DNA of 64,000 nucleotides, taken from positions 4,159,035 to 4,223,034 of the forward strand of contig NZ_CP156660.1 of NCBI RefSeq assembly GCF_039851975.1, in the 5' to 3' direction. The notes under the pieces were generated by a model. It saw only the letters and a program-made list of their open reading frames with translations. It did not search any database and was not told the origin of the DNA. Made by a program: the position numbers and the translations under genes. This DNA comes from Desulfoscipio sp. XC116 (GTDB lineage Bacteria > Bacillota > Desulfotomaculia > Desulfotomaculales > Desulfallaceae). This document shows, one piece after another, positions 1 to 64,000 of the stretch. Numbering within the stretch: position 1 is the stretch's first letter; every line of letters starts with the position of its first letter.

Positions 1-646
1 ATGCCAGGAACCCGCCGAAAATGGTGGCGGTCAAGGGGACCAACCCCAGCAATACCGCAATAAGTACTTCACCGGCGTAGATATTGCCGTAAAGACGGAA
101 GGCCAGCGTTAAGGGCTTGGACAATTCTTCAACAAGAACGATGGGCAGGAAAAATACAAACGGTTCAAAAAAGTGTTTGAAGTAACCGAGCTTGCGGTAA
201 TAGAGTCCCAGCACCTGCACCAATATGAACACAAAAAGCGCCATACCAAGTGTGGTGTTGACATCCGCCGTGGGCGACATCATGGTCGGTATAAGGCCCC
301 AAAGGTTGCTGAACAAAAGAAAAATAAACAGGCTGAACAAAAGGCACATCAAGCTGGCACCTTTTTTGGGGTCAAGGTTTTCATAAGCCAGACCCCTTAA
401 AAACTGAAACATTTCCTCCACCATTAATTGAATCTTGCCTGGTCTTTTCAACTGCATGTTACGGGTGGCGGCAACAGTGAAAAGAATAATTAACCCCATA
501 ACTATCCAGGTCATGACCAGCGTTTTCAGGTTCATGGCTCCGAACCCGAAATTCACCGCGTCATGGGGAAACCCCCATACGTTTAGATTATCGTGTACTA
601 TGGCCAGGATGTCTTTACTTGCTTCGTGACCTGCGGCTGCAGACAA
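1..646 (-). CDS. atpB: ATP synthase F0 subunit a (partial, C-terminus beyond the window)
   Basis: This is the membrane subunit a of F1F0-ATP synthase, which forms the proton half-channels beside the c-ring. About 215 codons are visible and the frame is still open at the window edge. The segment ELSKPLTLAFRLYGNIYAGE carries the essential transmembrane arginine of the family, and several hydrophobic helices precede it. I chose a TTG start at 646 because a GGGGTGA Shine-Dalgarno lies 7 bases upstream and no in-frame ATG fits as well. It follows atpI by 38 bp in the same direction, the normal order of the operon. Confidence 0.93.
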   Translation of the reverse strand, partial: MSAAAGHEASKDILAIVHDNLNVWGFPHDAVNFGFGAMNLKTLVMTWIVMGLIILFTVAATRNMQLKRPGKIQLMVEEMFQFLRGLAYENLDPKKGASLMCLLFSLFIFLLFSNLWGLIPTMMSPTADVNTTLGMALFVFILVQVLGLYYRKLGYFKHFFEPFVFFLPIVLVEELSKPLTLAFRLYGNIYAGEVLIAVLLGLVPLTATIFGGFLA

Positions 647-684
647 CTCTTTCTCACCCCTTTCCCTAAGTAAATTTTATTTCC

Positions 685-1119
685 TTATATTTTATCAACG
701 GCATCTCGCGCCGTATAATAACGGTATAGCGCCAAATTGGCGTCCAGCACCGTAATTACGGTGGGCACCAGCAGCCCGGCCCCCACCCCGTAAATACTCA
801 AAAAATCAACCCGGCCGGCCAAAGCAATAATACCTACAATGAGCGCCATGCGGGGGTAAAACCCGGCTCGCATGAAGGCCTTGGCCTTTTTTTGACCAAT
901 ATCTGTTTCCTTCATTAACTGAACGAGCATATTCATTCTTTTTACCAGAAAGATACAGTTAATAATGCCAAAAATACCGCCCACAATAAACCCCAGAATT
1001 AACGCATCCCCGGGGCTTATAATCAATCCCGGCAGGGTCAGCAATATAATAAAACCCATAATTCTGGTCGTGCGCGTCAGTTGTTGATCAATATTGCGTA
1101 TGGGCGCCGGTCTTTGCAA
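685..1119 (-). CDS. atpI: ATP synthase subunit I (AtpI)
   Basis: A small membrane protein with four hydrophobic segments (for example FIILLTLPGLIISPG and LILGFIVGGIFGIINCIFL) placed directly before atpB. This is the position and form of the AtpI family, which is thought to help assemble the c-ring. The AAGGAG ribosome site leaves only 2 bases to the ATG at 1125 but 8 bases to the in-frame TTG at 1119, so TTG is preferred; the ATG would add two residues. The family is weakly conserved in sequence, so the call rests on size, topology and position. Confidence 0.85.
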   Translation of the reverse strand: MQRPAPIRNIDQQLTRTTRIMGFIILLTLPGLIISPGDALILGFIVGGIFGIINCIFLVKRMNMLVQLMKETDIGQKKAKAFMRAGFYPRMALIVGIIALAGRVDFLSIYGVGAGLLVPTVITVLDANLALYRYYTARDAVDKI

Positions 1120-1141
1120 CCTCATCGCTCCTTACACGTTA

Positions 1142-1375
1142 TTATTTAAAAAATCGCTGCGTGGTTTGAATAATACCAAGAATGCCCGCGGCTACGCCAA
1201 CTAAAACACCCGCCACCAGAAACCATGGCTCCGTACCCAGCTTGCCATCTAAAAATCTCCCGCCATAAAACCCCAACAGGGTCGTAATGGCCAGCTCGGT
1301 GCCAATGGCAGTGGTGACGGCTATGGCTGTCAACGCCCCGCTTCTCTTGCTTTTGGGTTTTTCCACAATAACCAC
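1142..1375 (-). CDS. atpZ: AtpZ/AtpI-family small membrane protein
   Basis: A 77-residue protein with a basic N-terminus and two membrane helices (GTELAITTLLGFYGG and EPWFLVAGVLVGVAAGILGI). It is the first gene of the visible ATP synthase operon. It matches the AtpZ/AtpI family, proposed to take part in F0 assembly or Mg2+ supply. Starts in the region are GTG codons; the first is kept, but a GTG four codons downstream (before GAA AAA) would give better spacing from AAGG. The gene lies 22 bp upstream of atpI. Confidence 0.8.
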   Translation of the reverse strand: MVIVEKPKSKRSGALTAIAVTTAIGTELAITTLLGFYGGRFLDGKLGTEPWFLVAGVLVGVAAGILGIIQTTQRFFK

Positions 1376-1401
1376 GCCTTAAATTATCAAAAAATGTCGC
1401 A

Positions 1402-1430
1402 TAAAATACATTTTGTTGTCGCGTATTTTA
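1402..1430. promoter_or_regulatory. 8-bp inverted repeat upstream of the atp operon; rest of the 1376-1812 gap otherwise empty
   Basis: The arms TAAAATAC (1402-1409) and GTATTTTA (1423-1430) are perfect inverted copies 13 bp apart, each set in a similar GTCGC context. They lie 27-55 bp before the atpZ start and could be an operator or simply AT-rich promoter DNA. A short symmetric TCCTCCAGGAGGA occurs near 1475. I see no gene in the 437-bp gap between atpZ and the IclR gene. Confidence 0.3.
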
Positions 1431-1812
1431 CATTTTCGCTTACAGAATACATTTCTACAAAAAAGATAGTATTCCTCCAGGAGGATCCGTACTTTTTGTA
1501 ATTTTATTTTACTCATCACCGGTAAATTTCATTTACTTGCGACAGCACGTACCCGGCCAGGCAAATATTAGCTCTCTATCCAAAAATGTATGACTAAGGT
1601 GATGACAATATGTTAAATGGCTTGGCAAAAAAAATAAGGAGCTATTGAAAAAAGATTCTCCGCTTAAGATTCTTTTCCTTCAGCGCATATCTATTATACG
1701 GACTTTTTTGTCACGCAATTTCTGGCAGGGAGGAACAAAACATAATCAGGATTTGATCACGTCCCATCCAGGCATTTATATATTTTCACCGAACGCATAT
1801 ATTCCCGCCTAA

Positions 1813-2640
1813 TTAGCCGGTATTATTCATCCCCCTTATCATCTCGGACGAAGCGCCCAGCCGGGCGGATATGGATGCCGCGCATTCATTTAAAATATCC
1901 AGATAGCCCATCAGAGCTTCTTTATTCAGCCGGCTGCTGGGACCAAATATATTTAAAGACGCCACTACTTTGCCGTGGCGGTTCCAAATGGGCACCGACA
2001 AGCTGGAACCACCGTTAATTCGCTCGCCAAGACTACTGGCCCAGCCTTGCCTCTTTATTTTCTGCAGTTCCTGAAACAACATACCACGCTCGGTGGTGTC
2101 ATTATTCAGCCCGGCCTGCTCACACTGCGTTAATATTTCAGCTACCTCTTCCTCCGCCATATAGGCCAGCAAAAGATTGCCGGGTGAACCGGTATGCACG
2201 CTTAACGGCACAACTGTGCCCACCCCTACGGAAAATTTGAGAAAATGCTGGCTGACGAATTCGGCCACACACACCCTGTTATACCCTTTGCGCACGTATA
2301 AAGTTACTGTTTCGCCGGTGTAACGCCATAATTTTTGCATATAGGGCTGCACGGACTGTACCAACCGGTGCTCACGGGAAATGTTTTCCGACAATAAACC
2401 CACCAGTCCCCAATGTAAAAAATATTTGCCGCCGTCTTCTTCTTTAGCCACAAAATCCTTCTTTTGCAGCGCGCCCAGAATGCGATACGCGGTAGCCTTA
2501 CTCAGGCCTGTTTCCTGGCTAATCTCAGTGAGGGTTTTTTCGCTGGTTCCCAAACAAGTTAAAATATCTGCGGCCCGCTCCACTGAACGTACACTCCCGG
2601 GTTCTTTATCTTTAACTTTGGTATCCCCGGCCTTAACCAC
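1813..2640 (-). CDS. IclR-family transcriptional regulator
   Basis: A DNA-binding regulator with an N-terminal winged helix (SVRSVERAADILTCL, then TEISQETGLSKATAYRILGA) and a C-terminal GAF-like effector domain ending in the usual ISARLGA segment. IclR proteins often control catabolism of aromatic or short carboxylic acids. The GTG at 2640 is chosen because GAGGTG sits 9 bases before it; the open frame continues to a TTG at 2670 that has no ribosome site. It is divergent from the sigma-54 activator gene and shares a 230-bp AT-rich intergenic region with it. The target is unknown; the nearby acyl-CoA operon is one candidate. Confidence 0.88.
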   Translation of the reverse strand: MVKAGDTKVKDKEPGSVRSVERAADILTCLGTSEKTLTEISQETGLSKATAYRILGALQKKDFVAKEEDGGKYFLHWGLVGLLSENISREHRLVQSVQPYMQKLWRYTGETVTLYVRKGYNRVCVAEFVSQHFLKFSVGVGTVVPLSVHTGSPGNLLLAYMAEEEVAEILTQCEQAGLNNDTTERGMLFQELQKIKRQGWASSLGERINGGSSLSVPIWNRHGKVVASLNIFGPSSRLNKEALMGYLDILNECAASISARLGASSEMIRGMNNTG

Positions 2641-2873
2641 GTCACTCACCACCTCTGGTGTTTCATACAATAAAATCGGTTTTTATTTTTTTCTTGTAAA
2701 AACAATTAAACAAAGCCGCCTAAAATCCTTCCCGAAAATTGTAATTTTAGAAAAACTTTATATTTAAACGAACATTTAATTATAGATTGATTTTATATTC
2801 GAAAAGCGATAAATTAATTAATATATTATTAATGAACTGGAATTTCGCAGGGCAACACAAAGGCGGTGGGAAA

Positions 2874-4985
2874 ATGTTGGTAAAGGACATTATGACTCCA
2901 AACAGCACATCTGTCCGGCCGGGGCAAACCGCCCTTGAAGCCTGGAAAATGATCAATCAAAGACAGCTTATCGGTATTCCCGTTACTGATGATGACGGTA
3001 CTGTCACCGGCATCGTATCCCGGGAAGAAATAATCAATGCCGGCCCGCGAGTGACCGAAGGCCATGTAAAAGTGCGGGATATCATGCAGCGGGAGGTTTA
3101 TATTCTCAAAGAGAACGCACTCGCTTCCGATGCCTGGACCATGCCGGCCAATGTTTTTCCGGTAGTAAACGACAGCGGTCGCATAATCGGCATACTGGAC
3201 CGCTCGGAAGTGGGACACACCCTTTTTAAAGTGGCCAGCCAAAAGTTTCAGCAGGCCGAAGCTATAATGGATTCGGCCCATAACGGTATCGTGGCCATTG
3301 ACAAAGAGGGAACAATTACCACATTTAATTACGCTGCGGAAAAAATTACCCGCCGCAAAAAAAGCGAGGCTCTGGGGCATCATCTTTCCGAAGTGATCAT
3401 CCCCCATGGCCTGCTGGATATTTTGGAAAACGGCAACTACTTGTCCCACTATAAATTTTCCGTGGGGTATTCCTCGGGAACGCATACCTACCTGACCAAC
3501 CGCAGCCCTATCGTTGAAAACGGGCAGGTAGTCGGTGCTATTGGAGTATTTCAGGACATTTCGGAAATTGAATTTATTTCCGAAGAGTTGAGCTCTGTTA
3601 AGCAGTTGAACAAAGAACTGGAAACGATTATTGAGTCGTCATATGACGGCATCATTATCACCGACCGCAGCGGTCAAATTATCCGGGCCAATAAGGCCCA
3701 CGAGCGCATTACAGGCATTCCGGCGGCACACATTCAGCATATGACCATGGCGGATTTAATTGCCAGGGGTGTTTATTCCCAGTCCGTAGTCGACACCGTA
3801 ATCGAACAAAACGGTGCCGTCACCCTATCGGAGCTGACCGCCGACAACAACCAGCTGTTAATTACCGGCAACCCGGTACACGATCAGCAAGGCGAAATTG
3901 TACGGGTGGTTATTAATATCAGGGATATTTCGGATTTGCATAATCTTAAGAACCAGCTGGAACAAAGCATTGCCTTGAGCGAGCGCTATCACGGGGAACT
4001 GACCCAGCTGCGCAGCAAACTTATTGACCAGGCGGGCCTGGTAATCAAGTCCATTAAAATGAAAAAAGTAATGGAAATGGCTCTGCAGCTGGCCCAGGTA
4101 AATTCCACCGTACTGCTGCTGGGCGAGTCGGGCGTGGGCAAGGAAGTGGTAGCCAAGGCCATCCACAAACACAGCAAGAGGAGCAGCGGACCGTTTATCA
4201 CGGTAAACTGCGGCGCCATCCCCGAAAACCTGCTGGAGTCGGAAATGTTCGGCTATGAAAAGGGCGCCTTTACGGGGGCCAACCGGGAAGGCAAGCCCGG
4301 CATGTTTGAGTTGGCGGATAAGGGCACATTGTTCCTGGACGAAATCGGCGATTTGCCTTTGCCTTTTCAAGTGAAACTACTGCGGGTTTTGCAGGAAAGA
4401 GAGATAACCCGCATCGGCAGCACCAAGCCCCGTCCCATCAACGTGCGTATTATTGCGGCAACCAACAGGCAGCTGGAAGAGCTGGTGCAAGAAGGCAAAT
4501 TCAGGGAGGACCTGTATTTCCGGCTCAACGTGGTGCCCATTAATATACCGCCGCTGCGTGAAAGACGGGATGACATAATACCTCTTGTCTACAACTTCAA
4601 AAAACAATTTGAAAAGATATACGGTATCCAAAAGGAATTCTCACCTCGGGTATTTAAGGACTTAATTGAACACCAATGGCCGGGAAATGTACGGGAGATA
4701 AAGAATGTGGTGGAGCGATTGCTGGTGACATCCACCGAGCCGGTAATTAAGTCTGTGGACATACCGCTCAACATGACACCGTCTCAGCGGAACGAACCGC
4801 ATAAAGTAACCGTCCAGGGCATCCTTCCTTTAAAAACAGCCCAGATGGAGCTGGAGCGCCAGCTGATCGGAGCCGCGATAAAAGAGCTGGGCAGCACATA
4901 CAAAGCGGCTAAAGCGCTGCATGTCGATCAGTCGACCATTGTGCGCAAGATAAACCGCCTCAAGGAAAAAGGGCTGCCGCTATAG
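2874..4985 (+). CDS. Sigma-54-dependent activator with CBS and PAS domains and a TyrR-type HTH
   Basis: A bacterial enhancer-binding protein of about 703 residues. In order it has two CBS repeats ([31 protein letters not shown]), two PAS domains (around residues 135 and 250), an AAA+ domain with Walker A GESGVGKE, the sigma-54 contact loop GAFTGA and Walker [10 protein letters not shown], then a C-terminal helix-turn-helix ([20 protein letters not shown]). GAFTGA means it should work with RNA polymerase-sigma-54. CBS domains usually bind adenine nucleotides, so energy state may be sensed. The ATG at 2874 follows AGGCGGTGGG; in-frame ATGs at 2832 and 2787 are possible. It is the likely activator of the promoter at 10460-10475 (inference). 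Confidence 0.9.
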
Positions 4986-5057
4986 CCCAAAGTAATACCG
5001 GCTATTGCCGGGTTTAAGTTCGGCAACGCACTTTGGCGGCTTTAAGATCGAAAAGTA

Positions 5058-5139
5058 AACTTGCTCAGCTAAAGCTGAACATCGGGGCTTCAGATGGGGA
5101 TTCTTCAGATACTGATTCTACCCCACCCGAAGTGAAAAT
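5058..5139 (+). repeat. Family A structured repeat, copy 1 (truncated)
   Basis: The copy begins with a CAGCTAAAGCTG hairpin, continues with a GGGGCTTCAGATGGGGATT/CCCCACCCGAAGT hairpin (with a short internal insertion TTCAGATACTGAT), and stops where the third hairpin should begin. The MITE at 5140 starts exactly there, which suggests the MITE jumped into the repeat. Other copies are at 14751, 15000, 25977 and 48441. Confidence 0.75.
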
Positions 5140-5292
5140 AAAGGGGCTGTTGCACAACGGACTAAGTAGTTCATGGTGCGGCAGCCTTTGGTAAAGATAC
5201 CGGATTATTATCGGAATAATTGGCTGCACCTGGGAAGGGAAGGGAAGCGTCGCTCATTACTCCAAGAAAATAGTTTTGCGACACTCCCCTTT
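5140..5292. mobile_element. MITE-like element, copy 1 (about 153 bp)
   Basis: This segment is nearly identical to the reverse complement of 48698-48843. Its ends are imperfect inverted repeats: AAAGGGGCTGTTGCACAAC on the left, and AAAGGGGAGTGTCGCAAAAC read inward from the right. It contains no coding capacity. The ends resemble those of IS elements with GGGGCTGTTGCACAAC-type termini, so it is probably a non-autonomous derivative moved by a transposase encoded elsewhere. Confidence 0.75.
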
Positions 5293-5297
5293 AATTT

Positions 5298-5670
5298 GGT
5301 GAACCTCCTCCGGGACGAGCCCGGAAGCTTCTTCCCGGAAGCTTCTCATTTCATTGAGAACTGCCCTGGCAAAGCAAGGTCTTATACTCTCTCGTGAGCT
5401 ACAGCACTGTGTTAGCACAGCCTTGGCCCGATCCATAGGCATCTGCTACTTCGCCATACGGCTACGTAGATACATGCTTACTTGAAAGCACCAATCTCTT
5501 TTGGGAATCAGTTTTACGCAGCAACCCATTGACCCGCTGCAACCCTATTCTGATTGTTAAAGAGTACAGGTATATTACACCATGGAAACGTGTGTTTGCG
5601 AAGTATTTATCGCCCCACGGGCGATGCCTCTTTCATCCCACGGGACGAACCCGTGGGTTTTCAGAGGCAG
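5298..5670 (-). mobile_element. Orphan IS200/IS605-type element: right end with omega-RNA-like structure, no tnpA or tnpB
   Basis: Read on the minus strand the segment ends in a CCGGG-CTCGT-CCCGG hairpin followed by AGGAGGTTCACC, the typical terminal hairpin and tail of IS605/IS1341 right ends. Upstream of it are GAAGCTTC palindromes and a TTCTCA/TGAGAA hairpin, the kind of layout seen in the omega (guide) RNA of TnpB elements. At the other side (5609-5668) are two nested hairpins: ATCGCCC/GGGCGAT, and GCCTCT/AGAGGC enclosing CCCACGGG/CCCGTGGG. No transposase or TnpB reading frame is present. The 5609-5668 hairpins may also end transcription of the decarboxylase operon. Confidence 0.5.
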
Positions 5671-5735
5671 GTTTTTATAAACCGTACTTTTCGCTGCAAT
5701 GTCAGTCAACTGTACTGTCAGTTATATGCAATAAT

Positions 5736-6848
5736 CTACAGTATGGCCGATATAAACGCACCGGCGGCCACGGCCGTTCCTATAACACCGGCCACGTTCG
5801 GCCCCATAGCGTGCATCAACAGATAATTTTGCGGGTTGGCCTCGGCGCCCATGTTATGCACCACCCGGGCCGCCATGGGCACGGCGGACACGCCCGCGGC
5901 ACCGATAAGCGGGTTGACCTTGTTCTTGACGAACAGGTTCATAAACTTGGCTATTAATACACCGCCCGCCGTGGCAAAGGCAAAGGCCACCACACCCATG
6001 ACAAATACTCCCATGCTCTTAAAGTTCAGGAAGTTTTCCGCCGTCATGGTGGATCCAACACCTACACCGAGCAAAATAGTGACTATGTTCATCAATTCAT
6101 TGCGGCTGACATTGGTAAGCCGCTCCACCGCGCCGCTCTCCATGAACAAGTTGCCCAGCATAAACATGGCAATCAGCGGAGCCGACTTGGGCACCAATAA
6201 TATTATAATGATAGACGCTAAAATGGGGAAAACGATTTTCTCCGTCTTACTGGGCATGCGCATCATATTCATTACCATGGCACGTTCTTCTTTAGTGGTC
6301 AGCAACTTGGCAATAGGCGGAATAATAATAGGCACCAGCGCCATATATGAGTAAGCCGCCACCGCCACCGAGCCCATCATGTGCGGGGCTAAATTGGCGG
6401 CGAGATATATGGTGGTCGGACCATCGGCACCCCCGATAATACCGATAGTGGCCGCCTCTTGCACGGTAAAGCCCACCATCAAGGCACCGAAAAACGCCGC
6501 ATATACACCCAACTGGGCTGCCGCACCAAGAAGCAATGTTTTAGGATTGGCAAGCACCGGCCCAAAGTCGGTCATCGCACCCAGGCCCAAGAAAATAAGG
6601 GGGGGAATTAATTCCGTCTCAATGCCATAGTGATAAAAGATGTAAAACAGTCCACCCTCTTCTAAAAGGCCGGTCAGAGGGAAGTTGGCCATAAATACCC
6701 CAAAGCCGATAGGCAATAAAAGTAACGGCTCAACCCCCTTCTTAATGGCCAGGTAAAAGAGGACAAAGGCAATCAGCCACATGGCAACATTGCCAGGGGT
6801 CAGCTGTGTAACCCCAACTCCGTTGAAAATTTCCGCCAGCTGCTCCAT
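5736..6848 (-). CDS. Na+-translocating acyl-CoA decarboxylase, beta (membrane pump) subunit
   Basis: A 370-residue polytopic membrane protein of the OadB/MmdB/GcdB family. It decarboxylates carboxybiotin and couples this to export of Na+. Family signatures include LPIGFGVFMANFPLTG near the N-terminus, IGIIGGADGPTTIYLA in the middle and VNPLIGAAGVSAVPMAARV, which holds residues of the ion path. It is the last gene of the operon, 26 bp after the biotin carrier, and works with the proteins at 7505-9049, 7107-7256 and 6875-7087. Sequence alone does not tell methylmalonyl- from glutaconyl-CoA decarboxylase. Confidence 0.93.
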   Translation of the reverse strand: MEQLAEIFNGVGVTQLTPGNVAMWLIAFVLFYLAIKKGVEPLLLLPIGFGVFMANFPLTGLLEEGGLFYIFYHYGIETELIPPLIFLGLGAMTDFGPVLANPKTLLLGAAAQLGVYAAFFGALMVGFTVQEAATIGIIGGADGPTTIYLAANLAPHMMGSVAVAAYSYMALVPIIIPPIAKLLTTKEERAMVMNMMRMPSKTEKIVFPILASIIIILLVPKSAPLIAMFMLGNLFMESGAVERLTNVSRNELMNIVTILLGVGVGSTMTAENFLNFKSMGVFVMGVVAFAFATAGGVLIAKFMNLFVKNKVNPLIGAAGVSAVPMAARVVHNMGAEANPQNYLLMHAMGPNVAGVIGTAVAAGAFISAIL

Positions 6849-6874
6849 GCCTCTTTCCTCCTAATTTTATTAGA

Positions 6875-7087
6875 TTATTTCAAAGCTGCTAAAACAGTGT
6901 CGGTATTCACTACATCACCGGCGTTTACATTAACTTCAGCCACTTCGCCGTCGTTGGGCGCATACACTTTAATTTGCATTTTCATAGCTTCCAGAGTCAC
7001 CAGCACATCGTTCTTTTTCACCTGATCGCCTGCTTTTACATCGACAGACAGCACTTTTCCCACCATGGGAGCATTAACTTGTACCAT
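6875..7087 (-). CDS. Biotin carboxyl carrier subunit of the Na+-translocating decarboxylase
   Basis: A 70-residue stand-alone biotinyl domain. The motif EAMKMQ contains the lysine that is biotinylated, and the flanking glycine-rich hairpin turns (VLVTLEAMKMQ... VNAGDVVNTDTVL) are those of the domain. It swings the carboxyl group from the carboxyltransferase subunit to the membrane beta subunit. It lacks the long Pro/Ala-rich linker found in many homologues, so the gamma/delta membrane anchor just upstream may hold it in place. A GGAGGT ribosome site precedes the ATG. Confidence 0.92.
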   Translation of the reverse strand: MVQVNAPMVGKVLSVDVKAGDQVKKNDVLVTLEAMKMQIKVYAPNDGEVAEVNVNAGDVVNTDTVLAALK

Positions 7088-7106
7088 ATTATTTACCTCC
7101 TAAATT

Positions 7107-7256
7107 TTATGCATTTTGTTTTTGCGCTTGTTTTTTGGCCTGGCCGTCGATTATTTTTCCCGCAACTTGCACAGCAATTTGCAAAACCGCCAGTACAGCG
7201 AAAACAGATACTATTCCCGAGAGAGCCACCGATGTGGCCATACCCCAGTCAACCAT
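7107..7256 (-). CDS. Small membrane anchor (OadG-like gamma/delta) subunit of the decarboxylase
   Basis: A 49-residue protein: a short N-terminus (MVDWGMATS), one transmembrane helix (IVSVFAVLAVLQIAVQVAG) and a hydrophilic Lys/Gln tail. This is the form of the OadG/MmdD family that anchors and assembles the carboxyltransferase on the membrane subunit. GGGGAGG lies 10 bases before the ATG. It sits between the carboxyltransferase gene and the biotin carrier, the expected place. Recognition depends on topology and context because the family is short and variable. Confidence 0.8.
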   Translation of the reverse strand: MVDWGMATSVALSGIVSVFAVLAVLQIAVQVAGKIIDGQAKKQAQKQNA

Positions 7257-7380
7257 ACATCCATAACCTCCCCTTGCACAAAGGCTATAATATTCTAAAT
7301 TTTACTGTATTTCGCTACATAATACCTAGTCTCCTGCCGGGGCATAAATGTTAATTGATTATTGTGTATTTTATATAAAA

Positions 7381-7431
7381 CTGTGCCGGCTATTTTTTAA
7401 ACAATGTTAAACCTGGCAATAGCCGGCACAG
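7381..7431 (-). promoter_or_regulatory. Intra-operon hairpin (possible attenuator or processing site)
   Basis: Perfect 13-bp arms, CTGTGCCGGCTAT at 7381-7393 and its reverse complement at 7419-7431, enclose a 25-nt loop. On the minus strand the stem is followed by a T-rich run (TTTTATATAAAAT). It lies 74 bp after the carboxyltransferase stop and 125 bp before the small-subunit gene, so it could reduce read-through or protect the upstream message and set subunit ratios. Confidence 0.6.
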
Positions 7432-7504
7432 GTAATTTTACGCTGCGAAACAATCGGTTACAGCGGCGCAAAGTCTCAAATACACTGCCGAACGACTCTT
7501 ATGA

Positions 7505-9049
7505 CTACATATTAATGTTGGAGAATTTACGCCAGGGCCTGGCCACGGATTTGTTCTCCAGCAGGTCCAGCGAGGCACATATTTTCTTTCTGGTTTCCGA
7601 AGGCAGAATAATGTCATCCACATAACCGCGTGCCGCCGCGTGATACGGGTTTTCATAAAGGTCGCTGTATTCTTTGATCCGCTGTTCCCGTACCTCGGCC
7701 GGATTTTCGGCATTCTTGATTTCCTTGGCAAAAATAACGCTGGCGGCGGTTTGGGCGCCCACGATGGTGAGTGTGGCTTCGGGCCAGGCATAAACAATAT
7801 CGGCCCCGGTATCTTTACAGCACATACCCAGGTAGGCGCCGGCGAATGATTTGCGCATCATTACGGTAATCTTGGGCACTGTGGCGTCAATATAGGCGAA
7901 CAGCATCTTGGCGCCGTGGCGCAGGATACCCTTCCACTCCTGCTCGGGGCCGATCATGTAGGCCGGGGTGTCGTGCAGGTTGACCAGCGGAATGTTGAAC
8001 AAATCGCAGAACCGCACAAACCGGGCTACCTTATCCGCCGCGTTGCAGTCAATAACGCCGCCCATCCAGTTGGGCTGGCTGGCTACAACACCGGTGCTCC
8101 GTCCGTTAAACCGGGCAAAGCCGATGATTACGTTTTTAGCAAAGTCGGGCATTAATTCAAAGAATACACCATTATCCACTAATTTATAGATAACCTCGTG
8201 CATATCGTAGGGGATCATGGTCTGCTCGGGTATAAACCCATCCAGTTCGGGGATTAGGCGCATGGCTTCGTCACCGGTATCCAACCGGGCCGGTTTTTCT
8301 TTATTGTTCTGAGGCAGATAGTTAAGCAGATCTTTGGCTTTATCAATGCAGTCTTTATCGTCGCCACCCACAATGTGGGTACAGCCGGACTTGACGGCAT
8401 GAGCTTCCACACCGCACAGTGTGGGCAAATCGATATCAATGCCCAGCTGGGTTTTCACAAAGGCCGGACCGGCGATACCCATGTAACCGTGGTCGCGGCT
8501 TTGGATAACAAAGTCCTGCATAACCGGGTGGTAAGCCTGCCCGCCCAGGCACGGACCCAGCAGCATAGCTATTTGCGGAATAACGCCCGAAGCCAGGTTT
8601 TGGGCTTTAAACAGCCACGCATAAGCCTGCAGAGTGTCAATGCCTTCCTGCAGTCTGGCGCCGCCCGAGTCATTCAAGCCGAAAAAGGGAATGCCCATTT
8701 CCTTGGCCATATCGATGGCAGCGGCGAATTTTTTACCGTGATATTCACCAAAGGTACCGGCCATGGAAGTATAGTCTTCCGCGCCCACCATGGCCATACG
8801 GCCGTTTATTTTGCCATAGCCGCATACTACACCTTCGGCGGCGATATCCTTTTTCTCCATGCCGAAATTGGTAATCCTGTGCTTGACAAAAGTACCGATT
8901 TCAGTAAATGTACCGGGATCGAATAAATATTCCACTCTTTCACGGGCACTTAATTTACCGGATTTATGCTGTTTTTCAACAGCTTTTTCACCGCCCATTT
9001 GCATTATTTGGTCTTTTCTGCGTTTAAACTCGTCATACTTTTGACTCAT
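7505..9049 (-). CDS. Acyl-CoA carboxyltransferase (alpha) subunit of the Na+-translocating decarboxylase
   Basis: A 514-residue protein with the two crotonase-fold halves of the carboxyltransferase family. It removes the carboxyl group from an acyl-CoA and gives it to biotin. Segments such as FFGLNDSGGARLQEGID and LGPCLGGQAYHP mark the CoA-binding oxyanion regions. Length and motifs fit the MmdA/PccB group better than the classical, longer (587-residue) glutaconyl-CoA decarboxylase GcdA. The partner acyl-CoA dehydrogenase just upstream nevertheless points to a dicarboxylic acyl-CoA pathway. Substrate assignment is therefore open between methylmalonyl-CoA and glutaconyl-CoA. Confidence 0.9.
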   Translation of the reverse strand: MSQKYDEFKRRKDQIMQMGGEKAVEKQHKSGKLSARERVEYLFDPGTFTEIGTFVKHRITNFGMEKKDIAAEGVVCGYGKINGRMAMVGAEDYTSMAGTFGEYHGKKFAAAIDMAKEMGIPFFGLNDSGGARLQEGIDTLQAYAWLFKAQNLASGVIPQIAMLLGPCLGGQAYHPVMQDFVIQSRDHGYMGIAGPAFVKTQLGIDIDLPTLCGVEAHAVKSGCTHIVGGDDKDCIDKAKDLLNYLPQNNKEKPARLDTGDEAMRLIPELDGFIPEQTMIPYDMHEVIYKLVDNGVFFELMPDFAKNVIIGFARFNGRSTGVVASQPNWMGGVIDCNAADKVARFVRFCDLFNIPLVNLHDTPAYMIGPEQEWKGILRHGAKMLFAYIDATVPKITVMMRKSFAGAYLGMCCKDTGADIVYAWPEATLTIVGAQTAASVIFAKEIKNAENPAEVREQRIKEYSDLYENPYHAAARGYVDDIILPSETRKKICASLDLLENKSVARPWRKFSNINM

Positions 9050-9222
9050 TTACGGTCCCCCTCATATTTTAACTTGGCATTTTTGCTTATCGTACACAGC
9101 ACCAGCCAGTATAATACACCCTTGGTCCGGATAACGGACCGGGCACACCCGGCCCGCTCCGGCGGGCGTTATTATCTTTGAAGAAATTTCCGCATCAAAA
9201 GAAGGCACTTCAGAAGGCACTT

Positions 9223-10380
9223 CTAGCGGTTGGGCGCAAAGCCCAGTTCGATGTTGGCAATGATCTGCATATGCATGTTGGAGGTTCCCTCAAGGGTTTC
9301 AAACTGCTTGGAATCGCGGAGCCATCTGCCGCAGGGATATTCATTGGAATATCCATATGAGCCGTAAATTTTCATAGCCAGGTTGGCAGCGTGCACGGCA
9401 GCGTTGCAACCGGACAGTTTGGCAATGGAAGTAGCCTGCTGGCTGGGCAAATTATTATCTTTTAACCAGGCGGCGCGATAAACGAGCTGTTTGGCCGCCT
9501 CATCTTCCAAGATCATTTCAGCAATCTGGGCCTGAACCATCTGATGCTTGCCGATGGGTTTGCCAAACTGAATACGCTCATTGGCATATTGAACGGCACC
9601 GTCCAGGCAGGCCCTGGAAAGAGCAGCCGCGCCGGTGGCACAACCCATGCGGGTATTGTTCAACTGCCACATGCAAATCTTAAAACCGCTGTTTACCGGT
9701 CCCAATAAATTTTCTTTAGGAACCACGGCATTTTCAAAAATTAATTCCGAGGTCGGAGCGGCCCACATACCGACTTTATCGTTAATGGGAATTCGATTAA
9801 CGCCGGGGGTATTGTTGTAGTCAATTACGAAGCAGGAAATCCCTTTGTGACGCGCGCCTTTTTCAGTAACGGCGTAGACCAGCCCGATATCGGAAGTATG
9901 TCCGCCGGATATCCATGTTTTGGTACCATTAATTAGCCAGTGGTCACCCTTGTCTTCCGCAAGCGTCTTCATCCCGGCCACGTCGGAGCCCGTATTGGGC
10001 TCGGTCATGGCAAAGCTGCCTACCAGAGACCCATCCAACAGTCCGGGGATAAATTTCTGTTTTTGTTCTTCAGTGCCATATTCATTAATGGTCATGGCCG
10101 GACCCCAGTTGTTGCCGCTGATGGAAAGTCTCCAGGAAGTATGAACCTTGGATATCTCATACAAAGCAATAACGCCTTCCATCCAGCCCATGCCGTTACC
10201 GCCGTATTCCTCCGGAATGCTCCAGCCCAACAGGTCCAGTTCACCCATTTTAGTTAATATCTCTCTGCGATAATAATGGTTTTTTTCGTCCTCTTCAACA
10301 TAAGGAGCGATTTCCTTTTCCGCAAAATTGCGAGCCATATCCTGTACCATTTGTTGTTCTTCGGTTAAAGCAAAATCCAT
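9223..10380 (-). CDS. Acyl-CoA dehydrogenase, probably glutaryl-CoA dehydrogenase (non-decarboxylating type)
   Basis: A 385-residue FAD-dependent acyl-CoA dehydrogenase with the N-terminal helical domain, beta domain (MTEPNTGSD, GTKTWISGG) and C-terminal domain containing LEGTSNMH, whose glutamate (about residue 364) sits where the catalytic base lies in glutaryl-CoA dehydrogenases. Arg84 in TSWRLSIS aligns with the arginine that binds the far carboxylate in glutaryl-CoA dehydrogenases. Co-location with a decarboxylase suggests the split route glutaryl-CoA to glutaconyl-CoA to crotonyl-CoA known in anaerobes. The start at 10380 has a GGGGGG ribosome site; the frame runs on upstream through the sigma-54 promoter and that part is not coding. 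Confidence 0.88.
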   Translation of the reverse strand: MDFALTEEQQMVQDMARNFAEKEIAPYVEEDEKNHYYRREILTKMGELDLLGWSIPEEYGGNGMGWMEGVIALYEISKVHTSWRLSISGNNWGPAMTINEYGTEEQKQKFIPGLLDGSLVGSFAMTEPNTGSDVAGMKTLAEDKGDHWLINGTKTWISGGHTSDIGLVYAVTEKGARHKGISCFVIDYNNTPGVNRIPINDKVGMWAAPTSELIFENAVVPKENLLGPVNSGFKICMWQLNNTRMGCATGAAALSRACLDGAVQYANERIQFGKPIGKHQMVQAQIAEMILEDEAAKQLVYRAAWLKDNNLPSQQATSIAKLSGCNAAVHAANLAMKIYGSYGYSNEYPCGRWLRDSKQFETLEGTSNMHMQIIANIELGFAPNR

Positions 10381-10459
10381 TGTATAACCCCCCTGAATTA
10401 TGATTATTTTTAGCCATGTAACCATAAAATAAAACTCGCCTGTAATAGCAAACTTATAT

Positions 10460-10475
10460 TGCAATAAACGTGCCG
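10460..10475 (-). promoter_or_regulatory. Sigma-54 (-24/-12) promoter of the dehydrogenase-decarboxylase operon
   Basis: On the minus strand the sequence is CGGCACGTTTATTGCA, against the consensus TGGCACGNNNNTTGCA: one mismatch and the exact 10-bp spacing between the invariant GG (10473-10474) and GC (10461-10462). Transcription would start near 10450, leaving a leader of about 70 nt before the acyl-CoA dehydrogenase start at 10380. A sigma-54 activator gene lies about 6 kb away at 2874-4985. Confidence 0.8.
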
Positions 10476-10519
10476 GCAACTAAAGTATTGCTGCGCAAAC
10501 GACAGCAAGCCATACCCAG

Positions 10520-10533
10520 GCTGTTTAAACAGC
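10520..10533. promoter_or_regulatory. 14-bp palindrome between wecB terminator and the sigma-54 promoter
   Basis: GCTGTTTAAACAGC is a perfect palindrome centred about 55 bp upstream of the -24 element. It could bind the IclR regulator, the sigma-54 activator or an architectural protein. Nothing but symmetry and position supports this. Confidence 0.35.
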
Positions 10534-10554
10534 AGTTTCCCCTTGGACAGGAAC

Positions 10555-10587
10555 CAAAAAACCGGCTCTGCTTAGAGCAAAACCGGT
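10555..10587 (-). terminator. Rho-independent terminator after wecB
   Basis: On the minus strand ACCGG (TTTT bulge) GCTCT pairs with AGAGC CGGT around a 4-nt loop, and a run of six T follows. It lies about 120 bp after the wecB stop and separates wecB from the sigma-54-controlled operon. Confidence 0.75.
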
Positions 10588-10589
10588 AC

Positions 10590-10677
10590 TGCATTAATGC
10601 ATTACCCATGCATTTTTACAAAGAACCCGCGAAAACACCTTTAATTTGTGATTTTACGACAATGCATTTATGCATTG
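10590..10677. promoter_or_regulatory. Palindromic ATGCAT cluster: candidate enhancer (UAS) for the sigma-54 activator
   Basis: Two palindromes share the half-site AATGCAT: TGCATTAATGCA at 10590-10601 and CAATGCATTTATGCATTG at 10660-10677, with a further ATGCAT at 10608-10613. They lie roughly 130 and 200 bp upstream of the -24 element, the usual distance range for enhancer-binding proteins that act by DNA looping. Binding by the 2874-4985 protein is inferred. Confidence 0.55.
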
Positions 10678-10704
10678 TTCCCATCCATACCTCAAGACCG
10701 CCGT

Positions 10705-11847
10705 TTATAGACCGAATTCCCGGGGCCTGTGGCCGCTGAGCTTAAAAGCATGCTTAACAGCCTGCACTATCCGGCCGCAGGCCATACCATCACCGTAAGG
10801 GTTTACGGCCTCGGCCATAGCCCGGTAGTAGGCCTGATCATTAAGCAGGCGCTCGGTCTCGGTACGCACGGCGGTGCGATCGGTACCCACCAGGCGCACA
10901 GTGCCGGCTTCCACGGCCTCGGGACGCTCGGTGGTGTTGCGCAGCACCAGCACGGGCTTACCCAGCGAGGGGGCCTCCTCCTGTATGCCGCCGGAATCGG
11001 TGAGCACCAGGTGACAGCGGGCCACTAAATTAATCCACGGCTCATAGTCCATGGGCTCAATTAAATCCACCTGCTTTGAATCCCCCAGCACTTGCTGCAC
11101 TACCCGGCGTACAGCGGGGTTTTTATGCACGGGAAAAATAACCCGCACATCAGGATGCTCCCGCAGTACATCCCGCAGGGCCAGGTAAATATCCCGCATG
11201 GGATCACCCAAATTCTCCCGGCGGTGGGTGGTCATTAAGATCAGCCGGTGCCGGCTAAAATCCATTCCGTCGAGCAATGAGTCACCAAACCGGTATTCAT
11301 CACGCACCGTGGCCAACAGAGCGTCAATAACGGTGTTGCCGGTAACATAGACCCGCTCCGGGTCCACCCCTTCTCTCAGCAAGTTATCACGGGCACCGGC
11401 AGTGGGGGCGAAATGCACATCACACAGCGCCCCGGTCAAACGCCGGTTCATTTCCTCCGGATAAGGGGAATACTTATTGCCGGTACGCAAACCCGCTTCC
11501 ACATGCCCCACCGGCACCTGCATATAATAGGAAGCCAGAGCAGCCACGAAGGTAGTCGTAGTATCGCCGTGCACCAGCACCAAATCCGGCCTTTCGGCCT
11601 CCAGCACACGCTGCAGGCCGGCTAGCGCGCGCCCGGTAATATCGAACAAAGTCTGGCCGGCCTGCATGATATTTAAATCATGGTCGGGCACGATATCAAA
11701 AAGCTGCAGAACTTGATCCAACATTTCCCGGTGCTGGGCCGTCACCGCCACCCGGCATTTCAGTTGATCATCATTTTTCAGCATCCTCACCAGGGGAGCC
11801 ATCTTAATAGCCTCGGGCCTGGTTCCAAACACCACTGCTATCTTCAC
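10705..11847 (-). CDS. wecB: UDP-N-acetylglucosamine 2-epimerase (non-hydrolysing)
   Basis: A 380-residue enzyme that interconverts UDP-GlcNAc and UDP-ManNAc for cell-wall polysaccharides. It opens with the family signature VVFGTRPEAIKMAPLV and contains VHGDTTTT, GHVEAGLRTGNKYSPYPEE (active-site loop) and LTDSGGIQEEAPSLGKPVLV. The GTG start at 11847 follows AAGGCGGTG. Genes further upstream (MazG-like, comEB, glyA, rpiB) are read in the same direction. Confidence 0.95.
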   Translation of the reverse strand: MKIAVVFGTRPEAIKMAPLVRMLKNDDQLKCRVAVTAQHREMLDQVLQLFDIVPDHDLNIMQAGQTLFDITGRALAGLQRVLEAERPDLVLVHGDTTTTFVAALASYYMQVPVGHVEAGLRTGNKYSPYPEEMNRRLTGALCDVHFAPTAGARDNLLREGVDPERVYVTGNTVIDALLATVRDEYRFGDSLLDGMDFSRHRLILMTTHRRENLGDPMRDIYLALRDVLREHPDVRVIFPVHKNPAVRRVVQQVLGDSKQVDLIEPMDYEPWINLVARCHLVLTDSGGIQEEAPSLGKPVLVLRNTTERPEAVEAGTVRLVGTDRTAVRTETERLLNDQAYYRAMAEAVNPYGDGMACGRIVQAVKHAFKLSGHRPREFGL

Positions 11848-11988
11848 TGCACACCGCCTTCCTGAATTTGCTTAAGGTGTGTGTTCGAAAAAGAGCTCTG
11901 GCGCCGTCTAAGTCATCCGCACCTTAACACCTTAAGATCACAACGGCCGAACTTGGGATACAAATTACTTGCCCGGAGGTTGGCTTTA

Positions 11989-12312
11989 TCAATCGTCCTT
12001 TGACGATACCAGATATCCTTTGCGCATCAACTTGGCAATATGCTCGTCAAGGGCTTTTTCAATATTGACGCCGTAGTTCTCTTCCAGCACAAACATCATG
12101 GAAACGGCAGTTTGGGCTACATCCAACAACTCCCTGGTGATAAAGGTCAGGGCTTCGCCGTCACCCACCGCGCGGCGTTCTCCGCTCATGCCGCGCAGCT
12201 TACCGATAGCCTGAGCCAGTTCTCCCGCTTCTTCCATCAATTTCAGGGCCGTTGATTCCAGGGTAGGAGTTAAATTATTCAACCTGGGCAAGGCAATAAT
12301 TTTTTTTCGCAT
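11989..12312 (-). CDS. MazG-like nucleotide pyrophosphohydrolase
   Basis: A 107-residue all-alpha protein with the ExxE...ExxD pattern of MazG-type NTP pyrophosphohydrolases (LKLMEEAGELAQAIGK and TRELLDVAQTAVSMM), whose acidic residues bind Mg2+. These enzymes remove unwanted nucleotides. It lies beside a dCMP deaminase, consistent with a nucleotide-pool role. The natural substrate cannot be told from the sequence. Confidence 0.8.
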   Translation of the reverse strand: MRKKIIALPRLNNLTPTLESTALKLMEEAGELAQAIGKLRGMSGERRAVGDGEALTFITRELLDVAQTAVSMMFVLEENYGVNIEKALDEHIAKLMRKGYLVSSKDD

Positions 12313-12388
12313 TTTATCACCACACGATAATCGCTAAACAAGTTCCATTCCGCGACCCAACCGGTTTAACGCAACGAAATTATTGAAC

Positions 12389-12829
12389 CTATATCCGCAC
12401 CAGCTCCATGCCGGATTCCTCAAATACGTCCAGGGCCAGCCGGTCGGGGTAATCACCCCGGTAAACCACTCTGCTGATACGAGCGTTGGCCATCATTTTA
12501 GCGCATAGCACACAGGGCTGGTGAGTAACGTAAAAAACGCCCCCCGCTATGGAAATGCCGTGCACGGCGGCCTGCAAAAGAGCGTTTTGTTCCGCATGCA
12601 GCCCGCGGCACAGCTCATGCCGCTCGCCGGACGGTATGCCCCGCTTTTCCCGCAGGCAGCCTATTTCCAGACAATGACGCATACCGGCGGGAGCACCGTT
12701 GTAGCCGGTGGCCAGAATGCGATGCTCCTGCACGATAACAGCCCCCACCTGGCGGCGCAAGCAAGTGGAGCGCCGGGCCACGACCTCGGTAATGGCCATA
12801 AAATAATCATCCCAGGCGGGGCGCTGCAT
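12389..12829 (-). CDS. comEB: dCMP deaminase family protein (ComEB-like)
   Basis: A 146-residue zinc deaminase. The motifs [10 protein letters not shown] and [10 protein letters not shown] give the zinc ligands (His, Cys, Cys) and the catalytic glutamate; [11 protein letters not shown] is also typical. It converts dCMP to dUMP for dTMP synthesis. The ATG at 12829 follows GAAGGTGG by 5 bases; the longer frame to 12919 lies inside glyA. It overlaps the end of glyA by 23 bp, so the two are probably co-translated. Confidence 0.9.
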
Positions 12830-14084
12830 AAATACCACCTTCTTCATATAAGGGAAACCGGCGGCACAAATCGGCGGCCATAACCCCGGCCCGGGCCCGT
12901 TTCCCGGCATCGCTGTCAAAACTCAAGGCCAAATGAATTATCTCCGCTATCTCAGTCATCTCAGCTTCCTTAAGCCCCCGGGTGGTTACGGCAGGCGTAC
13001 CAACCCGAATGCCACTGGTAATCACCGGCGGCTGCGGGTCAAAGGGAATAGCGTTTTTATTTACGGTGACCCCCACTTCATCCAGTGTTTCCTCCGCATC
13101 TCGTCCGGTAACGTGCTTGTTGCGCAAATCCGCCAGTAGCATGTGATTGTCGGTACCGCCGGATATGAGTTCAAATCCGCGCTCGGTAAGTGCACTGGCC
13201 AATGCCCGGGCGTTTTTCACTATTTGCTGCTGGTAAGTCTGAAAACCGGGCTGCAGCGCCTCGCCAAAAGCTACCGCCTTGGCGGCGATTACGTGCATCA
13301 GCGGGCCGCCCTGAATACCGGGGAAAACAGCCTTATCCACCGCCGTGCCGTATTTTTCCTTGCACAGTATCATGCCGCCACGGGGACCCCGCAGTGTTTT
13401 ATGCGTAGTCGTGGTAACCACATCGGCATGGGGAATGGGACTGTTGTGCAGACCCGCCGCCACTAAACCGGCGATATGGGCCATGTCCACCATCAAATAA
13501 GCACCGGCGGCGGCGGCAATTTCAGCCATGCGGGCAAAATCAATTTCACGGGGATAGGCGCTGGCTCCGGCAACAATCATTTTAGCCTTACTTTTAGTTG
13601 CGGCATCCATAACCTTGTCGTAATCAATCATGCCGGTACCTTGTTCCACGCCGTAAAAAGCTATGTTAAAATAACGTCCCGAAATGTTCAGCGGACTGCC
13701 GTGCGTCAGGTGTCCCCCGTGAGCCAGATTCATGCCTAAAATGGTATCGCCCGGCTCAAGCAGGGCGAAATAGACAGCCATATTGGCCTGAGAACCGGAA
13801 TGAGGCTGCACATTAACATGTTCCGCATGAAAAATTTTTTTTGCCCGTTCAATAGCCAGTGCTTCCGCTACATCTACAAAGGCACAGCCCCCGTAGTAAC
13901 GTCGCCCGGGCAGCCCTTCGGCATATTTATTGGTAAGCACGGTGCCCTGGGCCTCCATAACGGCCCGGCTGACAATGTTCTCCGAGGCAATCAACTCCAG
14001 AGTATTACGCTGCCTATCCAGCTCCTGTGCCACAACCCGGGAAATCTCCGGATCCACTTCGGCAAGCGGGCTATAAAAACTCAT
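12807..14084 (-). CDS. glyA: Serine hydroxymethyltransferase
   Basis: A 425-residue PLP enzyme that transfers the serine hydroxymethyl group to tetrahydrofolate, giving glycine and methylene-THF. Visible signatures are the start region [35 protein letters not shown], and the PLP-lysine segment [19 protein letters not shown]. Length is normal. A good ribosome site (AGGAGG) precedes the ATG. A family B repeat follows upstream of the start, between glyA and rpiB. Confidence 0.97.
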
Positions 14085-14109
14085 ACTGCTTCCTCCTAAA
14101 CATATTGAA

Positions 14110-14233
14110 GCAAGTTCTTAATTCAAAGGAGATTCAACTCCCTGAATTTCAGAACCGCAAAATACATGACTCAGTTGGCGCTGCACTCCCAGCTATGAAG
14201 GTGGGAGACTTACGCCAAGTCAGCCAGGTTAAA
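14110..14233 (+). repeat. Family B structured repeat, copy 1
   Basis: A roughly 124-bp unit with two hairpins. The first pairs GTTCT with AGAAC around GGAGATTCAACTCC. The second has the CTCCCA/TGGGAG stem followed by GACTTACGCCAAGTCA. It closely matches 60137-60257 and, in its first half, the minus strand at 47755-47812. It fills the gap between rpiB and glyA. Confidence 0.8.
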
Positions 14234-14251
14234 CAATACCGCCGGCAAACA

Positions 14252-14704
14252 TTACCGGCAACCGGAATCCTTTTCGATGGCCGCTATTTTCTCCAGTCTG
14301 CGGGCATGCCTTCCTCCGGCAAATTGCGACCCCAACCAGGCCTGCACTATATCCCTGGCCAAACCAATACCGATAACGCGTTCGCCCAGGGTAATAACAT
14401 TGGCCATATTATGTTCTCCGGCCATGCGGGCGGAAAATGTATCATGGCAAAGAGCGGCCCTGATACCGGCTATTTTATTGGCGGCAATACTCACTCCGAT
14501 ACCGGTGCCGCAACAAAGCACTCCCCGCTCGAATTTTCCGGCGGCCACAGCCTCGGCCACCGCCCGGGCAAAATCGGGATAATCAACCGCATCGGTGTTG
14601 TATGTACCAAAATCCTTATACTCTATCCCCTGTTCCTTAAAATAGTTTATAATCTCCGTTTTTAGTCCGAATCCTCCATGATCACTGCCAATGGCCACCC
14701 GCAA
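14252..14704 (-). CDS. rpiB: Ribose-5-phosphate isomerase B
   Basis: A 150-residue isomerase of the RpiB/LacAB family, which interconverts ribose 5-phosphate and ribulose 5-phosphate. IGSDHGGFGLK at the N-terminus, the catalytic cysteine region VLCCGTGIGVSIAANK and the phosphate-binding HNMANVITLGERV are all present. It precedes glyA in the same direction. Confidence 0.96.
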   Translation of the reverse strand: MRVAIGSDHGGFGLKTEIINYFKEQGIEYKDFGTYNTDAVDYPDFARAVAEAVAAGKFERGVLCCGTGIGVSIAANKIAGIRAALCHDTFSARMAGEHNMANVITLGERVIGIGLARDIVQAWLGSQFAGGRHARRLEKIAAIEKDSGCR

Positions 14705-14750
14705 TACCTACACTTCCTTCAATAGTAATTAAAGTACAACAATTAGCAGA

Positions 14751-14853
14751 TTTCAAGACTCCCGCTTCGCTAAGCGGGAATTCCTATTTCTACTTCAGAT
14801 TGGGCAAAATCCCCGTCTGAAGCCCCGCTGCTCAGGTTGGGCTGAACGAGTTC
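14751..14853 (-). repeat. Family A structured repeat, copy 2
   Basis: Read on the minus strand: GAACTCGTTCAGCC..., the GGGGCTTCAGACGGGGATT/TCTGAAGT hairpin, AGAAATAGGA, then the hairpin TCCCGCTTAGCGAAGCGGGA and GTCTTG. All three modules are present. It lies between rpiB and the ywlE gene in an otherwise empty 390-bp gap. Confidence 0.8.
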
Positions 14854-14999
14854 ACTACTCGGCCACGCACAACCTCAATCTAAAAATTATTCTACAATAT
14901 TTGCTTCATTTCCTCTACAAATGACCAAAATATAATATTTACCAGCAGCGAAAACTACATTGCAGTATTAGCATTAATTAACATAATATGGATCAGCGG

Positions 15000-15072
15000 A
15001 GTTCCTATTTTACTTCAGGTGAAGTGGAATCCCCGTCTGAAGCCCCGCCGCTCAGCTTGGGCTGAACGAGTC
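15000..15072 (-). repeat. Family A structured repeat, copy 3 (third hairpin missing)
   Basis: On the minus strand it has ACTCGTTCAGCCC..., then GCGGGGCTTCAGACGGGGAT and the pairing ACCTGAAGT, and it ends at ATAGGAACTCC without the last hairpin. It is 150 bp from copy 2 in the same orientation, as if the repeat had been duplicated locally. Confidence 0.75.
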
Positions 15073-15095
15073 CAGCTAAGTTAGTTTAGATTAGT

Positions 15096-15566
15096 TTAAG
15101 CCTGACCCCCCAGCAACTTGCGCAGCATGGCACGGGACAGATTGTCCAGCTCACCGGCCACAGTACGGTAGAATTCTTCGCCGGTTCCGAAAGGATCCGG
15201 TATATCACCGCCGCAACCGACATATTCGGCTAAAGTATAAATTTTGTTTACGGCACCGGGCACCAGGCGTTTTAGATTGTCCCGGTGAGCGCGGGTCATG
15301 GTCAGCACCAGTTCGGCCCGCTCAATATCTTCCGGATTGATTTGCGATGATTTATGCCCGCTCAGATCAATGCCCATTTCTTTTAACACATTAACAGCCT
15401 GATAAGAAGCATCGCCATCCGACAAGGCAACAATCCCCGCGGAAGCTAATTCAATATCCCGCCGCTCCGGGAACAGCTCCGCCAGCGCCCGGCGGGCCAG
15501 CGCTTCGGCCATGGGGCTGCGGCAGGTATTACCGGTACATACAAAAAGTATCTTTTTTTTGGCCAT
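15096..15566 (-). CDS. ywlE: Low-molecular-weight protein phosphatase, probably arginine phosphatase YwlE
   Basis: A 156-residue enzyme with the P-loop CTGNTCRSPMAE at the N-terminus and the general-acid loop DIPDPFG. A threonine directly after the P-loop glycine-asparagine pair (CTGNT) is typical of the YwlE group, which removes phosphate from arginine residues and so reverses McsB marking for Clp proteolysis. The second ATG (15566) is preferred because AAGGAGG lies 8 bases upstream; the ATG at 15572 is only 2 bases away. The mntP gene lies just upstream. Confidence 0.88.
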   Translation of the reverse strand: MAKKKILFVCTGNTCRSPMAEALARRALAELFPERRDIELASAGIVALSDGDASYQAVNVLKEMGIDLSGHKSSQINPEDIERAELVLTMTRAHRDNLKRLVPGAVNKIYTLAEYVGCGGDIPDPFGTGEEFYRTVAGELDNLSRAMLRKLLGGQA

Positions 15567-15586
15567 GGGCATCGCCTCCTTAGTCT

Positions 15587-16132
15587 TTATGATATGAACA
15601 TGTGTATGCCAATACCAATTAATATTATACCGCCGCCCAGAACAGCCCGCTCGCCCGCCCTGCCCCCCACGAAACGACCCAACAAAAGCCCGGCGGCTGT
15701 CATAACCCCGGCCACGGCGCCGATAACCCCGGCTGTGAGGGGCAGGTTTACCTGCCTGGTGCCCAGGGAAAAGCCCACGCTCAGGGCATCCATGCTGACA
15801 CTGGCCGCCAATAAAAACAAACCCCAGGTATTTACCAGCACCACTTTAGGCTCCAAGGCATCACCGCCCTTTAATGCCGAGCGAATCATTTTAACGCCCA
15901 GATACACCAGCAGCAAGGCCCCGGCAATACCGGCGGCCCGGCCCGCCAGAGCACCGACGAATTCGCCGGCGTACCAACCGAGCAAAGGCATAATCACATG
16001 GAACACCAGCACCGTAAGGCTGACCACCAGTATTTGGCGGCGGGTTACGCCGGCCATGCCCAGGCCCAGACACACGGAAAAAGCGTCGGTGCCCAGGGCG
16101 GCGCCCAAAGCAAGCAGTGTGTAAAGCTCCAA
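15587..16132 (-). CDS. mntP: Manganese efflux pump MntP
   Basis: A 181-residue membrane protein with six predicted helices in two repeats. The conserved aspartates GTDAFSVCLGLG and VSMDALSVGFSLG are the metal-path signatures of the MntP (YebN) family. It exports Mn2+. The start is TTG with GGGGG upstream. I looked for the yybP-ykoY manganese riboswitch in the 90-bp leader and did not see one. Confidence 0.92.
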   Translation of the reverse strand: MELYTLLALGAALGTDAFSVCLGLGMAGVTRRQILVVSLTVLVFHVIMPLLGWYAGEFVGALAGRAAGIAGALLLVYLGVKMIRSALKGGDALEPKVVLVNTWGLFLLAASVSMDALSVGFSLGTRQVNLPLTAGVIGAVAGVMTAAGLLLGRFVGGRAGERAVLGGGIILIGIGIHMFIS

Positions 16133-16221
16133 ATTATTGCCCCCAACATATTATTTCGTTCTCTAAATATATCCGCTAACTATATTTATGCGCCTGGAGG
16201 TAAATTTATCTATAATCAACA

Positions 16222-17298
16222 CTATACAGTAACCACGCGCCCACCCGCGGCTCGGCGCAGCCTGTTCATCACCGCCATTCCCAAGCCGTCGGGGGCAATG
16301 CCTTCGGCCAGTATTACATCCACCCCCAGCCGGTCAAACCGGCGCAGCGATGCATATAACAAAGCAGCCACCGAATCCGGCTCATGGCGGTTGCCCGCCA
16401 CCACTACGCTATATCCTTTTCCATCGTAAAGCGGCGCAGTCTCACTGTAGGCAAATATACCTACCCTGCGGCCGTCCGCAGCCAAGCGGCCGGCGTCAGC
16501 CAATATCCCGGCCGCAACCCGCCCGGGGTCATGTCCTTCAAAAAGCACCAGCGGCGCCCGGGGTGCGTAATGAGTATATTTCATACCCGGCGAACGGGGC
16601 CGACTCCCGGCCACGGCATTGCCGTTAACCGCCGGGTCTACCTCCACCGGGCCGAGCACTTCCTCCAAATCCTGCCGAATTGCCCCGCCGGGCCGCAGAA
16701 TCACCGGACCGTCACCGGATAGATCCAGCACGGTGGATTCCACGCCCAGGCCGGACGGTCCTCCGTCCAGCACCAGCGCGATACGGCCCGCCAGATCGTC
16801 CAAAACATGGGCCGCCGTAGTGGGACTGGGCCGGCCTGAAGCGTTCGCGCTGGGAGCCGCCACAGGCACGCCCGCCGCCCGGATTAAAGCCAGGGCTACA
16901 GGATGAGCAGGCACCCGCACCGCCACTGTATCAAGCCCTCCGGTAACTTCCGGAGGAAAAACCCCGCCGCCCCGCAGAACCAAAGTCAGGGGACCGGGCC
17001 AAAAACGCGCGGCCAATCTCCACACAACAGGCGGAATCTGATCAATATACCGGTTCAAAACCCGGGGACTATCAATATGTACTATTAACGGATTGTCGGC
17101 GGGCCGCCCTTTGGCCCGATAAATGCCGGCCACTGCCCGGGCGTCCAATGCATTGGCCCCCAAGCCATAGACAGTTTCAGTGGGAAACGCCACCAAGCCG
17201 CCCTCCCGCAATGCAACACCGGCCGCTCGGATTAAAGATGCGTCGGGCCGCCCGGAATCCACCACCAGACGACGCGTTTTACAATCTGCCATTTCCAT
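16222..17298 (-). CDS. L-threonylcarbamoyladenylate synthase (Sua5 type)
   Basis: A 358-residue enzyme that makes threonylcarbamoyl-AMP from threonine, bicarbonate and ATP, the first step of t6A37 tRNA modification. The YrdC domain carries GGLVAFPTETVYGLGANA and KGRPADNPLIVH; after it comes the extra C-terminal Sua5 domain starting near SPGMKYTHYAPRAPLVLF. The start at 17298 has GGGGAAGGA upstream; the longer open frame to 17472 runs through the regulatory palindromes and is not coding. Confidence 0.93.
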   Translation of the reverse strand: MEMADCKTRRLVVDSGRPDASLIRAAGVALREGGLVAFPTETVYGLGANALDARAVAGIYRAKGRPADNPLIVHIDSPRVLNRYIDQIPPVVWRLAARFWPGPLTLVLRGGGVFPPEVTGGLDTVAVRVPAHPVALALIRAAGVPVAAPSANASGRPSPTTAAHVLDDLAGRIALVLDGGPSGLGVESTVLDLSGDGPVILRPGGAIRQDLEEVLGPVEVDPAVNGNAVAGSRPRSPGMKYTHYAPRAPLVLFEGHDPGRVAAGILADAGRLAADGRRVGIFAYSETAPLYDGKGYSVVVAGNRHEPDSVAALLYASLRRFDRLGVDVILAEGIAPDGLGMAVMNRLRRAAGGRVVTV

Positions 17299-17395
17299 GC
17301 TAATTCCTTCCCCAGACATCGGCTTACAGAAAACATAGCCACATAAAACCTTGTTGCACACATGAGCGGCGAGTGAATTACCGTTGTGTGCGCAA

Positions 17396-17431
17396 ATACC
17401 ATGGTATGCACTCTCTGGAGTAGTATACCAT
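17396..17431. promoter_or_regulatory. Palindrome ATACCATGGTAT plus a third half-site upstream of the sua5 gene
   Basis: A perfect 12-bp palindrome at 17396-17407 is followed by another ATACCAT at 17425-17431, which can also pair with the ATGGTAT of the palindrome. The cluster is about 100 bp before the sua5 start. It may be an operator or a leader hairpin. Confidence 0.35.
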
Positions 17432-17472
17432 AAAGAATTCAGTGATAAAAGAACGGCCACCCGCATCGACAA

Positions 17473-18032
17473 TCTACACCCAGAAGTCGAAAAAACTTTA
17501 TTTATATCGCTATTTGTTGATAAAATTTTTCACTTTTAGAGAGGTTTTTAAAGATTAATGTATAAAACTTTGTATACAATTCCATTTACAGTAAAAACAT
17601 TACGATAGATTTCCAGCAGTTAATTTGCGCGGTTGGCGGTCTGGCCGGGAAGTACCGGAGGTGCTTAAATGATCAGCCATTTGGAAAAATATTTTTGATT
17701 AGCCCGCCTCTTGTATTTACTATTTTTACATGCCGGGTTATGATACAGATTAATGGCATACACACGGCAGTGGCAACTATCGTATTAGCCCGGCTGATAT
17801 CCTTTTCCTATCAGATTCCCCGACACCAAAGCCCGGTTGCCGACATTGTCAGTATGCCTATTATTACATTTTGCAAGTTTTTCATTTGCAAATTTTTTGC
17901 CTCATTTTTTATTTGGAGATCAATGATAAACCGCTCTGGATAACCGCTGATTGGCTGTATGTTATTACTGTGGCAATTTCAGCCTTTGCACCTTTCAAAA
18001 CAAAGTGATATTCAGAGGCCTGGGACAGTTGA
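17473..18032. other. Gene-poor stretch before the kinase, with possible gene remnants
   Basis: No full gene can be supported. A 9-codon frame (MISHLEKYF, 17669-17698) has an excellent GGAGGTG site but no recognisable partner. Hydrophobic stretches occur in different frames between 17700 and 18005, for example one ending DKPLWITADWLYV...FKTK, which suggests a frameshifted membrane-protein remnant. I cannot name a family. Confidence 0.35.
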
Positions 18033-18059
18033 TAAGGCACGGTACACTGCCGTGCCTTA
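18033..18059 (+). promoter_or_regulatory. Perfect hairpin in the leader of the sensor kinase
   Basis: TAAGGCACGG (18033-18042) and CCGTGCCTTA (18050-18059) form a 10-bp stem with a 7-nt loop, 14 bp before the GGAGGG ribosome site. It lacks a T run, so it may be a weak terminator of upstream transcription or a translational control element. Confidence 0.5.
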
Positions 18060-18087
18060 TATTTGATATACTGGAGGGCCCTAGACA

Positions 18088-20049
18088 ATGAAACTGAAAA
18101 TGAGTTTGAAGCGACTCAGAGAATGCTATATGTTTGCCCACTTAACATGTTGTATACTGACTGCCTCTTATTTGATAAGCTGGTTAAGCACCATGTTAAG
18201 CATTATGCAGTTAAATCAATCCGACAGCTATTTATACATTATTATCTGGATTGTCTGCATGATAGCCACATTAGCCTTAATACCGGCCCAGCATAAGATT
18301 ATCTCCAGAACGTTTAATCAAGAAGAAGAAGGGCTGTTTTGGTATAAAATTATTTATACCGTTACCGTCTGCGCTATTTACCTGCCTATTATCACCGGAC
18401 TATCCAAAGGAGAGGAGCCGGGGGTTTTAATTATCGTACCTGTAATATTAAATTCTATCATCTGCGGCACTCAGTACGGCATTGTTACATCATTTATAAT
18501 ATCAATTTTTATATTGTCGGCTGGAGCCAACCAATCTATGCTATCCCCCGGCTTATTGACCAATCAATCCTTAAGCTTTTTATTGCTGGTAACTACCGCC
18601 TGGTTTATCGGCCAGTCGTTTAAGTATATTAAAGACCTTTTTTACCAGCTGGCGGAAAGCGAGCGGCATCGTAATAATTTACTGGACAGCCTGGGCATTG
18701 CCACTTTGCACATAAACGATTCAGGACATGTTTTATACAGCAACCGATGTTACGTTGACCTATTCGGTGATATAAATTGTGAAAATAATCACTTAAAGGG
18801 CTTTCTTAAAAAGAATCTGCCTTTTTTGTATGTCAATAACAGCAGCAATATCAGCCAATTAATTACTCATTTGCTGGAAATCTCACCGGTATTCGGTCAG
18901 GCTGTGGACCACCGGGGCCATCGGATACCTGTGCAATGCATTACTCACCGGATCAGTTCCGGACTGAGCAATGAAGACGGCGTGGTAATTTGCATTCAAA
19001 ATATTTCCTTATCTAAAAGATTGGAAGAAGAAAAAGCCCGTACAAGTTATATTTTTGATTTTTTCAAGGCCGGCTTAATTTTAACCGACAGTTCGGGAAA
19101 AATTATCGAAGTTAACCAACAGGCCGAAAAACTGCTGGATTTATCCAGGGGCAATTTATTGAATCAAAGCCTGGTAAATCTAATAAATCGCCTCACCGGG
19201 AAACCGGTCAACCTTTCCAGTCAACAAAGCCTGAACTACGAAATAGAAATCGGCAGACGCACCGCGTTGTTAAATTGTACCGAATTGTACAGCATTACCG
19301 ATACTAAATTGGGCGGCGTATGTATTATACATGACATCACCGAAAATAAGGATATGGAAAGGAAAATGTACCGTTCGGCTACGCTATCCGCTATTGGCGA
19401 ACTGGCGGCCGGCACCGCCCATGAGATAAGGAATCCCCTAACATCAGTCAGAGGATTCCTGCAGCTTTTGCAAGAAAAAAAAGATTCCCGGATAGGCGAT
19501 TTCAACGATTATTTTGAAATTATGCTTCACGAAGTCGACCGCATCAACACCATCACTACCGAGTTTTTAAAGCTGGCGAAGCAGGAAAAGGTAGTGTTAA
19601 ACCGGGTTAAACTGCATGAAATTATCGATTCCATTTGGGATCTGCTTAAAAGTGATGCATTATTGCTGGACATTAATTTAGTCCGTGAGCTGGATTCGTC
19701 CGTCCCCCCTATCATGGGTGATGTTGACCTGCTCAAGCAAGTAGTGATAAACCTGGTCAACAACTCCCTGCAATCCACCGCCGGGGGGGGCGCCATCAAA
19801 ATAACAGTATCGGGAAACGACAAAGACGTTACGCTATCCGTTGCGGATAACGGAACCGGTATTGACCGGTCGATATTACCCCGCATTTTCGACCCTTTCT
19901 TTACCACCAAGGCCGAGGGTACGGGTTTGGGGCTGGCCATCACCAGTAAAATCGTCAACGAACATAACGGTATTATTAAAGTTAGCAGCCAGCCGGATCA
20001 GGGGACTATATTCAGCATCAAGTTTCCCGTAGCCAAGCCGTTCAACTAG
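18088..20049 (+). CDS. Membrane PAS sensor histidine kinase (sporulation-kinase KinB-like)
   Basis: A 653-residue kinase with about six hydrophobic segments in the first 190 residues, two PAS-type regions (near HRNNLLDSLGIATLHINDSG and IFDFFKAGLILTDSSGKIIE), a HisKA domain with the phosphoacceptor AHEIRNPLTSVRGFLQLL, and an ATPase domain with N box NLVNNSLQ, DNGTGI and GTGLGLAI. No response regulator lies next to it; a Spo0F-like receiver is 11 kb away (30679), so both may belong to the sporulation phosphorelay. It is one of the few plus-strand genes in this part. Confidence 0.85.
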   Translation: MKLKMSLKRLRECYMFAHLTCCILTASYLISWLSTMLSIMQLNQSDSYLYIIIWIVCMIATLALIPAQHKIISRTFNQEEEGLFWYKIIYTVTVCAIYLPIITGLSKGEEPGVLIIVPVILNSIICGTQYGIVTSFIISIFILSAGANQSMLSPGLLTNQSLSFLLLVTTAWFIGQSFKYIKDLFYQLAESERHRNNLLDSLGIATLHINDSGHVLYSNRCYVDLFGDINCENNHLKGFLKKNLPFLYVNNSSNISQLITHLLEISPVFGQAVDHRGHRIPVQCITHRISSGLSNEDGVVICIQNISLSKRLEEEKARTSYIFDFFKAGLILTDSSGKIIEVNQQAEKLLDLSRGNLLNQSLVNLINRLTGKPVNLSSQQSLNYEIEIGRRTALLNCTELYSITDTKLGGVCIIHDITENKDMERKMYRSATLSAIGELAAGTAHEIRNPLTSVRGFLQLLQEKKDSRIGDFNDYFEIMLHEVDRINTITTEFLKLAKQEKVVLNRVKLHEIIDSIWDLLKSDALLLDINLVRELDSSVPPIMGDVDLLKQVVINLVNNSLQSTAGGGAIKITVSGNDKDVTLSVADNGTGIDRSILPRIFDPFFTTKAEGTGLGLAITSKIVNEHNGIIKVSSQPDQGTIFSIKFPVAKPFN

Positions 20050-20070
20050 CACGACGAGAAAAATACAATT

Positions 20071-20931
20071 CTATCCGATCCCGCAAATGAGCCGGGGACG
20101 ACCGGCCAGATCCCGGCACAGACCGGCCCGCCAACGCGGCGTCGCTAACAGATCAAGGGCGGTTTCACCCTGGTCCGGACTGATTTCCATGAACAGGTGC
20201 CCGCCGGGGGAAAGCCACGTCTCCGCCTGGGGCACCAGCCGGCGGTAGAGCTCCAATCCATCGGCGCCGCCGTCCAGGGCCACTGCGGGCTCATAGCCGC
20301 GCACATCAAGAGGCAGTCCGGCCATGGCATCACTGGGTATATAAGGCAGGTTGGCAGTTACCACGGCCACCGACCCGGGCGGCAACATCCCCCGCAGAGG
20401 GGACAATAAATCACCCGCAAGGAAATACACCGGCGCGCCATGACGTTTGGCATTGGCCCGGGCCACATCCAAAGCCCGGGGTGATATGTCGACAGCATAC
20501 ACCCGGGTATCCGGCGGTGCCAGGCGGGCCAGACTCACAGCAACCGCACCGCTGCCCGTGCCTACATCCACCACAACCCGCGGGCCGGTCCAGCCGGATA
20601 TTGCCTCCAGTGCCCTTTCCACCATCAGTTCAGTTTCAGGCCGGGGAATCAAAACATGGGGCCCAACCACAAAGTCAAGCCCCATGAACTCTTTATGTCC
20701 CGTCAGGTAGGCCACGGGCTCACCCGCCGCCCGGCGTTCCAAGAGCGCCCGGTAACACCGTTCATGGCCCCCCTCAAGCACCCGGTCATACTCCCGGTAC
20801 AGATACACCCGGTCCCGGCCCAGAACGTGAGCCAGCAACACTTCCGCATCCAAGCGGGGAGATAAAGCACCGCTATCCCGCAAGAAACAGGCGGCCTGGA
20901 CAAGACTGTCACCGATAGTTACGCCCGGCAT
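20071..20931 (-). CDS. prmC: Peptide chain release factor N5-glutamine methyltransferase
   Basis: A 286-residue SAM-dependent methyltransferase that methylates the GGQ glutamine of release factors. It contains the N-terminal helical domain, the SAM site VVDVGTGSGAVAVSLA and the catalytic NLPYIP (variant of NPPY). It is 2 bp downstream of its substrate gene prfA, the usual arrangement. Confidence 0.95.
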   Translation of the reverse strand: MPGVTIGDSLVQAACFLRDSGALSPRLDAEVLLAHVLGRDRVYLYREYDRVLEGGHERCYRALLERRAAGEPVAYLTGHKEFMGLDFVVGPHVLIPRPETELMVERALEAISGWTGPRVVVDVGTGSGAVAVSLARLAPPDTRVYAVDISPRALDVARANAKRHGAPVYFLAGDLLSPLRGMLPPGSVAVVTANLPYIPSDAMAGLPLDVRGYEPAVALDGGADGLELYRRLVPQAETWLSPGGHLFMEISPDQGETALDLLATPRWRAGLCRDLAGRPRLICGIG

Positions 20932-20933
20932 AA

Positions 20934-22001
20934 CTAATCCATCTGCTGCAGGCGTTCGGCCTGATCGGTGGTAATCAGCGCATCCACCACTTCCTGCAAA
21001 TTACCCATGAGTACCTCCTGCAAACGGTGCAAAGTCAGCCCGATACGATGGTCGGTAACCCGGTTTTGCGGAAAATTATAGGTGCGGATACGCTCGCTGC
21101 GATCACCGGAGCCCACCTGGGATTTACGGGCGCTGGCCATTTGCTGCTGCTGTTCCTGCTGAGCCTGATCCAGCATCCTGGCGCGCAGTACCCGCATCGC
21201 TTTATCTTTATTTTTATGCTGCGATTTTTCATCCTGGCAGGATACCACTATGCCGGTGGGAATGTGCGTTATCCGCACCGCCGATTGAGTGGTGTTTACC
21301 GATTGCCCGCCGGGACCGGTGGAACAGAACACGTCGATACGCAATTCATTGGGATTGATATCCACTTCCACTTCCTCGGCCTCGGGCAGTACCGCCACTG
21401 TGGCGGCGGAAGTATGAATACGCCCGCCCGACTCGGTGGTAGGCACTCGCTGCACCCGGTGCACGCCGCTTTCAAATTTAAGCTGGCTGAACGCCCCCTT
21501 GCCTTCGATGAGAAAAATTATTTCTTTCACGCCACCGATATCCGTATAATGAACATCCATGATTTCAGTGCGCCAGCCCTTCAGCTCGGCAAAACGCGTG
21601 TACATGCGGAACAGGTCGGAACCGAACAAGGCCGCCTCTTCACCGCCGGTACCGGCCCTGATCTCCATAATGACGTTTTTATCATCATTAGGGTCTTTGG
21701 GCAGCAGCAACACTTTAAGCCTGCCTTCCAACTCCTCCTTTTTGGTTTCCAGTTCCTCCTCTTCCAACTCCGCCATTTCCCGCATATCGGCATCCAGCTT
21801 ATCCCTAAGCATATGGCCGACATCCTCAAGCTCGGATACAACCTTCTTATATCCACGGTATACCGTCACCACTTCGCTAAGCTCGGAGTGTGATTTGACA
21901 TACTGCTGCCAGCGAACCTGGTCTTCCATTACTTTGGGATCGGCAATCAGCTCGCTTAATTCTTCGTATTTATTTTCCAAGCTTTCCAGCTTATCTAACA
22001 A
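20934..22001 (-). CDS. prfA: Peptide chain release factor 1
   Basis: A 355-residue RF1, which ends translation at UAA and [12 protein letters not shown] holds the GGQ tripeptide that triggers hydrolysis; [19 protein letters not shown] and [21 protein letters not shown] are family signatures. The TTG at 22001 gives the usual beginning MLDKLESLE and has GAGGTG 6 bases upstream; an ATG at 22022 would add seven residues not seen in relatives. Its start overlaps the end of a DUF1385-like remnant. Confidence 0.95.
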
Positions 22002-22149
22002 TAACCTCACCTCTATTCTCACTGAGCACGGCCTTTAAGACAGTTACAGCCACTTCCGCCATATCATCATCCGGTTCCGGAGCAGTCAAACCCCCGCCCC
22101 CACTTGCCCGGCGCGTCAACCAGGCGCATAAAAATACACCCCAGGCCAT
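21991..22149 (-). pseudogene. Remnant of a YqhQ (DUF1385) gene, C-terminal end only
   Basis: A 52-codon frame ends with [20 protein letters not shown], which looks like the C-terminal tail of DUF1385 membrane proteins (EPD...EVA..ALK.VL). Many Firmicutes keep this gene between rpmE and prfA, the place where this fragment lies. The frame has no ribosome site and lacks the 250 or more residues of the domain, so it is most likely a deletion relic. Confidence 0.4.
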
Positions 22150-22235
22150 TTAAGGGGTCCAATACAGGAGGTTATGGATGACACGGACTGATAGTTAACG
22201 GCAATGGCGCTGTCCGGGCGACATACCGCCACCGT

Positions 22236-22272
22236 TTTTTAAATAAAATAAAAGCAGAGCACCCGCCCTGCT
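22236..22272 (-). terminator. Terminator after rpmE
   Basis: On the minus strand AGCAGGGC pairs with GCTCTGCT around a GGGT loop (one G-U pair) and is followed by TTTTATTTTATTT. It lies 8 bp after the rpmE stop. Confidence 0.75.
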
Positions 22273-22279
22273 GATAAGA

Positions 22280-22480
22280 CTATTTTAAGCCATACTTTTT
22301 GCGGAATTTCTCCGCCCGCCCGCCTGTTTCAACAGCGCGCTGAGAACCGGTATAAAACGGATGGCACTTGGAGCAAATCTCCACCTTGATTTCCTTTTTT
22401 GTGGAGCCGGTGGTAAAAGTCTCACCGCACACGCAGGTTACTTTAGCTTCTCCATATTTGGGATGTATTTTTTCCTTCAC
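22280..22480 (-). CDS. rpmE: 50S ribosomal protein L31 (zinc-binding form)
   Basis: A 66-residue L31 with the four-cysteine zinc site (CVC, then [10 protein letters not shown]). This is the C+ form used when zinc is available. Its placement between rho and prfA is common in Firmicutes, although here a radical SAM gene and a peptidase gene lie between rpmE and rho. Confidence 0.95.
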
Positions 22481-22981
22481 AGGGGATCACCTCTTTCCGG
22501 TAAAATATGTATGGGGTAGATACAACAATAAACGCAAAGTTGATTTCACTGCAAAAAGTCTATTGTTAAGCAATTGCAGACTATATGGCCTATCCACTTG
22601 CGTATGGTGGCTGTATATTACAGATATCTTACTAAAACATGGATTTATGCAGCTAAATCAAAGCTTATTGAAAGACACTTAATTATTATAGCATAACGGT
22701 TTTTTTCAAGCAAGAAAATATTGCGGCGCCATCAGCCTCTCCTCGCAGTGTGTTACTGTTCACAGGTGACAAACGCGACGTGTTTTTTGTGAGTACAGCG
22801 AAGCGAAAGCCACAGAAAACCGGAGAATTGCAGCGCCAAAACGGTGTTTTTGCGTTTTGTGTACTTCGCGAAGCGTGTTATTGCTCACGGAACCGCTACT
22901 TTTTGCAGGGGAGTGAACAGTAACCGCAGTATCGTCAACCTCCCGGCCTGTGTCCCGATACTATATCGCAGCGTCTTGACA
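22481..22981. other. Gap between rpmE and the radical SAM gene; no gene seen
   Basis: About 500 bp without a supported reading frame. A region at 22750-22930 holds short imperfect repeats (GCGAAGCG, TGTTACTGTTCAC / TGTTATTGCTCAC) that hint at a degenerate dispersed repeat. Confidence 0.3.
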
Positions 22982-23038
22982 GGTGCCGGGTGTCAGGTGT
23001 TGAAAGTCTTAGACTTTCAACACCTGACACCCGGCACC
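22982..23038. repeat. Perfect 57-bp REP-like palindrome, copy 1
   Basis: Two 28-bp arms (22982-23009 and 23011-23038) are exact inverted copies around a single T. The outer arm begins GGTGCCGGGTGTCA and the inner part is TTGAAAGTCT. The same elements, GGTGCC and TTGAAAG, occur at the borders of the RAYT transposase cassette. It lies 10 bp after the radical SAM gene stop and may end transcription, though it lacks a T run. Confidence 0.85.
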
Positions 23039-23047
23039 ATCTTGCTT

Positions 23048-24310
23048 TCACCAAGTGACCGGTTTTGAAAAATTACCCAGCTCAAGTCCCGACACCTCCC
23101 GCAGCGCTTCGATGAGCCGACCAATCCCCCATATTTCGCCATCAGCGGGTACCCGGCTATATAAATAGTCGGGGTCGATATTCAAATTGCGCAGCTGCAC
23201 CTTATTAACATCATTTTCTTCAATAAAATTAACCAATGCCTCAATTTCAACGTCCCGGTCGTTCAAGCCGGGCAGCACCAACAGATTGAGCGACACATAA
23301 ACGCCCAGAGAGCGAGCCGTCCTGATGGATTCGGCTACATCAGCCAATCGATAATCCCGTGGACGATAGTAGGCATGATAAACCTGTTCCCGGGCACTGA
23401 TCAGACTAACCCGCAGTGAATCGAGTCCGGAGCGGCAAATTTTCTCCACTCCCCGGGTATAGCCCGCGTTGCTGTTCATATTAATGGTACCCCGGCCGGT
23501 TTCCCGGCGTACCGAATTGATTACTTGCGCTATATCCTCCGCCGCCAGCGCCGGCTCACCCTCGCAGCCCTGGCCAAAGCTGATAATCCCCTCCGGGGCG
23601 TGCAGCAAGTGATGCCGGGCCACCTCCACCGCTTCGGCATGAGTGGGGCAAAAAGTCAGCCGGGTCTGGGGAGAAGGACAGCATTGGGCGGGCTGCAGCG
23701 ATATACAGCCCAGGCAGCGGGCATTACAGGCCGGAGACATGGGCAGGCCGCCCTCCCAGCGGCTGTAAAAAATATTTTGAGCTGTATAACAGCTGTATTC
23801 CAGGGCACAGTGGGCCATCTGAGCCAATACCCGGTTGTGCGGCGACCGGTCCAATCTGTTGCGCACCAACTGCGGCAAATTCTCCGCATTATAATGTTTG
23901 GGGTCCCAGCGGTCCGGGTCATCGGTGCGGACCGCCGCCACATAGACCCGGCCCGCCCGCCAGCCTACCGCCGCATATCCCAGCAAGGGCAGCGGCCGGT
24001 CCGCCCGTCTGCTGTAACCGGGCAACAGGGTGCGGGTGTACCCCTGGGGCAGCAGGGCGCCCACAGCCAGGGCAGAGCCGCCCCCGCGGGACACCCGCCG
24101 CAGCAGCTTGAAATCCCCGCGCTTATTCATGCCCACGGGAGAACTGTCGGGCAATAACGTTAGAGAAGCCCCCGGCGGCAATTCCACCATATCTTCGTCC
24201 GTTATTTCCACTAAACGATCTCCCGTACGCCCCACCGCCCCCAGCGCATGATCGTACATGCGGCCTTGTTCATCGGCATATAGTAATTGCATAGCGCCCG
24301 GCACTCTCAC
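23048..24310 (-). CDS. Radical SAM protein of unknown function
   Basis: A 420-residue protein. The first 180 residues form a domain I do not recognise. The radical SAM motif C195-NAR-C199-LG-C202 follows, then the barrel (IISFGQGCEGEPALA, TINMNSNAGY, LRVSLISAREQVYHAYYRP, SLNLLVLPGLND). The cysteine-rich LGCISLQPAQCCPSP just after the motif may bind a second cluster or metal. The substrate cannot be inferred. It is flanked on both sides by REP-like palindromes, so it sits in a small cassette between rpmE and the peptidase. An ATG at 24292 is an alternative start. Confidence 0.75.
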   Translation of the reverse strand: MRVPGAMQLLYADEQGRMYDHALGAVGRTGDRLVEITDEDMVELPPGASLTLLPDSSPVGMNKRGDFKLLRRVSRGGGSALAVGALLPQGYTRTLLPGYSRRADRPLPLLGYAAVGWRAGRVYVAAVRTDDPDRWDPKHYNAENLPQLVRNRLDRSPHNRVLAQMAHCALEYSCYTAQNIFYSRWEGGLPMSPACNARCLGCISLQPAQCCPSPQTRLTFCPTHAEAVEVARHHLLHAPEGIISFGQGCEGEPALAAEDIAQVINSVRRETGRGTINMNSNAGYTRGVEKICRSGLDSLRVSLISAREQVYHAYYRPRDYRLADVAESIRTARSLGVYVSLNLLVLPGLNDRDVEIEALVNFIEENDVNKVQLRNLNIDPDYLYSRVPADGEIWGIGRLIEALREVSGLELGNFSKPVTW

Positions 24311-24364
24311 TTTTCTAATTTTTTAGCACTACAGCACAAAATTGTTTTTTAAGCGAAACTTTCA

Positions 24365-24428
24365 CCGTGGTGCCGGGGTCAGATGTTGAAAGTCTTGAAC
24401 TTTCAACATCTGACACCCGCCACCACGG
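24365..24428. repeat. REP-like palindrome, copy 2 (imperfect)
   Basis: The core arms are GTCAGATGTTGAAAGT (24378-24393) and its inverted copy (24399-24414). Outer arms CCGTGGTG and CACCACGG (24365-24372, 24421-24428) also pair. It resembles the palindrome at 22982-23038 and lies upstream of the same radical SAM gene. Confidence 0.8.
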
Positions 24429-24844
24429 CTACGCTGAAGAGCGGCAGACCCATCTCGGTAAACCCGGCTTAAAATTCGATAAACCATACTTTCCGCTGTA
24501 GTGTTAGCTTCATTAATATGATACAAAAACATGATACAAATTAAAGGTGAACAGTTTTGTGTACCAATTGCCCAAATGTGTTAGCTTCATTTAGTATAAT
24601 GCAAATCGGCGGACAGGTGAAGCCGCATTTATTAAATTCCAAGACTCCACTTTTATAGTGATCATCCACTCATATGCAATCCGCTCGTTATGATAATCCT
24701 TTAGAGTTCTGGAGATTGCTCTTATAAAGCAAGAGGGGGTTGCCACCGGGGCACCCCTCACATATTTTACTTATACAGTTTAACGAGCGGCAAACCTATC
24801 TTAAAGTTCAATAAGCTATACTTTTCACCGCAGGGTTAGCCTGC
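24429..24844. other. Gap with imperfect direct repeats; no gene seen
   Basis: A segment near 24437-24510 (GAGCGGCAGACC...ATACTTTCCGC...GTTAGC) recurs imperfectly at 24785-24836 (GAGCGGCAAACC...ATACTTTTCACCGC...GTTAGC). TGTTAGCTTCATT also occurs twice, about 77 bp apart. These look like remains of a dispersed repeat rather than a gene. Confidence 0.4.
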
Positions 24845-25750
24845 TTAGGCATAAGCACGCTCAAGACAGAGCAGCGGATCAACCGGGATACCGTTCAGCA
24901 AAACTTCAAAGTGCAGGTGCGGGCCGGTGGAGCGGCCGGTGCTGCCTATCAGAGCGATACGCTGGCCTGCGGATACCCGCTGTCCTTCACTTACCAGCAC
25001 ACGGGAGTTATGCGCGTAGAGAGTGCGCAGCCCATTGCCGTGATCAATAATTACGGCAATGCCGTAGGTGCCTCGCGGACCGGCAAATACGATTTTTCCA
25101 TCTTTAGCCGCCCGCACCGGCTGTCCCTGATCGGCGGCGATATCAATGCCTTCATGCATAGCGCCGTTACGCATGCCATACGGGGAGCTTATCCAGCCCA
25201 CCGCGGGCCAGCTAAGCTGGCTTAAGGGCAATCCACGGGAAACTTGACTGTCTCCCCCACCCTGGCCGGCGGGAATCATTAGCTGTTGCCCGGTCAATAG
25301 ACAGTCCGGGTGACGCAGTTGATTCATCTTCACCAGCTCATCTTCCGAGCATCCGAACCGCAAAGCAATAGAGCTAAGCGTTTCTCCTTTACCTACCTGA
25401 TAAGGTATCGCATTGCCGGGCAGCATGAGTACCTGCCCTTTAACGATACGATCCGCATCGCGCAGGCCATTGATCTCGGCCAGCCGGTCGGCATCAAGGC
25501 CATGCCGCAGGGCAACCTGGCTTAAGGTATCCCCGTTGCGCACAACATAAACCCGCGGCACAGCCACTGCCGGCCGGTCGGATGGCTGCTTCGTCTGCTC
25601 GGATGCCGGTGCTGCAAGATATGGCTTATCCGAGCTTAAAAGCTCGTCCAGCCTGGCCTGGGCCGGTTGATGCACAGCGGCAAGGCAACCCGCCACCAGC
25701 AAGGCGGCCAAACCCGCGGTTATTATATATTTACGTCTGACTGTTAACAT
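24845..25750 (-). CDS. LysM-containing M23 metallopeptidase, probable lipoprotein
   Basis: A 301-residue exported cell-wall hydrolase or its activator. The N-terminus is a lipoprotein signal (hydrophobic stretch ending LVAG then Cys). Two LysM domains follow (VYVVRNGDTLSQVALRHG and YQVGKGETLSSIALRFG), then an M23 domain with HEGIDIA, TYGIAVIIDHGNGLRTLYAH and GPHLHFEV, which supplies the zinc and catalytic histidines. It would cut peptidoglycan cross-links; a role in spore cortex or division is possible but not shown. Confidence 0.9.
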   Translation of the reverse strand: MLTVRRKYIITAGLAALLVAGCLAAVHQPAQARLDELLSSDKPYLAAPASEQTKQPSDRPAVAVPRVYVVRNGDTLSQVALRHGLDADRLAEINGLRDADRIVKGQVLMLPGNAIPYQVGKGETLSSIALRFGCSEDELVKMNQLRHPDCLLTGQQLMIPAGQGGGDSQVSRGLPLSQLSWPAVGWISSPYGMRNGAMHEGIDIAADQGQPVRAAKDGKIVFAGPRGTYGIAVIIDHGNGLRTLYAHNSRVLVSEGQRVSAGQRIALIGSTGRSTGPHLHFEVLLNGIPVDPLLCLERAYA

Positions 25751-25976
25751 TTCTTAATTAACCTCTTCCACAATCTTAATATTACTTTATCTAATTAGGT
25801 TTACCTGTACTTTAAATTATTTCCAGAACAAGTAGCATTTATACCATAATAAGATGTGGTTTGACTTACATAGGCAGCTGTGGGCAAACTGCGGGCAACC
25901 CCCGCTCTGCTTTTCTTGGACCTGCGTAGTAAGGCGAGTTTTAGTTTTCCAGAGGTAAAATAAAGTAAAATATAGT

Positions 25977-26088
25977 GAACTCGTTCGGCTAAAGCTGAAC
26001 ATCGGGGCTTCAGATGAGGATTCTACCCCACCTGAAGTAAAAATAGGAACTCCCACTTATAAGAAGTGGGAGTCTTGGAATTTGATAT
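25977..26088 (+). repeat. Family A structured repeat, copy 4 (complete)
   Basis: The clearest copy. GAACTCGTTCGGCTAAAGC opens it, then TCGGGGCTTCAGAT pairs through CCCCACCTGAAGT, then AAAAATAGGAA, then the perfect hairpin ACTCCCACTT-ATA-AGAAGTGGGAGT, ending CTTGGAATTTGA. It lies between the peptidase and rho genes. Confidence 0.85.
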
Positions 26089-26167
26089 ATATTGGAATAC
26101 ACGATAAGAAAGGAGAGTGAAACAAAATCCAAAATATGAGCATTTAAGCCACCAAGGAGTGAAACGC

Positions 26168-26205
26168 AAAAAAGCCCAGTTTCTGACTTCCGACCGGGCT
26201 TTTTT
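26168..26205 (-). terminator. Terminator after rho (works in both directions)
   Basis: AAAAAAGCCC (26168-26177) pairs with GGGCTTTTTT (26196-26205). On the minus strand the stem is followed by a T run, 75 bp after the rho stop. Confidence 0.85.
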
Positions 26206-26280
26206 GTCTTAATTTATCATATACATCTTAACTTATTATATACAATGGAAGTTATACCCCCAAAACATGGTGTTCGGAGA

Positions 26281-27564
26281 CTATAGACTGGCTGTCCCCG
26301 ATGGGATTGTTTTTTGCCCGCGAATATTACGAAAGGCCCGGAGCAAATCGCCATTGGATTTGGTTTTTTTCAGCCGCTCGGTGATATGTTCCAGTGCTTC
26401 CGCGGGTGAGAGACCGGCGGTTGCTTTGCGAAAATACCAGTTCAGCTCCAGCTCATCTTTGCTTAACAGCAAGTCTTCACGCCGGGTGCCGGAACGCAGC
26501 ACGTCAACCGCCGGGAAAAGCCGCCGCTCAGCCAGACGGCGATCCAAGATAAGCTCCATATTACCCGTACCTTTGAATTCCTCAAAGATTACATCGTCCA
26601 TACGGCTGCCCGTTTCCACCAGCGCGGTGGCTAAAATGGTCAGAGATCCGCCTTCCTCCAAATTGCGGGCGGCCCCAAAAAACCGCTTGGGCCTGTGCAA
26701 AGAAGACGGGTCCACGCCACCGCTCAGCGTGCGGCCGCTGGGCGGTACCACTAAATTATGCGCCCGGGCCAGACGGGTAATACTATCCAGCAGAATCAGC
26801 ACGTCCCGACCATGTTCCACCAGTCGTTTGGCCCGTTCCAGTACCAGATCGGCCACCCGCACATGGTTTTCCGGCGGCTCGTCAAATGTAGAGCTTATGA
26901 CATCGCCGCGCACCGAGCGTTCCATATCGGTAACTTCCTCGGGTCGCTCATCTATAAGCAGCACGATCAGATAAATTTCCGGGTGGTTTGTGGTAACGCT
27001 ATTGGCTATCGCCTTTAATAACACGGTTTTACCCGCCTTGGGCGGCGATACCAAAAGTCCGCGCTGACCTTTACCAATGGGAGCAATTAAATCGATAATC
27101 CGTGTGGAGAGTCTATCTTTATCAGTTTCCAGAGTAATCCGCTCTTGGGGGAATAGAGGGGTAAGTCCGGCAAAATGCAGTCTTTTGGCAGCTTCCTCGG
27201 GGTCGGCATTGTTAACCTGCCCAACACGCAACAATGCCGAATAGCGTTCAGTGTCCTTGGGACCGCGGATTTGCCCGGCTACCAGGTCACCGGTACGCAA
27301 GTCAAATCGTCTGATCTGGGAAGATGAAACATAAATGTCATCATAACTGCGCAAAAAATGGCCGGGTCTTAAAAAACCGTAACCGTCCGGAAGTATCTCC
27401 AACACACCGCTGGAATGCTGCAGCTCGCTTTTCTCCATCTGCGCCCTGACAATTTCAGCAACCAATTCTTTTTTACGCAACCGGGAGCACCCGGTGAGCT
27501 CAAGTTCCTTGGCCAAGGCATACAATTCCGCCAATGTTTTATTTTCCAATTCATTATAATTCAA
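26281..27564 (-). CDS. rho: Transcription termination factor Rho
   Basis: A 427-residue hexameric RNA helicase. It has the N-terminal helix domain, the cold-shock-like RNA-binding domain ([15 protein letters not shown]), and the ATPase core with Walker [12 protein letters not shown], the [11 protein letters not shown] segment and the Q/R-loop region [21 protein letters not shown] leaves no spacing to the ATG at 27570 but 6 bases to the TTG at 27564, which is preferred. Confidence 0.96.
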
Positions 27565-27589
27565 GGGCATCCCACCTAATCAAAATTAT

Positions 27590-28063
27590 TTAGTATTTCA
27601 TTTCTTTGCGCTTCATGGCTTTACGAGAATGTCTGAGCACCAGCAGGCGCCGTACCACAAAATATAGCGCCAGCCAGGCTATTATAGAATTTACCACCGC
27701 TCCCACCAAGAAAGGGACACCCAATTGCAGCAACTGGTCCACCCAATGACCGGGCGTGCCCGTCACCGCGACAACCGCCAGATCCTCGGGTAATTTAAAG
27801 CCCAGCAGCAGATTGCCCGTGGCTACGTTTAACAGATAGAAAAAGGGGACCGCCCACTTAAAGAATGCGGCCGCCAGGGCACCGGCCAAACCATTACCGC
27901 CTGCCACCCGTGCTACCAGATAAGCTATGGGAATGCTGATGATAGGAATAGGTAAAAAATCAAGGGCAACTCCGAGGGCTGCGCCACGGGCCACCTTGGT
28001 GGGCGCATCCGGCAGGTCCATTACCCGGTTGTAATAACTTCTGAGGCGCCCTATGATTTTCAA
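27590..28063 (-). CDS. DUF2062 membrane protein
   Basis: A 157-residue integral membrane protein with the DUF2062 pattern (ARGAALGVALDFLPIPIISI near the N-terminus, then three further helices). Function is unknown. The TTG at 28063 gives MKIIGRLRSYYN and has AAGGAGG 9 bases upstream; longer frames overlap the transaldolase gene. It lies 14 bp after that gene and is read with it. Confidence 0.8.
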   Translation of the reverse strand: MKIIGRLRSYYNRVMDLPDAPTKVARGAALGVALDFLPIPIISIPIAYLVARVAGGNGLAGALAAAFFKWAVPFFYLLNVATGNLLLGFKLPEDLAVVAVTGTPGHWVDQLLQLGVPFLVGAVVNSIIAWLALYFVVRRLLVLRHSRKAMKRKEMKY

Positions 28064-28077
28064 GGGGATATTCCTCC

Positions 28078-28725
28078 TTACTTTTTGGGCACTTTCGCCC
28101 AATCCGACAAAAATTTTTCGATACCTAAATCGGTCAGGGGATGTTTTAGCATTTGCAGCAGCACCTTATAAGGCACGGTGGCAATATGCGCACCGGCCAG
28201 GGCCGATTGCGTCACATGCATGGGATGTCTGATGCTGGCGGAGATAATTTGCGTTTCCAAGCCGTGCAGGTCATAGATCTCAGTAATGTCCTTGACAAGC
28301 TCCAAACCGTCGTAACCGATATCATCCAGACGGCCGACAAACGGGCTGACGTAAGTTGCCCCGGCCAGAGCGGCCAGCAGGGCCTGGTTGGCAGAAAAGA
28401 TCAAAGTAACGTTGGTTTTAATACCTTTTTGCGCCAGCGCACTTACAGCTTTCAGACCTTCACCGTTCATGGGTATCTTAACCACTATATTAGGATGAAT
28501 GGCCGCCAATTCTTCGGCCTCGGCAATCATAGGCCCGGCCTCAATACTCACTGCCTCGGCACTGATGGGACCGTCTACAATAGCCGTTATTTCCCGGACC
28601 ACCGCAACAAAGTCCCGTCCTTCCCGGGCAATTAACGACGGGTTAGTAGTTACACCGCTGATCACACCCAATTCATTAGCCAACCTGATCTCATCCACAT
28701 TGGCGGAATCTATGAATAGTTTTAT
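28078..28725 (-). CDS. Transaldolase (fructose-6-phosphate aldolase/TalC type), likely AUA start
   Basis: A 215-residue class I aldolase with Schiff-base lysine in [12 protein letters not shown] and family signatures [14 protein letters not shown] and [14 protein letters not shown]. Relatives begin M-K-x-F-I-D-x-A-N. Here the frame reads [14 protein letters not shown] with ATA in the first position (28723-28725), 9 bases after GGAGG. No ATG, GTG or TTG precedes this in a useful place, and the next possible start (GTG 28698) would remove the first beta strand and has no ribosome site. Either AUA is used or the genome carries a point change. Confidence 0.85.
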
Positions 28726-28843
28726 TTTAAGACACCTCCATAATGGTTATCGGACGTCTGGAACGCCTGATGTCATTATAACCTTTTGCATTGGTATTTA
28801 ACGAACTATACACTCAATGCGGTGTCAAAAAGTAAATCTACGC

Positions 28844-29698
28844 TTAAGCTTTACCGGAGCTGCCGAAAATCCTTATTTTTTCCCTAATTAGCTCCACCGC
28901 CGCTTCCCGGGCGGGACCCAATATCTTGCGCGGATCTATTTCATCAGGATATTCGTCAATAACTTCCCGGCAACGATCCACAAAAGCTTCACGGATATTA
29001 GTGTCAATGTTTACTTTACATACACCCAGGCGAATAGCTTCCCGAACGGCTTCTTCGGGCACCCCCGAGGAACCGTGCAGCACAATGGGGATGTTTACCA
29101 GGGAACGTATCTTTTCCAGCCGGGCAAAATCCAACTTGGGCTCGCCCTTGTAACGGCCATGGGCGGTACCGATGGCAATGGCCAGCGCATCCACTTCGGT
29201 TTCCTGCACAAAAACCCGGGCTTCTTCAGGATCAGTAAAGAAGGCATCGGCGGCGTTGACATGAATGTCGTCCTCTGTACCGCCTATTTTCCCCAACTCC
29301 GCCTCAACGGAAACACCCACAGCCCTGGCGGCCTCTACAACCCGCCTGGTCAAAGCAATATTATCTTTCAGCGAGTGCTTGGAGCCGTCGATCATCACGG
29401 ATGAAAATCCGGATCTAATGCAGCGCATCACCTGCTCAAAACTGGTACCGTGATCCAAGTGCAGCGCCACGGGCACACTGACCATAGCTGCGGCAACATT
29501 GGCCATGGCAGTGATATATTCAATTCCGGCATATTTTATAGCCCCCTGGCTGGCCTGCATAATAACCGGCGCTTTTTCAGCTTCGGCAGCGGCTGCAATA
29601 GCCTGTACAATCTCCATATTATTGCAGTTGAAAGCACCAACCGCATAACCGCCCGCCTGCGCCTCTTTCAATAATGTACTTACTGGAACCAAACTCAT
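28844..29698 (-). CDS. fba: Class II fructose-1,6-bisphosphate aldolase
   Basis: A 284-residue zinc aldolase of glycolysis and gluconeogenesis. LHLDHGTSFEQV carries zinc ligands and the catalytic aspartate region; VEAELGKIGGTED and IVLHGSSGVPEE complete the active site. The ATG at 29698 lies 7 bases after AGGAGG; the ATG two codons upstream is too close. It is followed by the transaldolase gene, a common pair. Confidence 0.95.
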   Translation of the reverse strand: MSLVPVSTLLKEAQAGGYAVGAFNCNNMEIVQAIAAAAEAEKAPVIMQASQGAIKYAGIEYITAMANVAAAMVSVPVALHLDHGTSFEQVMRCIRSGFSSVMIDGSKHSLKDNIALTRRVVEAARAVGVSVEAELGKIGGTEDDIHVNAADAFFTDPEEARVFVQETEVDALAIAIGTAHGRYKGEPKLDFARLEKIRSLVNIPIVLHGSSGVPEEAVREAIRLGVCKVNIDTNIREAFVDRCREVIDEYPDEIDPRKILGPAREAAVELIREKIRIFGSSGKA

Positions 29699-29886
29699 GC
29701 ACATTCCTCCTCACAATGTATATACATTATTGTACCTGAATTTTATGTATATCCGGTAAGATAATTTACCAACAAAAACCTGCACAATATAACATTATAA
29801 ATATGCTCCGGATAAATATGCTCCGGCACAATATTCACGAAACTTTACACGTGACAAATTATAAAATTATGTGCTAAAAGTATTAT

Positions 29887-29904
29887 ACACCCCTTAAGGG
29901 GTGT
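29887..29904. terminator. Perfect 18-bp palindrome, possible terminator
   Basis: ACACCCCTTAAGGGGTGT is fully symmetric and lies 10 bp after the stop of the 29914-30597 gene. On the plus strand it is followed by TTTT; on the minus strand only a weak T-rich stretch follows. Confidence 0.5.
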
Positions 29905-29913
29905 TTTATCATA

Positions 29914-30597
29914 TTATTTGCGCCTGCGTTTTGATCTTTTACCGGTTTTTGTCGTGCTGGACAGACTGTCCAGGCATTCAAAACCGTTGCGCGTAAGTTC
30001 AATGGTTTCAACCTCTTTAATAACCCGCAAGTCATCATCTGTTTCCGCATAAATAATATTTACGCTGTCGCAATCTTTGCAATGCAGTTCCAGACGATCG
30101 GGGAATATATCCACTTCCACGTCATGATTTCCGCACTCGCAATATAATGATCCCCGCTCAGCAATGTCATGCAGACAATTAAGCACCTCATACATTATTT
30201 CCGAGTTGTGGAAATACTCATCTTCCGCCTCGAACTCATCCACCAGCCCGTCTATGGTTTCCTGCTGAGCGGCAGCCAAAGCCTCAACCTCATCACCAGG
30301 TCCGATGTAGCCCAATTCAAGACCGGTTTCATGGCAAAAAAGATAATTCACTTCGCCGGACCATAGCATCCTTGAGCTTAAAGCGCGTACATGTTTGCCT
30401 TCACAAACCACACAGGGCACCTGCAACCAATAGTTTTTACGGTCTTTAGTGGTTACGACAAGCTTTACAAAGCCACATGAACATATAATCTCAACCCTTT
30501 TCCGGCCACTAAAATTAAAACGAGAGAGATTATGATAGTCCAACTTTCCACATTCAGGGCACCGCATGGCTAGTAGCGTATCGGTAACTATAATCAT
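29914..30597 (-). CDS. Uncharacterised protein with several zinc-ribbon-like cysteine pairs
   Basis: A 227-residue soluble protein that I do not recognise. It has CPECGK near the N-terminus with CSCGF 25 residues on, a CVVC pair, and a C-terminal CECGN...CKDC pair, so two or three zinc ribbons are likely. A highly acidic middle region (about residues 110-150) and a very basic tail (TKTGKRSKRRRK) suggest nucleic-acid or protein binding. It lies between fba and a Spo0F-like gene. GGAGG lies 6 bases before the ATG. Confidence 0.7.
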   Translation of the reverse strand: MIIVTDTLLAMRCPECGKLDYHNLSRFNFSGRKRVEIICSCGFVKLVVTTKDRKNYWLQVPCVVCEGKHVRALSSRMLWSGEVNYLFCHETGLELGYIGPGDEVEALAAAQQETIDGLVDEFEAEDEYFHNSEIMYEVLNCLHDIAERGSLYCECGNHDVEVDIFPDRLELHCKDCDSVNIIYAETDDDLRVIKEVETIELTRNGFECLDSLSSTTKTGKRSKRRRK

Positions 30598-30678
30598 GGT
30601 TATCCTCCTGCCCTATATGTTTAATTATTTTTAGCTATTCGACGCAGTAATATATAAATCCTTTTTCTCGCGCTTAAA

Positions 30679-31086
30679 CTAGCCATGAATGGTTTGTGAC
30701 AAAAGATCATAGTCATCTGACAGGTTAACCCGCACTAATTTACGCAAGTCATCCAAATCAAAAGGCTTGCTGATATGTTGGACCGGCCCGGTTCCGTAAC
30801 CGGTATCCCCTGCTATATTCAATTCATCATAAGCAGTCATCATCACTACCGGCACATCGCCATTTATTTTCCTGATTTCTTTCAAAGTATCCAGGCCGTT
30901 CATCCCGGGCATTTTTACGTCCAACAAAATAAGGCGATATTTATTCCGACTTAGCTTTTCCACTGCCTCAAGACCGCCGGCAGCCTGATCAATCATATAC
31001 CCTTCACCAAATAAAGTCTCGCAAATTAACCTGCGTAAACCGGCTTGGTCATCAACAACAAGTATGTCATACTTTTGACCAGGCAT
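30679..31086 (-). CDS. spo0F: Single-domain response regulator (Spo0F-like)
   Basis: A 135-residue receiver domain without output domain. It has the acidic pair VVDD, the phospho-acceptor aspartate in LILLDVKMPGMNG, the switch threonine MTAYDE and the invariant lysine in SKPFD. The MTAYDEL and KPFDLDDLR segments resemble Spo0F, the phosphorelay intermediate. Position next to fba and pyrG is the usual place of spo0F in Firmicutes. Start at 31086 is set by GGGGG 8 bases upstream. Confidence 0.85.
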   Translation of the reverse strand: MPGQKYDILVVDDQAGLRRLICETLFGEGYMIDQAAGGLEAVEKLSRNKYRLILLDVKMPGMNGLDTLKEIRKINGDVPVVMMTAYDELNIAGDTGYGTGPVQHISKPFDLDDLRKLVRVNLSDDYDLLSQTIHG

Positions 31087-31172
31087 ATTGTATGCCCCCA
31101 TTCTATTATATTTTTAATATATATTTTTAAATAATTTTTCGCCGATGCTTTGAAAAAACCTGCATATAATTG

Positions 31173-31982
31173 CTAAATAATACGCGAACTCATGGTGTTT
31201 GACGCAACGGTGGCGATGAAGATTACAGTCACCAGAACTAAGGATAACAGCATTAACCAGGGAGTCATAACGGTGAGCACCGCTCTGCCCGTGCTTAGGT
31301 GATGCACTTCCCGCAGTCCGATAATCAGTAATATAATTCCCCAGACATATAACCCCAGGGTTAACAGCCCGGTTACAAAATCAAACAGCTGCCCGGCATC
31401 AACCAGACCCATGATTATTTGTACCGGTATCATAAATACCGCGGGCAATGCGGCCGCTCCATACACGGTAAAAACACCGCGCGCGGAGCCGCTGCCACCG
31501 TATAATTCCGCCAGCAGATGCAATAAACCGGCCATAAAAAACCATTTAATTATACCAAACAGAAAAACGGCCGCGGTACCGAATGATTGTATAAAATGGC
31601 CTGCGCCGGCCAGCCCGGGTACTTCGTCCAAATTTAATTTATCAAGATATACCGGGGTAGTTAAAATGCTTGTTAAAGACTCCGCCAGGCTGAGCGCCAC
31701 AAAAATAATTACAATAGCAATAACGGGGGGTCTTGGGGCAAAACCGGCAAATGTCCGTGCCGGCTCAAAAAGAACTCCATAAAAAATGTCCAAGATGTTA
31801 TTTTTAGTTTGTTCATTATTAACGATATTGTCCTTTTGCTCCACCGGGTATACATTTTTCCCATTATTATCATCCGGAGCGACCGGGTCCGTGACCGGCA
31901 TATTTCTCTCATCTGCCGGTATGCGGCAAACCGGTGGTTCGGTCTGCCGGACTTGGTCGTTACTGTTTTGCGGGTTATCCAT
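31173..31982 (-). CDS. Yip1-domain membrane protein
   Basis: A 269-residue protein with a 65-residue hydrophilic, Asn/Asp-rich N-terminus and about five membrane helices. DIFYGVLFEPARTFAGF just before the first helix is typical of the Yip1 family (a short membrane-entry segment with P and F). Function in bacteria is unknown. Start ATG has GGGAGG 5 bases upstream. Confidence 0.75.
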   Translation of the reverse strand: MDNPQNSNDQVRQTEPPVCRIPADERNMPVTDPVAPDDNNGKNVYPVEQKDNIVNNEQTKNNILDIFYGVLFEPARTFAGFAPRPPVIAIVIIFVALSLAESLTSILTTPVYLDKLNLDEVPGLAGAGHFIQSFGTAAVFLFGIIKWFFMAGLLHLLAELYGGSGSARGVFTVYGAAALPAVFMIPVQIIMGLVDAGQLFDFVTGLLTLGLYVWGIILLIIGLREVHHLSTGRAVLTVMTPWLMLLSLVLVTVIFIATVASNTMSSRII

Positions 31983-32092
31983 TTATACCTCCCTTAAAGC
32001 ACCTTTAGTTAATACCGCGGCGCAATGCGGCGCAAATTACTTTTTGAGCGGAGCTTTCGCTGTCCCGATAGGGTGCCGGCTAAACGGCGCCG

Positions 32093-33034
32093 CTATTTGA
32101 GTCGCATACTTTGCGCCTGCCCCGTCTGCAGCTTGTCAAACAGCAGCAAAGCCCACGGGTAAATTGAAGAAGACTCGCTCTGCATGCCGCTCAACATGCC
32201 CCACCAAGGATAATCGGGCGATAAGCTAATCACTTCGGGCTCTCCCTTGATGCCGGCTAAATCGGCCGCCATATCCAGAGCATCATAGTAATTGCCCAAA
32301 TCGTCCACAAGACCGTTGTCCAGCGCCTGGCTGCCTGTAAAAATCCGCCCGTCGGCCAGTTCCCGCACTTGAGCCTGGTCTATGCCCCTGCCTTCGGATA
32401 CCGTGGCTACAAACTGTTTATACATATCGTCTACCATACTTTGAAAAATCTGTTGTTCCTGTTCGGTAACTACCCGGGAGGATGATCCCATATCCTTGTG
32501 CGGGCCGCTTTTAAAAACCACGGAATCCATGCCCAGCTTCTCGTAAAGCCCCTGCAAATTTTGGGTCTCCATAATTACCCCAATACTGCCGGTAATAGTA
32601 CCGGGATTGGCTACTATTTTGTCACACCGGCAGGCAATCCAATATCCTCCCGAAGCCGCCACATCACCCATGGAAGCAACGACTTTCTTACCTGCTTTAC
32701 GCAGCCGGTCCACCTCCAGAGCAATTTCCTGCGATCCTCCCGTCGTACCGCCGGGTGTATTCAGCCGCAGCACCACCGCTTTAATGGCGGGGTCATCCGC
32801 GGCCCGGCGCAATTGCTCCATGATAACATCCGAACCGGCCGCGGCGGAGAATAAACTACTGGAATCAACACCGCTCACAATCGTACCATTGATTTGAATA
32901 ACCCCTATCACGCCATCGGAACCGCGTTTTCCGTAGTAATCTTTACCATCGCCTTTACCATACAGAGCCGCGGCCATAATCGACAGCAGGGCTATGCCTA
33001 TAATAAGACCGGCTACCACTTTACGTTTGAGCAT
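32093..33034 (-). CDS. sppA: Signal peptide peptidase SppA
   Basis: A 313-residue membrane-anchored serine protease of the SppA S49 family that degrades cleaved signal peptides. An N-terminal anchor (VVAGLIIGIALLSIMAAAL) is followed by the domain with the nucleophile serine in GDVAASGGYWIACRCDKI and the lysine of the dyad in the VVFKSGPHKDMGS region. Length fits the short Gram-positive form. Confidence 0.92.
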   Translation of the reverse strand: MLKRKVVAGLIIGIALLSIMAAALYGKGDGKDYYGKRGSDGVIGVIQINGTIVSGVDSSSLFSAAAGSDVIMEQLRRAADDPAIKAVVLRLNTPGGTTGGSQEIALEVDRLRKAGKKVVASMGDVAASGGYWIACRCDKIVANPGTITGSIGVIMETQNLQGLYEKLGMDSVVFKSGPHKDMGSSSRVVTEQEQQIFQSMVDDMYKQFVATVSEGRGIDQAQVRELADGRIFTGSQALDNGLVDDLGNYYDALDMAADLAGIKGEPEVISLSPDYPWWGMLSGMQSESSSIYPWALLLFDKLQTGQAQSMRLK

Positions 33035-33158
33035 AGTTCACAACCTTTCCCAATTATATATAAAATATAGACACACCGGTACTGATCAATATTATATGAA
33101 GAACAACCGGCTGACTTACTGCCGGCATTTTCAAAATTTGTTTTATTAGGCCAATATG

Positions 33159-33190
33159 CAAAAAAAGCTTTGGATAATTCACCAAAGCTT
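33159..33190 (-). terminator. Terminator after pyrG
   Basis: AAGCTTTGG and CCAAAGCTT form a perfect 9-bp stem with an 8-nt loop; on the minus strand TTTTT follows. It lies in the 322-bp gap between pyrG and sppA, which otherwise holds no gene. Confidence 0.75.
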
Positions 33191-33356
33191 AACAATAACA
33201 CATTCTTAAAAATAATAGATTACGGTTATTGTTCATTATATAACATTTGACTGTATTGTCCATATAGGATAAATGAACTATATTCAGGCTGAAATCCCAG
33301 CTTCTAACTTATTAGTTTATGAATTTCTGCAATTTCCAGCTTATTGCATTCAACCT

Positions 33357-35003
<1,647 letters not shown>

Positions 35004-35064
35004 CTATATATTCTATACATGCCGGCCTGACATGTCAATACCGGTCGTCAGGCGCCAGAGGCCG

Positions 35065-35229
35065 TCATTCCCAAATCAGCAGGCGGGCAGCCGCCATATA
35101 ACCCAGAAACAGCCCCACAATGCCCATTACGCCGGCAAAGGTGGGCGGCGCGGGTACAGGCAGCTTGAACTTGGCAAAAACAAAGCCCACCGCAAACCCG
35201 GCCAAGGTGGTTATAATCACCTCACGCAT
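35065..35229 (-). CDS. XapX-domain small membrane protein
   Basis: A 54-residue protein with two helices and the XapX pattern (LAGFAVGFVFAKFKLPVPAP then FAGVMGIVGLFLGYMAA). It was found by reading the gap between argS and pyrG. GGGGGG lies 5 bases upstream of the ATG. Function is unknown; XapX proteins occur singly or fused to transporters. It is 11 bp downstream of argS and probably co-transcribed. Confidence 0.75.
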   Translation of the reverse strand: MREVIITTLAGFAVGFVFAKFKLPVPAPPTFAGVMGIVGLFLGYMAAARLLIWE

Positions 35230-35240
35230 AAGTACCCCCC

Positions 35241-36935
35241 CTACATTTTTTCAGGTGCCCGCACTCCCAAAAGCGCCAGCGCATTGCGCAATACCACCCT
35301 GGTGGCGTCCACCAGCAGCAGCCTGGCGTTGGTTAATTCCACATTGTCGGTAATAACCCGGTGAACGTTATAAAAACTGTGCAGCAGTCCGGCCAGCTCA
35401 TGTACATACCGCGCAATGCGATGCGGTGCCAGCTGGCGGGCCGCCAGAGCAACCTCTTCGGGAAAATCCGCCAGGCGGCGGGCCAGAGCCAATTCGGCTT
35501 CCTCCCGCAGCAATTCCATGTTCACATCATTCGCCCGGGGCACCTGGCGGCCCTGCTCGGCCAGCTGGCGAAAAATGCTGCAGATGCGGGCATGGGCATA
35601 CTGCACGTAATATACCGGGTTATCGTTGGACTGGGTGCGGGCCAGATCCAGGTCAAAGTCCAGGTGGCTGTCCGCGCTGCGCATAATAAAGAAATAGCGG
35701 GCGGCATCCAAGCCGACTTCATCCACCAGTTCCTCCAGGGTAATAAACTGACCGGTGCGCTTGGACATGCGCACAATTTTCCCGCCTCTGAACAGCCTCA
35801 CCAACTGCATCAGCAGCACCTGCAGCGCGTCCGGATCATAGCCCAGGGCCTGCATGGCGCTCTTCATCCGGGCTACATGACCGTGATGGTCCGCCCCCCA
35901 AATGTTGATTATCCGATCAAACCCCCTGGTGTACTTATCCATATGATAAGCAATATCCGCCGCATAATACGTAGGTACTCCGTTTTGGCGCACCACTACT
36001 TCGTCCTTTTCCAAGCCAAAGGCGGTAGCTTTAAACCACAGGGCTCCCTCCCGCTCATCCAGAAAGCCCCGTTCCCGCAGGCGTCTTACAGCCTCGTCCA
36101 CCTGGCCGGAATCATGCAGGGACTGCTCGGAAAACCAGACATCATAATGCACCCCGAAATCAGCCAGCGCTTTTTTAATGCCCCCTATTTTCTCGGCCAG
36201 AGCGTATTGCGCCAGTGTATCCAGCCGAATACGGCGGTCGATGTTGAGCAGCTTGTCCCCGTGCGCTTCTATGTAACGCCTTACTGTGTCGATAATGTCC
36301 TGCCCGTGATAACCGCCTTCGGGTACTTCTCCTTCCCGGCCCAATTGCTGAAAATAACGAGCCTCCAGGGAAAGAGCGAAGTTTTCCACCTGGTTGCCGG
36401 CATCATTAATGTAATACTCCCTGGCAACCCGCCATCCGGCAAAATCCAGTATGGACGCAATACTATCGCCTAACGCGGCGCCCCGCGCATTGCCCATATG
36501 CAGCAGACCGGTGGGATTGGCGCTGACAAACTCCACCTGCACCTTTTTATTTTCCCCCAGCTGCACCCGGCCATAATCCGACCGGCGGCTTACCGCCAAA
36601 GGGACCGACTCCAGTACCCAGCGGGGATCCAGTATAAAATTAATAAAACCGGGACCGGCCACCTCTATCCGCTCCAGCCACCTGGTGGAGCGAGGCAGGT
36701 TCTTAGCCAGCGCTTCGGCAATTTTTCGCGGAGCCATGCGTGCTTGTTTGGGTAAAAGCATAGCCAGATTAGTGGCAAAATCACCGTGCTCCCGCTCCCG
36801 GGGCACCTCCACCACAAATTCGGGCAATTGCACCGGCGGCAGTTCCCCCGCCTCCACCGCCTTGCCCACTGCCTCTACCAAGGCTTTCTCAAGCGCCGCG
36901 CGCATTTCCTCCACAATACTGATTATACTGCTCAC
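35241..36935 (-). CDS. argS: Arginyl-tRNA synthetase
   Basis: A 564-residue class I synthetase. The HIGH-type motif is SANPTGLLHMGNARGAALGD, the KMSKS-type motif is VRMSKRTGQ, and the C-terminal anticodon-binding helix bundle is complete (ending VLRNALALLGVRAPE). The start is GTG. A 48-bp piece of this gene (35523-35570) is duplicated at 41196-41243. Confidence 0.96.
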   Translation of the reverse strand: MSSIISIVEEMRAALEKALVEAVGKAVEAGELPPVQLPEFVVEVPREREHGDFATNLAMLLPKQARMAPRKIAEALAKNLPRSTRWLERIEVAGPGFINFILDPRWVLESVPLAVSRRSDYGRVQLGENKKVQVEFVSANPTGLLHMGNARGAALGDSIASILDFAGWRVAREYYINDAGNQVENFALSLEARYFQQLGREGEVPEGGYHGQDIIDTVRRYIEAHGDKLLNIDRRIRLDTLAQYALAEKIGGIKKALADFGVHYDVWFSEQSLHDSGQVDEAVRRLRERGFLDEREGALWFKATAFGLEKDEVVVRQNGVPTYYAADIAYHMDKYTRGFDRIINIWGADHHGHVARMKSAMQALGYDPDALQVLLMQLVRLFRGGKIVRMSKRTGQFITLEELVDEVGLDAARYFFIMRSADSHLDFDLDLARTQSNDNPVYYVQYAHARICSIFRQLAEQGRQVPRANDVNMELLREEAELALARRLADFPEEVALAARQLAPHRIARYVHELAGLLHSFYNVHRVITDNVELTNARLLLVDATRVVLRNALALLGVRAPEKM

Positions 36936-36980
36936 TACGTTTCAATAGCCTCCTTTATGTACCACCCTCCGGTGCCGCAC

Positions 36981-38398
36981 GTTGAAAGATTGGTGCCAGG
37001 CACCAAGCGGGTACTTGTTGAAAGATTGCGAGATGATTATTGCTTCTACTGTAAAAGCCCGTTATAGCATTTTTGGCCTAAGACATACTATCAAACTCCC
37101 ACGCCGCGAGCCCATGCCAATGGTGATGAATAAAAACCATCTTTCTTTATCTTGCAAGTTATTCAGGACATGGTAAAATAAGCTAATATTAAATACAAAC
37201 CAAGGAGGGGAAACTATGGGACGTTCTCCTCGCGTATCGGCACCAGATACAGTATATCATGTTATCTGCCGGGGGAATAACCGTCGGCCAATTTTTGCAG
37301 ATAACCAAGATTATTTCTGCTATCTGGATTTATGGCGCCAAAATAAGGCGAAAATGGATTTTCAGGTATTTGCTTACGTTTTGATGACCAACCATGTACA
37401 CTGGCTGCTAAAAACCGGCCTAACACCCCTGTCGGAAATTATACACCGCATCCACAGCAGCTATGCACGGTGGTTTAACCACCGACATCAGCGGGTAGGG
37501 CATTTGTTTCAGGGACGTTATAAAAATATTATTTGTACAGATGACGCCTACTTACTAACGCTGGCCGGATACATTCATCAGAACCCTGTACGCTCGGGAT
37601 TGGTTAAAAGCGTGCACCTGTACCCCTGGAGCAGCTACCATCATTACGCGTCAGGGCAGCAGAATGACTTGGTGGAAATCGATTTTATACTGAATTATTT
37701 TAGCCAGGATAAAGAAAAGGCTCGCTCGGGTTTTATTAAATTCTGCCGGGATGCTAATAATAGCGACTGCCCGGGCGAGACACACTCACAAAAAGAAAGA
37801 CGGCACAACTTGCCATCTTCTGCAATAAATCCGTATAATAATCAAGCTGGTGCAGGCGATACGTCCACGGCAAAAATATCACCCAATATATTACCGAGCA
37901 AATCAACGGCCGGCTCCACTTCAAATCCCATGCTTAACTACACGAATAAGCCGGTAAACAACTCGAATAATCCCGCTACCAATAAGTTTGTCAAGTCCGC
38001 AGGCGTATCCGCAAACAACTTCGCAGGCAGCGCTACAAACAACATTGCAGGTGCATTTTCTGAAAAACGTATTCCTTCTCAGGACCTGAATAAAATAGCT
38101 GTGTGGATTGAAAAGGCTACTAATATTACATTACCGGAACTTAAAGGCAACAGCCAAAAGAGGCACATAGTTTTGGCCAGAAGCTTATTTATTAAAATAG
38201 CGGTCAGCAATGCCGGAATAAAACGCAATGCGGTTGCCAGTTACCTTGGCAAAGAACGCTCTCTTATCACCAAGGTAATGAAGAAGTGGTCCGACAACCG
38301 CATGCCTGCCCCGGCAATCGAACTATTACATAAATTCGGCCATTAGTCTTTAGTTTTTCAACTCTAGCCCTGCAATCTTTCAACTTCAATCTTTCAAC
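36981..38398. mobile_element. RAYT cassette bounded by GTTGAAAGATTG inverted repeats
   Basis: Left of the transposase gene GTTGAAAGATTG occurs at 36981-36992 and 37017-37028, with the palindrome TTGGTGCCAGGCACCAA at 36990-37006 between them. Right of it the inverted form CAATCTTTCAAC occurs at 38373-38384 and 38387-38398, followed by CCCGGCACC. The doubled borders and the GGTGCC motif are shared with the palindromes at 22982 and 24365, which supports a RAYT/REP relationship. Confidence 0.65.
37216..38346 (+). CDS. REP-associated tyrosine transposase (RAYT) with C-terminal DnaA-like DNA-binding domain
   Basis: A 376-residue protein. The N-terminal Y1 transposase domain has the HUH motif in MTNHVHWLL and the RAYT signatures GRYKNIICTDDAYLL and YIHQNPVRSGLV. 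The middle (about residues 205-285) is a low-complexity Asn/Ser/Ala linker. The last 90 residues (RHIVLARSLFIKIAVSNAGI then VASYLGKERSLITKVMKKW) resemble the DnaA C-terminal helix-turn-helix. Strong ribosome site AAGGAGGGG. RAYTs are single-copy, often immobile genes that act on REP palindromes. Confidence 0.9.
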   Translation: MGRSPRVSAPDTVYHVICRGNNRRPIFADNQDYFCYLDLWRQNKAKMDFQVFAYVLMTNHVHWLLKTGLTPLSEIIHRIHSSYARWFNHRHQRVGHLFQGRYKNIICTDDAYLLTLAGYIHQNPVRSGLVKSVHLYPWSSYHHYASGQQNDLVEIDFILNYFSQDKEKARSGFIKFCRDANNSDCPGETHSQKERRHNLPSSAINPYNNQAGAGDTSTAKISPNILPSKSTAGSTSNPMLNYTNKPVNNSNNPATNKFVKSAGVSANNFAGSATNNIAGAFSEKRIPSQDLNKIAVWIEKATNITLPELKGNSQKRHIVLARSLFIKIAVSNAGIKRNAVASYLGKERSLITKVMKKWSDNRMPAPAIELLHKFGH

Positions 38399-38400
38399 TT

Positions 38401-38976
38401 TCAACTTTTGAACCCGGCACCAAAAGCAGCGTTGTTTACTTCCAGGAAGCGAGGGGGTACTGTGGCCGCCAGGGCGTCCCGCCAGATTTTTTCTTCTATA
38501 GGCAGTTTTTGAGCCAGAGCGCCCAGCAGTACTACATTGGCTGCTTTGCCGTTGCCGCAGGCTATAGCCTGATCCAGGGCTTGCAGCACCTGTACCTTTA
38601 CACCCCGGGCTCGTATTTGAGCGATGATATTTTGCGGGTACTCGGCGGCTCCGGCCAGCACGGGTACCGGATAGATTTGCTGGTTGTTGATGATTAACGT
38701 GCCGCCCGGCTTGAGATAGGCAAGCCAGCGCAGCGCCTCGAGTTCTTCAAAGGCCAGAATAACATCGGCTTCACCTTCGGAAATGAGCGGTGAATATACC
38801 TTTTCCCCCAGGCGCACCTGGGTGACCACACTGCCGCCCCGCTGGGCCATGCCGTGGATCTCGGAAACCTTGATATCATACCCGGCAGCCCGGGCCGCCG
38901 CGGCCAGCACTTTACTGGCCAATATGGTACCCTGACCGCCCACACCTACCATAAGCACATCCACCGATTTAAGCAT
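38401..38976 (-). CDS. iorB: Indolepyruvate:ferredoxin oxidoreductase, beta subunit
   Basis: A 191-residue subunit of the oxidoreductase that converts aryl-pyruvates to aryl-acetyl-CoA with reduction of ferredoxin. It begins VDVLMVGVGGQGTILASKVLA, and HGMAQRGGSVVTQVRLG is typical of the gamma/beta pyruvate-ferredoxin family. It overlaps iorA by 8 bp. Its last codons (…GAGFKS) are written in sequence GGTGCCGGGTTCAAAAG, which matches the border motif of the adjacent RAYT cassette, so the C-terminus may have been rebuilt by an insertion. Confidence 0.93.
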   Translation of the reverse strand: MLKSVDVLMVGVGGQGTILASKVLAAAARAAGYDIKVSEIHGMAQRGGSVVTQVRLGEKVYSPLISEGEADVILAFEELEALRWLAYLKPGGTLIINNQQIYPVPVLAGAAEYPQNIIAQIRARGVKVQVLQALDQAIACGNGKAANVVLLGALAQKLPIEEKIWRDALAATVPPRFLEVNNAAFGAGFKS

Positions 38977-40726
38977 CAGCCTGACCCCCTTGCATCGCCC
39001 CGGTTTTACATACCTGCACGCATAGATTACAGCCTACACAGGCATCTGCGTTTACCAAAGCTTTACTGTCAATTACCGAAATAGCCGGGCAGCTCAGTTT
39101 CAAGCACATCTTACAGCCGGTACACTTTTCCTGATCCACTGTTACGGCCGGCCTAACTTCCCGCTTGAGCAAGACGCAGGGACGCCGGGCAATAACAACC
39201 GACGGGCCGGGCGCGGCGGTTTCAGTTTTAATTACTTCCCGCAGCCGCGATATATCCAGAGGATCCACAACTTCCACCCGTTTTACCCCCAGTGACCGGC
39301 ACAGCATGGTAATATCCACCTCGGGGGCGGCCTGTCCCATCAGGGTACGCCCGGTGGCCGGGTGATCCTGGTGCCCTGTCATGGCGGTAGTGCGATTGTC
39401 CAAAATAATTACGGTACTGTCACTGTTGTTATATACGGCATTAAGCAGCCCGGTGATGCCCGAATGCAGGAAAGTTGAATCGCCAATTACAGCAACGGTA
39501 CGTCCTTTGAGGCCGGGCACCGCTTTGTCCATGCCGTGGGCCATGCCTATGCTGGCTCCCATGCAAACGCAACTGTCGATTCCTTCCAGAGGCGGCAGCC
39601 CACCCAACGTATAACAGCCGATATCGCCGGTTACGGTTAACTTAAGCCGCTGCAGCGTATAAAACACACCGCGGTGCGGGCAACCCGCGCACAGCACCGG
39701 CGGACGGGGCGGAGCCTGGGGCAAGCCCGCAGTTAAATCCTCCGTTTGAAGCGGCACAGGCAGCACACCCGCTTTCACAAAACAGCGCCGGAGCAACCCC
39801 TGGCTATACTCACCGGTGTCGGGAAAGAACTCTTTGCCGGCCACTTTTATACCCAGCATGCGGATCTGTTCCTCCAGATAGGGCTCCAGCTCTTCCACTA
39901 CGAAAAGAGTCTCAACCTGAGCGGCGAACTTTTTAATAAGCTCAACAGGCAGCGGGTTGGTCATACCCAGTTTAAGCACCGCAGCATCGGGCAGCACTTC
40001 CCTGACTAACTGATAGCTGATGCCGCTGGTAATTACACCCGCTTTGCCATCGCCCGGAACAATAAAGTTCAACGGGGTATTTTCGCTGTACTCGGCCAGC
40101 CTGGCCAGCCTGGCCGCCAGGCTGACGCGGCGCAAACGGCCAAAGGCAGGCACCATAAGATTTTTCTTTACGTCTTTGCCATATGGCTTAATTTCCCGAA
40201 CTGCCGGTTCGCCCAACTCCACCATACTCTGGGAATGGGCCACCCGGGTGGTGGTACGCAGCATCACGGGAATATCATACCGCTCGCTGATAGTCAGGGC
40301 CAATCCCACCATGTCCTTGGCTTCCTGGCTGTCGGAGGGCTCCAGCAGAGCTACTTTGGCAAACCTGGCATAATAACGGTTGTCCTGTTCGTTCTGGGAA
40401 CTGTGCATACCGGGGTCATCGGCTGATACCAATATCAACCCCCCGTTGACCCCGGTATAGGCCGCTGTAAAAAGAGGATCGGCCGCCACATTAACCCCCA
40501 CATGCTTCATAGTCACCAGCGCCCGGGCTCCGGCCATGGCAGCGCCGATACCTACCTCCAGGGCAACCTTTTCATTAGGCGCCCATTCGCTATAGACTCC
40601 CTCATAGCGGGAAAGGTTTTCCAGGATTTCAGTGCTGGGTGTGCCTGGATAACCTGCAGCCAGGGTGATACCGTTTTCATAAGCTCCCCTGGCAATAGCA
40701 GCGTTGCCGGAAAGTAATTCCTTCAA
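38969..40726 (-). CDS. iorA: Indolepyruvate:ferredoxin oxidoreductase, alpha subunit
   Basis: A 585-residue TPP enzyme. The TPP-binding part shows GDIGCYTLGGLPPLEGIDSC and GDSTFLHSGITGLLNAVYN; the C-terminus holds two [4Fe-4S] motifs (CTGCKMCLKLSCP and CVGCNLCVQVCK). With IorB it oxidises indolepyruvate, phenylpyruvate or hydroxyphenylpyruvate from aromatic amino acids. TTG start with GGGGAGG upstream. The paaK gene nearby supplies or uses aryl-acetyl-CoA, so the three form one functional unit. Confidence 0.95.
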   Translation of the reverse strand: MKELLSGNAAIARGAYENGITLAAGYPGTPSTEILENLSRYEGVYSEWAPNEKVALEVGIGAAMAGARALVTMKHVGVNVAADPLFTAAYTGVNGGLILVSADDPGMHSSQNEQDNRYYARFAKVALLEPSDSQEAKDMVGLALTISERYDIPVMLRTTTRVAHSQSMVELGEPAVREIKPYGKDVKKNLMVPAFGRLRRVSLAARLARLAEYSENTPLNFIVPGDGKAGVITSGISYQLVREVLPDAAVLKLGMTNPLPVELIKKFAAQVETLFVVEELEPYLEEQIRMLGIKVAGKEFFPDTGEYSQGLLRRCFVKAGVLPVPLQTEDLTAGLPQAPPRPPVLCAGCPHRGVFYTLQRLKLTVTGDIGCYTLGGLPPLEGIDSCVCMGASIGMAHGMDKAVPGLKGRTVAVIGDSTFLHSGITGLLNAVYNNSDSTVIILDNRTTAMTGHQDHPATGRTLMGQAAPEVDITMLCRSLGVKRVEVVDPLDISRLREVIKTETAAPGPSVVIARRPCVLLKREVRPAVTVDQEKCTGCKMCLKLSCPAISVIDSKALVNADACVGCNLCVQVCKTGAMQGGQADA

Positions 40727-40988
40727 AACCTTAAACCTCCCCTATCAGTCGTCAATCTTACATAGTTTTATTAATAATAAGACCGTCGTACCATTTAACA
40801 TTATGGAATAACATATTTCAACACAAGTGCGCCATATAGCTGCGAACGCTATTCACATATTTCCAATCGATTCCCTATCAAGCAACATGGATGGTTGCCA
40901 TATCTTGTGTCACCGGCATTTGCCAATAGACATCCATGCCGTTTGCACGGCACTATCAGAGAATGAAAAATAGCTTAGTCTATCATTG

Positions 40989-41080
40989 CTAGGAGCAAAG
41001 CGACGCGGCAATCTCATGCCGGGCTCTGTTTACACAGTTTGGGATTGCTTCGTCGCTTCGCTCCTCGCAATGACAGACCT
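40989..41080. repeat. Inverted pair of a GCAATGAC-type dispersed repeat
   Basis: AGGAGCAAAGCGACGCGGCA near 40991 and its inverted relative TTCGTCGCTTCGCTCCTCGC ending near 41069 can fold together. The second is followed by AATGACAG. Degenerate GCAATGAC tails recur at about 41096 and 41133, and a related TCGTTCCTCGCGATGACAGG lies at 48667-48686. The sequence type is widespread in environmental bacterial genomes, but its mover is not known to me. The rest of the 553-bp gap holds no gene. Confidence 0.6.
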
Positions 41081-41195
41081 TAATTGTATTCCTTGCAATG
41101 ACGAACTTCAAGCGTTGCAGGCTATATTCATAGCAATGACAGTTGAAAGCATATCGGAAGCAAAGAACCCCCGAGCTTTTTTCCGCGGCATTTCC

Positions 41196-41243
41196 CGCCA
41201 GCTGGCCGAGCAGGGCCGCCAGGCGCCCCGGGCGAATGATGTG
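41196..41243 (+). pseudogene. Displaced 48-bp fragment of argS
   Basis: The segment CGCCAGCTGGCCGAGCAGGG... ending GCGAATGATGTG is identical, but for one base, to the coding strand of argS at 35570-35523. It encodes RQLAEQGRQ.PRANDV in the same sense. It has no coding context here and lies upstream of the paaK stop, next to degenerate repeats. Confidence 0.8.
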
Positions 41244-41279
41244 CACCGGGATAATTAAAGCCGCTTACCGCCCACGCAT

Positions 41280-42578
41280 TTACTTGGGCCGGTTGTCAAA
41301 CACCCGCTTGGCCTTGCCTTCGCTTCTGGCCAGAGAACGGGGCTCCAGCAAGCGTACTTTGCAGTTTATACCAAGCACGCTGAATATCTTTTGCTTTATT
41401 TTACCTTCGAACTCTTGTAAATCCCGGAAATGACCGGTGAACATTTCATCGGTCAGCTCCACCTGTACCTCCATAAAGTCCAGATAACCCTTCTTGTTTA
41501 CCAGTATTTGATAGTGGGGAGCCAGCCCGTCCACATTCATCAGTACGGTTTCAATTTGCGAGGGGAATACGTTGACCCCGGAGATGATCAACATATCATC
41601 GGTACGGCCCAACACCTTGCGCATCCGGGCCAGCGTCCGGCCACAAGCACACTTTTCTTCGGTAAGCACGGTAATATCCCTGGTGCGATAGCGCAAAATG
41701 GGCAGCGCCTCTTTAGTAAGGGTAGTAATTACCAGCTCACCCTCCCGGCCGACAGGCAGCTGTTCACCCGTTTGGGGATCGATTACTTCCACCAGGAAGT
41801 GATCCTCATGAATATGCATACCGGGTTCCCGGCCGCACTCACCGGCAACGCCGGGTCCCATTACTTCGCTTAAACCGTAGTTATCGGTAGCCTTCATATT
41901 CCAGGTACGCTCCAACTCGGCCCGCATGCTTTCAGTCCAGGCCTCCGAGCCGAATAAGCCGATGCGAATGCCCAAATCAACAGGATCCACACCCAATCCC
42001 CGGGCTACTTCGGCCAGGTGCAGCGAATATGAAGGAGTGCCCACAAGAGCAGTGGTCCCGAAATCCTGCATCAGCATAATCTGCCGCCTGGTGTTGCCCA
42101 CCGAGGCGGGCACAATGGTGGCCCCCACCTTTTCCAACCCGTAATGCAGGCCGAAAGCACCGGTAAACAGCCCGTAGCCAAAGGTTATCTGTACTACATC
42201 CTCATCGGTGACACCGGCCATGGTAACCACCCGGGCTATTAGCTCAGACCAGTTTTCCAAATCTTTACGGGTGTAACCCACTACGGTAGGTTTACCCGTG
42301 GTACCTGACGAAGCATGCAGCCTCAGCACCTCTTTACCGGGCACGGCAAAAAGGCCGTACGGATAATTATCCCGCAGCACTGTTTTGTCGGTAAAGGGCA
42401 GCTTGGTTACATCCGCCAGGGTGCGGATATCCTCGGGCCGCACACCGGTTTGCTCCATGGCCGCACGGTAATAGGGGACCCGATTATAAACCCGGGCCAC
42501 CGTTTCCTTAAGCCTTTGCAGCTGCAGAGAGCGCAATTCCTTCCTGTCTATGCATTCATGTCGTACATCCCAAATCAT
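41280..42578 (-). CDS. paaK: Phenylacetate-CoA ligase
   Basis: A 432-residue adenylate-forming ligase that makes aryl-acetyl-CoA from an aryl-acetate, ATP and CoA. HASSGTTGKPTVVGYT is the AMP-binding loop, and GLSEVMGPGVAGEC and LPILRYRTRDIT are further core motifs. The C-terminal domain (DDMLIISGVNVFPSQIE) is complete. In anaerobes with IorAB it can also run in the direction of ATP formation. CAAGGAAG precedes the ATG. Confidence 0.95.
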   Translation of the reverse strand: MIWDVRHECIDRKELRSLQLQRLKETVARVYNRVPYYRAAMEQTGVRPEDIRTLADVTKLPFTDKTVLRDNYPYGLFAVPGKEVLRLHASSGTTGKPTVVGYTRKDLENWSELIARVVTMAGVTDEDVVQITFGYGLFTGAFGLHYGLEKVGATIVPASVGNTRRQIMLMQDFGTTALVGTPSYSLHLAEVARGLGVDPVDLGIRIGLFGSEAWTESMRAELERTWNMKATDNYGLSEVMGPGVAGECGREPGMHIHEDHFLVEVIDPQTGEQLPVGREGELVITTLTKEALPILRYRTRDITVLTEEKCACGRTLARMRKVLGRTDDMLIISGVNVFPSQIETVLMNVDGLAPHYQILVNKKGYLDFMEVQVELTDEMFTGHFRDLQEFEGKIKQKIFSVLGINCKVRLLEPRSLARSEGKAKRVFDNRPK

Positions 42579-42835
42579 ATTTTTTACACTTCCTTGTATT
42601 AGGGGTCATACTATAACTTTTCTAAGCTTACCTGAAGCAACCCGCCTCTGGTTATTATTTTACAAGCACCAAAGGCGGAAATCTAACCTGTCCTGTAAGA
42701 TATCCACTGAAACCAGGTTTTGTATGAGCACCGATATACGCTAATCCATATTATATAAAATTTATAATTTTCACGTCAGATTTGATTAAACAAGCAGCTC
42801 AATCCCGTGCAAACCGAGGCCGAGTGCGGAACCGG

Positions 42836-42878
42836 AAAAATAAAAATAACCGGGGCGGAAATAATCCTCATGCCCCGG
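42836..42878 (-). terminator. Terminator of the decayed symporter gene
   Basis: On the minus strand CCGGGGC (42878-42872) pairs with GCCCCGG (42856-42850) across a 15-nt loop, followed by TTATTTTTATTTTT. It follows the symporter remnant by 2 bp, which fits a once-functional gene end. Confidence 0.7.
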
Positions 42879-42879
42879 C

Positions 42880-43214
42880 TTAGATAACCGGGCTTCCGAA
42901 AAACTCAGGCATGGTCATGGTGTTGAGCTTGATGGTCATTGCTCTCGTTCGCCGGGCCAAGATAATCCAGGCCGGCAAACCGCCCACCAGAGTATTGCCG
43001 AGCACTATCCAAAGCCCGGATATCCCAAATCCCCATCCTGCTTTACAATTATAATAACGATCTATAATAACGGCCGAAAAACAGGCGGTACCGAAGCTAA
43101 AAGCGGAAAGTCACGGGCCCGCCGATCGACCACCTCAAAAAAATCATTTACAGTACGGGTTCTGCGCGTGGCCGCCAGACCGCTAAATAACAGAACGACC
43201 GCAAAAATCCCCAT
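42880..43214 (-). pseudogene. Sodium/solute symporter (SSS family) remnant, N-terminal part with frameshift
   Basis: From ATG 43214 the frame reads MGIFAVVLLFSGLAATRRTR then TVNDFFEVVDRRARDFPLL and hits a stop. After a frameshift near 43100 another frame continues GTACFSAVII...WGFGISGLWIVLGNTLVGGL and ARRTRAMTIKLNTMTMPEFF before a stop at 42880. Both parts match consecutive helices 1-3 of SSS transporters. Most of the 500-residue protein is missing, so this is a deletion and frameshift relic. Confidence 0.75.
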
Positions 43215-43332
43215 GGCGCATATTTAAACATGCTGCCATCCTCCCATACTACCAAGCTGTCAGCAGTTTATCAATTGTATTTTTAATTACAGATATAATT
43301 AAATTCGATATACTTTTACAAATTCCTTCTTA

Positions 43333-44562
43333 TCAGGCGCTTTGGCCGCCTGAAATTTTCACCGGTGCGGAAATCACTTTGGGCCGTATGCCACAACGAC
43401 GTACAAAACGGGCCATACGCCGGAAAGCTTCACCGAGCTCATCAATGGAGGCGGCATAAGAAACCCTGACAAAACCCTCGCCGGATTGCCCAAAAGCATT
43501 GCCGGGCACCAGAGCTACTTGCTCCTGCTTAAGCAATTCCTCCGCAAACTCTTCGGAATTCAAACCGGTAGCGGATATCCGGGGAAAAGCATAAAACGCT
43601 CCGCCGGGCTCAAAGCAGGGCAGGCCCATATCCAGGAATGACTGCACCACCAAATGACGGCGGCGATTATAGTGCTCGACCATGCGGCGCATGCCGGGCT
43701 GGCCGTTTTTAAGCGCCTCCAGCGCGGCCATCTGTGCGGTAATAGAAGTACACAACATTGAATACTGGTGTATTTTAGTCATGGCACTAATGATATCGGA
43801 ATGGCCGGCCGCGTAACCCACCCGCCAGCCTGTCATAGCGTAAGCCTTGCTGAAACCGTTGAGCAGCACCGTGCGGTCCCGCATACCGGGCAGCGACGCC
43901 ACACAAGTATGCTCACCTACATAGGTCAGGCGGCCATAAATTTCATCGGAAATAACGATAAGGTCGTTTTGCACCGCTACTTCGGCTATCTTTAACAACT
44001 CATTCCGGTCCATCACCGCGCCGGTGGGGTTATTGGGATAGCAAAGCAGTAATACTTTGGTCCGCGGCGTAATGGAAGCCTGCACCTGTTCAGCCGAAAT
44101 ACAAAACCCGTTTTCCGGCCCGGTGGGCATGAACACGGGCACCCCACCGGCCAGAGTGGCACAGGGAGCATAGGAGACATAGGACGGCTCGGGCATCAAC
44201 ACCTCGTCCCCGGGCTCAAGCAGCACACGCATGGCCAAATCCAGCGCTTCGCTCACCCCCACGGTAATAAGTATCTCATTGCGGGGGTTATATTTAACAT
44301 TATAAGTATGTTCAAGGTCGGCGGCTACAGCCTCTCTCAATTCCAGAAGGCCCCAATTGGAAGTATACATGGTATACCCCTTTTCCAGAGAGTAAATACA
44401 CGCCTCCCGGATGTGCCAGGGGGTAACGAAATCGGGCTCGCCCACACCCAAAGAAATTACGCCTTTAGTCTCGACGACCAAATCAAAAAATCTTCTAATA
44501 CCCGAGGGCGGAAGATCACGCACCGCCGGATTGACTTTTTCCGACCAGTTTTTTTGTATCAT
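43333..44562 (-). CDS. Class I/II PLP-dependent aminotransferase
   Basis: A 409-residue aminotransferase of the aspartate/aromatic group. LCYPNNPTGAVMD, VISDEIYGRLTY and the PLP-lysine segment LNGFSKAYAMTGWRVGYAAG are present, with the C-terminal arginine region EGFVRVSYAAS. The substrate cannot be fixed by sequence; an aromatic amino acid or alanine role is possible given iorAB/paaK nearby. The start overlaps the end of the Lrp gene by 4 bp (ATGA), so the two are translationally coupled and both lie behind the T-box. Confidence 0.92.
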   Translation of the reverse strand: MIQKNWSEKVNPAVRDLPPSGIRRFFDLVVETKGVISLGVGEPDFVTPWHIREACIYSLEKGYTMYTSNWGLLELREAVAADLEHTYNVKYNPRNEILITVGVSEALDLAMRVLLEPGDEVLMPEPSYVSYAPCATLAGGVPVFMPTGPENGFCISAEQVQASITPRTKVLLLCYPNNPTGAVMDRNELLKIAEVAVQNDLIVISDEIYGRLTYVGEHTCVASLPGMRDRTVLLNGFSKAYAMTGWRVGYAAGHSDIISAMTKIHQYSMLCTSITAQMAALEALKNGQPGMRRMVEHYNRRRHLVVQSFLDMGLPCFEPGGAFYAFPRISATGLNSEEFAEELLKQEQVALVPGNAFGQSGEGFVRVSYAASIDELGEAFRRMARFVRRCGIRPKVISAPVKISGGQSA

Positions 44563-45050
44563 GGGGAAATCATCAGCCTCCTGTCTTCCTCACCGTCTTC
44601 CATAATTACTCCGTCCTGTTTATAGGTCTTCAGAACAAAATGTGTGGTAGTACTAACCACCCCTTCGATAGTAGCCAGCTTAGTAGAAACAAAATGAGAT
44701 ACTTCTTTCATGCTGCGGCCTTCCAGAAAGACCGCCAAATCATAGGTGCCGCTCATCAAGCGCATACTGCGCACTTCCGGAAACCGGTAGATACGTTCGG
44801 CTACGGCATCGAAACCGACATCCCGCTGGGGGGTGATACGTACCTCAATCAAGGCACTGACTTTTTCTTCGCCCATTTTTTCCCAATTAATCAGCGTCAT
44901 ATAACTAAGAATAGCTTTTTGATTTTCCAGTTCCTTAATCATGCCCCGCACCTCAGCCGCGTCAATATTAAGCATAACAGCAATTTCATCCGGTGTTAAT
45001 TTGGCATTATCCTCAAGCAACTCTAATATTTCTCTGGTGGTATTATCCAT
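44559..45050 (-). CDS. Lrp/AsnC-family regulator, T-box controlled
   Basis: A 163-residue protein with an N-terminal helix-turn-helix (DNTTREILELLEDNAKLTPD, AVMLNIDAAEVRGMIKELE) and a RAM effector domain (SALIEVRITPQRDVGFDAVA, VRSMRLMSGTYDLAVFLEG). Such proteins bind amino acids. The ATG at 45050 follows AGGGGTGA; the longer frame to 45197 lies inside the T-box leader and is not coding. It is coupled to the aminotransferase gene and probably senses that enzyme's amino acid. Confidence 0.9.
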   Translation of the reverse strand: MDNTTREILELLEDNAKLTPDEIAVMLNIDAAEVRGMIKELENQKAILSYMTLINWEKMGEEKVSALIEVRITPQRDVGFDAVAERIYRFPEVRSMRLMSGTYDLAVFLEGRSMKEVSHFVSTKLATIEGVVSTTTHFVLKTYKQDGVIMEDGEEDRRLMISP

Positions 45051-45061
45051 TTTAGTCACCC

Positions 45062-45350
45062 CTTTCCGATTATCATCTTTGGCGCACGCATCAAAAAACC
45101 CCGTCCCTGGACAAGGGACGAGGTTTTTACTCGCGGTACCACCCTGATTGATCGCCATTACGCATACGATCCTCTCGGGGCCCTTTAACGGGGGCAAATC
45201 GGCTCAGCTTACTATCCGTTGGATTTCAGCCTGCGGCTCCAGGGCGGCACGGGCACACACACCCGCCGGGCTCCCACCGTTCCCGGCTCGCTGCGCGATG
45301 TATTGTTACCCTTATTCCCCTTCCAAGCATTGCTTTTATCAATGAATTAG
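45062..45350 (-). promoter_or_regulatory. T-box leader RNA upstream of the Lrp-aminotransferase operon
   Basis: On the minus strand the canonical T-box antiterminator sequence GGGTGGTACCGCGA lies at 45144-45131 and is followed by a terminator at 45129-45093. Upstream is a Stem I with the typical distal part GCCGGGAACGGTGGGAGCCC and a closing segment GCCGCCCTGGAGC. The uncharged tRNA that it reads would stop termination. I could not fix the specifier codon by eye. Confidence 0.9.
45093..45129 (-). terminator. T-box terminator hairpin
   Basis: On the minus strand CGTCCCT pairs with AGGGACG around TGTCC, flanked by AACC/GGTT pairs and followed by a T run. It is mutually exclusive with the antiterminator formed by the T-box sequence. 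Confidence 0.88.
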
Positions 45351-45454
45351 CAATATTCTAGCACGCAGTGGTATGAGTGTCAACAAAACTTAACTCTAAA
45401 ACTTCAGGAAAACGTTCCCATATATGGTTTGACCTGCCGGTTTGCCGGTATTTA

Positions 45455-46822
45455 TTATAAAGTAAGTTCACCGTCCGGAGTATTAACCAGCCTGAGCACA
45501 TTTTCTTCATCACCGGTTAAAGCGTTGATATACACCAGATAAGTCTCCGACCCCTGCATGCCTTTAAATTCCCAGGTGAGTATTTCTTTTTCCACACCCA
45601 CCGGAATGAGGGCCAACCTTCCTGTTCCCTCTATATTGAGTCTGTCACTGAGCAGCATACGGGCCCGGCCCTCCGTAAGCTTTGGCTCGGCCAGATTGCG
45701 CTTATGATGGGACATTAAGTACCCCCTGGCATCAAAGGCCACCACTTGACCGTTATCCAGAGCCACAGTAACTTTGACAAGATCCGGGTATATAATTATC
45801 CCGTCCTGGGCAAGTGCATAATTAAAAGTAACCGTATTGTCATTACGCTGGTGATAGCTTATTTGCATATCTTTATAGCCGTGATCCCGCAAATAATTTT
45901 CCGCCCGAGACTGGGCCCTGGCAATACTCCAACCGCCTTTAGACACGTCACGAGGCGTAACCATCCATATCAGATGCCCCCCCTGCATAGAAATATCCGC
46001 CACAGTCGGTTCGCCAACCGCGGAGCCGCCCTGGCGACGGGCTATTTCCACCCGGTGGGCCCGGATACTGCCATTTACTTCACCGGTTACCCGGGCCAGC
46101 ACGTTTTTGTCCCCGGGTTTATCATAATATTGCATGGCTACAGATTTAGCCCGGGACTCGCTTATTTTGTCACCGGTTAGGCCACGGGCCCGCCCTTGTT
46201 CCATATGATCGGAAAAAGGACCGTCATAAATCAGGGTGGGATAAGCTTGCATCTGCCGGTCCATATCCTGGAAGCCGCCACCGGCCAGTTTTTGGCCTTC
46301 CCCGGCTAAACGGCTTGAGCTGGAGAGTACCAGCTCGGACAGGTTTAAGCTGCCATCCGATATATCGGCGTGTATTTTGCCGAGTTCCTTGTTCAAGCTT
46401 GAGGATTGATTATAAAGCCGGTTCACTGTATCCCACTGTTCCCGGGTAAGCGGTTTGCCGTCGGCCAACTGCCCGGCCAACGTATTTGAGTAATCCCCCA
46501 GCTGAGTTATAAACTTGGCCGTCCGCCCCAACAGGGCATCACCCACCGGCAGTTGAGTCAGGCTGTCCAGCGCTTGATTTGACTGCTGCCAAATTTCCCC
46601 AAAGATCTGCACACTCTTCTCCGGACCGGCCAGTACCATGCTTTTACCCAGCAGAACTTCCATGGTTTGCACATGGTCGGCCAAATTGTAAAATGCCCGC
46701 TGATAATTATTATTTATTGCTGTCTGCAGCATCATTTTGGAATTGCGCTCTTGATAACCCCAATAGCCAATACCCAAGGCTGCAACAGCCAATATCCCAA
46801 GAACAGCATACCACTTTCTCAT
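45455..46822 (-). CDS. ypeB: Germination protein YpeB
   Basis: A 455-residue spore protein with an N-terminal membrane anchor (WYAVLGILAVAALGIGYWGY), a helical N-domain and two or three C-terminal PepSY-like repeats (EGRARMLLSDRLNIEG and similar). It keeps the cortex-lytic enzyme SleB in place and inactive until germination. It is adjacent to and downstream of sleB, the standard order. Length matches the family. Confidence 0.93.
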   Translation of the reverse strand: MRKWYAVLGILAVAALGIGYWGYQERNSKMMLQTAINNNYQRAFYNLADHVQTMEVLLGKSMVLAGPEKSVQIFGEIWQQSNQALDSLTQLPVGDALLGRTAKFITQLGDYSNTLAGQLADGKPLTREQWDTVNRLYNQSSSLNKELGKIHADISDGSLNLSELVLSSSSRLAGEGQKLAGGGFQDMDRQMQAYPTLIYDGPFSDHMEQGRARGLTGDKISESRAKSVAMQYYDKPGDKNVLARVTGEVNGSIRAHRVEIARRQGGSAVGEPTVADISMQGGHLIWMVTPRDVSKGGWSIARAQSRAENYLRDHGYKDMQISYHQRNDNTVTFNYALAQDGIIIYPDLVKVTVALDNGQVVAFDARGYLMSHHKRNLAEPKLTEGRARMLLSDRLNIEGTGRLALIPVGVEKEILTWEFKGMQGSETYLVYINALTGDEENVLRLVNTPDGELTL

Positions 46823-46870
46823 AAGCTATGCCTCCTAATTTGTAAGCTTCATATTGGAATTACCCCTGAA

Positions 46871-47602
46871 CTAGTGAGCGAAAACATGGCGGCCAATACG
46901 TGCGACAATGTTCCTGCTCCATATCCAGGGGGCGACTTGCTTGCCCGGATTCCAGAAGAAAATTGCGCCGCCGGTGGGATCCATACCCGCCATAGCCTGT
47001 CTGGCGGCTTGTAAAGACTCATTGGTAAGCGGCCTGGCATACTGACCGTTAGTTACCGATTCAAACGCATGGGGTTGATAAACAACCCCGGATAAGGTAT
47101 TGGGGAAAGAAGAGCTTTTAACCCTGTTCATAATTACGGCGCCTACCGCCAGCTTACCGGAATACGATTCGTCGGCCGCCTCTCCTTCGATAACCCGGGC
47201 CAGCAGCTGTATATCTCTGGATGTTTCCACAAATCCAGGGGCCACATATTGCTTTTGGGCACCACCGGCAGCGGCTTTATTCCGGCCACCGCCTATACCC
47301 AATGCCGCCTGCGTACTCGGACCCACCACGCCATCGGCCCGCAGCCCGTTTTTACGCTGAAAGTCGAGCACAGCCCGGTAGGTAGCGGAACCGTATGTAC
47401 CGTCTACAAAGCCATGAAAATACCCCCACTGATTAAGTTTTTGCTGCAGTACGGTTACCTCACTGCCGCGACTGCCCCAGTAAAGCGTCTTTACCTGGGC
47501 CTGGGCACTGTTGCCTGACAGCAAAATCAGGGCGGTAAACAATATAATTATTGTGCCAAGTATTATGGTCATGCATTTTTTGGCTATCCCGATTATTAAC
47601 AA
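46871..47602 (-). CDS. sleB: Spore cortex-lytic enzyme SleB
   Basis: A 243-residue lytic transglycosylase with a signal peptide (ending GNSAQAQ), an N-terminal peptidoglycan-binding domain (LYWGSRGSEVTVLQQKLNQW) and the C-terminal catalytic domain (LLARVIEGEAADESYSGKLA, PHAFESVTNGQYARPL). It degrades cortex at germination. The TTG at 47602 lies 5 bases after AGGGGGTG; an ATG at 47572 would give a shorter signal peptide and is the other candidate. It precedes ypeB. Confidence 0.93.
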   Translation of the reverse strand: MLIIGIAKKCMTIILGTIIILFTALILLSGNSAQAQVKTLYWGSRGSEVTVLQQKLNQWGYFHGFVDGTYGSATYRAVLDFQRKNGLRADGVVGPSTQAALGIGGGRNKAAAGGAQKQYVAPGFVETSRDIQLLARVIEGEAADESYSGKLAVGAVIMNRVKSSSFPNTLSGVVYQPHAFESVTNGQYARPLTNESLQAARQAMAGMDPTGGAIFFWNPGKQVAPWIWSRNIVARIGRHVFAH

Positions 47603-47754
47603 AACAGCACCCCCTGATCTATTTGTCCATAGTTTTTCTGAAAATAACAAAACCTATGTGTGTAAAAATTTTTTTAGCATCAAAGCAAGGATTGGCAGAT
47701 TCCGGGCAGAATAATACCAATAGAGCATTACTTTACTTAATACTACAAAGTATT

Positions 47755-47812
47755 GCGGTTCTAAAATCCAGGGGAAGTTGAGTCTCCTGAATTAAGAACT
47801 TGCTTTAAAGGA
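47755..47812 (-). repeat. Family B structured repeat, copy 2 (first half only)
   Basis: On the minus strand AAGCAAGTTCTTAATTCAGG, GAGACTCAACTTCCCC and TTTTAGAACCGC match the first hairpin of the copies at 14110 and 60137. The second hairpin is absent. Confidence 0.7.
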
Positions 47813-47848
47813 GGTGCGCAACCCGGTTTTTTGGTCAGCAAGCTTATT

Positions 47849-47878
47849 GTATCAGTATCGGTATCGGTATCGGTATCG
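47849..47878. repeat. Tandem hexamer repeat (GTATCG)5
   Basis: One GTATCA followed by four GTATCG units. It lies in a 400-bp gap between sleB and a small plus-strand gene and could vary in number by slippage; no promoter spacing effect can be shown. Confidence 0.85.
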
Positions 47879-48007
47879 TAAACGCACATGACATGGCCGC
47901 TCATGCCCATGTATAGATGACTGCTTTTATACGCCCCCATGCGGTATTATAAGGCAGATACACATAAATCCGTTTACTATGACCTAATTCACCAAAACCG
48001 GGTTTTT

Positions 48008-48268
48008 ATGAAAAAACTTATTGATGTAGATGAATTTGTGAAAATGCGGCAGGATGACATTACCCGGCTGGTTAATACGGCGCTGAACCGGGCCGGTGAT
48101 GTTGTACGGCAAAAAGTTGCCGCCGGTGATATAAACGCTACCATGCAAGACGTACTGCCCTTGCTGCTATATGAAGTTCTGGTTACCAATACGGTGGCCA
48201 CCCTGCGGCTGGCAGCGGAAATGATTAACCTTGAGTATGCCGATGGCAGCGGCGGTCCGGATAACTAA
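48008..48268 (+). CDS. Small hypothetical helical protein
   Basis: An 86-residue protein from ATG 48008 (MKKLIDVDEFVKMRQDDITR...). It appears alpha-helical and soluble, ending in an acidic tail. I do not recognise a family. The frame is open back to an ATG at 47939, but no good ribosome site marks either start. It lies on the plus strand between two minus-strand blocks and is followed 25 bp on by a tiny membrane protein frame, so they may form a two-gene unit. Confidence 0.55.
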   Translation: MKKLIDVDEFVKMRQDDITRLVNTALNRAGDVVRQKVAAGDINATMQDVLPLLLYEVLVTNTVATLRLAAEMINLEYADGSGGPDN

Positions 48269-48292
48269 TGTACTTTTTAGGAGTTGTTGTTA

Positions 48293-48403
48293 TTGTTGCT
48301 GAATATTAAATCAATATTATTTATTGCATTTTTAACAGCGGCGGGCTTACTGGCCTTTACCTACGGATTCTTTTTTGAATACCGTAAAAGAAACCGCCGT
48401 TAA
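48293..48403 (+). CDS. Possible tiny single-helix membrane protein
   Basis: A frame of 36 residues: one hydrophobic helix (SILFIAFLTAAGLLAFTYGF) and a basic end (YRKRNRR). The start would be one of several TTG codons after AGGAG (TTG 48293 has 9-base spacing). The positive-inside tail is typical of small membrane proteins. No homologue is recognised. Confidence 0.45.
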   Translation: MLLNIKSILFIAFLTAAGLLAFTYGFFFEYRKRNRR

Positions 48404-48440
48404 GGTACGGCGGGACTTATCGGGTAACCAGGCCTAAGCA

Positions 48441-48551
48441 GTGAGCTCGTTCAGCTAAAGCTGAACGGCGGGCTTCAGATGGGGATTATACCCCACCTGA
48501 AGTAGAAATAGGAACCCCCACCCATATAAGTGGGGTTCTTGGAGTTTGATA
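48441..48551 (+). repeat. Family A structured repeat, copy 5 (complete)
   Basis: CTCGTTCAGCTAAAGCTGAA, GGGCTTCAGATGGGGATT pairing with CCCCACCTGAAGT, AGAAATAGGA, then ACCCCCACC...GTGGGGTTCTTGGAGTTTGA. All three hairpins are kept although loops differ from copy 4, so base pairs rather than sequence are conserved. The 48552-48697 stretch after it holds only a degenerate CGCGATGACAGG repeat. Confidence 0.8.
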
Positions 48552-48697
48552 AAACTTAAGCGCTTGATTTGCGGATTAGCAGCCGCGCCACCGGGACAAT
48601 TCGAGCGTTCTAATGTCATATCCGGACGCCACGGATAAGATGATGGTTACGTCCCCGCGTCGCTGTCGTTCCTCGCGATGACAGGGCGCACCGCAAA

Positions 48698-48843
48698 AAA
48701 GGGAGTGTCGCAAAACTACTTTCTTGGAGTAGTGAGCGACCCTCCCTTTCCCAGATGCAGCCAATTATTCCGATAATAATCCGGTATTTTTACAAAAGGC
48801 TGCCGCACTATGAACTATTTAGTTCGTTGTGCAACAGCCCCTT
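48698..48843. mobile_element. MITE-like element, copy 2
   Basis: About 146 bp, in opposite orientation to copy 1 at 5140-5292 and nearly identical to it, including the internal GGATTATTATCGGAATAATT and the ends GGGGCTGTTGCACAAC and AGTGTCGCAAAAC. It sits 21 bp after the dsrN stop and 146 bp after a family A repeat, again next to family A. Confidence 0.75.
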
Positions 48844-48864
48844 CAATCGCTATATCTGCAAATA

Positions 48865-50289
48865 TCACCTGGAACCGGCGTACTTCTTACCGGCGGCCAC
48901 CAGTCTGAGCGCCCAATCGGGCGTGGCCAGCGCATGCAGGTGTGCGTAACAAGCCAGTACATTTTTATATAACACACCGTCGTATTGACCGTTAATTCCG
49001 TATCCTTTGGTAACCCGAAAGGCAAATTTAATATTATCCTCCGCCAGGTTTTCCACCCGGGAATTATGAAACTCGTGCCCCCGCACGCTTTCCCCGATTA
49101 CAAAATATGAACTGCTGTTTTCCACCTGCAGGGTAATATAGCCATGTCCCTGGGGCTTATCCATCATGGTTACGTCAAACGGCAATGCACCCGCCATAGC
49201 GTGTTTTACACCTTGCCAGCCAATACTCCGGCTTAGAAACATCAGCCCGCCGCATTCGGCATAAACCGGCAGCCCCGCTTCAATGCGCCCGCGCAAATCA
49301 CTCAGCAGCTGCCTGTTAGCACTGATTTCAGGGGCAAACATTTCCGGGAAGCCGCCGCCGATGTAAGCCGCATCCACCTTGGGCATCTCTTTGTCCCGCA
49401 AGGTATTCACCGGCACCAGCTCGGCCCCGGCCGCCGCCAAAGCTTCCAGGTTTTCCGGGTAATAGAACGTAAACGCCCGATCCAAAAACACAGCCACTTT
49501 AACATGGGAAACGGCCGGCCTCAGCCCGTTCACATCCGGACCCCGCATAAACGGAGCATCATCAGGCGGCAGTTCATTCATCACCAGCTGCGGCGCCCGG
49601 CGGGCCACCTCGATTATACCGGGCAAGTCAAGAAACGCGCCGGCCCTGCTGCCGGCTTCGTCCACCGCCGCCGCCAGATCATCGTCTTCGACGGCCGGAA
49701 TAAGCCCCAAATGCCGGTCGGGAATATGAAACTTCTCTCCCTTGGGAATAACCCCCAGCACAGGTATACCACAATAACGATCAATAGCCGACCTGAGTAT
49801 TTTTTCATGGCGCGGACGGGCCACTTTATTTAGAATCACACCGGCTACCCGCACATCAGGATCAAAATGCTGATAACCCGAGACCATGGCCGCCACACTG
49901 CGGGTCATCCGGGTGGTATCCACCACCAGCAGTACCGGCGCAGCAATGGTTTTGGCAATTTCAGCCGTGCTGCCGCTGCCCTCCAGATCCACACCGTCAA
50001 AAAGGCCCATGGCCCCCTCCACTACCGCGATATCAACGTCGAGAGCGCTGCGTACAAACGAAGTGCGAATTACTCCCCGATCCATTAAAAAGCTGTCCAA
50101 ATTTCGGCAGGGACGCCCGGTTATCCTGGTCATCCAGCTGGGGTCGATAAAGTCAGGTCCCTTTTTATAAGGCTGTACGCGGTAACCGGCTGATTTTAAT
50201 GCCGACAACAGCCCAATGGCAGCGGTGGTTTTGCCGGACCGGCCGTGGGGCGCGGCCACCACCACGCGGGGAATACTATATGACCTCAT
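48865..50289 (-). CDS. dsrN: Cobyrinate a,c-diamide synthase family protein, probable DsrN (siroheme amidase)
   Basis: A 474-residue glutamine amidotransferase. The N-terminal ATPase begins VVVAAPHGRSGKTTAAIGLL; the C-terminal amidotransferase domain has PVYAECGGLMFLSRSIGW with the catalytic Cys and a C-terminal RGHEFHNSRV histidine. The enzyme class amidates cobyrinic acid in B12 synthesis. No other cobalamin genes are near, and the gene follows dsrC in the dsr locus, where DsrN makes siroheme amide for sulfite reductase. A hairpin at 50327-50392 separates it from dsrC. DsrN versus CbiA is decided here by context only. Confidence 0.82.
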   Translation of the reverse strand: MRSYSIPRVVVAAPHGRSGKTTAAIGLLSALKSAGYRVQPYKKGPDFIDPSWMTRITGRPCRNLDSFLMDRGVIRTSFVRSALDVDIAVVEGAMGLFDGVDLEGSGSTAEIAKTIAAPVLLVVDTTRMTRSVAAMVSGYQHFDPDVRVAGVILNKVARPRHEKILRSAIDRYCGIPVLGVIPKGEKFHIPDRHLGLIPAVEDDDLAAAVDEAGSRAGAFLDLPGIIEVARRAPQLVMNELPPDDAPFMRGPDVNGLRPAVSHVKVAVFLDRAFTFYYPENLEALAAAGAELVPVNTLRDKEMPKVDAAYIGGGFPEMFAPEISANRQLLSDLRGRIEAGLPVYAECGGLMFLSRSIGWQGVKHAMAGALPFDVTMMDKPQGHGYITLQVENSSSYFVIGESVRGHEFHNSRVENLAEDNIKFAFRVTKGYGINGQYDGVLYKNVLACYAHLHALATPDWALRLVAAGKKYAGSR

Positions 50290-50326
50290 TTATATCACCG
50301 CCTCTCCGACTTTTTATTATCAATCC

Positions 50327-50392
50327 TGAAAAATAACAGGCACGGCATTGCCGTTGCTTAGAGCAGCGGATAACCTGTGCCTGAATAAATTA
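50327..50392 (-). terminator. Hairpin between dsrC and dsrN
   Basis: On the minus strand AGGCAC and GTGCCT close a long interrupted stem that includes CCGCTGC/GCAACGG, then GTTATTTTT follows. It could end most transcription after dsrC, giving dsrC more message than dsrN. Confidence 0.5.
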
Positions 50393-50425
50393 TCCCTATT
50401 GCAAAACATGCTTATACAAAAAGCA

Positions 50426-50746
50426 TCATACACACCCGGTCGGCGTGGGCAAACCTGCCAGTTTGCAGGCGCCCTTGGCCGGACCGGCTGGAAAAAGCTC
50501 ATAAATATACTTTAAATTGCAGCCCGTATCTTGACAAAGCTTACGTACCATGGGTGCAATTTGGTATTGCTTGTAATAATCACGCAGATAGTTAATTACT
50601 TTCCAATGATCTTCGGTCAACCCGACAATTCCTTCGGAGGCGGCAAAAGCAACAGCTACATCTTCATTCCACAAGTCCGGATCAATCATGAACCCGTCCT
50701 CGTCCAACTCTATTTCCACGCCGTTTACGGCAATGGCAGCGGACAT
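50426..50746 (-). CDS. dsrC: Sulfur-carrier protein DsrC
   Basis: A 106-residue protein with the flexible C-terminal arm KGACKLAGLPTPTGCV, which keeps both redox cysteines (the last at the penultimate position, the other eleven residues before). This is the true DsrC form that leaves DsrAB as a trisulfide. ATG 50746 is chosen because GGAGGTG lies 9 bases upstream; the frame continues six codons. It follows dsrMK directly. Confidence 0.97.
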   Translation of the reverse strand: MSAAIAVNGVEIELDEDGFMIDPDLWNEDVAVAFAASEGIVGLTEDHWKVINYLRDYYKQYQIAPMVRKLCQDTGCNLKYIYELFPAGPAKGACKLAGLPTPTGCV

Positions 50747-50785
50747 AGCTTTACGCACCTCCATTAAAAGGCAACCGAAATACCA

Positions 50786-52168
50786 TTATTTCCAAACCAA
50801 CGCTTTACCCACGAGATCGATAAGACCTTTAACCTCCACACCAAGTTCATGTTCCTCAACCATGGGATACAGCTGAGCTTTACAAATGGAACAAGGCGCG
50901 CACAGGATACCGTCGCCGTCTTTGCCAACCCCGGTAGCCCTCACTTGCTCGGCCTTTTTATTGCTAAGCAAAATGCGGCGCTGGTACATTTCCGGATCGT
51001 CGAACAAAATACCTGAGCCGCCGCCACAGCAGAAATTATCCGCACCGTGCGGATACATTTCCCTGAAATCGGAAACGGAAGCACGCATCAGCACACGCAT
51101 ATTTTCATTCAGCCCGCAGGCCCGCACATAGTTGCAGGGGTCATGCAGCGTAACGGGTTTGGTGTTTTTGGTCGGGTCAAGCTTTAACTCATTTTTGCGA
51201 ATCATGTCCGCCACTTCATCATGGATATGAGTGATGGGCCAGCGTATCGGCCGGTCGGCCAGGGACGGGATGTACATCTTGGCTGCCCGCCAGCCGTGCC
51301 CGCATTCGCCCCAAACAATTTTCTTGATACCGAGCTCCTGGGCAGCGTTCAGAAGACGCATGACATTGCCCCGCTGGGTCCAGTACTGGTCGAACAACAG
51401 GCCAAAATTACCGGCCTCGGTAACGGTACTGGGAATGGTCCAGTTGGCGCCGATATAAGTAAAATACATGCCCGCGCCCATCAGCGTATAAGGGTTGAGC
51501 AAGAAGTCGGCCGATGAGGGAATATACATGATATCGGATTCGGGCTTGTCAACGGGAAACTCCACTTCCACGCCGAACTCGTCCATGATTTCTTCGGACA
51601 TGAATTCCAGGGTATCCACAATAGCAGGTTTGGGGAAATTAGTATGGTTGCCCACTTTTTCCATGGCTTCGCCCACAGCGGCATGCAGCTTGGGTGTGAT
51701 GCCCAGCCAGTGCAGCAATTGGCGACCGATAAAGGTTACCTCGCAAGTATCAATACCGAAGGGGCACACGTGGGCGCAACGACGGCACTGACTGCACTGG
51801 TAGAAATAAGAATACCATTGTTCAATGATATCCAGGCTGATATCTTCGGCCCCTACCAGTTTGCCAAACCAGCGCCCCTCCAGGGTAAAGTACCGCTTGT
51901 AAATCTTGCGGATCAGCTCGGCCCGGTTGGTGGGAATATTGTTGGGATCCCTGGTGCCCAGATAGGTGTGGCAATTTTCCGCACACTGGCCGCACTTGGT
52001 GCAGGATTCCATGGCCATTACAAAAGAGCGGAATTTTTTGCGAATTTCATCCAAAAATTCAATTGCTTTTTCCGGTTTTAACTCATCGGGCACCGGCTCA
52101 ATGTGAATTTTACGCATTTCGTCCGGCGTTGCCCGTTGCGGCTGCACCATACCTTTATATTCCGGCAT
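50786..52168 (-). CDS. dsrK: DsrK, HdrD-like iron-sulfur subunit of the DsrMK complex
   Basis: A 460-residue protein with two [4Fe-4S] motifs (CTKCGQCAENCHTYLG and CSQCRRCAHVCPFG) and the CCG domains (GECGHGWRAAK, NFCCGGGSG, LCAPCSICK) that form the special catalytic [4Fe-4S] site of heterodisulfide-reductase-like enzymes. It reduces the DsrC trisulfide with electrons from DsrM. It lies 3 bp after dsrM. The absence of dsrJOP is typical of Gram-positive sulfate reducers. Confidence 0.97.
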   Translation of the reverse strand: MPEYKGMVQPQRATPDEMRKIHIEPVPDELKPEKAIEFLDEIRKKFRSFVMAMESCTKCGQCAENCHTYLGTRDPNNIPTNRAELIRKIYKRYFTLEGRWFGKLVGAEDISLDIIEQWYSYFYQCSQCRRCAHVCPFGIDTCEVTFIGRQLLHWLGITPKLHAAVGEAMEKVGNHTNFPKPAIVDTLEFMSEEIMDEFGVEVEFPVDKPESDIMYIPSSADFLLNPYTLMGAGMYFTYIGANWTIPSTVTEAGNFGLLFDQYWTQRGNVMRLLNAAQELGIKKIVWGECGHGWRAAKMYIPSLADRPIRWPITHIHDEVADMIRKNELKLDPTKNTKPVTLHDPCNYVRACGLNENMRVLMRASVSDFREMYPHGADNFCCGGGSGILFDDPEMYQRRILLSNKKAEQVRATGVGKDGDGILCAPCSICKAQLYPMVEEHELGVEVKGLIDLVGKALVWK

Positions 52169-52171
52169 AAC

Positions 52172-52996
52172 TTACACCCCCTCTTCAGCGGCATCGCCGG
52201 CAGGCACACCAAGCCCTGCCTTACGGGCCGCGGCTACATCAATATTGGGTAAACCGGGGGCGGGATCATGATAGACCCGGTTAACAATATAACGTTCGGC
52301 AAACATACCGAATATATGCATCAGTTTGCTAAATGGGAATACAATCAGCAAAATCTGCACCAGCAGATAGTGAGTCAGGAAAAACCCGCTTTCCAAAAGC
52401 TCCATATGCACTACGGGCTGGAACATAATAAGCGCCGCCATATACTCGTACACCAGTTCATAATGAATGTGATAAGTAGGAATGAAACGCATAATATTGC
52501 CTATGCCCACCAGCACCAGCAGGTAAATCAGCCATAAGTTATCACTGGGTTTGGTCACCAGCTTAACTTTATCCAGGGCATAACGCCTATAAAGCAGGTA
52601 TAACAGAGCAACAAATAATACTATACCAAAAACAGAACCCAACAAATCGGACATTTCCACACTAAGTTCCGGTGTAATACCCAGGCCGGGAATCATCGCG
52701 AACTGTTCACCCAAAGTACCAAAACCGACAATGTGCCCGCCAAGAATGTTAAGCAGGGCAAAGTGCATCAGCAGGGCGCCGGCCCACAAGGCTTTGTCAA
52801 ATCTAAACAGATTGCGGAACAAAAATGCTTCCGAGCCTATCCTCACAGCAACCTGGCCATTGGTTTGCAGCCAGGGCGACAGCGTAACATTATGCACAAT
52901 ACGCGCACCGGCCCAGCGCCCCAAACGGTAAAGTACGCCCAGGGTAAATAAGGTCACTGTTATATACGGAAGTATTTGTCCAATTAGTAACTTCAC
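52172..52996 (-). CDS. dsrM: DsrM, NarI-like membrane cytochrome b subunit
   Basis: A 274-residue membrane protein with five or six helices and spaced histidines (LMHFALLNILGGHIV, FFLTHYLLVQI) expected to bind b-type hemes. It takes electrons from menaquinol and passes them to DsrK. The GTG start at 52996 overlaps the stop of a 17-codon frame by 4 bases, and its Shine-Dalgarno (GGGAGGTG) lies inside that frame, so translation is coupled. Confidence 0.95.
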   Translation of the reverse strand: MKLLIGQILPYITVTLFTLGVLYRLGRWAGARIVHNVTLSPWLQTNGQVAVRIGSEAFLFRNLFRFDKALWAGALLMHFALLNILGGHIVGFGTLGEQFAMIPGLGITPELSVEMSDLLGSVFGIVLFVALLYLLYRRYALDKVKLVTKPSDNLWLIYLLVLVGIGNIMRFIPTYHIHYELVYEYMAALIMFQPVVHMELLESGFFLTHYLLVQILLIVFPFSKLMHIFGMFAERYIVNRVYHDPAPGLPNIDVAAARKAGLGVPAGDAAEEGV

Positions 52997-53046
52997 TCAC
53001 ACACCTCCCACGGAGCATAGCTCTCGGCGTACGGGTCAAAATACAT
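52993..53046 (-). CDS. 17-codon mini-ORF coupled to dsrM
   Basis: MYFDPYAESYAPWEVCE. GGAGG lies 9 bases before the ATG, and the TGA overlaps the dsrM GTG (GTGA). The aromatic-rich peptide starts 2 bp after the ferredoxin stop. It may be a leader peptide that controls dsrM translation or a very small DsrMK partner; it is not similar to anything I recognise. Confidence 0.5.
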   Translation of the reverse strand: MYFDPYAESYAPWEVCE

Positions 53047-53047
53047 A

Positions 53048-53233
53048 TTAATTTTCCTCCAAAGTGACAGCACCGCTGGGGCATACGCTGACACAGGTTT
53101 CGCAGCCAAGGCAGTCGTCGACATTAACCACAGCAGCTTTACCGTCCTCCATTTCCAGAACAGATGCCGGGCAATTTTCGACACATTCACCACAGCCCTC
53201 ACATTTGTCGCGGTCAACGGTTACTACGAACAT
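53048..53233 (-). CDS. 2[4Fe-4S] ferredoxin of the dsr operon
   Basis: A 61-residue ferredoxin with two CxxCxxCxxxC motifs (CEGCGECVENCPASV and CLGCETCVSVCPSGAV), both complete. The ATG at 53233 has GGAGGTG upstream; the longer open frame to 53419 has no support. As first gene before dsrMK it probably exchanges electrons with DsrK or with the sulfite-reduction machinery. Confidence 0.93.
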   Translation of the reverse strand: MFVVTVDRDKCEGCGECVENCPASVLEMEDGKAAVVNVDDCLGCETCVSVCPSGAVTLEEN

Positions 53234-53563
53234 TACGTTCACCTCCTTAACATAATTATGTTTGTACACTTCCTGCAGGCAGTCCCGCCTGAACAAGACC
53301 GCCTCCATAGAATAACGACGGGTAAAACCGTACAAATCCCTTATACCATATTCGTTGTCTGCGAAATTATTCCTTCCGCAAAGAGACAACAACAACCGGT
53401 TTTTTTCAGAATTAAGCAAAAAACCTGCAAAAAAACGACAACCCTGGCCGGGTCACCAACCGCCATATATGTTAATTAACTGACTATCCTTTTCGCTTGT
53501 AATAATTGTATACCAATACGGTGCAGCCAGTCCATAGGGGACTTATGGTATTAAGCATAAGCA

Positions 53564-53587
53564 AAACCGCCTGCCGCCAGGCGGTTT
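53564..53587 (-). terminator. Terminator after the Mrp-type ATPase gene
   Basis: AAACCGCCTG and CAGGCGGTTT form a perfect 10-bp stem with a CGGC-type 4-nt loop; a short T run (TTTTGCTT) follows on the minus strand. It separates the ATPase cluster from the ferredoxin-dsrMK unit. Confidence 0.7.
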
Positions 53588-53630
53588 ACACAAAATCAGA
53601 GCAGGCTTTTATTACCATATTCCAACATAT

Positions 53631-54473
53631 TTAAGAAATACTGGTCACCCGTTTATTTAAAATATCCTCCAGGCCTTTAAACAACTCACGGTCATATTTT
53701 TCAATCTGACCGGCATCGCTCAATTCGGCCAGGGCAGGATCAATAGGTAATTTCTCCAGCAGGCGTAAACCCATAGAGGTAGCCAGGGAAGCGGCATGAC
53801 TTTCACCGAACACTTTAATTTCCCTGCCACAATCCGGGCAGCGCAAATAGCTCATGTTTTCCACAAACCCCAGCACCGGTATATTCATATGATTGACCAT
53901 ATTAACAGCCTTACGCACCACCATATTGGCCAAATCCTGCGGCGAAGTTACGATAATTACGCCGTCAAGGGGCAGGGATTGCATAACAGTGAGGGGCACG
54001 TCACCTGTTCCCGGCGGCAGATCCACTACCATATAATCCACCTTACCCCAGGCTACATCAGTCCAGAATTGTTTGACTGCCCCGGCAATAATGGGACCGC
54101 GCCAGATCACCGGTTGATCTTCTTTTTCCAATAACAGGTTAAGAGACATCATTTTAATGCCCTTTTCCGTCATTTTAGCATACATCACATTTTGATCATG
54201 CTGGGGAACGCCGCTGACACCAAACATTTTGGGAATGCTGGGGCCGGTGATATCGGCATCCAGTATGCCCACCTGATAACCTTTATTGGCCAAACTAAGC
54301 GCCACCAGAGCGGATACGGAAGATTTGCCCACCCCACCTTTGCCGCTCATTACAGCAATAACATGTTTGATATCGTTATATTCGTTCTGGGGCAGTATAT
54401 CTATGCCGCATTTATCCGGTGAACACCCCTCGGTTTTCTGGTTACAGCTACTGCACTTTTCGTCCTGTGACAT
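53631..54473 (-). CDS. Mrp/NBP35-family iron-sulfur carrier ATPase
   Basis: A 280-residue P-loop protein. CSSCNQKTEGCSPDKC at the N-terminus may hold a cluster, VMSGKGGVGKSSVSA is the deviant Walker A, and LRCPDCG carries the CxxC used for the bridging Fe-S cluster. It loads clusters into apo-proteins. It is the last gene of a four-gene block, and Dsr iron-sulfur enzymes flank the block on both sides, so they are plausible clients. Confidence 0.93.
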   Translation of the reverse strand: MSQDEKCSSCNQKTEGCSPDKCGIDILPQNEYNDIKHVIAVMSGKGGVGKSSVSALVALSLANKGYQVGILDADITGPSIPKMFGVSGVPQHDQNVMYAKMTEKGIKMMSLNLLLEKEDQPVIWRGPIIAGAVKQFWTDVAWGKVDYMVVDLPPGTGDVPLTVMQSLPLDGVIIVTSPQDLANMVVRKAVNMVNHMNIPVLGFVENMSYLRCPDCGREIKVFGESHAASLATSMGLRLLEKLPIDPALAELSDAGQIEKYDRELFKGLEDILNKRVTSIS

Positions 54474-54518
54474 AATCCTCTCCCCTTTTAATTAATTATA
54501 CATGCTTTCAAAACATTA

Positions 54519-55376
54519 CTATATACCCAATTCTTCTTGCATGCAATGCCAAAGGGCAATAATATCATCAACTACAGTACTGACCATTTGAATTACAGGT
54601 TTTCCTTTCATGGCAGCGGCAATAACGGCGGGATCATAACTCACGCGCCCCATGACAGGTACATTTACCTCACGGCACATTTCTTCCACCTGCCGGGTAT
54701 TTTCCGGGTTGATATCCCACTTATTAATACATACTGCCGTTTTCACCCCGAAGTGTTTGGTAAGATCCAGCACCCTGGATAAATCATGCATTGAGGAAAG
54801 GCTGGGCTCTACCACCACCAGCGCCAAATCCGTCCCTCCCAGCGAAGCAATCACCGGACAGCCTATTCCCGGCGGGCCGTCAGTGATGATTAACTCTTTG
54901 CCTTCTCTTTCCGCCAGCATCCGGGCCTGCTTGCGCACCTCGGCAACTAATTTGCCCGAGTTATCCTGGGCTATACCCAGCCGGGCATGTACAAAGGGCC
55001 CGAACTTGGTGCTGCAGGTAAACCAATGCCCGGCCAAATTTTCCACCATGCGGACAGCACCCTCGGGACAAGCATGATAACATACCAAGCAGCCTTCGCA
55101 GAGCAGTTCGTCTACTTTACCGGACTTTATAGCTCCGTAATTGCATAACTCCTCACACAAGCCGCATGCGGTACATTTGGCAGCATCAACTTCCACCCGG
55201 GGCATACCCCAAAAATTATTTTTAGTTTCCAGAGTGGGATCCAAAAGCAGATGCAAATTAGCCGCGTCTACATCACAGTCCGTAATCACATGCTTGTCCG
55301 CCAGCACAGCTATAGATGCGGCAATACTGGTTTTCCCGGTGCCGCCCTTACCGCTAATTATAGTTATTTCTTTCAT
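54519..55376 (-). CDS. ParA/MinD-like ATPase with inserted 2[4Fe-4S] domain (second copy)
   Basis: A 285-residue ATPase. Walker A is IISGKGGTGKTSIA, and a ferredoxin-type insert (CTACGLCEELCNYGAIK, CEGCLVCYHACPEGAV) sits after about residue 65. Such proteins occur as adjacent pairs in anaerobes next to NifX-like proteins (for example the orange-protein cluster of Desulfovibrio). It overlaps the upstream paralogue by 23 bp. Function is not established. Confidence 0.88.
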   Translation of the reverse strand: MKEITIISGKGGTGKTSIAASIAVLADKHVITDCDVDAANLHLLLDPTLETKNNFWGMPRVEVDAAKCTACGLCEELCNYGAIKSGKVDELLCEGCLVCYHACPEGAVRMVENLAGHWFTCSTKFGPFVHARLGIAQDNSGKLVAEVRKQARMLAEREGKELIITDGPPGIGCPVIASLGGTDLALVVVEPSLSSMHDLSRVLDLTKHFGVKTAVCINKWDINPENTRQVEEMCREVNVPVMGRVSYDPAVIAAAMKGKPVIQMVSTVVDDIIALWHCMQEELGI

Positions 55377-56217
55377 TAGCTACCAGCTCCTCGATATGCC
55401 TATATAGCTGCCTGAATTTATTTTCCCACTGTTTATCCACCCGGACCAGGGGCACTCCCCGGGAATAAGCTTCAGCAATTTTTTTACTAAGCGGTATGGA
55501 CATTAATATAGGCAGTTGTTCCTTCCGGCAATATTTTTCTATCAGTTCAATACCGTTATGGGCACGGTTAATCAGAACGCCACAGGGCACTCCCAGCGTC
55601 CTGACCATCTGCACAGCCAAGTCGAGGTCATTTAAACCAAAAGGAGTGGGTTCAGTAACCAGCAAACAGAAATCAGTGCCCCGCACAGTATGGATTACCG
55701 GGCAGGAGGTGCCCGGAGGCGCATCCAATACTGTAATCCCCCGGCCGGCCAAAGCTTTGGCCTCATCCACCAGGGGAGGGCTTAACGCAGCCCCCACTTC
55801 CAAACAGCCGCGGGCAAATAAAATATCTTCAGCCAAGCCTTTTTCAATTTTGCCTATTCTTTTAGGCACCGAAGTGATAGCCTTTTCCGGACAAAAATAC
55901 CGGCAGCCGCCACATCCATGACAGAACTCGGGAAAGGTAATTACACTGTCCCCGGTGCACAGCAAGGCATTAAAGGCGCATAAATCAGCGCATTTTCCAC
56001 AATAGGTACATATATCATTATCAATCCGGGGCACATCAATATATATTTCCTTTGCATCTTCCAGCTTGGGATTGAGAAAAATATGCCCGTTGGGCTCCTC
56101 CACATCACAATCGATAAAGGTTAAACCGTGATTATCCGATGCCAGAGCCAAGGCAATACTTGTGGCTATAGTTGTTTTGCCGGTGCCGCCCTTTCCGCTG
56201 GCCACCGATATGATCAT
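55354..56217 (-). CDS. ParA/MinD-like ATPase with inserted 2[4Fe-4S] domain (first copy)
   Basis: A 287-residue paralogue of the next gene. Walker A is SVASGKGGTGKTTIATSIA; the ferredoxin insert is CTYCGKCADLCAFNALL and CHGCGGCRYFCPEKAI. The pair probably forms a heterodimer that couples ATP hydrolysis to electron or cluster transfer. GGGGCGGGTGG lies upstream of the ATG. Confidence 0.88.
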   Translation of the reverse strand: MIISVASGKGGTGKTTIATSIALALASDNHGLTFIDCDVEEPNGHIFLNPKLEDAKEIYIDVPRIDNDICTYCGKCADLCAFNALLCTGDSVITFPEFCHGCGGCRYFCPEKAITSVPKRIGKIEKGLAEDILFARGCLEVGAALSPPLVDEAKALAGRGITVLDAPPGTSCPVIHTVRGTDFCLLVTEPTPFGLNDLDLAVQMVRTLGVPCGVLINRAHNGIELIEKYCRKEQLPILMSIPLSKKIAEAYSRGVPLVRVDKQWENKFRQLYRHIEELVANERNNYN

Positions 56218-56231
56218 TTTACCACCCGCCC

Positions 56232-56600
56232 CTAGCTTTTAATTCCCGAATGCTCTTGAGCATTCGGCAGAGCCAGCGGCTCCAGCTGTCCATCTTTATA
56301 TTTTTCCATAGTCTCGGCAACCGTGCCGGAAACGCCGGCATATACCGCCATACCTCCGCTGGAAAGGGCCGACATGGCATTAGGGCCTACCCGGCCGGTC
56401 AATACCACATCTATCTTGTTGCTCAACAAAAGCTGGGTGGTCCTGATCCCCGCCCCACCGGCACTTGCAGATCCTTGATTATCAATTACTTCTTGCAGCT
56501 CACCCTGTTCATTAAACACCAAAAAATAGGCACAGCGTCCAAAACGCTCTTCCGCCGGTGCACTAACTTCCGACCCGGCTGCACTGACTGCTATTCTCAT
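56232..56600 (-). CDS. NifX/NifB C-terminal-like (dinitrogenase iron-molybdenum cofactor family) protein
   Basis: A 122-residue protein of the NifX/NafY-type fold (MRIAVSAAGSEVSAPAEERF, FGRCAYFLVF, VLTGRVGPNAMSALSSGGM). Relatives bind iron-molybdenum or Mo-Cu clusters. As no nitrogenase gene is near, it more likely belongs to the Mrp/ParA cluster that follows. The third possible ATG (56600) is best spaced from GGAGG. Confidence 0.9.
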   Translation of the reverse strand: MRIAVSAAGSEVSAPAEERFGRCAYFLVFNEQGELQEVIDNQGSASAGGAGIRTTQLLLSNKIDVVLTGRVGPNAMSALSSGGMAVYAGVSGTVAETMEKYKDGQLEPLALPNAQEHSGIKS

Positions 56601-56801
56601 ATTCATCATCCTCCGGTAATATTGCGTATTTTATTCCAATACCACATGTTCTTATCTAATATTAAATGTTTTATGGACTTATGTCAATAATAAAAATTAA
56701 AAAACTGCCGTTTCCAACTGTTTGACGCTTAACGGCTATGTTGATATACTTAAAATGGACGGGAAGATTTGTTGCTAAAACGATTTGAAGGGAAGGTAAT
56801 T

Positions 56802-57044
56802 ATGCCTATCTTTGAATTTCGCTGTTTAAAGTGCGGTAACGTTTTTGAAAAACTATTTATAACCGGGCAGGAAGAATTCGCTGTACATTGTCCGCAGTGT
56901 AAGGCAGATTCTTTAGAGCGTGTAATAAGCAAAACAAATTATGTTATGGGACCCGGCAAAGGCGGCGGCAAAACCAAGATGACAACAAAATCATGCGGTT
57001 CCGGCAATAGCTGCACTTCATTTGAAATACCCGGTCCCGAATGA
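56802..57044 (+). CDS. FmdB-family zinc-ribbon protein
   Basis: An 80-residue protein with the FmdB zinc ribbon (MPIFEFRCLKCGNVFEKLF, CPQCKADSLERVI) and a Gly/Lys/Cys-rich tail. FmdB-like proteins are thought to be regulators, but this is not proven. ATG 56802 follows GGGAAGG. It lies 190 bp from and divergent to the NifX-like gene, upstream of the HEAT-repeat gene. Confidence 0.88.
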   Translation: MPIFEFRCLKCGNVFEKLFITGQEEFAVHCPQCKADSLERVISKTNYVMGPGKGGGKTKMTTKSCGSGNSCTSFEIPGPE

Positions 57045-57103
57045 TTTGGGGAACGCTTTTAAGCCGGTCAATTTTTATGTAAAGGGGCGCGCTTAAGTTA
57101 CCC

Positions 57104-58267
57104 ATGAATGAACGTAAACGTAATCTGATGGAAGAGTACACAGGCCGGGACCCGCGGGTAAAACCGGGGTGTCCTTTTTGCGGTTTGCCCATTGAAAGGC
57201 CTGCGGAGCAAATCCTGCGCAGGCCGCTTGAAATGCCGGTGGGGTCGTGTTCGTGCGGCGCGGTATACGCATACGATGCTACGGGACACAATTTGGGTAC
57301 CGCATTTTCGGAAGCGCTTGTATTTGCATGCAATATGGATTGGGATTTAGCTTGGAGCTTACTGCCCGGCGAGGACTACCTCGAAGAGCTGGTGGAGAAA
57401 TATGATATTGAGAGTAATTATATAATACCGGTGGGAGCTTACGAGGGCCGTCGTATTTCAGGTGCCCTTTATTTTATCAGAATGCACAATGATATTCAAG
57501 AAGTCACCCGGCAAGGCGTGCAAAAAAAATTAGACCGGGCCAGGTCTGTCGCAGCTGCTCCGCAAACAGATACCATTAAGCAGAAAAGAAAGAAAAAAAT
57601 TGACAAAAAAGAAATTGAGGCATTGGTCGACAGTTACCGGCTGGAGCCGCTGCTGGATATTGCCGGTTATGACAAAGGGATTATCAGATACCTGCAGCGC
57701 ATCCTATATACGGGCGACGAGCTGTTGCGCTTAAAAACGGCGGACGCGCTGGGTCAGGTATGCGCAATAATTGCACAGCATGATCCGAGTGCGGTTTCCA
57801 GGCTTCTGCAAAGGCTCCTCACATCTATATCCAACGCCGGTTACGGCGCGTCAACCTGGGGGGCTATTGATGCCATAGGTGAAATAATAGCCGGCTCCCC
57901 CGATATGTTTGGCGGTTATGTACCTGTCTTGTTGCAATTTTTAGAGGAAGAAGACTTAGACCTCAGACCGTCAATTTTAAGAGCCCTGGCAGTTATCGCC
58001 GGGGAGAGACCCGACTTAATTACTAAAACATTCTCATACTTTATAAAATATGCCGGTATGAACGAACCCCAAACCCGGGGCAATGCGGTTTGGCTGATGG
58101 GAAACCTGGCTTCGGCAACAAACCCCAGGCCGGGCGCATCCGAGGCCAAAGCAGAACTAAACACTATTACAGGCGACAATCGACCCGTCAGTATATATGC
58201 AAAGGGTGTTTTAGAGAAAAAAAGCATTGGCCGGCTGGCTTTGCTGGCACTGGAAAAGCTGGGGTAA
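57104..58267 (+). CDS. HEAT-repeat protein with N-terminal zinc-ribbon-like region, sulfate-reducer associated
   Basis: A 387-residue protein. The N-terminus has two Cys pairs (CPFCGLP and CSC) and a region with conserved aromatic residues; a basic linker (IKQKRKKKIDKKE) follows; then four or five HEAT-like repeats (residues 200-385: LRLKTADALGQVCAIIAQ, YGASTWGAIDAIGEIIAG, LRPSILRALAVIAG, TRGNAVWLMGNLAS). It resembles the uncharacterised DVU0298-type proteins of sulfate reducers. Location inside the dsr locus suggests a scaffold role for Dsr proteins; this is inference. Confidence 0.7.
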   Translation: MNERKRNLMEEYTGRDPRVKPGCPFCGLPIERPAEQILRRPLEMPVGSCSCGAVYAYDATGHNLGTAFSEALVFACNMDWDLAWSLLPGEDYLEELVEKYDIESNYIIPVGAYEGRRISGALYFIRMHNDIQEVTRQGVQKKLDRARSVAAAPQTDTIKQKRKKKIDKKEIEALVDSYRLEPLLDIAGYDKGIIRYLQRILYTGDELLRLKTADALGQVCAIIAQHDPSAVSRLLQRLLTSISNAGYGASTWGAIDAIGEIIAGSPDMFGGYVPVLLQFLEEEDLDLRPSILRALAVIAGERPDLITKTFSYFIKYAGMNEPQTRGNAVWLMGNLASATNPRPGASEAKAELNTITGDNRPVSIYAKGVLEKKSIGRLALLALEKLG

Positions 58268-58303
58268 CAATATTTTTTAACCAAACGATGTGCATATCCT
58301 CAT

Positions 58304-58338
58304 AAAAAGCACTGCCCGGTAAGACGGGAAGTGCTTTT
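58304..58338. terminator. Bidirectional terminator between convergent genes
   Basis: AAAAAGCACT...CCCG pairs with CGGG...AGTGCTTTT. A-rich and T-rich flanks allow it to work for both the HEAT gene (plus) and the YkgJ-type gene (minus). Confidence 0.75.
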
Positions 58339-58369
58339 CGTACTTTACGGCTTTTAATATAATGCTTTT

Positions 58370-59008
58370 CTATCGCCCGTTATCTATTTGGAGCAAGTCT
58401 TCCAGCGGAGTCTTGATTGACTTGGATACGGATAACAGCAATGCGGCCCGCTCCGTGTCGCTGACTCCGGCCCGCTCCAAAAACTTGGCGGACAACCGGT
58501 AAAGCTCTTTATACATACCATCAAGATTAAACACCGGATACGACCGGCCCTTTTCAAAACCAGCTTTAAAGCAGGCGTGCACTTTACCGTTAGTCATTGC
58601 CGGTATGCCGTAAACCCGGCAGGTTATCGGCCTTACCGAATACAGGCGACATTTCCGGTCATCACCCAGCAGCGGGCACCTGACCCTCTCTTTGCCAATG
58701 GCATCGGCAAGTTTATTCGAGTCTCCGCTGTGTTCCTGCAGCCTTTTTTCCATGGCCAGCAAAGCTTCGTCCGCCTCATCCGCACGGGCCATGATAGCCC
58801 GCTTGCTTTCTTCGCCTAAGGCATTGATTTGTAGATTAAGATAAGCCGACTCAATTAAAAACAGCCCAAAAACCGCGCTGCAGCAGTCGGCACATTGCTC
58901 CGCACACTTGACGCATGCCGCATAGTCCTTTTCCATATTTTGAAACGCGGCATCCGCCCTGGCTGTCAACTGTTCATATTCTTTGAATAGATCGTCATAT
59001 TGTTTCAT
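58370..59008 (-). CDS. YkgJ-family cysteine-cluster protein
   Basis: A 212-residue protein with clustered cysteines (CVKCAEQCADCCSAVFG, then CPLLGDDRKCRLYSVRPITC) typical of the YkgJ/CxxCxxCC family thought to bind zinc or an Fe-S cluster. Its ATG overlaps the stop of the TPR gene upstream (ATGA), so the two are co-translated. The pair follows dsrABD and may assist maturation or storage of a Dsr component. Confidence 0.82.
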   Translation of the reverse strand: MKQYDDLFKEYEQLTARADAAFQNMEKDYAACVKCAEQCADCCSAVFGLFLIESAYLNLQINALGEESKRAIMARADEADEALLAMEKRLQEHSGDSNKLADAIGKERVRCPLLGDDRKCRLYSVRPITCRVYGIPAMTNGKVHACFKAGFEKGRSYPVFNLDGMYKELYRLSAKFLERAGVSDTERAALLLSVSKSIKTPLEDLLQIDNGR

Positions 59009-59631
59009 TTTTTCCGATATGGCTCCAATTCTTTTAGAAAATCCGGGTGTACCCCAAAGCCAAGTTTTATGGCTTTATCCACGTGCTCAATAGCTTTAGC
59101 ATAATTATTTTTTAAATAGTAAGCATAGGCAAGATTATTTTGCCCCAGTCCGAACTCGGAAGCAAATCCAACCAGCTTTTCACCCGTGGTGACAGCGTTA
59201 TCGAGATCATCTTTTTGGATATAAGCATTAATTAAATTACTCCAGGCCTGGACGATTTCAGGATTTAATTCAATGGCCTTATTCAATGCGTCGATAGCTT
59301 CATCCGTTTGCGCCATTTGCAAATAGGCGAACCCCAGATTAGCATAGCCCCTGGCATATCTGGGCTCAATCTCAACTGCTTTTTTATTGGCCTGTACGAC
59401 CTTTTCCAGGTCGCTCAGCTTAAAATAAATATACCCCAAGTTGACACAGGCCTCAAACATCCGGCCACTGTTGGCGACAGCTTCCTCAAAAAAAGCGATG
59501 GCCTCTTGCAACTTGCCTTGCTGCATCAGCGTTACACCCAGATTGTATTGGGCATTGGCACATTCCGGGTTTTCATTGAGCATGTTAATTTGCTCGTCAA
59601 TAAACTCTCTGGAATCCTGTGGCGTGGTCAT
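59005..59631 (-). CDS. Tetratricopeptide-repeat protein
   Basis: A 208-residue soluble protein with about five TPR units (for example AQYNLGVTLMQQGKLQEAIA, ARGYANLGFAYLQMAQTDEA, AWSNLINAYIQKDDLDNAV). It should be a protein-interaction scaffold. It precedes and overlaps the YkgJ-type gene and follows dsrD in the same direction, with a terminator between. Confidence 0.88.
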   Translation of the reverse strand: MTTPQDSREFIDEQINMLNENPECANAQYNLGVTLMQQGKLQEAIAFFEEAVANSGRMFEACVNLGYIYFKLSDLEKVVQANKKAVEIEPRYARGYANLGFAYLQMAQTDEAIDALNKAIELNPEIVQAWSNLINAYIQKDDLDNAVTTGEKLVGFASEFGLGQNNLAYAYYLKNNYAKAIEHVDKAIKLGFGVHPDFLKELEPYRKK

Positions 59632-59822
59632 AATTATCGGCCTTTCTAATTCAAATAGTTAAAAGCTATTGGTATTTTAGCATAACCGGATTAGCTTCCG
59701 ATTATCTGCCCTGAAAAAGTTCAGGATACTTTTAAAGCTCAGGTTGCTTTTAGAGCTTTTCATTCTCCGCCGGCGCCGTGCAAACAACATGAGCAGCTAT
59801 TAACAATAGGTTAATGCCGCTT

Positions 59823-59864
59823 AAAAAAAGAGACTGCTATCCGAAAGGGCTAGCAACCTCTCTT
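59823..59864 (-). terminator. Terminator after dsrD
   Basis: On the minus strand AGAGAGGTTGCTAGCC pairs with GGATAGCAGTCTCT around CTTTC and a run of T follows. It lies 16 bp after the dsrD stop and closes the dsrABD unit. Confidence 0.85.
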
Positions 59865-59879
59865 CACAACTAAACCGTT

Positions 59880-60113
59880 TTATTCCGGATCTTCCGTCAT
59901 GCCCCGGCCTTTAAGACCGTACATTGTGCTGCTGCCGGTAGAAAAATAGATCATTGTACCGTCGTTAATCAGCGCTGTGCAAGCTTTTTTAATTTCTCTC
60001 ATTTTAGCGTCCGGCATTACCTTTTGAACGGCTTTTTCAATATCTTTAAAGTAAAATTTGGTTTTCTTGCTGGTTTCAGCAAATTGAACAATAACCTTTT
60101 TCATTTCTTCCAT
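59880..60113 (-). CDS. dsrD: DsrD, winged-helix protein of the sulfite reductase operon
   Basis: A 77-residue protein with the DsrD pattern: KTKFYFKDIEKAV, VKKACTALINDGTM-type helix, and the end YFSTGSSTMYGLKGRG. DsrD has a winged-helix fold and is reported to activate DsrAB. ATG 60113 gives the usual MEEMKKV start, and GGAGGG lies upstream. A family B repeat lies between it and dsrB. DsrD presence marks the reductive (sulfate-reducing) direction. Confidence 0.95.
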   Translation of the reverse strand: MEEMKKVIVQFAETSKKTKFYFKDIEKAVQKVMPDAKMREIKKACTALINDGTMIYFSTGSSTMYGLKGRGMTEDPE

Positions 60114-60136
60114 ACTAACAATCTCCCTCCTTTGGA

Positions 60137-60257
60137 GCAAGTTCTTTATTCAGAGAGATTCAACTCGCCCTGATTTTAGAACTAGCTGCATGACTTGGCT
60201 GGCGTTGTACTGCCGCTTATAGAAGCGGGAGACTTACGCCAAGTCAGTCAGGTTAAA
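60137..60257 (+). repeat. Family B structured repeat, copy 3, between dsrB and dsrD
   Basis: GCAAGTTCTTTATTCAGAGA opens it; GTTCT/AGAAC close hairpin one. TGACTTGGC pairs with GCCAAGTCA around CCGCTT-ATAG-AAGCGG as hairpin two, and GTCAGGTTAAA ends it. Differences from copy 1 at 14110 keep the stems. It begins at the dsrD ribosome-site region, so on the dsr message it forms the dsrB-dsrD junction. A further CCCGCTG/CAGCGGG hairpin lies at 60289-60316, after dsrB. Confidence 0.8.
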
Positions 60258-60346
60258 TAAAAGGTTATACTGTAAATAAAGGGTTAGCCCCGCTGCTGCG
60301 GTTATGCAACAGCGGGTCTAAACCCCGCATAATTAATTCAGTAAAA

Positions 60347-61534
60347 TTATTCTATCCCACCGGCGACTTTTGATACATTCCAGGCTGCATCAGTGAACTT
60401 GAACTGAGTGCTGGTCCGCCAGGTGTCATAAGCCAGGCGATAGTCGTCAATCAGGTGATCAGTGAATTCCAGGCCGGTCTTCTCGAAGAATTTTTCCCAG
60501 CCAATACGCTCGGCCCAATCGCCCAGACGCTCGTACTTGTTGGCATCAACAGCGTAGGCTTCGATAATCTTCTTGACGTTTTCCACCACTTCCGGGAATC
60601 TCGGGAAGGTGTTCGGCAGCCAGGGCACGACAACCTTGGAGAATTTGGGCTGGCTGATCCGGTTGGAGATCTTGCCGCCGGCCAGGATGGTCACGCCGTC
60701 GCCTTCCTTGTCGGAAAGAGGCAGTGCCTGGCACATAGTGTAGCAGTTACCGCAGAACATGCAGCGCTCTTGCTTAATTTTAACGGTTTTGCCGCCTTCC
60801 GGAGTTTTGTCCGGAGAAATGGCGCCCACCGGGCAAGCTGCAATGGCCAGAGGTATTTCACAAACCCTGTCGATAACCTCGTGGTCAACGATAGGAGGCT
60901 TGCGGTGGTAGCCCAACAGAGCAATGTCCGAGCAGTGCACGGCACCGCACATATTCAGACAGCAAGCCATGGATACGCGCACTTTGGCCGGCAGTGTCAT
61001 GCCCTGGAAGTATTCAAACAGTTCATCCGCCACAGCCTTAACCATGGAGGAAGCGTCAGTGGCCGGGGTATGGCAGTGTACATAACCCTGGGTATGCACA
61101 ATGTTGGTTACGCCGGCGCCTGTGCCGCCGATGGGGAACTTATAGCTGCCGGATACAAACTTACGGCTTTCCAGATCCTTCTTCAGTGCTTCCAGTTTCT
61201 CAACGCTGTCTACCAGGAACTCAATGTTGTTCCGAGTGGTAAAGCGTACAGAGCCAGCACAGTATTTATCGGCAATGTCGCAGATTTCTCTGACGTGCTG
61301 TACGGTCATAAACCGGGCGCCGCCGCATCTTACGGTGTATACCTTGTCACCGGTTTCAGATACGTGCACTAAAATACCGGGTTCCAGCACTTCGTGGTAA
61401 GCCCATTTGCCATAGTTATTTTGGATGACAGGAGGGAAGTACTGCCAGAAATGTCTGGGGCCCAGGTCTGTCAGCCTGTCCTTCAGGGGATCCTTGGGAT
61501 CATATAAGCCGAGTCTATCTAAAGATAAAGCCAT
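60347..61534 (-). CDS. dsrB: Dissimilatory sulfite reductase, beta subunit
   Basis: A 395-residue subunit. [20 protein letters not shown] holds the siroheme-[4Fe-4S] cysteines; a ferredoxin domain with [11 protein letters not shown] lies near residue 260. [13 protein letters not shown] and [20 protein letters not shown] are conserved DsrB segments. With DsrA it forms the alpha2beta2 enzyme that reduces sulfite to the sulfide level on DsrC. AGGAGGT precedes the ATG, 12 bp after dsrA. Confidence 0.98.
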
Positions 61535-61546
61535 TACACAAACCTC

Positions 61547-62965
61547 CTATCTCTTATGTCTGGCCCGATATTCTTTAATATCCCTGGTCCAGCCGCCGGG
61601 TACGTCCTCTTCCTTCCAGAAGATATACGGGTTTTCACGCGGAGTTTTAACCATCTGCGGTGCGGGCGGCAGTCCGATAATCTCAAGGAATTTCGGCAGA
61701 CCAAAGCGCTGCATCAGTTCACCCAAACGCTCACGGTTTTTGCCTTCTTCCATCCAGAATTCCCATACTTTCTCGATGAACTCTTTAATGTTGTCGTAAG
61801 GCGGTTCGGCCTTCATGAAAGGAACGATGAGCGTAGCCATTTGGGCGCCTTCCAGAATAGGTGCCTTGGCTCCCAAAAGAATGCTGATACCGGTATCTTT
61901 ACCAGGTCTGAGCGCCTTGGGCATAACGTTGATACAGTGCATGCAGCGGGTGCATTCTTTGTTGTCGATCACGAGCTCGCCGTCAACCATGGACATGCAC
62001 TTGGTGGGGCACAGACCAATAACTTCTTTTTGGATATCAAATTTACCCCAATCTCTTCCCCTATGCGCACCGCCGTTAGGCAATACATCACCGGCGATGT
62101 AAGCTTTAACCGCATCCTGGTCAATGCGGATATCGTCTCTCCAGGTACCGATAAAGGACATATCGGAACGAGCAATAGAGGCCACGCAGCCGTTCGGGCA
62201 GCCATCAAACTTGAATTTGAACTTGTACGGGAAAGCCGGACGGTGTAACTCGTCTTGATAATACTGAGTCAATTCATAGCACAAAGCCTGGGTATCATAG
62301 CAGGCAAATTCGCAACGGGCTTTACCGATGCAGCAGGAAGGTGTGCGCAGGTTGGAACCTGAACCACCGATATCCTGGCCCAATACGTGAGTAAGCTCGA
62401 AGAAAATTGGTTCCAATTGCTCGGTGGTGGTCCCCAACAGCACCATGTCACCGGTGGAACCGTGCAGGTTCATCAGGCCGCTGCCCCGGTATTCCCACAG
62501 GTCACAAACAGTCCGCAGGAAATCGGAATTATAAAACTTACTGGCCGGCTGATTAACCCTGATGGTGTGGAAATGGGCAATTGAAGGATATTTTTCCGGC
62601 AGGTCGGAATATCTGCCGATAACGCCGCCGCCGTAACCAAACACGCCGACGATACCGCCGTGTTTCCAGTGTGTTTCACCTTCGTCAAAGGATACTTGAA
62701 GCTGACCAAGCATGTCCTCGACAACATCCCTGTCGATGAGCATTCTGTCATCGGCCAGTTTCCTTCTGTGCAGGGCTTCCTGCTTGGCATCGGATACAAA
62801 ACTGGGCCACGGGCCTTTTTCCAACTCTTCCAGGTCGGGAATCTCATGTTTAACTTTAAAATTCTTAAGTTCTTCGTCCGTATAATTTTTTAATTCTGCC
62901 TCGGAGTAAATTCTTGTCTCTTCGTACTTAATTTCCTTTTGCGGTTCTTTTGGCTCAAAAGGCAC
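61547..62965 (-). CDS. dsrA: Dissimilatory sulfite reductase, alpha subunit
   Basis: A 472-residue subunit, slightly longer than many. GSGSNLRTPSCCIGKARCEF and FDGCPNGCVASIARSD supply the siroheme-coupled cluster cysteines; GLCPTKCMSM and CTRCMHCINVMPKAL form the added ferredoxin domain. Sequence style (with dsrD present) is that of the reductive type. GTG start with AAAGGAGGT upstream. A 200-nt leader and duplicated promoter-like modules lie upstream. Confidence 0.98.
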   Translation of the reverse strand: MPFEPKEPQKEIKYEETRIYSEAELKNYTDEELKNFKVKHEIPDLEELEKGPWPSFVSDAKQEALHRRKLADDRMLIDRDVVEDMLGQLQVSFDEGETHWKHGGIVGVFGYGGGVIGRYSDLPEKYPSIAHFHTIRVNQPASKFYNSDFLRTVCDLWEYRGSGLMNLHGSTGDMVLLGTTTEQLEPIFFELTHVLGQDIGGSGSNLRTPSCCIGKARCEFACYDTQALCYELTQYYQDELHRPAFPYKFKFKFDGCPNGCVASIARSDMSFIGTWRDDIRIDQDAVKAYIAGDVLPNGGAHRGRDWGKFDIQKEVIGLCPTKCMSMVDGELVIDNKECTRCMHCINVMPKALRPGKDTGISILLGAKAPILEGAQMATLIVPFMKAEPPYDNIKEFIEKVWEFWMEEGKNRERLGELMQRFGLPKFLEIIGLPPAPQMVKTPRENPYIFWKEEDVPGGWTRDIKEYRARHKR

Positions 62966-63185
62966 TGCAATACCTCCTTTTGTTAGTAGACTAAATAGCT
63001 AGAAAATTTATGATTTAATGGCTGATTCGATAGCCCGGTGACACCTCCTTCCAAATATAAATAACAAAGCCGCAAAGACGCGAAAACTCAGCCTTACTAA
63101 ACGCACCTTTTACGTCTGAGGCCAAGGAATAATATACAGCTATAACTTTACAAGGAAACAGTATAGAACAGTATAGTAAGAAATT

Positions 63186-63324
63186 CGTTATTTTTTGTAT
63201 TATTCCTTCCTGCCCATGTTATTTTTTTAAAAACCTGCTCATAACTTGTCCATAATAAGAAAAAAGAACTTTCTATTAATTGTAACCAATTAGCGAGCCA
63301 TAGTCTATAGGTGGTAGATGGCAA
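63186..63324 (-). promoter_or_regulatory. dsrA upstream module 1: SigH-like promoter plus conserved box
   Basis: On the minus strand AGGAATA (63210-63204), 13 bp, CGAAT (63190-63186) resembles a sigma-H promoter (AGGAxxT...GAAT). About 100 bp further upstream is the box TTGCCATCTACCACCT (63324-63309). Both are repeated in module 2. Transcription from here would give a 200-nt dsrA leader. Confidence 0.5.
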
Positions 63325-63542
63325 TTGTCCGCAAGCACCGTTTTGCCGCTCCTTATCGAATATAAAAGCCGCACCGGGCTTTTAGCCAATGAGCATGTTC
63401 AACAAGTCACAATGCCCGGCGCACGTTCTCGTTTTCCTTATATTTGATACCTGTAACCAAGCGGGCAACAACGGATGTAAACCGATCTGATGTAGAAGTT
63501 TGCTCAAGTCAAAAAATCAAAAGCTTTGCACCATATAATTGT

Positions 63543-63649
63543 ATTCGTTACTTTCTTATAATATTCCTTCCTAAGATACGACTTTTTTATATCCCACGGT
63601 TTTATTTTAACTGACCGCACCGTCTTAGTCCACAGGTGGTAGATGGCAA
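63543..63649 (-). promoter_or_regulatory. dsrA upstream module 2: duplicate of module 1
   Basis: AGGAATA (63568-63562), 14 bp, CGAAT (63547-63543), preceded by AGGAAGG overlap as in module 1; the box TTGCCATCTACCACCT recurs exactly at 63649-63634, followed in both copies by GACTA. Spacing between box and promoter is 65 bp here versus about 98 bp in module 1. The rest of the 62966-63740 gap holds no gene. Confidence 0.5.
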
Positions 63650-63673
63650 AATCATCGCCGCTATCTAATTTGC

Positions 63674-63701
63674 TTGCTGTCGATTATGTCTATGCTATAA
63701 T
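63674..63701 (+). promoter_or_regulatory. SigA-type promoter of hflX
   Basis: TTGCTG (63674-63679), 16-bp spacer, TATAAT (63696-63701). It lies 40 bp before the hflX start on the plus strand and only 25 bp from the dsrA module 2 box, so the two divergent units share regulatory DNA. Confidence 0.7.
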
Positions 63702-63740
63702 TGTTTTTATACATAACGACCATTAGGGATGTGATTATAT

Positions 63741-64000
63741 TTGACCAAAACCGTCTACGGAAATACCCGGGGTCTCAAAAAGTTTGACCTGGATTTATTG
63801 CAAAGTATTTATGACCTGGCAATCGATAAAAGCATGATCATCTCGCTGGAAATAGTCCGGATTATAGCTGATATATCCGGCGGCAGCCAGCGGGAATTGG
63901 CCGTATTTATTGACCGACAGGGACAGGTGGTATCCGTTGGGGTGGGCGATGCCGCAACGGTACAGCTTAAGGCGCAAAGCAAACGACGCGGTGCTTACCG
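63741..64000 (+). CDS. hflX: GTPase HflX (partial, N-terminal part)
   Basis: The first 86 codons of a ribosome-associated GTPase that splits stalled ribosomes. KTVYGNTRGLKKFDLDLLQS and ISGGSQRELAVFIDRQGQVV are typical of the HflX N-terminal domain; the G domain lies beyond the window. The TTG at 63741 with AGGGATGTG upstream is the only start that fits. It is divergent from dsrA. Confidence 0.88.
   Translation, partial: MTKTVYGNTRGLKKFDLDLLQSIYDLAIDKSMIISLEIVRIIADISGGSQRELAVFIDRQGQVVSVGVGDAATVQLKAQSKRRGAY

Follow-up and report, generated by a model that had tools for sequence, protein, structure and literature searches.

The window, which is the whole 64,000-nt stretch of Desulfoscipio sp. 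XC116 DNA that was analysed, carries genes of dissimilatory sulfite reduction on the minus strand. Both dsrAB and fdx-dsrMK are preceded by a short conserved box and by predicted promoters of two types. The features are as follows.

63634-63649, minus strand: distal operator box TTGCCATCTACCACCT, 16/16 positions identical in the relative G022
63604-63632, minus strand: distal sigmaA-type promoter TGGACT-N17-TAAAAT, predicted start near 63597, -35 and -10 100% identical to G022
63542-63570, minus strand: distal SigH-type promoter GAAGGAATA-N12-AACGAATAC, predicted start near 63535, SigH matrix score 17.3
63364-63383, minus strand: weak terminator-like hairpin between the modules, AAAAGCC / GGCTTTT, z-score -0.6
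63309-63324, minus strand: proximal operator box, the same 16-mer, 94% identical in G022
63279-63307, minus strand: proximal sigmaA-type promoter TAGACT-N17-TACAAT, predicted start near 63272, proximal promoters also present in relatives
63182-63209, minus strand: proximal SigH-type promoter GAAGGAATA-N11-AACGAATTT, predicted start near 63175, SigH matrix score 21.0
63069-63123, minus strand: weak leader element of two hairpins, GGCCC..GGGGCTGGGTTTTCGCGTCTTTGTGG, downstream of the proximal SigH promoter and before dsrA
61547-62965, minus strand: dsrA, GTG start at 62965, TIGR02064 over cut-off
60347-61534, minus strand: dsrB, TIGR02066 over cut-off
53535-53551, minus strand: third, diverged operator box ATACCATAAGTCCCCTA upstream of fdx-dsrMK, score 15.0
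53505-53534, minus strand: sigmaA-type promoter TGGACT-N18-TACAAT of fdx-dsrMK
53349-53376, minus strand: SigH-type promoter GAAGGAATAATTTCGCAGACAACGAATA of fdx-dsrMK, SigH matrix score 19.7
53048-53233, minus strand: small 4Fe-4S ferredoxin gene (61 aa, Fer4 domains) before dsrMK
52172-52996, minus strand: dsrM-like membrane subunit, nitrate-reductase-gamma domain over cut-off
50786-52168, minus strand: dsrK, NCBIfam DsrK ranks first (387.2 bits, cut-off 400)
50426-50764, minus strand: dsrC, PF04358, 3.9e-39

The dsrM-like gene matched the NCBIfam DsrM model below its cut-off, and its name was also taken from the adjoining dsrK.

Duplicated promoter-plus-box modules upstream of dsrAB had been described in an earlier note on this DNA, and this layout was recovered. 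The 16-mer is present on the minus strand in two exact copies (63649-63634 and 63324-63309, 325 bp apart), and each copy is followed by a SigH-type element. No further exact copy exists in the 4.26-Mb genome; inexact matches with 2-3 mismatches numbered 35, and the reversed control pattern gave 20 in all. The repeats shared by the two modules are a box repeat of 24 nt and a SigH repeat of 21 nt, the copies of the latter being 361 bp apart; otherwise only repeats of 12-15 nt were found. The operator consensus is approximately TGSCA-N3-AC-N2-CCT-R-TGGAC (the 23-mer form with the TGSCA and CCT blocks is TTGCCATCTACCACCTGTGGACT), and it abuts a -35 hexamer (TGGACT or TAGACT). Counting the -10 as ending at -7, the box lies at -37 to -52 of a sigmaA-type promoter, and its conservation extends upstream to -52 (TGSCA) and downstream into the -35. 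In the box alignment (A1), T18, G20 and A21 are invariant, and the conserved block thus enters the -35 hexamer. The dyad in the box is only partial, and a clear inverted repeat is absent; the model CCAY-N9-RTGG was an uncomputed by-eye reading of part of the sites, and no such claim is made. The box was ruled out as a leader RNA element, as it sits upstream of its own promoter and Rfam gave no match (none at E of 1 or below for 60000-64000, a range that excludes the fdx-dsrMK leader). A plasmid search with the dsrA intergenic region as query returned no match.

Conservation of the box was analysed in 113 genomes of the order, 88 of which have a DsrA-like match. Upstream regions of 1.5 kb (less at contig ends) were collected for one dsrA in each of 69 genomes; left out were weak or fragmentary matches, second copies and a number of good ones (e.g. 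G037, G041, G052 and G070). In a leave-one-out search, in which the seeds of the same genome were removed and the seeds of relatives and the -10 matrix were retained, box matches above 14 on the dsrA strand were found in 20/69 regions with scores of 16-46 (one minus-strand match of 14.9 in G078 being ignored), and no shuffled sequence out of 345 exceeded 11.0. At a cut-off of 15, the final matrix places the box before dsrA in 19/69 regions, G033 dropping out, and the opposite strand gave none. Because the box is conserved upstream of dsrA in 20 of the 69 genomes by the leave-one-out search, a chance origin is excluded. The module is also present in G069, whose DsrA is only 60% identical to the query, and therefore it is not tied to one gene lineage. 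A second sample held 78 of 80 named loci (L046 and L050 left out). Of its 18 loci classed as Firmicutes, 6 have the box and 9 a SigH match; among the remaining 60, whose titles point mostly to Deltaproteobacteria, there was no box and one SigH match.

The GACTA that follows the 16-mer had been taken for a separate part of the box, and the box itself for a part of the SigH promoter; neither reading held. GACTA largely coincides with the -35 hexamer of a sigmaA-type promoter, and it is this separate promoter, 81-233 nt upstream of the SigH-type element, that the box adjoins. A plain sigma-70 scan placed TGGACT-N17-TAAAAT and TAGACT-N17-TACAAT on the minus strand directly after the two boxes, so that both hexamers are present at a spacer within 16-18; the scan gave 5 promoter-like sites against 2.6 in shuffles (sd 1.8), which is not significant by itself. 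The phasing of the -10 was more informative. A matrix of the box plus -35 was built from ten seeds picked without regard to any -10, and it gave 29 sites with scores of at least 12 in the 69 dsrA and 36 dsrMK regions; the 105 shuffled sequences gave one. A hexamer agreeing with TATAAT in at least 5 of 6 positions (A2 and T6 fixed) stands at a spacer of 17 or 18 in 27/29 of these sites, the exceptions being in G046 and G047, whereas 30 other spacers together gave 8. The full matrix, whose seeds were partly found by means of the -10, gave 31/36 at spacer 17 or 18 and 10 at other spacers. Since the -10 is phased in 27/29 sites selected by the box, the box adjoins a sigmaA-type promoter. In the two dsrA modules the SigH promoter follows 81 or 117 nt downstream, and among box matches scoring at least 15 a SigH-type element lies 81-233 nt downstream in 30/34. 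Each module, as predicted from its motifs, is a box with a sigmaA-type promoter and then a SigH-type promoter. The tandem promoters with a shared site, which the earlier note had placed upstream of dsrAB, are thus supported.

The pattern AGGAATA-N12..14-CGAATW matched 8 places in the genome, against 3 for the reversed control. Three of the 8 are at dsr operons, one is within a gene, two are near other genes, and the remaining ones precede minC (by about 33 nt) and zapA (by about 40 nt). The SigH consensus of B. subtilis is RnAGGAwWW at -35 and RnnGAATww at -10, with 11-12 nt between. It is matched by GAAGGAATA-N12-AACGAATAC and GAAGGAATA-N11-AACGAATTT at dsrA and by GAAGGAATA-N11-AACGAATAT at fdx-dsrMK; the sole deviation is the last w of the distal dsrA element (C), and the other two have none. 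The consensus of 30 dsr elements is GAAGGAATAATnnAAAAnATAACGAATA, in which the -10 is nearly fixed as AACGAAT. The pattern RnAGGAwww-N10..13-RnnGAAT gave 36 matches upstream of the 69 dsrA genes against 0.8 in shuffles. Elements were present in 35/69 dsrA regions (shuffled mean 0.8, largest 4) and in 28/36 (fdx-)dsrMK regions (shuffled mean 0.5, largest 3).

The assignment to SigH was examined with an independent matrix made from C. difficile SigH promoters (30 of the 40 listed in PMC7438776, ten rows being dropped). The three dsr elements scored 21.0, 19.7 and 17.3 (ranks 3, 6 and 8 in the window), and the minC and zapA elements 21.2 and 18.1; minC is itself in the C. difficile SigH list (PMC7438776). 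At a score of 13, 13 window positions were reached, compared with 3-6 in five shuffles. Five positions outside dsr score as high as the dsr elements, and one of them tops all. Upstream of spoIIAA, the same AGGA-to-GAA distance was found in 14/29 regions (shuffles 0.3) with a looser GAAn pattern that was picked after the output of the strict pattern had been inspected; L374, with a cut flank, was dropped from this count. The strict GAAT form was found there in 2/30. The distance is 21 or 22 in the dsr elements, as at spoIIAA and minC. The sigH gene is over cut-off in 104/113 genomes of the order, including this one (G000:C1:386090-386683, 381.6 bits against a cut-off of 294.8). The SigH reading given earlier is therefore supported by the independent matrix, by the same element at minC and zapA and by the same spacing at spoIIAA. 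It might be proposed that the AGGAATA-CGAAT elements are read by an alternative sigma factor other than SigH, as their AACGAAT is tighter than the -10 at spoIIAA. This is improbable given the scores of 17-21 with a matrix from another organism and the equal AGGA-to-GAA distances; moreover, every family that bears the element has members with sigH over cut-off.

Several strong matches to the SigH matrix lie outside the listed ORFs and away from dsr. The best one in the window (43327, minus strand, 23.7) was also found by the dsr-trained profile, and it is 749 nt upstream of a PaaK-like phenylacetate-CoA ligase gene (below the model cut-off). The others are at 30662, 14914, 1476 and 1679, all on the minus strand; the one at 30662 is 65 nt before a 227-aa ORF.

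In comparison with G022, identity is 100% and 94% for the boxes, 100% for every -35 and -10 hexamer and 86% and 93% for the SigH elements, against 67% for the remainder of the dsrA intergenic region. The complete double module (box plus SigH, twice) is present only in this genome and G022 among the 69, which would suit a recent tandem duplication whose repeats are leftovers with no added function. This origin is quite improbable: only 12-15 nt repeats exist beyond the box and the SigH element, the box-to-SigH distances differ (81 and 117), the distal elements are 86-100% identical to those of G022 in a region that is otherwise 67% identical, and G024 and G015 pair two SigH elements with one box at dsrA. 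The doubling is local; the module itself is conserved, as a rule in a single copy, at dsrAB and (fdx-)dsrMK in several families of one order.

The distal box lies between dsrA and hflX (TIGR03156 over cut-off), a divergent gene which it might serve instead, and hflX was among the genes for which the earlier note had suggested a search in relatives. A role at hflX is highly unlikely. The box stays with dsr where hflX is not adjacent (L197); G025 has a peptidyl-prolyl isomerase gene in that position, and there the box is kept on the dsr strand. Furthermore, no box match of at least 15 points away from dsrA in the 69 regions, and the box also precedes fdx-dsrMK. The search suggested earlier held for dsrA (19/69), but neither for an hflX operator nor for sat-apr, where 15 genomes gave a single weak match.

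Two profiles were used to search for further targets. The first one (R1), made only from sequence with 20 dsrA sites, was run on the 113 order genomes and gave 26 matches at E<1e-3, all at dsr genes. Twenty are the training sites, and the 6 new ones are at dsrA in G025, G027 (a second one) and G111, at dsrMK in G025 and G027, and at dsrC in G084. The G084 site, without a convincing -10, is 283 nt upstream of dsrC (TIGR03342) in an incomplete genome where no DsrA was found. The next-ranked matches are at dsrMK in G026 (0.0042) and at a position in G019 (0.006). The broader second profile (R3), to which dsrMK sites and the sites of this genome were added, was run on 398 genomes of the phylum with strict filters. 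It gave 6 matches at E<1e-3, again all at dsr genes: three in this genome (two at dsrA, one at fdx-dsrMK), two in G015 and one in G069; 21 further matches at 0.0126-0.05 are about the chance expectation. These results (26/26 and 6/6) support the dedicated dsr regulation that the earlier note had suggested.

The third box, at fdx-dsrMK, scored 15.0, which is marginal by score alone next to the best chance scores of 14.1 (251 kb of apr loci) and 14.8 (10 shuffled windows); it occupies the same place in G022, G024 and G015. The argument for it is orthologous position: of the 36 regions upstream of dsrK, 12 have a box before (fdx-)dsrMK and 28 a SigH element, the regions of G013 and G067 being cut by contig ends. 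Second dsrMK copies (L304, L307, L308, L326 and L327, in G022, G017, G010, G025 and G028) are all without the box, and four of the five are without a SigH match, the G010 copy having two loose ones; perhaps these copies differ in function or control. A box before sat-apr-qmo was sought in 15 genomes (251 kb) and rejected: this genome alone gave a match, which is weak (14.1) and lies some 100 nt before sat. In G034, GAAGGATTTTATAAGTTAAAGTAGAATA is a SigH-type match 167 nt upstream of sat (L262:3461, plus strand; sat by PF01747), and there is none before sat in the other 14 of the 15 sat-apr regions; other SigH matches of these loci lie elsewhere in the regions. Neither element before sat is a general feature.

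A ferredoxin gene like the one before dsrMK directly precedes dsrA in G031, G060, G061, G066, G068 and G069, and a SigH element is upstream of it in all but G066. The ferredoxin seems to be part of the dsr regulon. The ypeB gene and a SleB-like cell wall hydrolase gene (spore germination; 45455-47650, minus strand) adjoin dsrN in the window, and their relatives were found by tblastn within 13-14 kb downstream of dsrK in 20/20 regions; the germination and sulfite-reduction genes are standing neighbours.

The distribution of the elements was also compared with that of aprA. In family f1, 12 genomes have aprA over cut-off; the box is before dsrA in 10 of them (not in G011 and G014), and SigH elements are at both operons in 12/12. 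The four others of this family, G019, G020 and G021 without an aprA match and G023 with one at E=9e-4, have the box at neither operon and no SigH element at dsrMK, and the strict SigH pattern at dsrA fails in all four. However, G019 and G020 keep TAAGGAATA...TACGAATAG at dsrA with the correct spacing, only the first R of the consensus being changed, and G021 and G023 have the variant TATGGAATA (TGGAATA). Judged from these motifs, the SigH promoter at dsrA may survive in two aprA-less genomes, and the loss of SigH elements at dsrA is partial. Within 13-14 kb downstream of dsrK, a dsrC gene was not detected in G019, G020 and G023; the same stretch lacks it in G111 and G112, yet these have box or SigH elements. 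In G031, below the aprA cut-off with a match cut at the contig end, both elements are present. Families f2, f6, f7 and f8 (25 genomes, 24 with aprA over cut-off) gave no box and 2 SigH matches, and the box/SigH arrangement is therefore lineage-bound and not universal. The box is missing from 50/69 dsrA regions, and since many of these genomes have aprA, it is not needed for sulfate reduction.

Taken together, the data probably reflect a regulon of dissimilatory sulfite reduction, with a regulator at a sigmaA-type promoter and a SigH promoter downstream. Its members would be dsrAB and fdx-dsrMK, with a dsrC site as well in one incomplete relative. In the first layer, a predicted transcription factor would bind the box and activate the sigmaA polymerase in a class-II manner when sulfite respiration is possible. 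In the second layer, the SigH promoter 81-233 nt downstream would transcribe the same genes as exponential growth ends. With the sigmaA start upstream of the SigH start, either promoter could supply the full operon. What the sequences themselves show is the anatomy of the modules, with its phasing and conservation, the confinement of the box to dsr genes in the scanned genomes, and its absence from genus-mates that lack aprA. We infer the firing of both promoters, protein binding at the box, an activating role of that protein and the signal to which it responds.

Class-II activation at the box is the likeliest mechanism of the first layer. Class-II activators bind next to or overlapping the -35, and the 16-mer at -37 to -52 adjoins it; an activator is favoured because the box is where such proteins bind. 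The class-II picture is drawn from position alone, and a repressor is possible. The main rival is thus a repressor operator that blocks the sigmaA polymerase at the -35, with SigH as an escape in late growth. The entry of the conserved block into the -35 suits occlusion as well as class-II contact, and the separate SigH element downstream in 30/34 box matches would fit such an escape. On the other hand, the -35 hexamers are imperfect (TAGACT and TGGACT) and the conservation extends as far as TGSCA at -52; imperfect -35 hexamers are common in activator-dependent promoters. The repressor is rather unlikely on these grounds, and the activator remains the preferred reading.

One candidate regulator among the HTH genes near the cluster was examined, an Lrp/AsnC gene (44559-45197), and it was not supported: its relatives occur in 19/20 regions, including those of the box-less G019, G020, G023 and G061. 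It would be a possible regulator only if the box, and not the protein, was lost there. Rex operators are TTGTTAA-N4-TTAACAA-like sites, and this pattern gave 7 matches against 3.9 expected, none overlapping a box. For the HcpR site TTGTGA-N6-TCACAA with up to 3 mismatches, 20 matches were found against 22 expected, and again no box was overlapped.

To our knowledge, little has been described of the control of respiratory genes in Gram-positive sulfate reducers. A literature search of titles and the first parts of abstracts, mostly outside subscription journals, revealed no dsr operator and no SigH control of dsr. The operator abuts and enters the -35 as in CRP/FNR-type class-II promoters; unlike these, it has no clear inverted repeat, and its regulator is only predicted. 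HcpR of Desulfovibrio, of the CRP/FNR family, was predicted to act on TTGTGA-N6-TCACAA before sat and apsAB, and dsrAB is noted as absent from the targets (PMC545781). As there, a regulon of sulfate respiration is predicted here from conserved sites near promoters; the motif is different, the target is dsr and the box does not mark sat-apr. The C. difficile SigH promoters (spo0A, spoIIAA, minC and spoVG) of PMC7438776 have the same two boxes and the same 21/22-nt AGGA-to-GAA distance. The genes driven here, in contrast, are the core of sulfite respiration, and the -10 is nearly fixed as AACGAAT. In the same source, SigH is given as the transition-phase sigma factor and C. difficile spo0A is listed with tandem sigmaA and SigH promoters (PMC7438776). 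Thus spo0A and dsr both have a vegetative promoter in tandem with a SigH promoter; what differs at dsr is that the sigmaA promoter has its own conserved operator and the pair is found at two operons.

The earlier note had suggested a possible link of dsr to growth phase or sporulation onset, and we likewise infer such a link. As a tentative view, sulfite reduction might belong to the SigH regulon in several families of Gram-positive sulfate reducers and have in addition a dsr-specific regulator during growth. If this is true, one sigma factor serves both the terminal respiratory enzyme and sporulation entry, the dsr-specific regulator perhaps senses sulfite or the redox state of DsrC, and the box would be the first dsr-specific operator described in these bacteria. 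The arrangement suggests a regulatory coupling between sulfite respiration and the decision to sporulate. The operator, being short and set in a fixed promoter context, can serve as bait for the regulator, and the SigH element predicts that transcription of sulfite reductase rises at the transition to stationary phase. This is relevant to how spore-forming sulfate reducers persist in starved sediments, and to the question of whether dsrAB transcripts indicate growth or starvation.

Some minor features were also seen in the dsrA intergenic region. The two-hairpin leader before dsrA is a single copy in the genome and was aligned in this genome and 13 relatives (A2). Support is modest: 3/12 pairs have changes on both sides, the z-score of the element is -1.1, and those of the leader hairpins span -1.1 to -2.1; Rfam gave no match for it. 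It could be an attenuator. The terminator-like hairpin at 63364-63383 is no better than shuffles and is invisible in the G022 alignment. Between the two modules, a conserved block TTGTGACTTGTTGAACAT (63412-63395) is also present in G022 and, weaker, in G024; it resembles CRP/FNR-type sites and differs from the HcpR consensus at 3 positions. The sequence TATGGAC(AAG) (63254-63248, minus strand), which lies downstream of the proximal sigmaA promoter and upstream of the proximal SigH promoter, is like the 3' end of the box plus the -35, and this repeat is also found in G022, G024 and G015.
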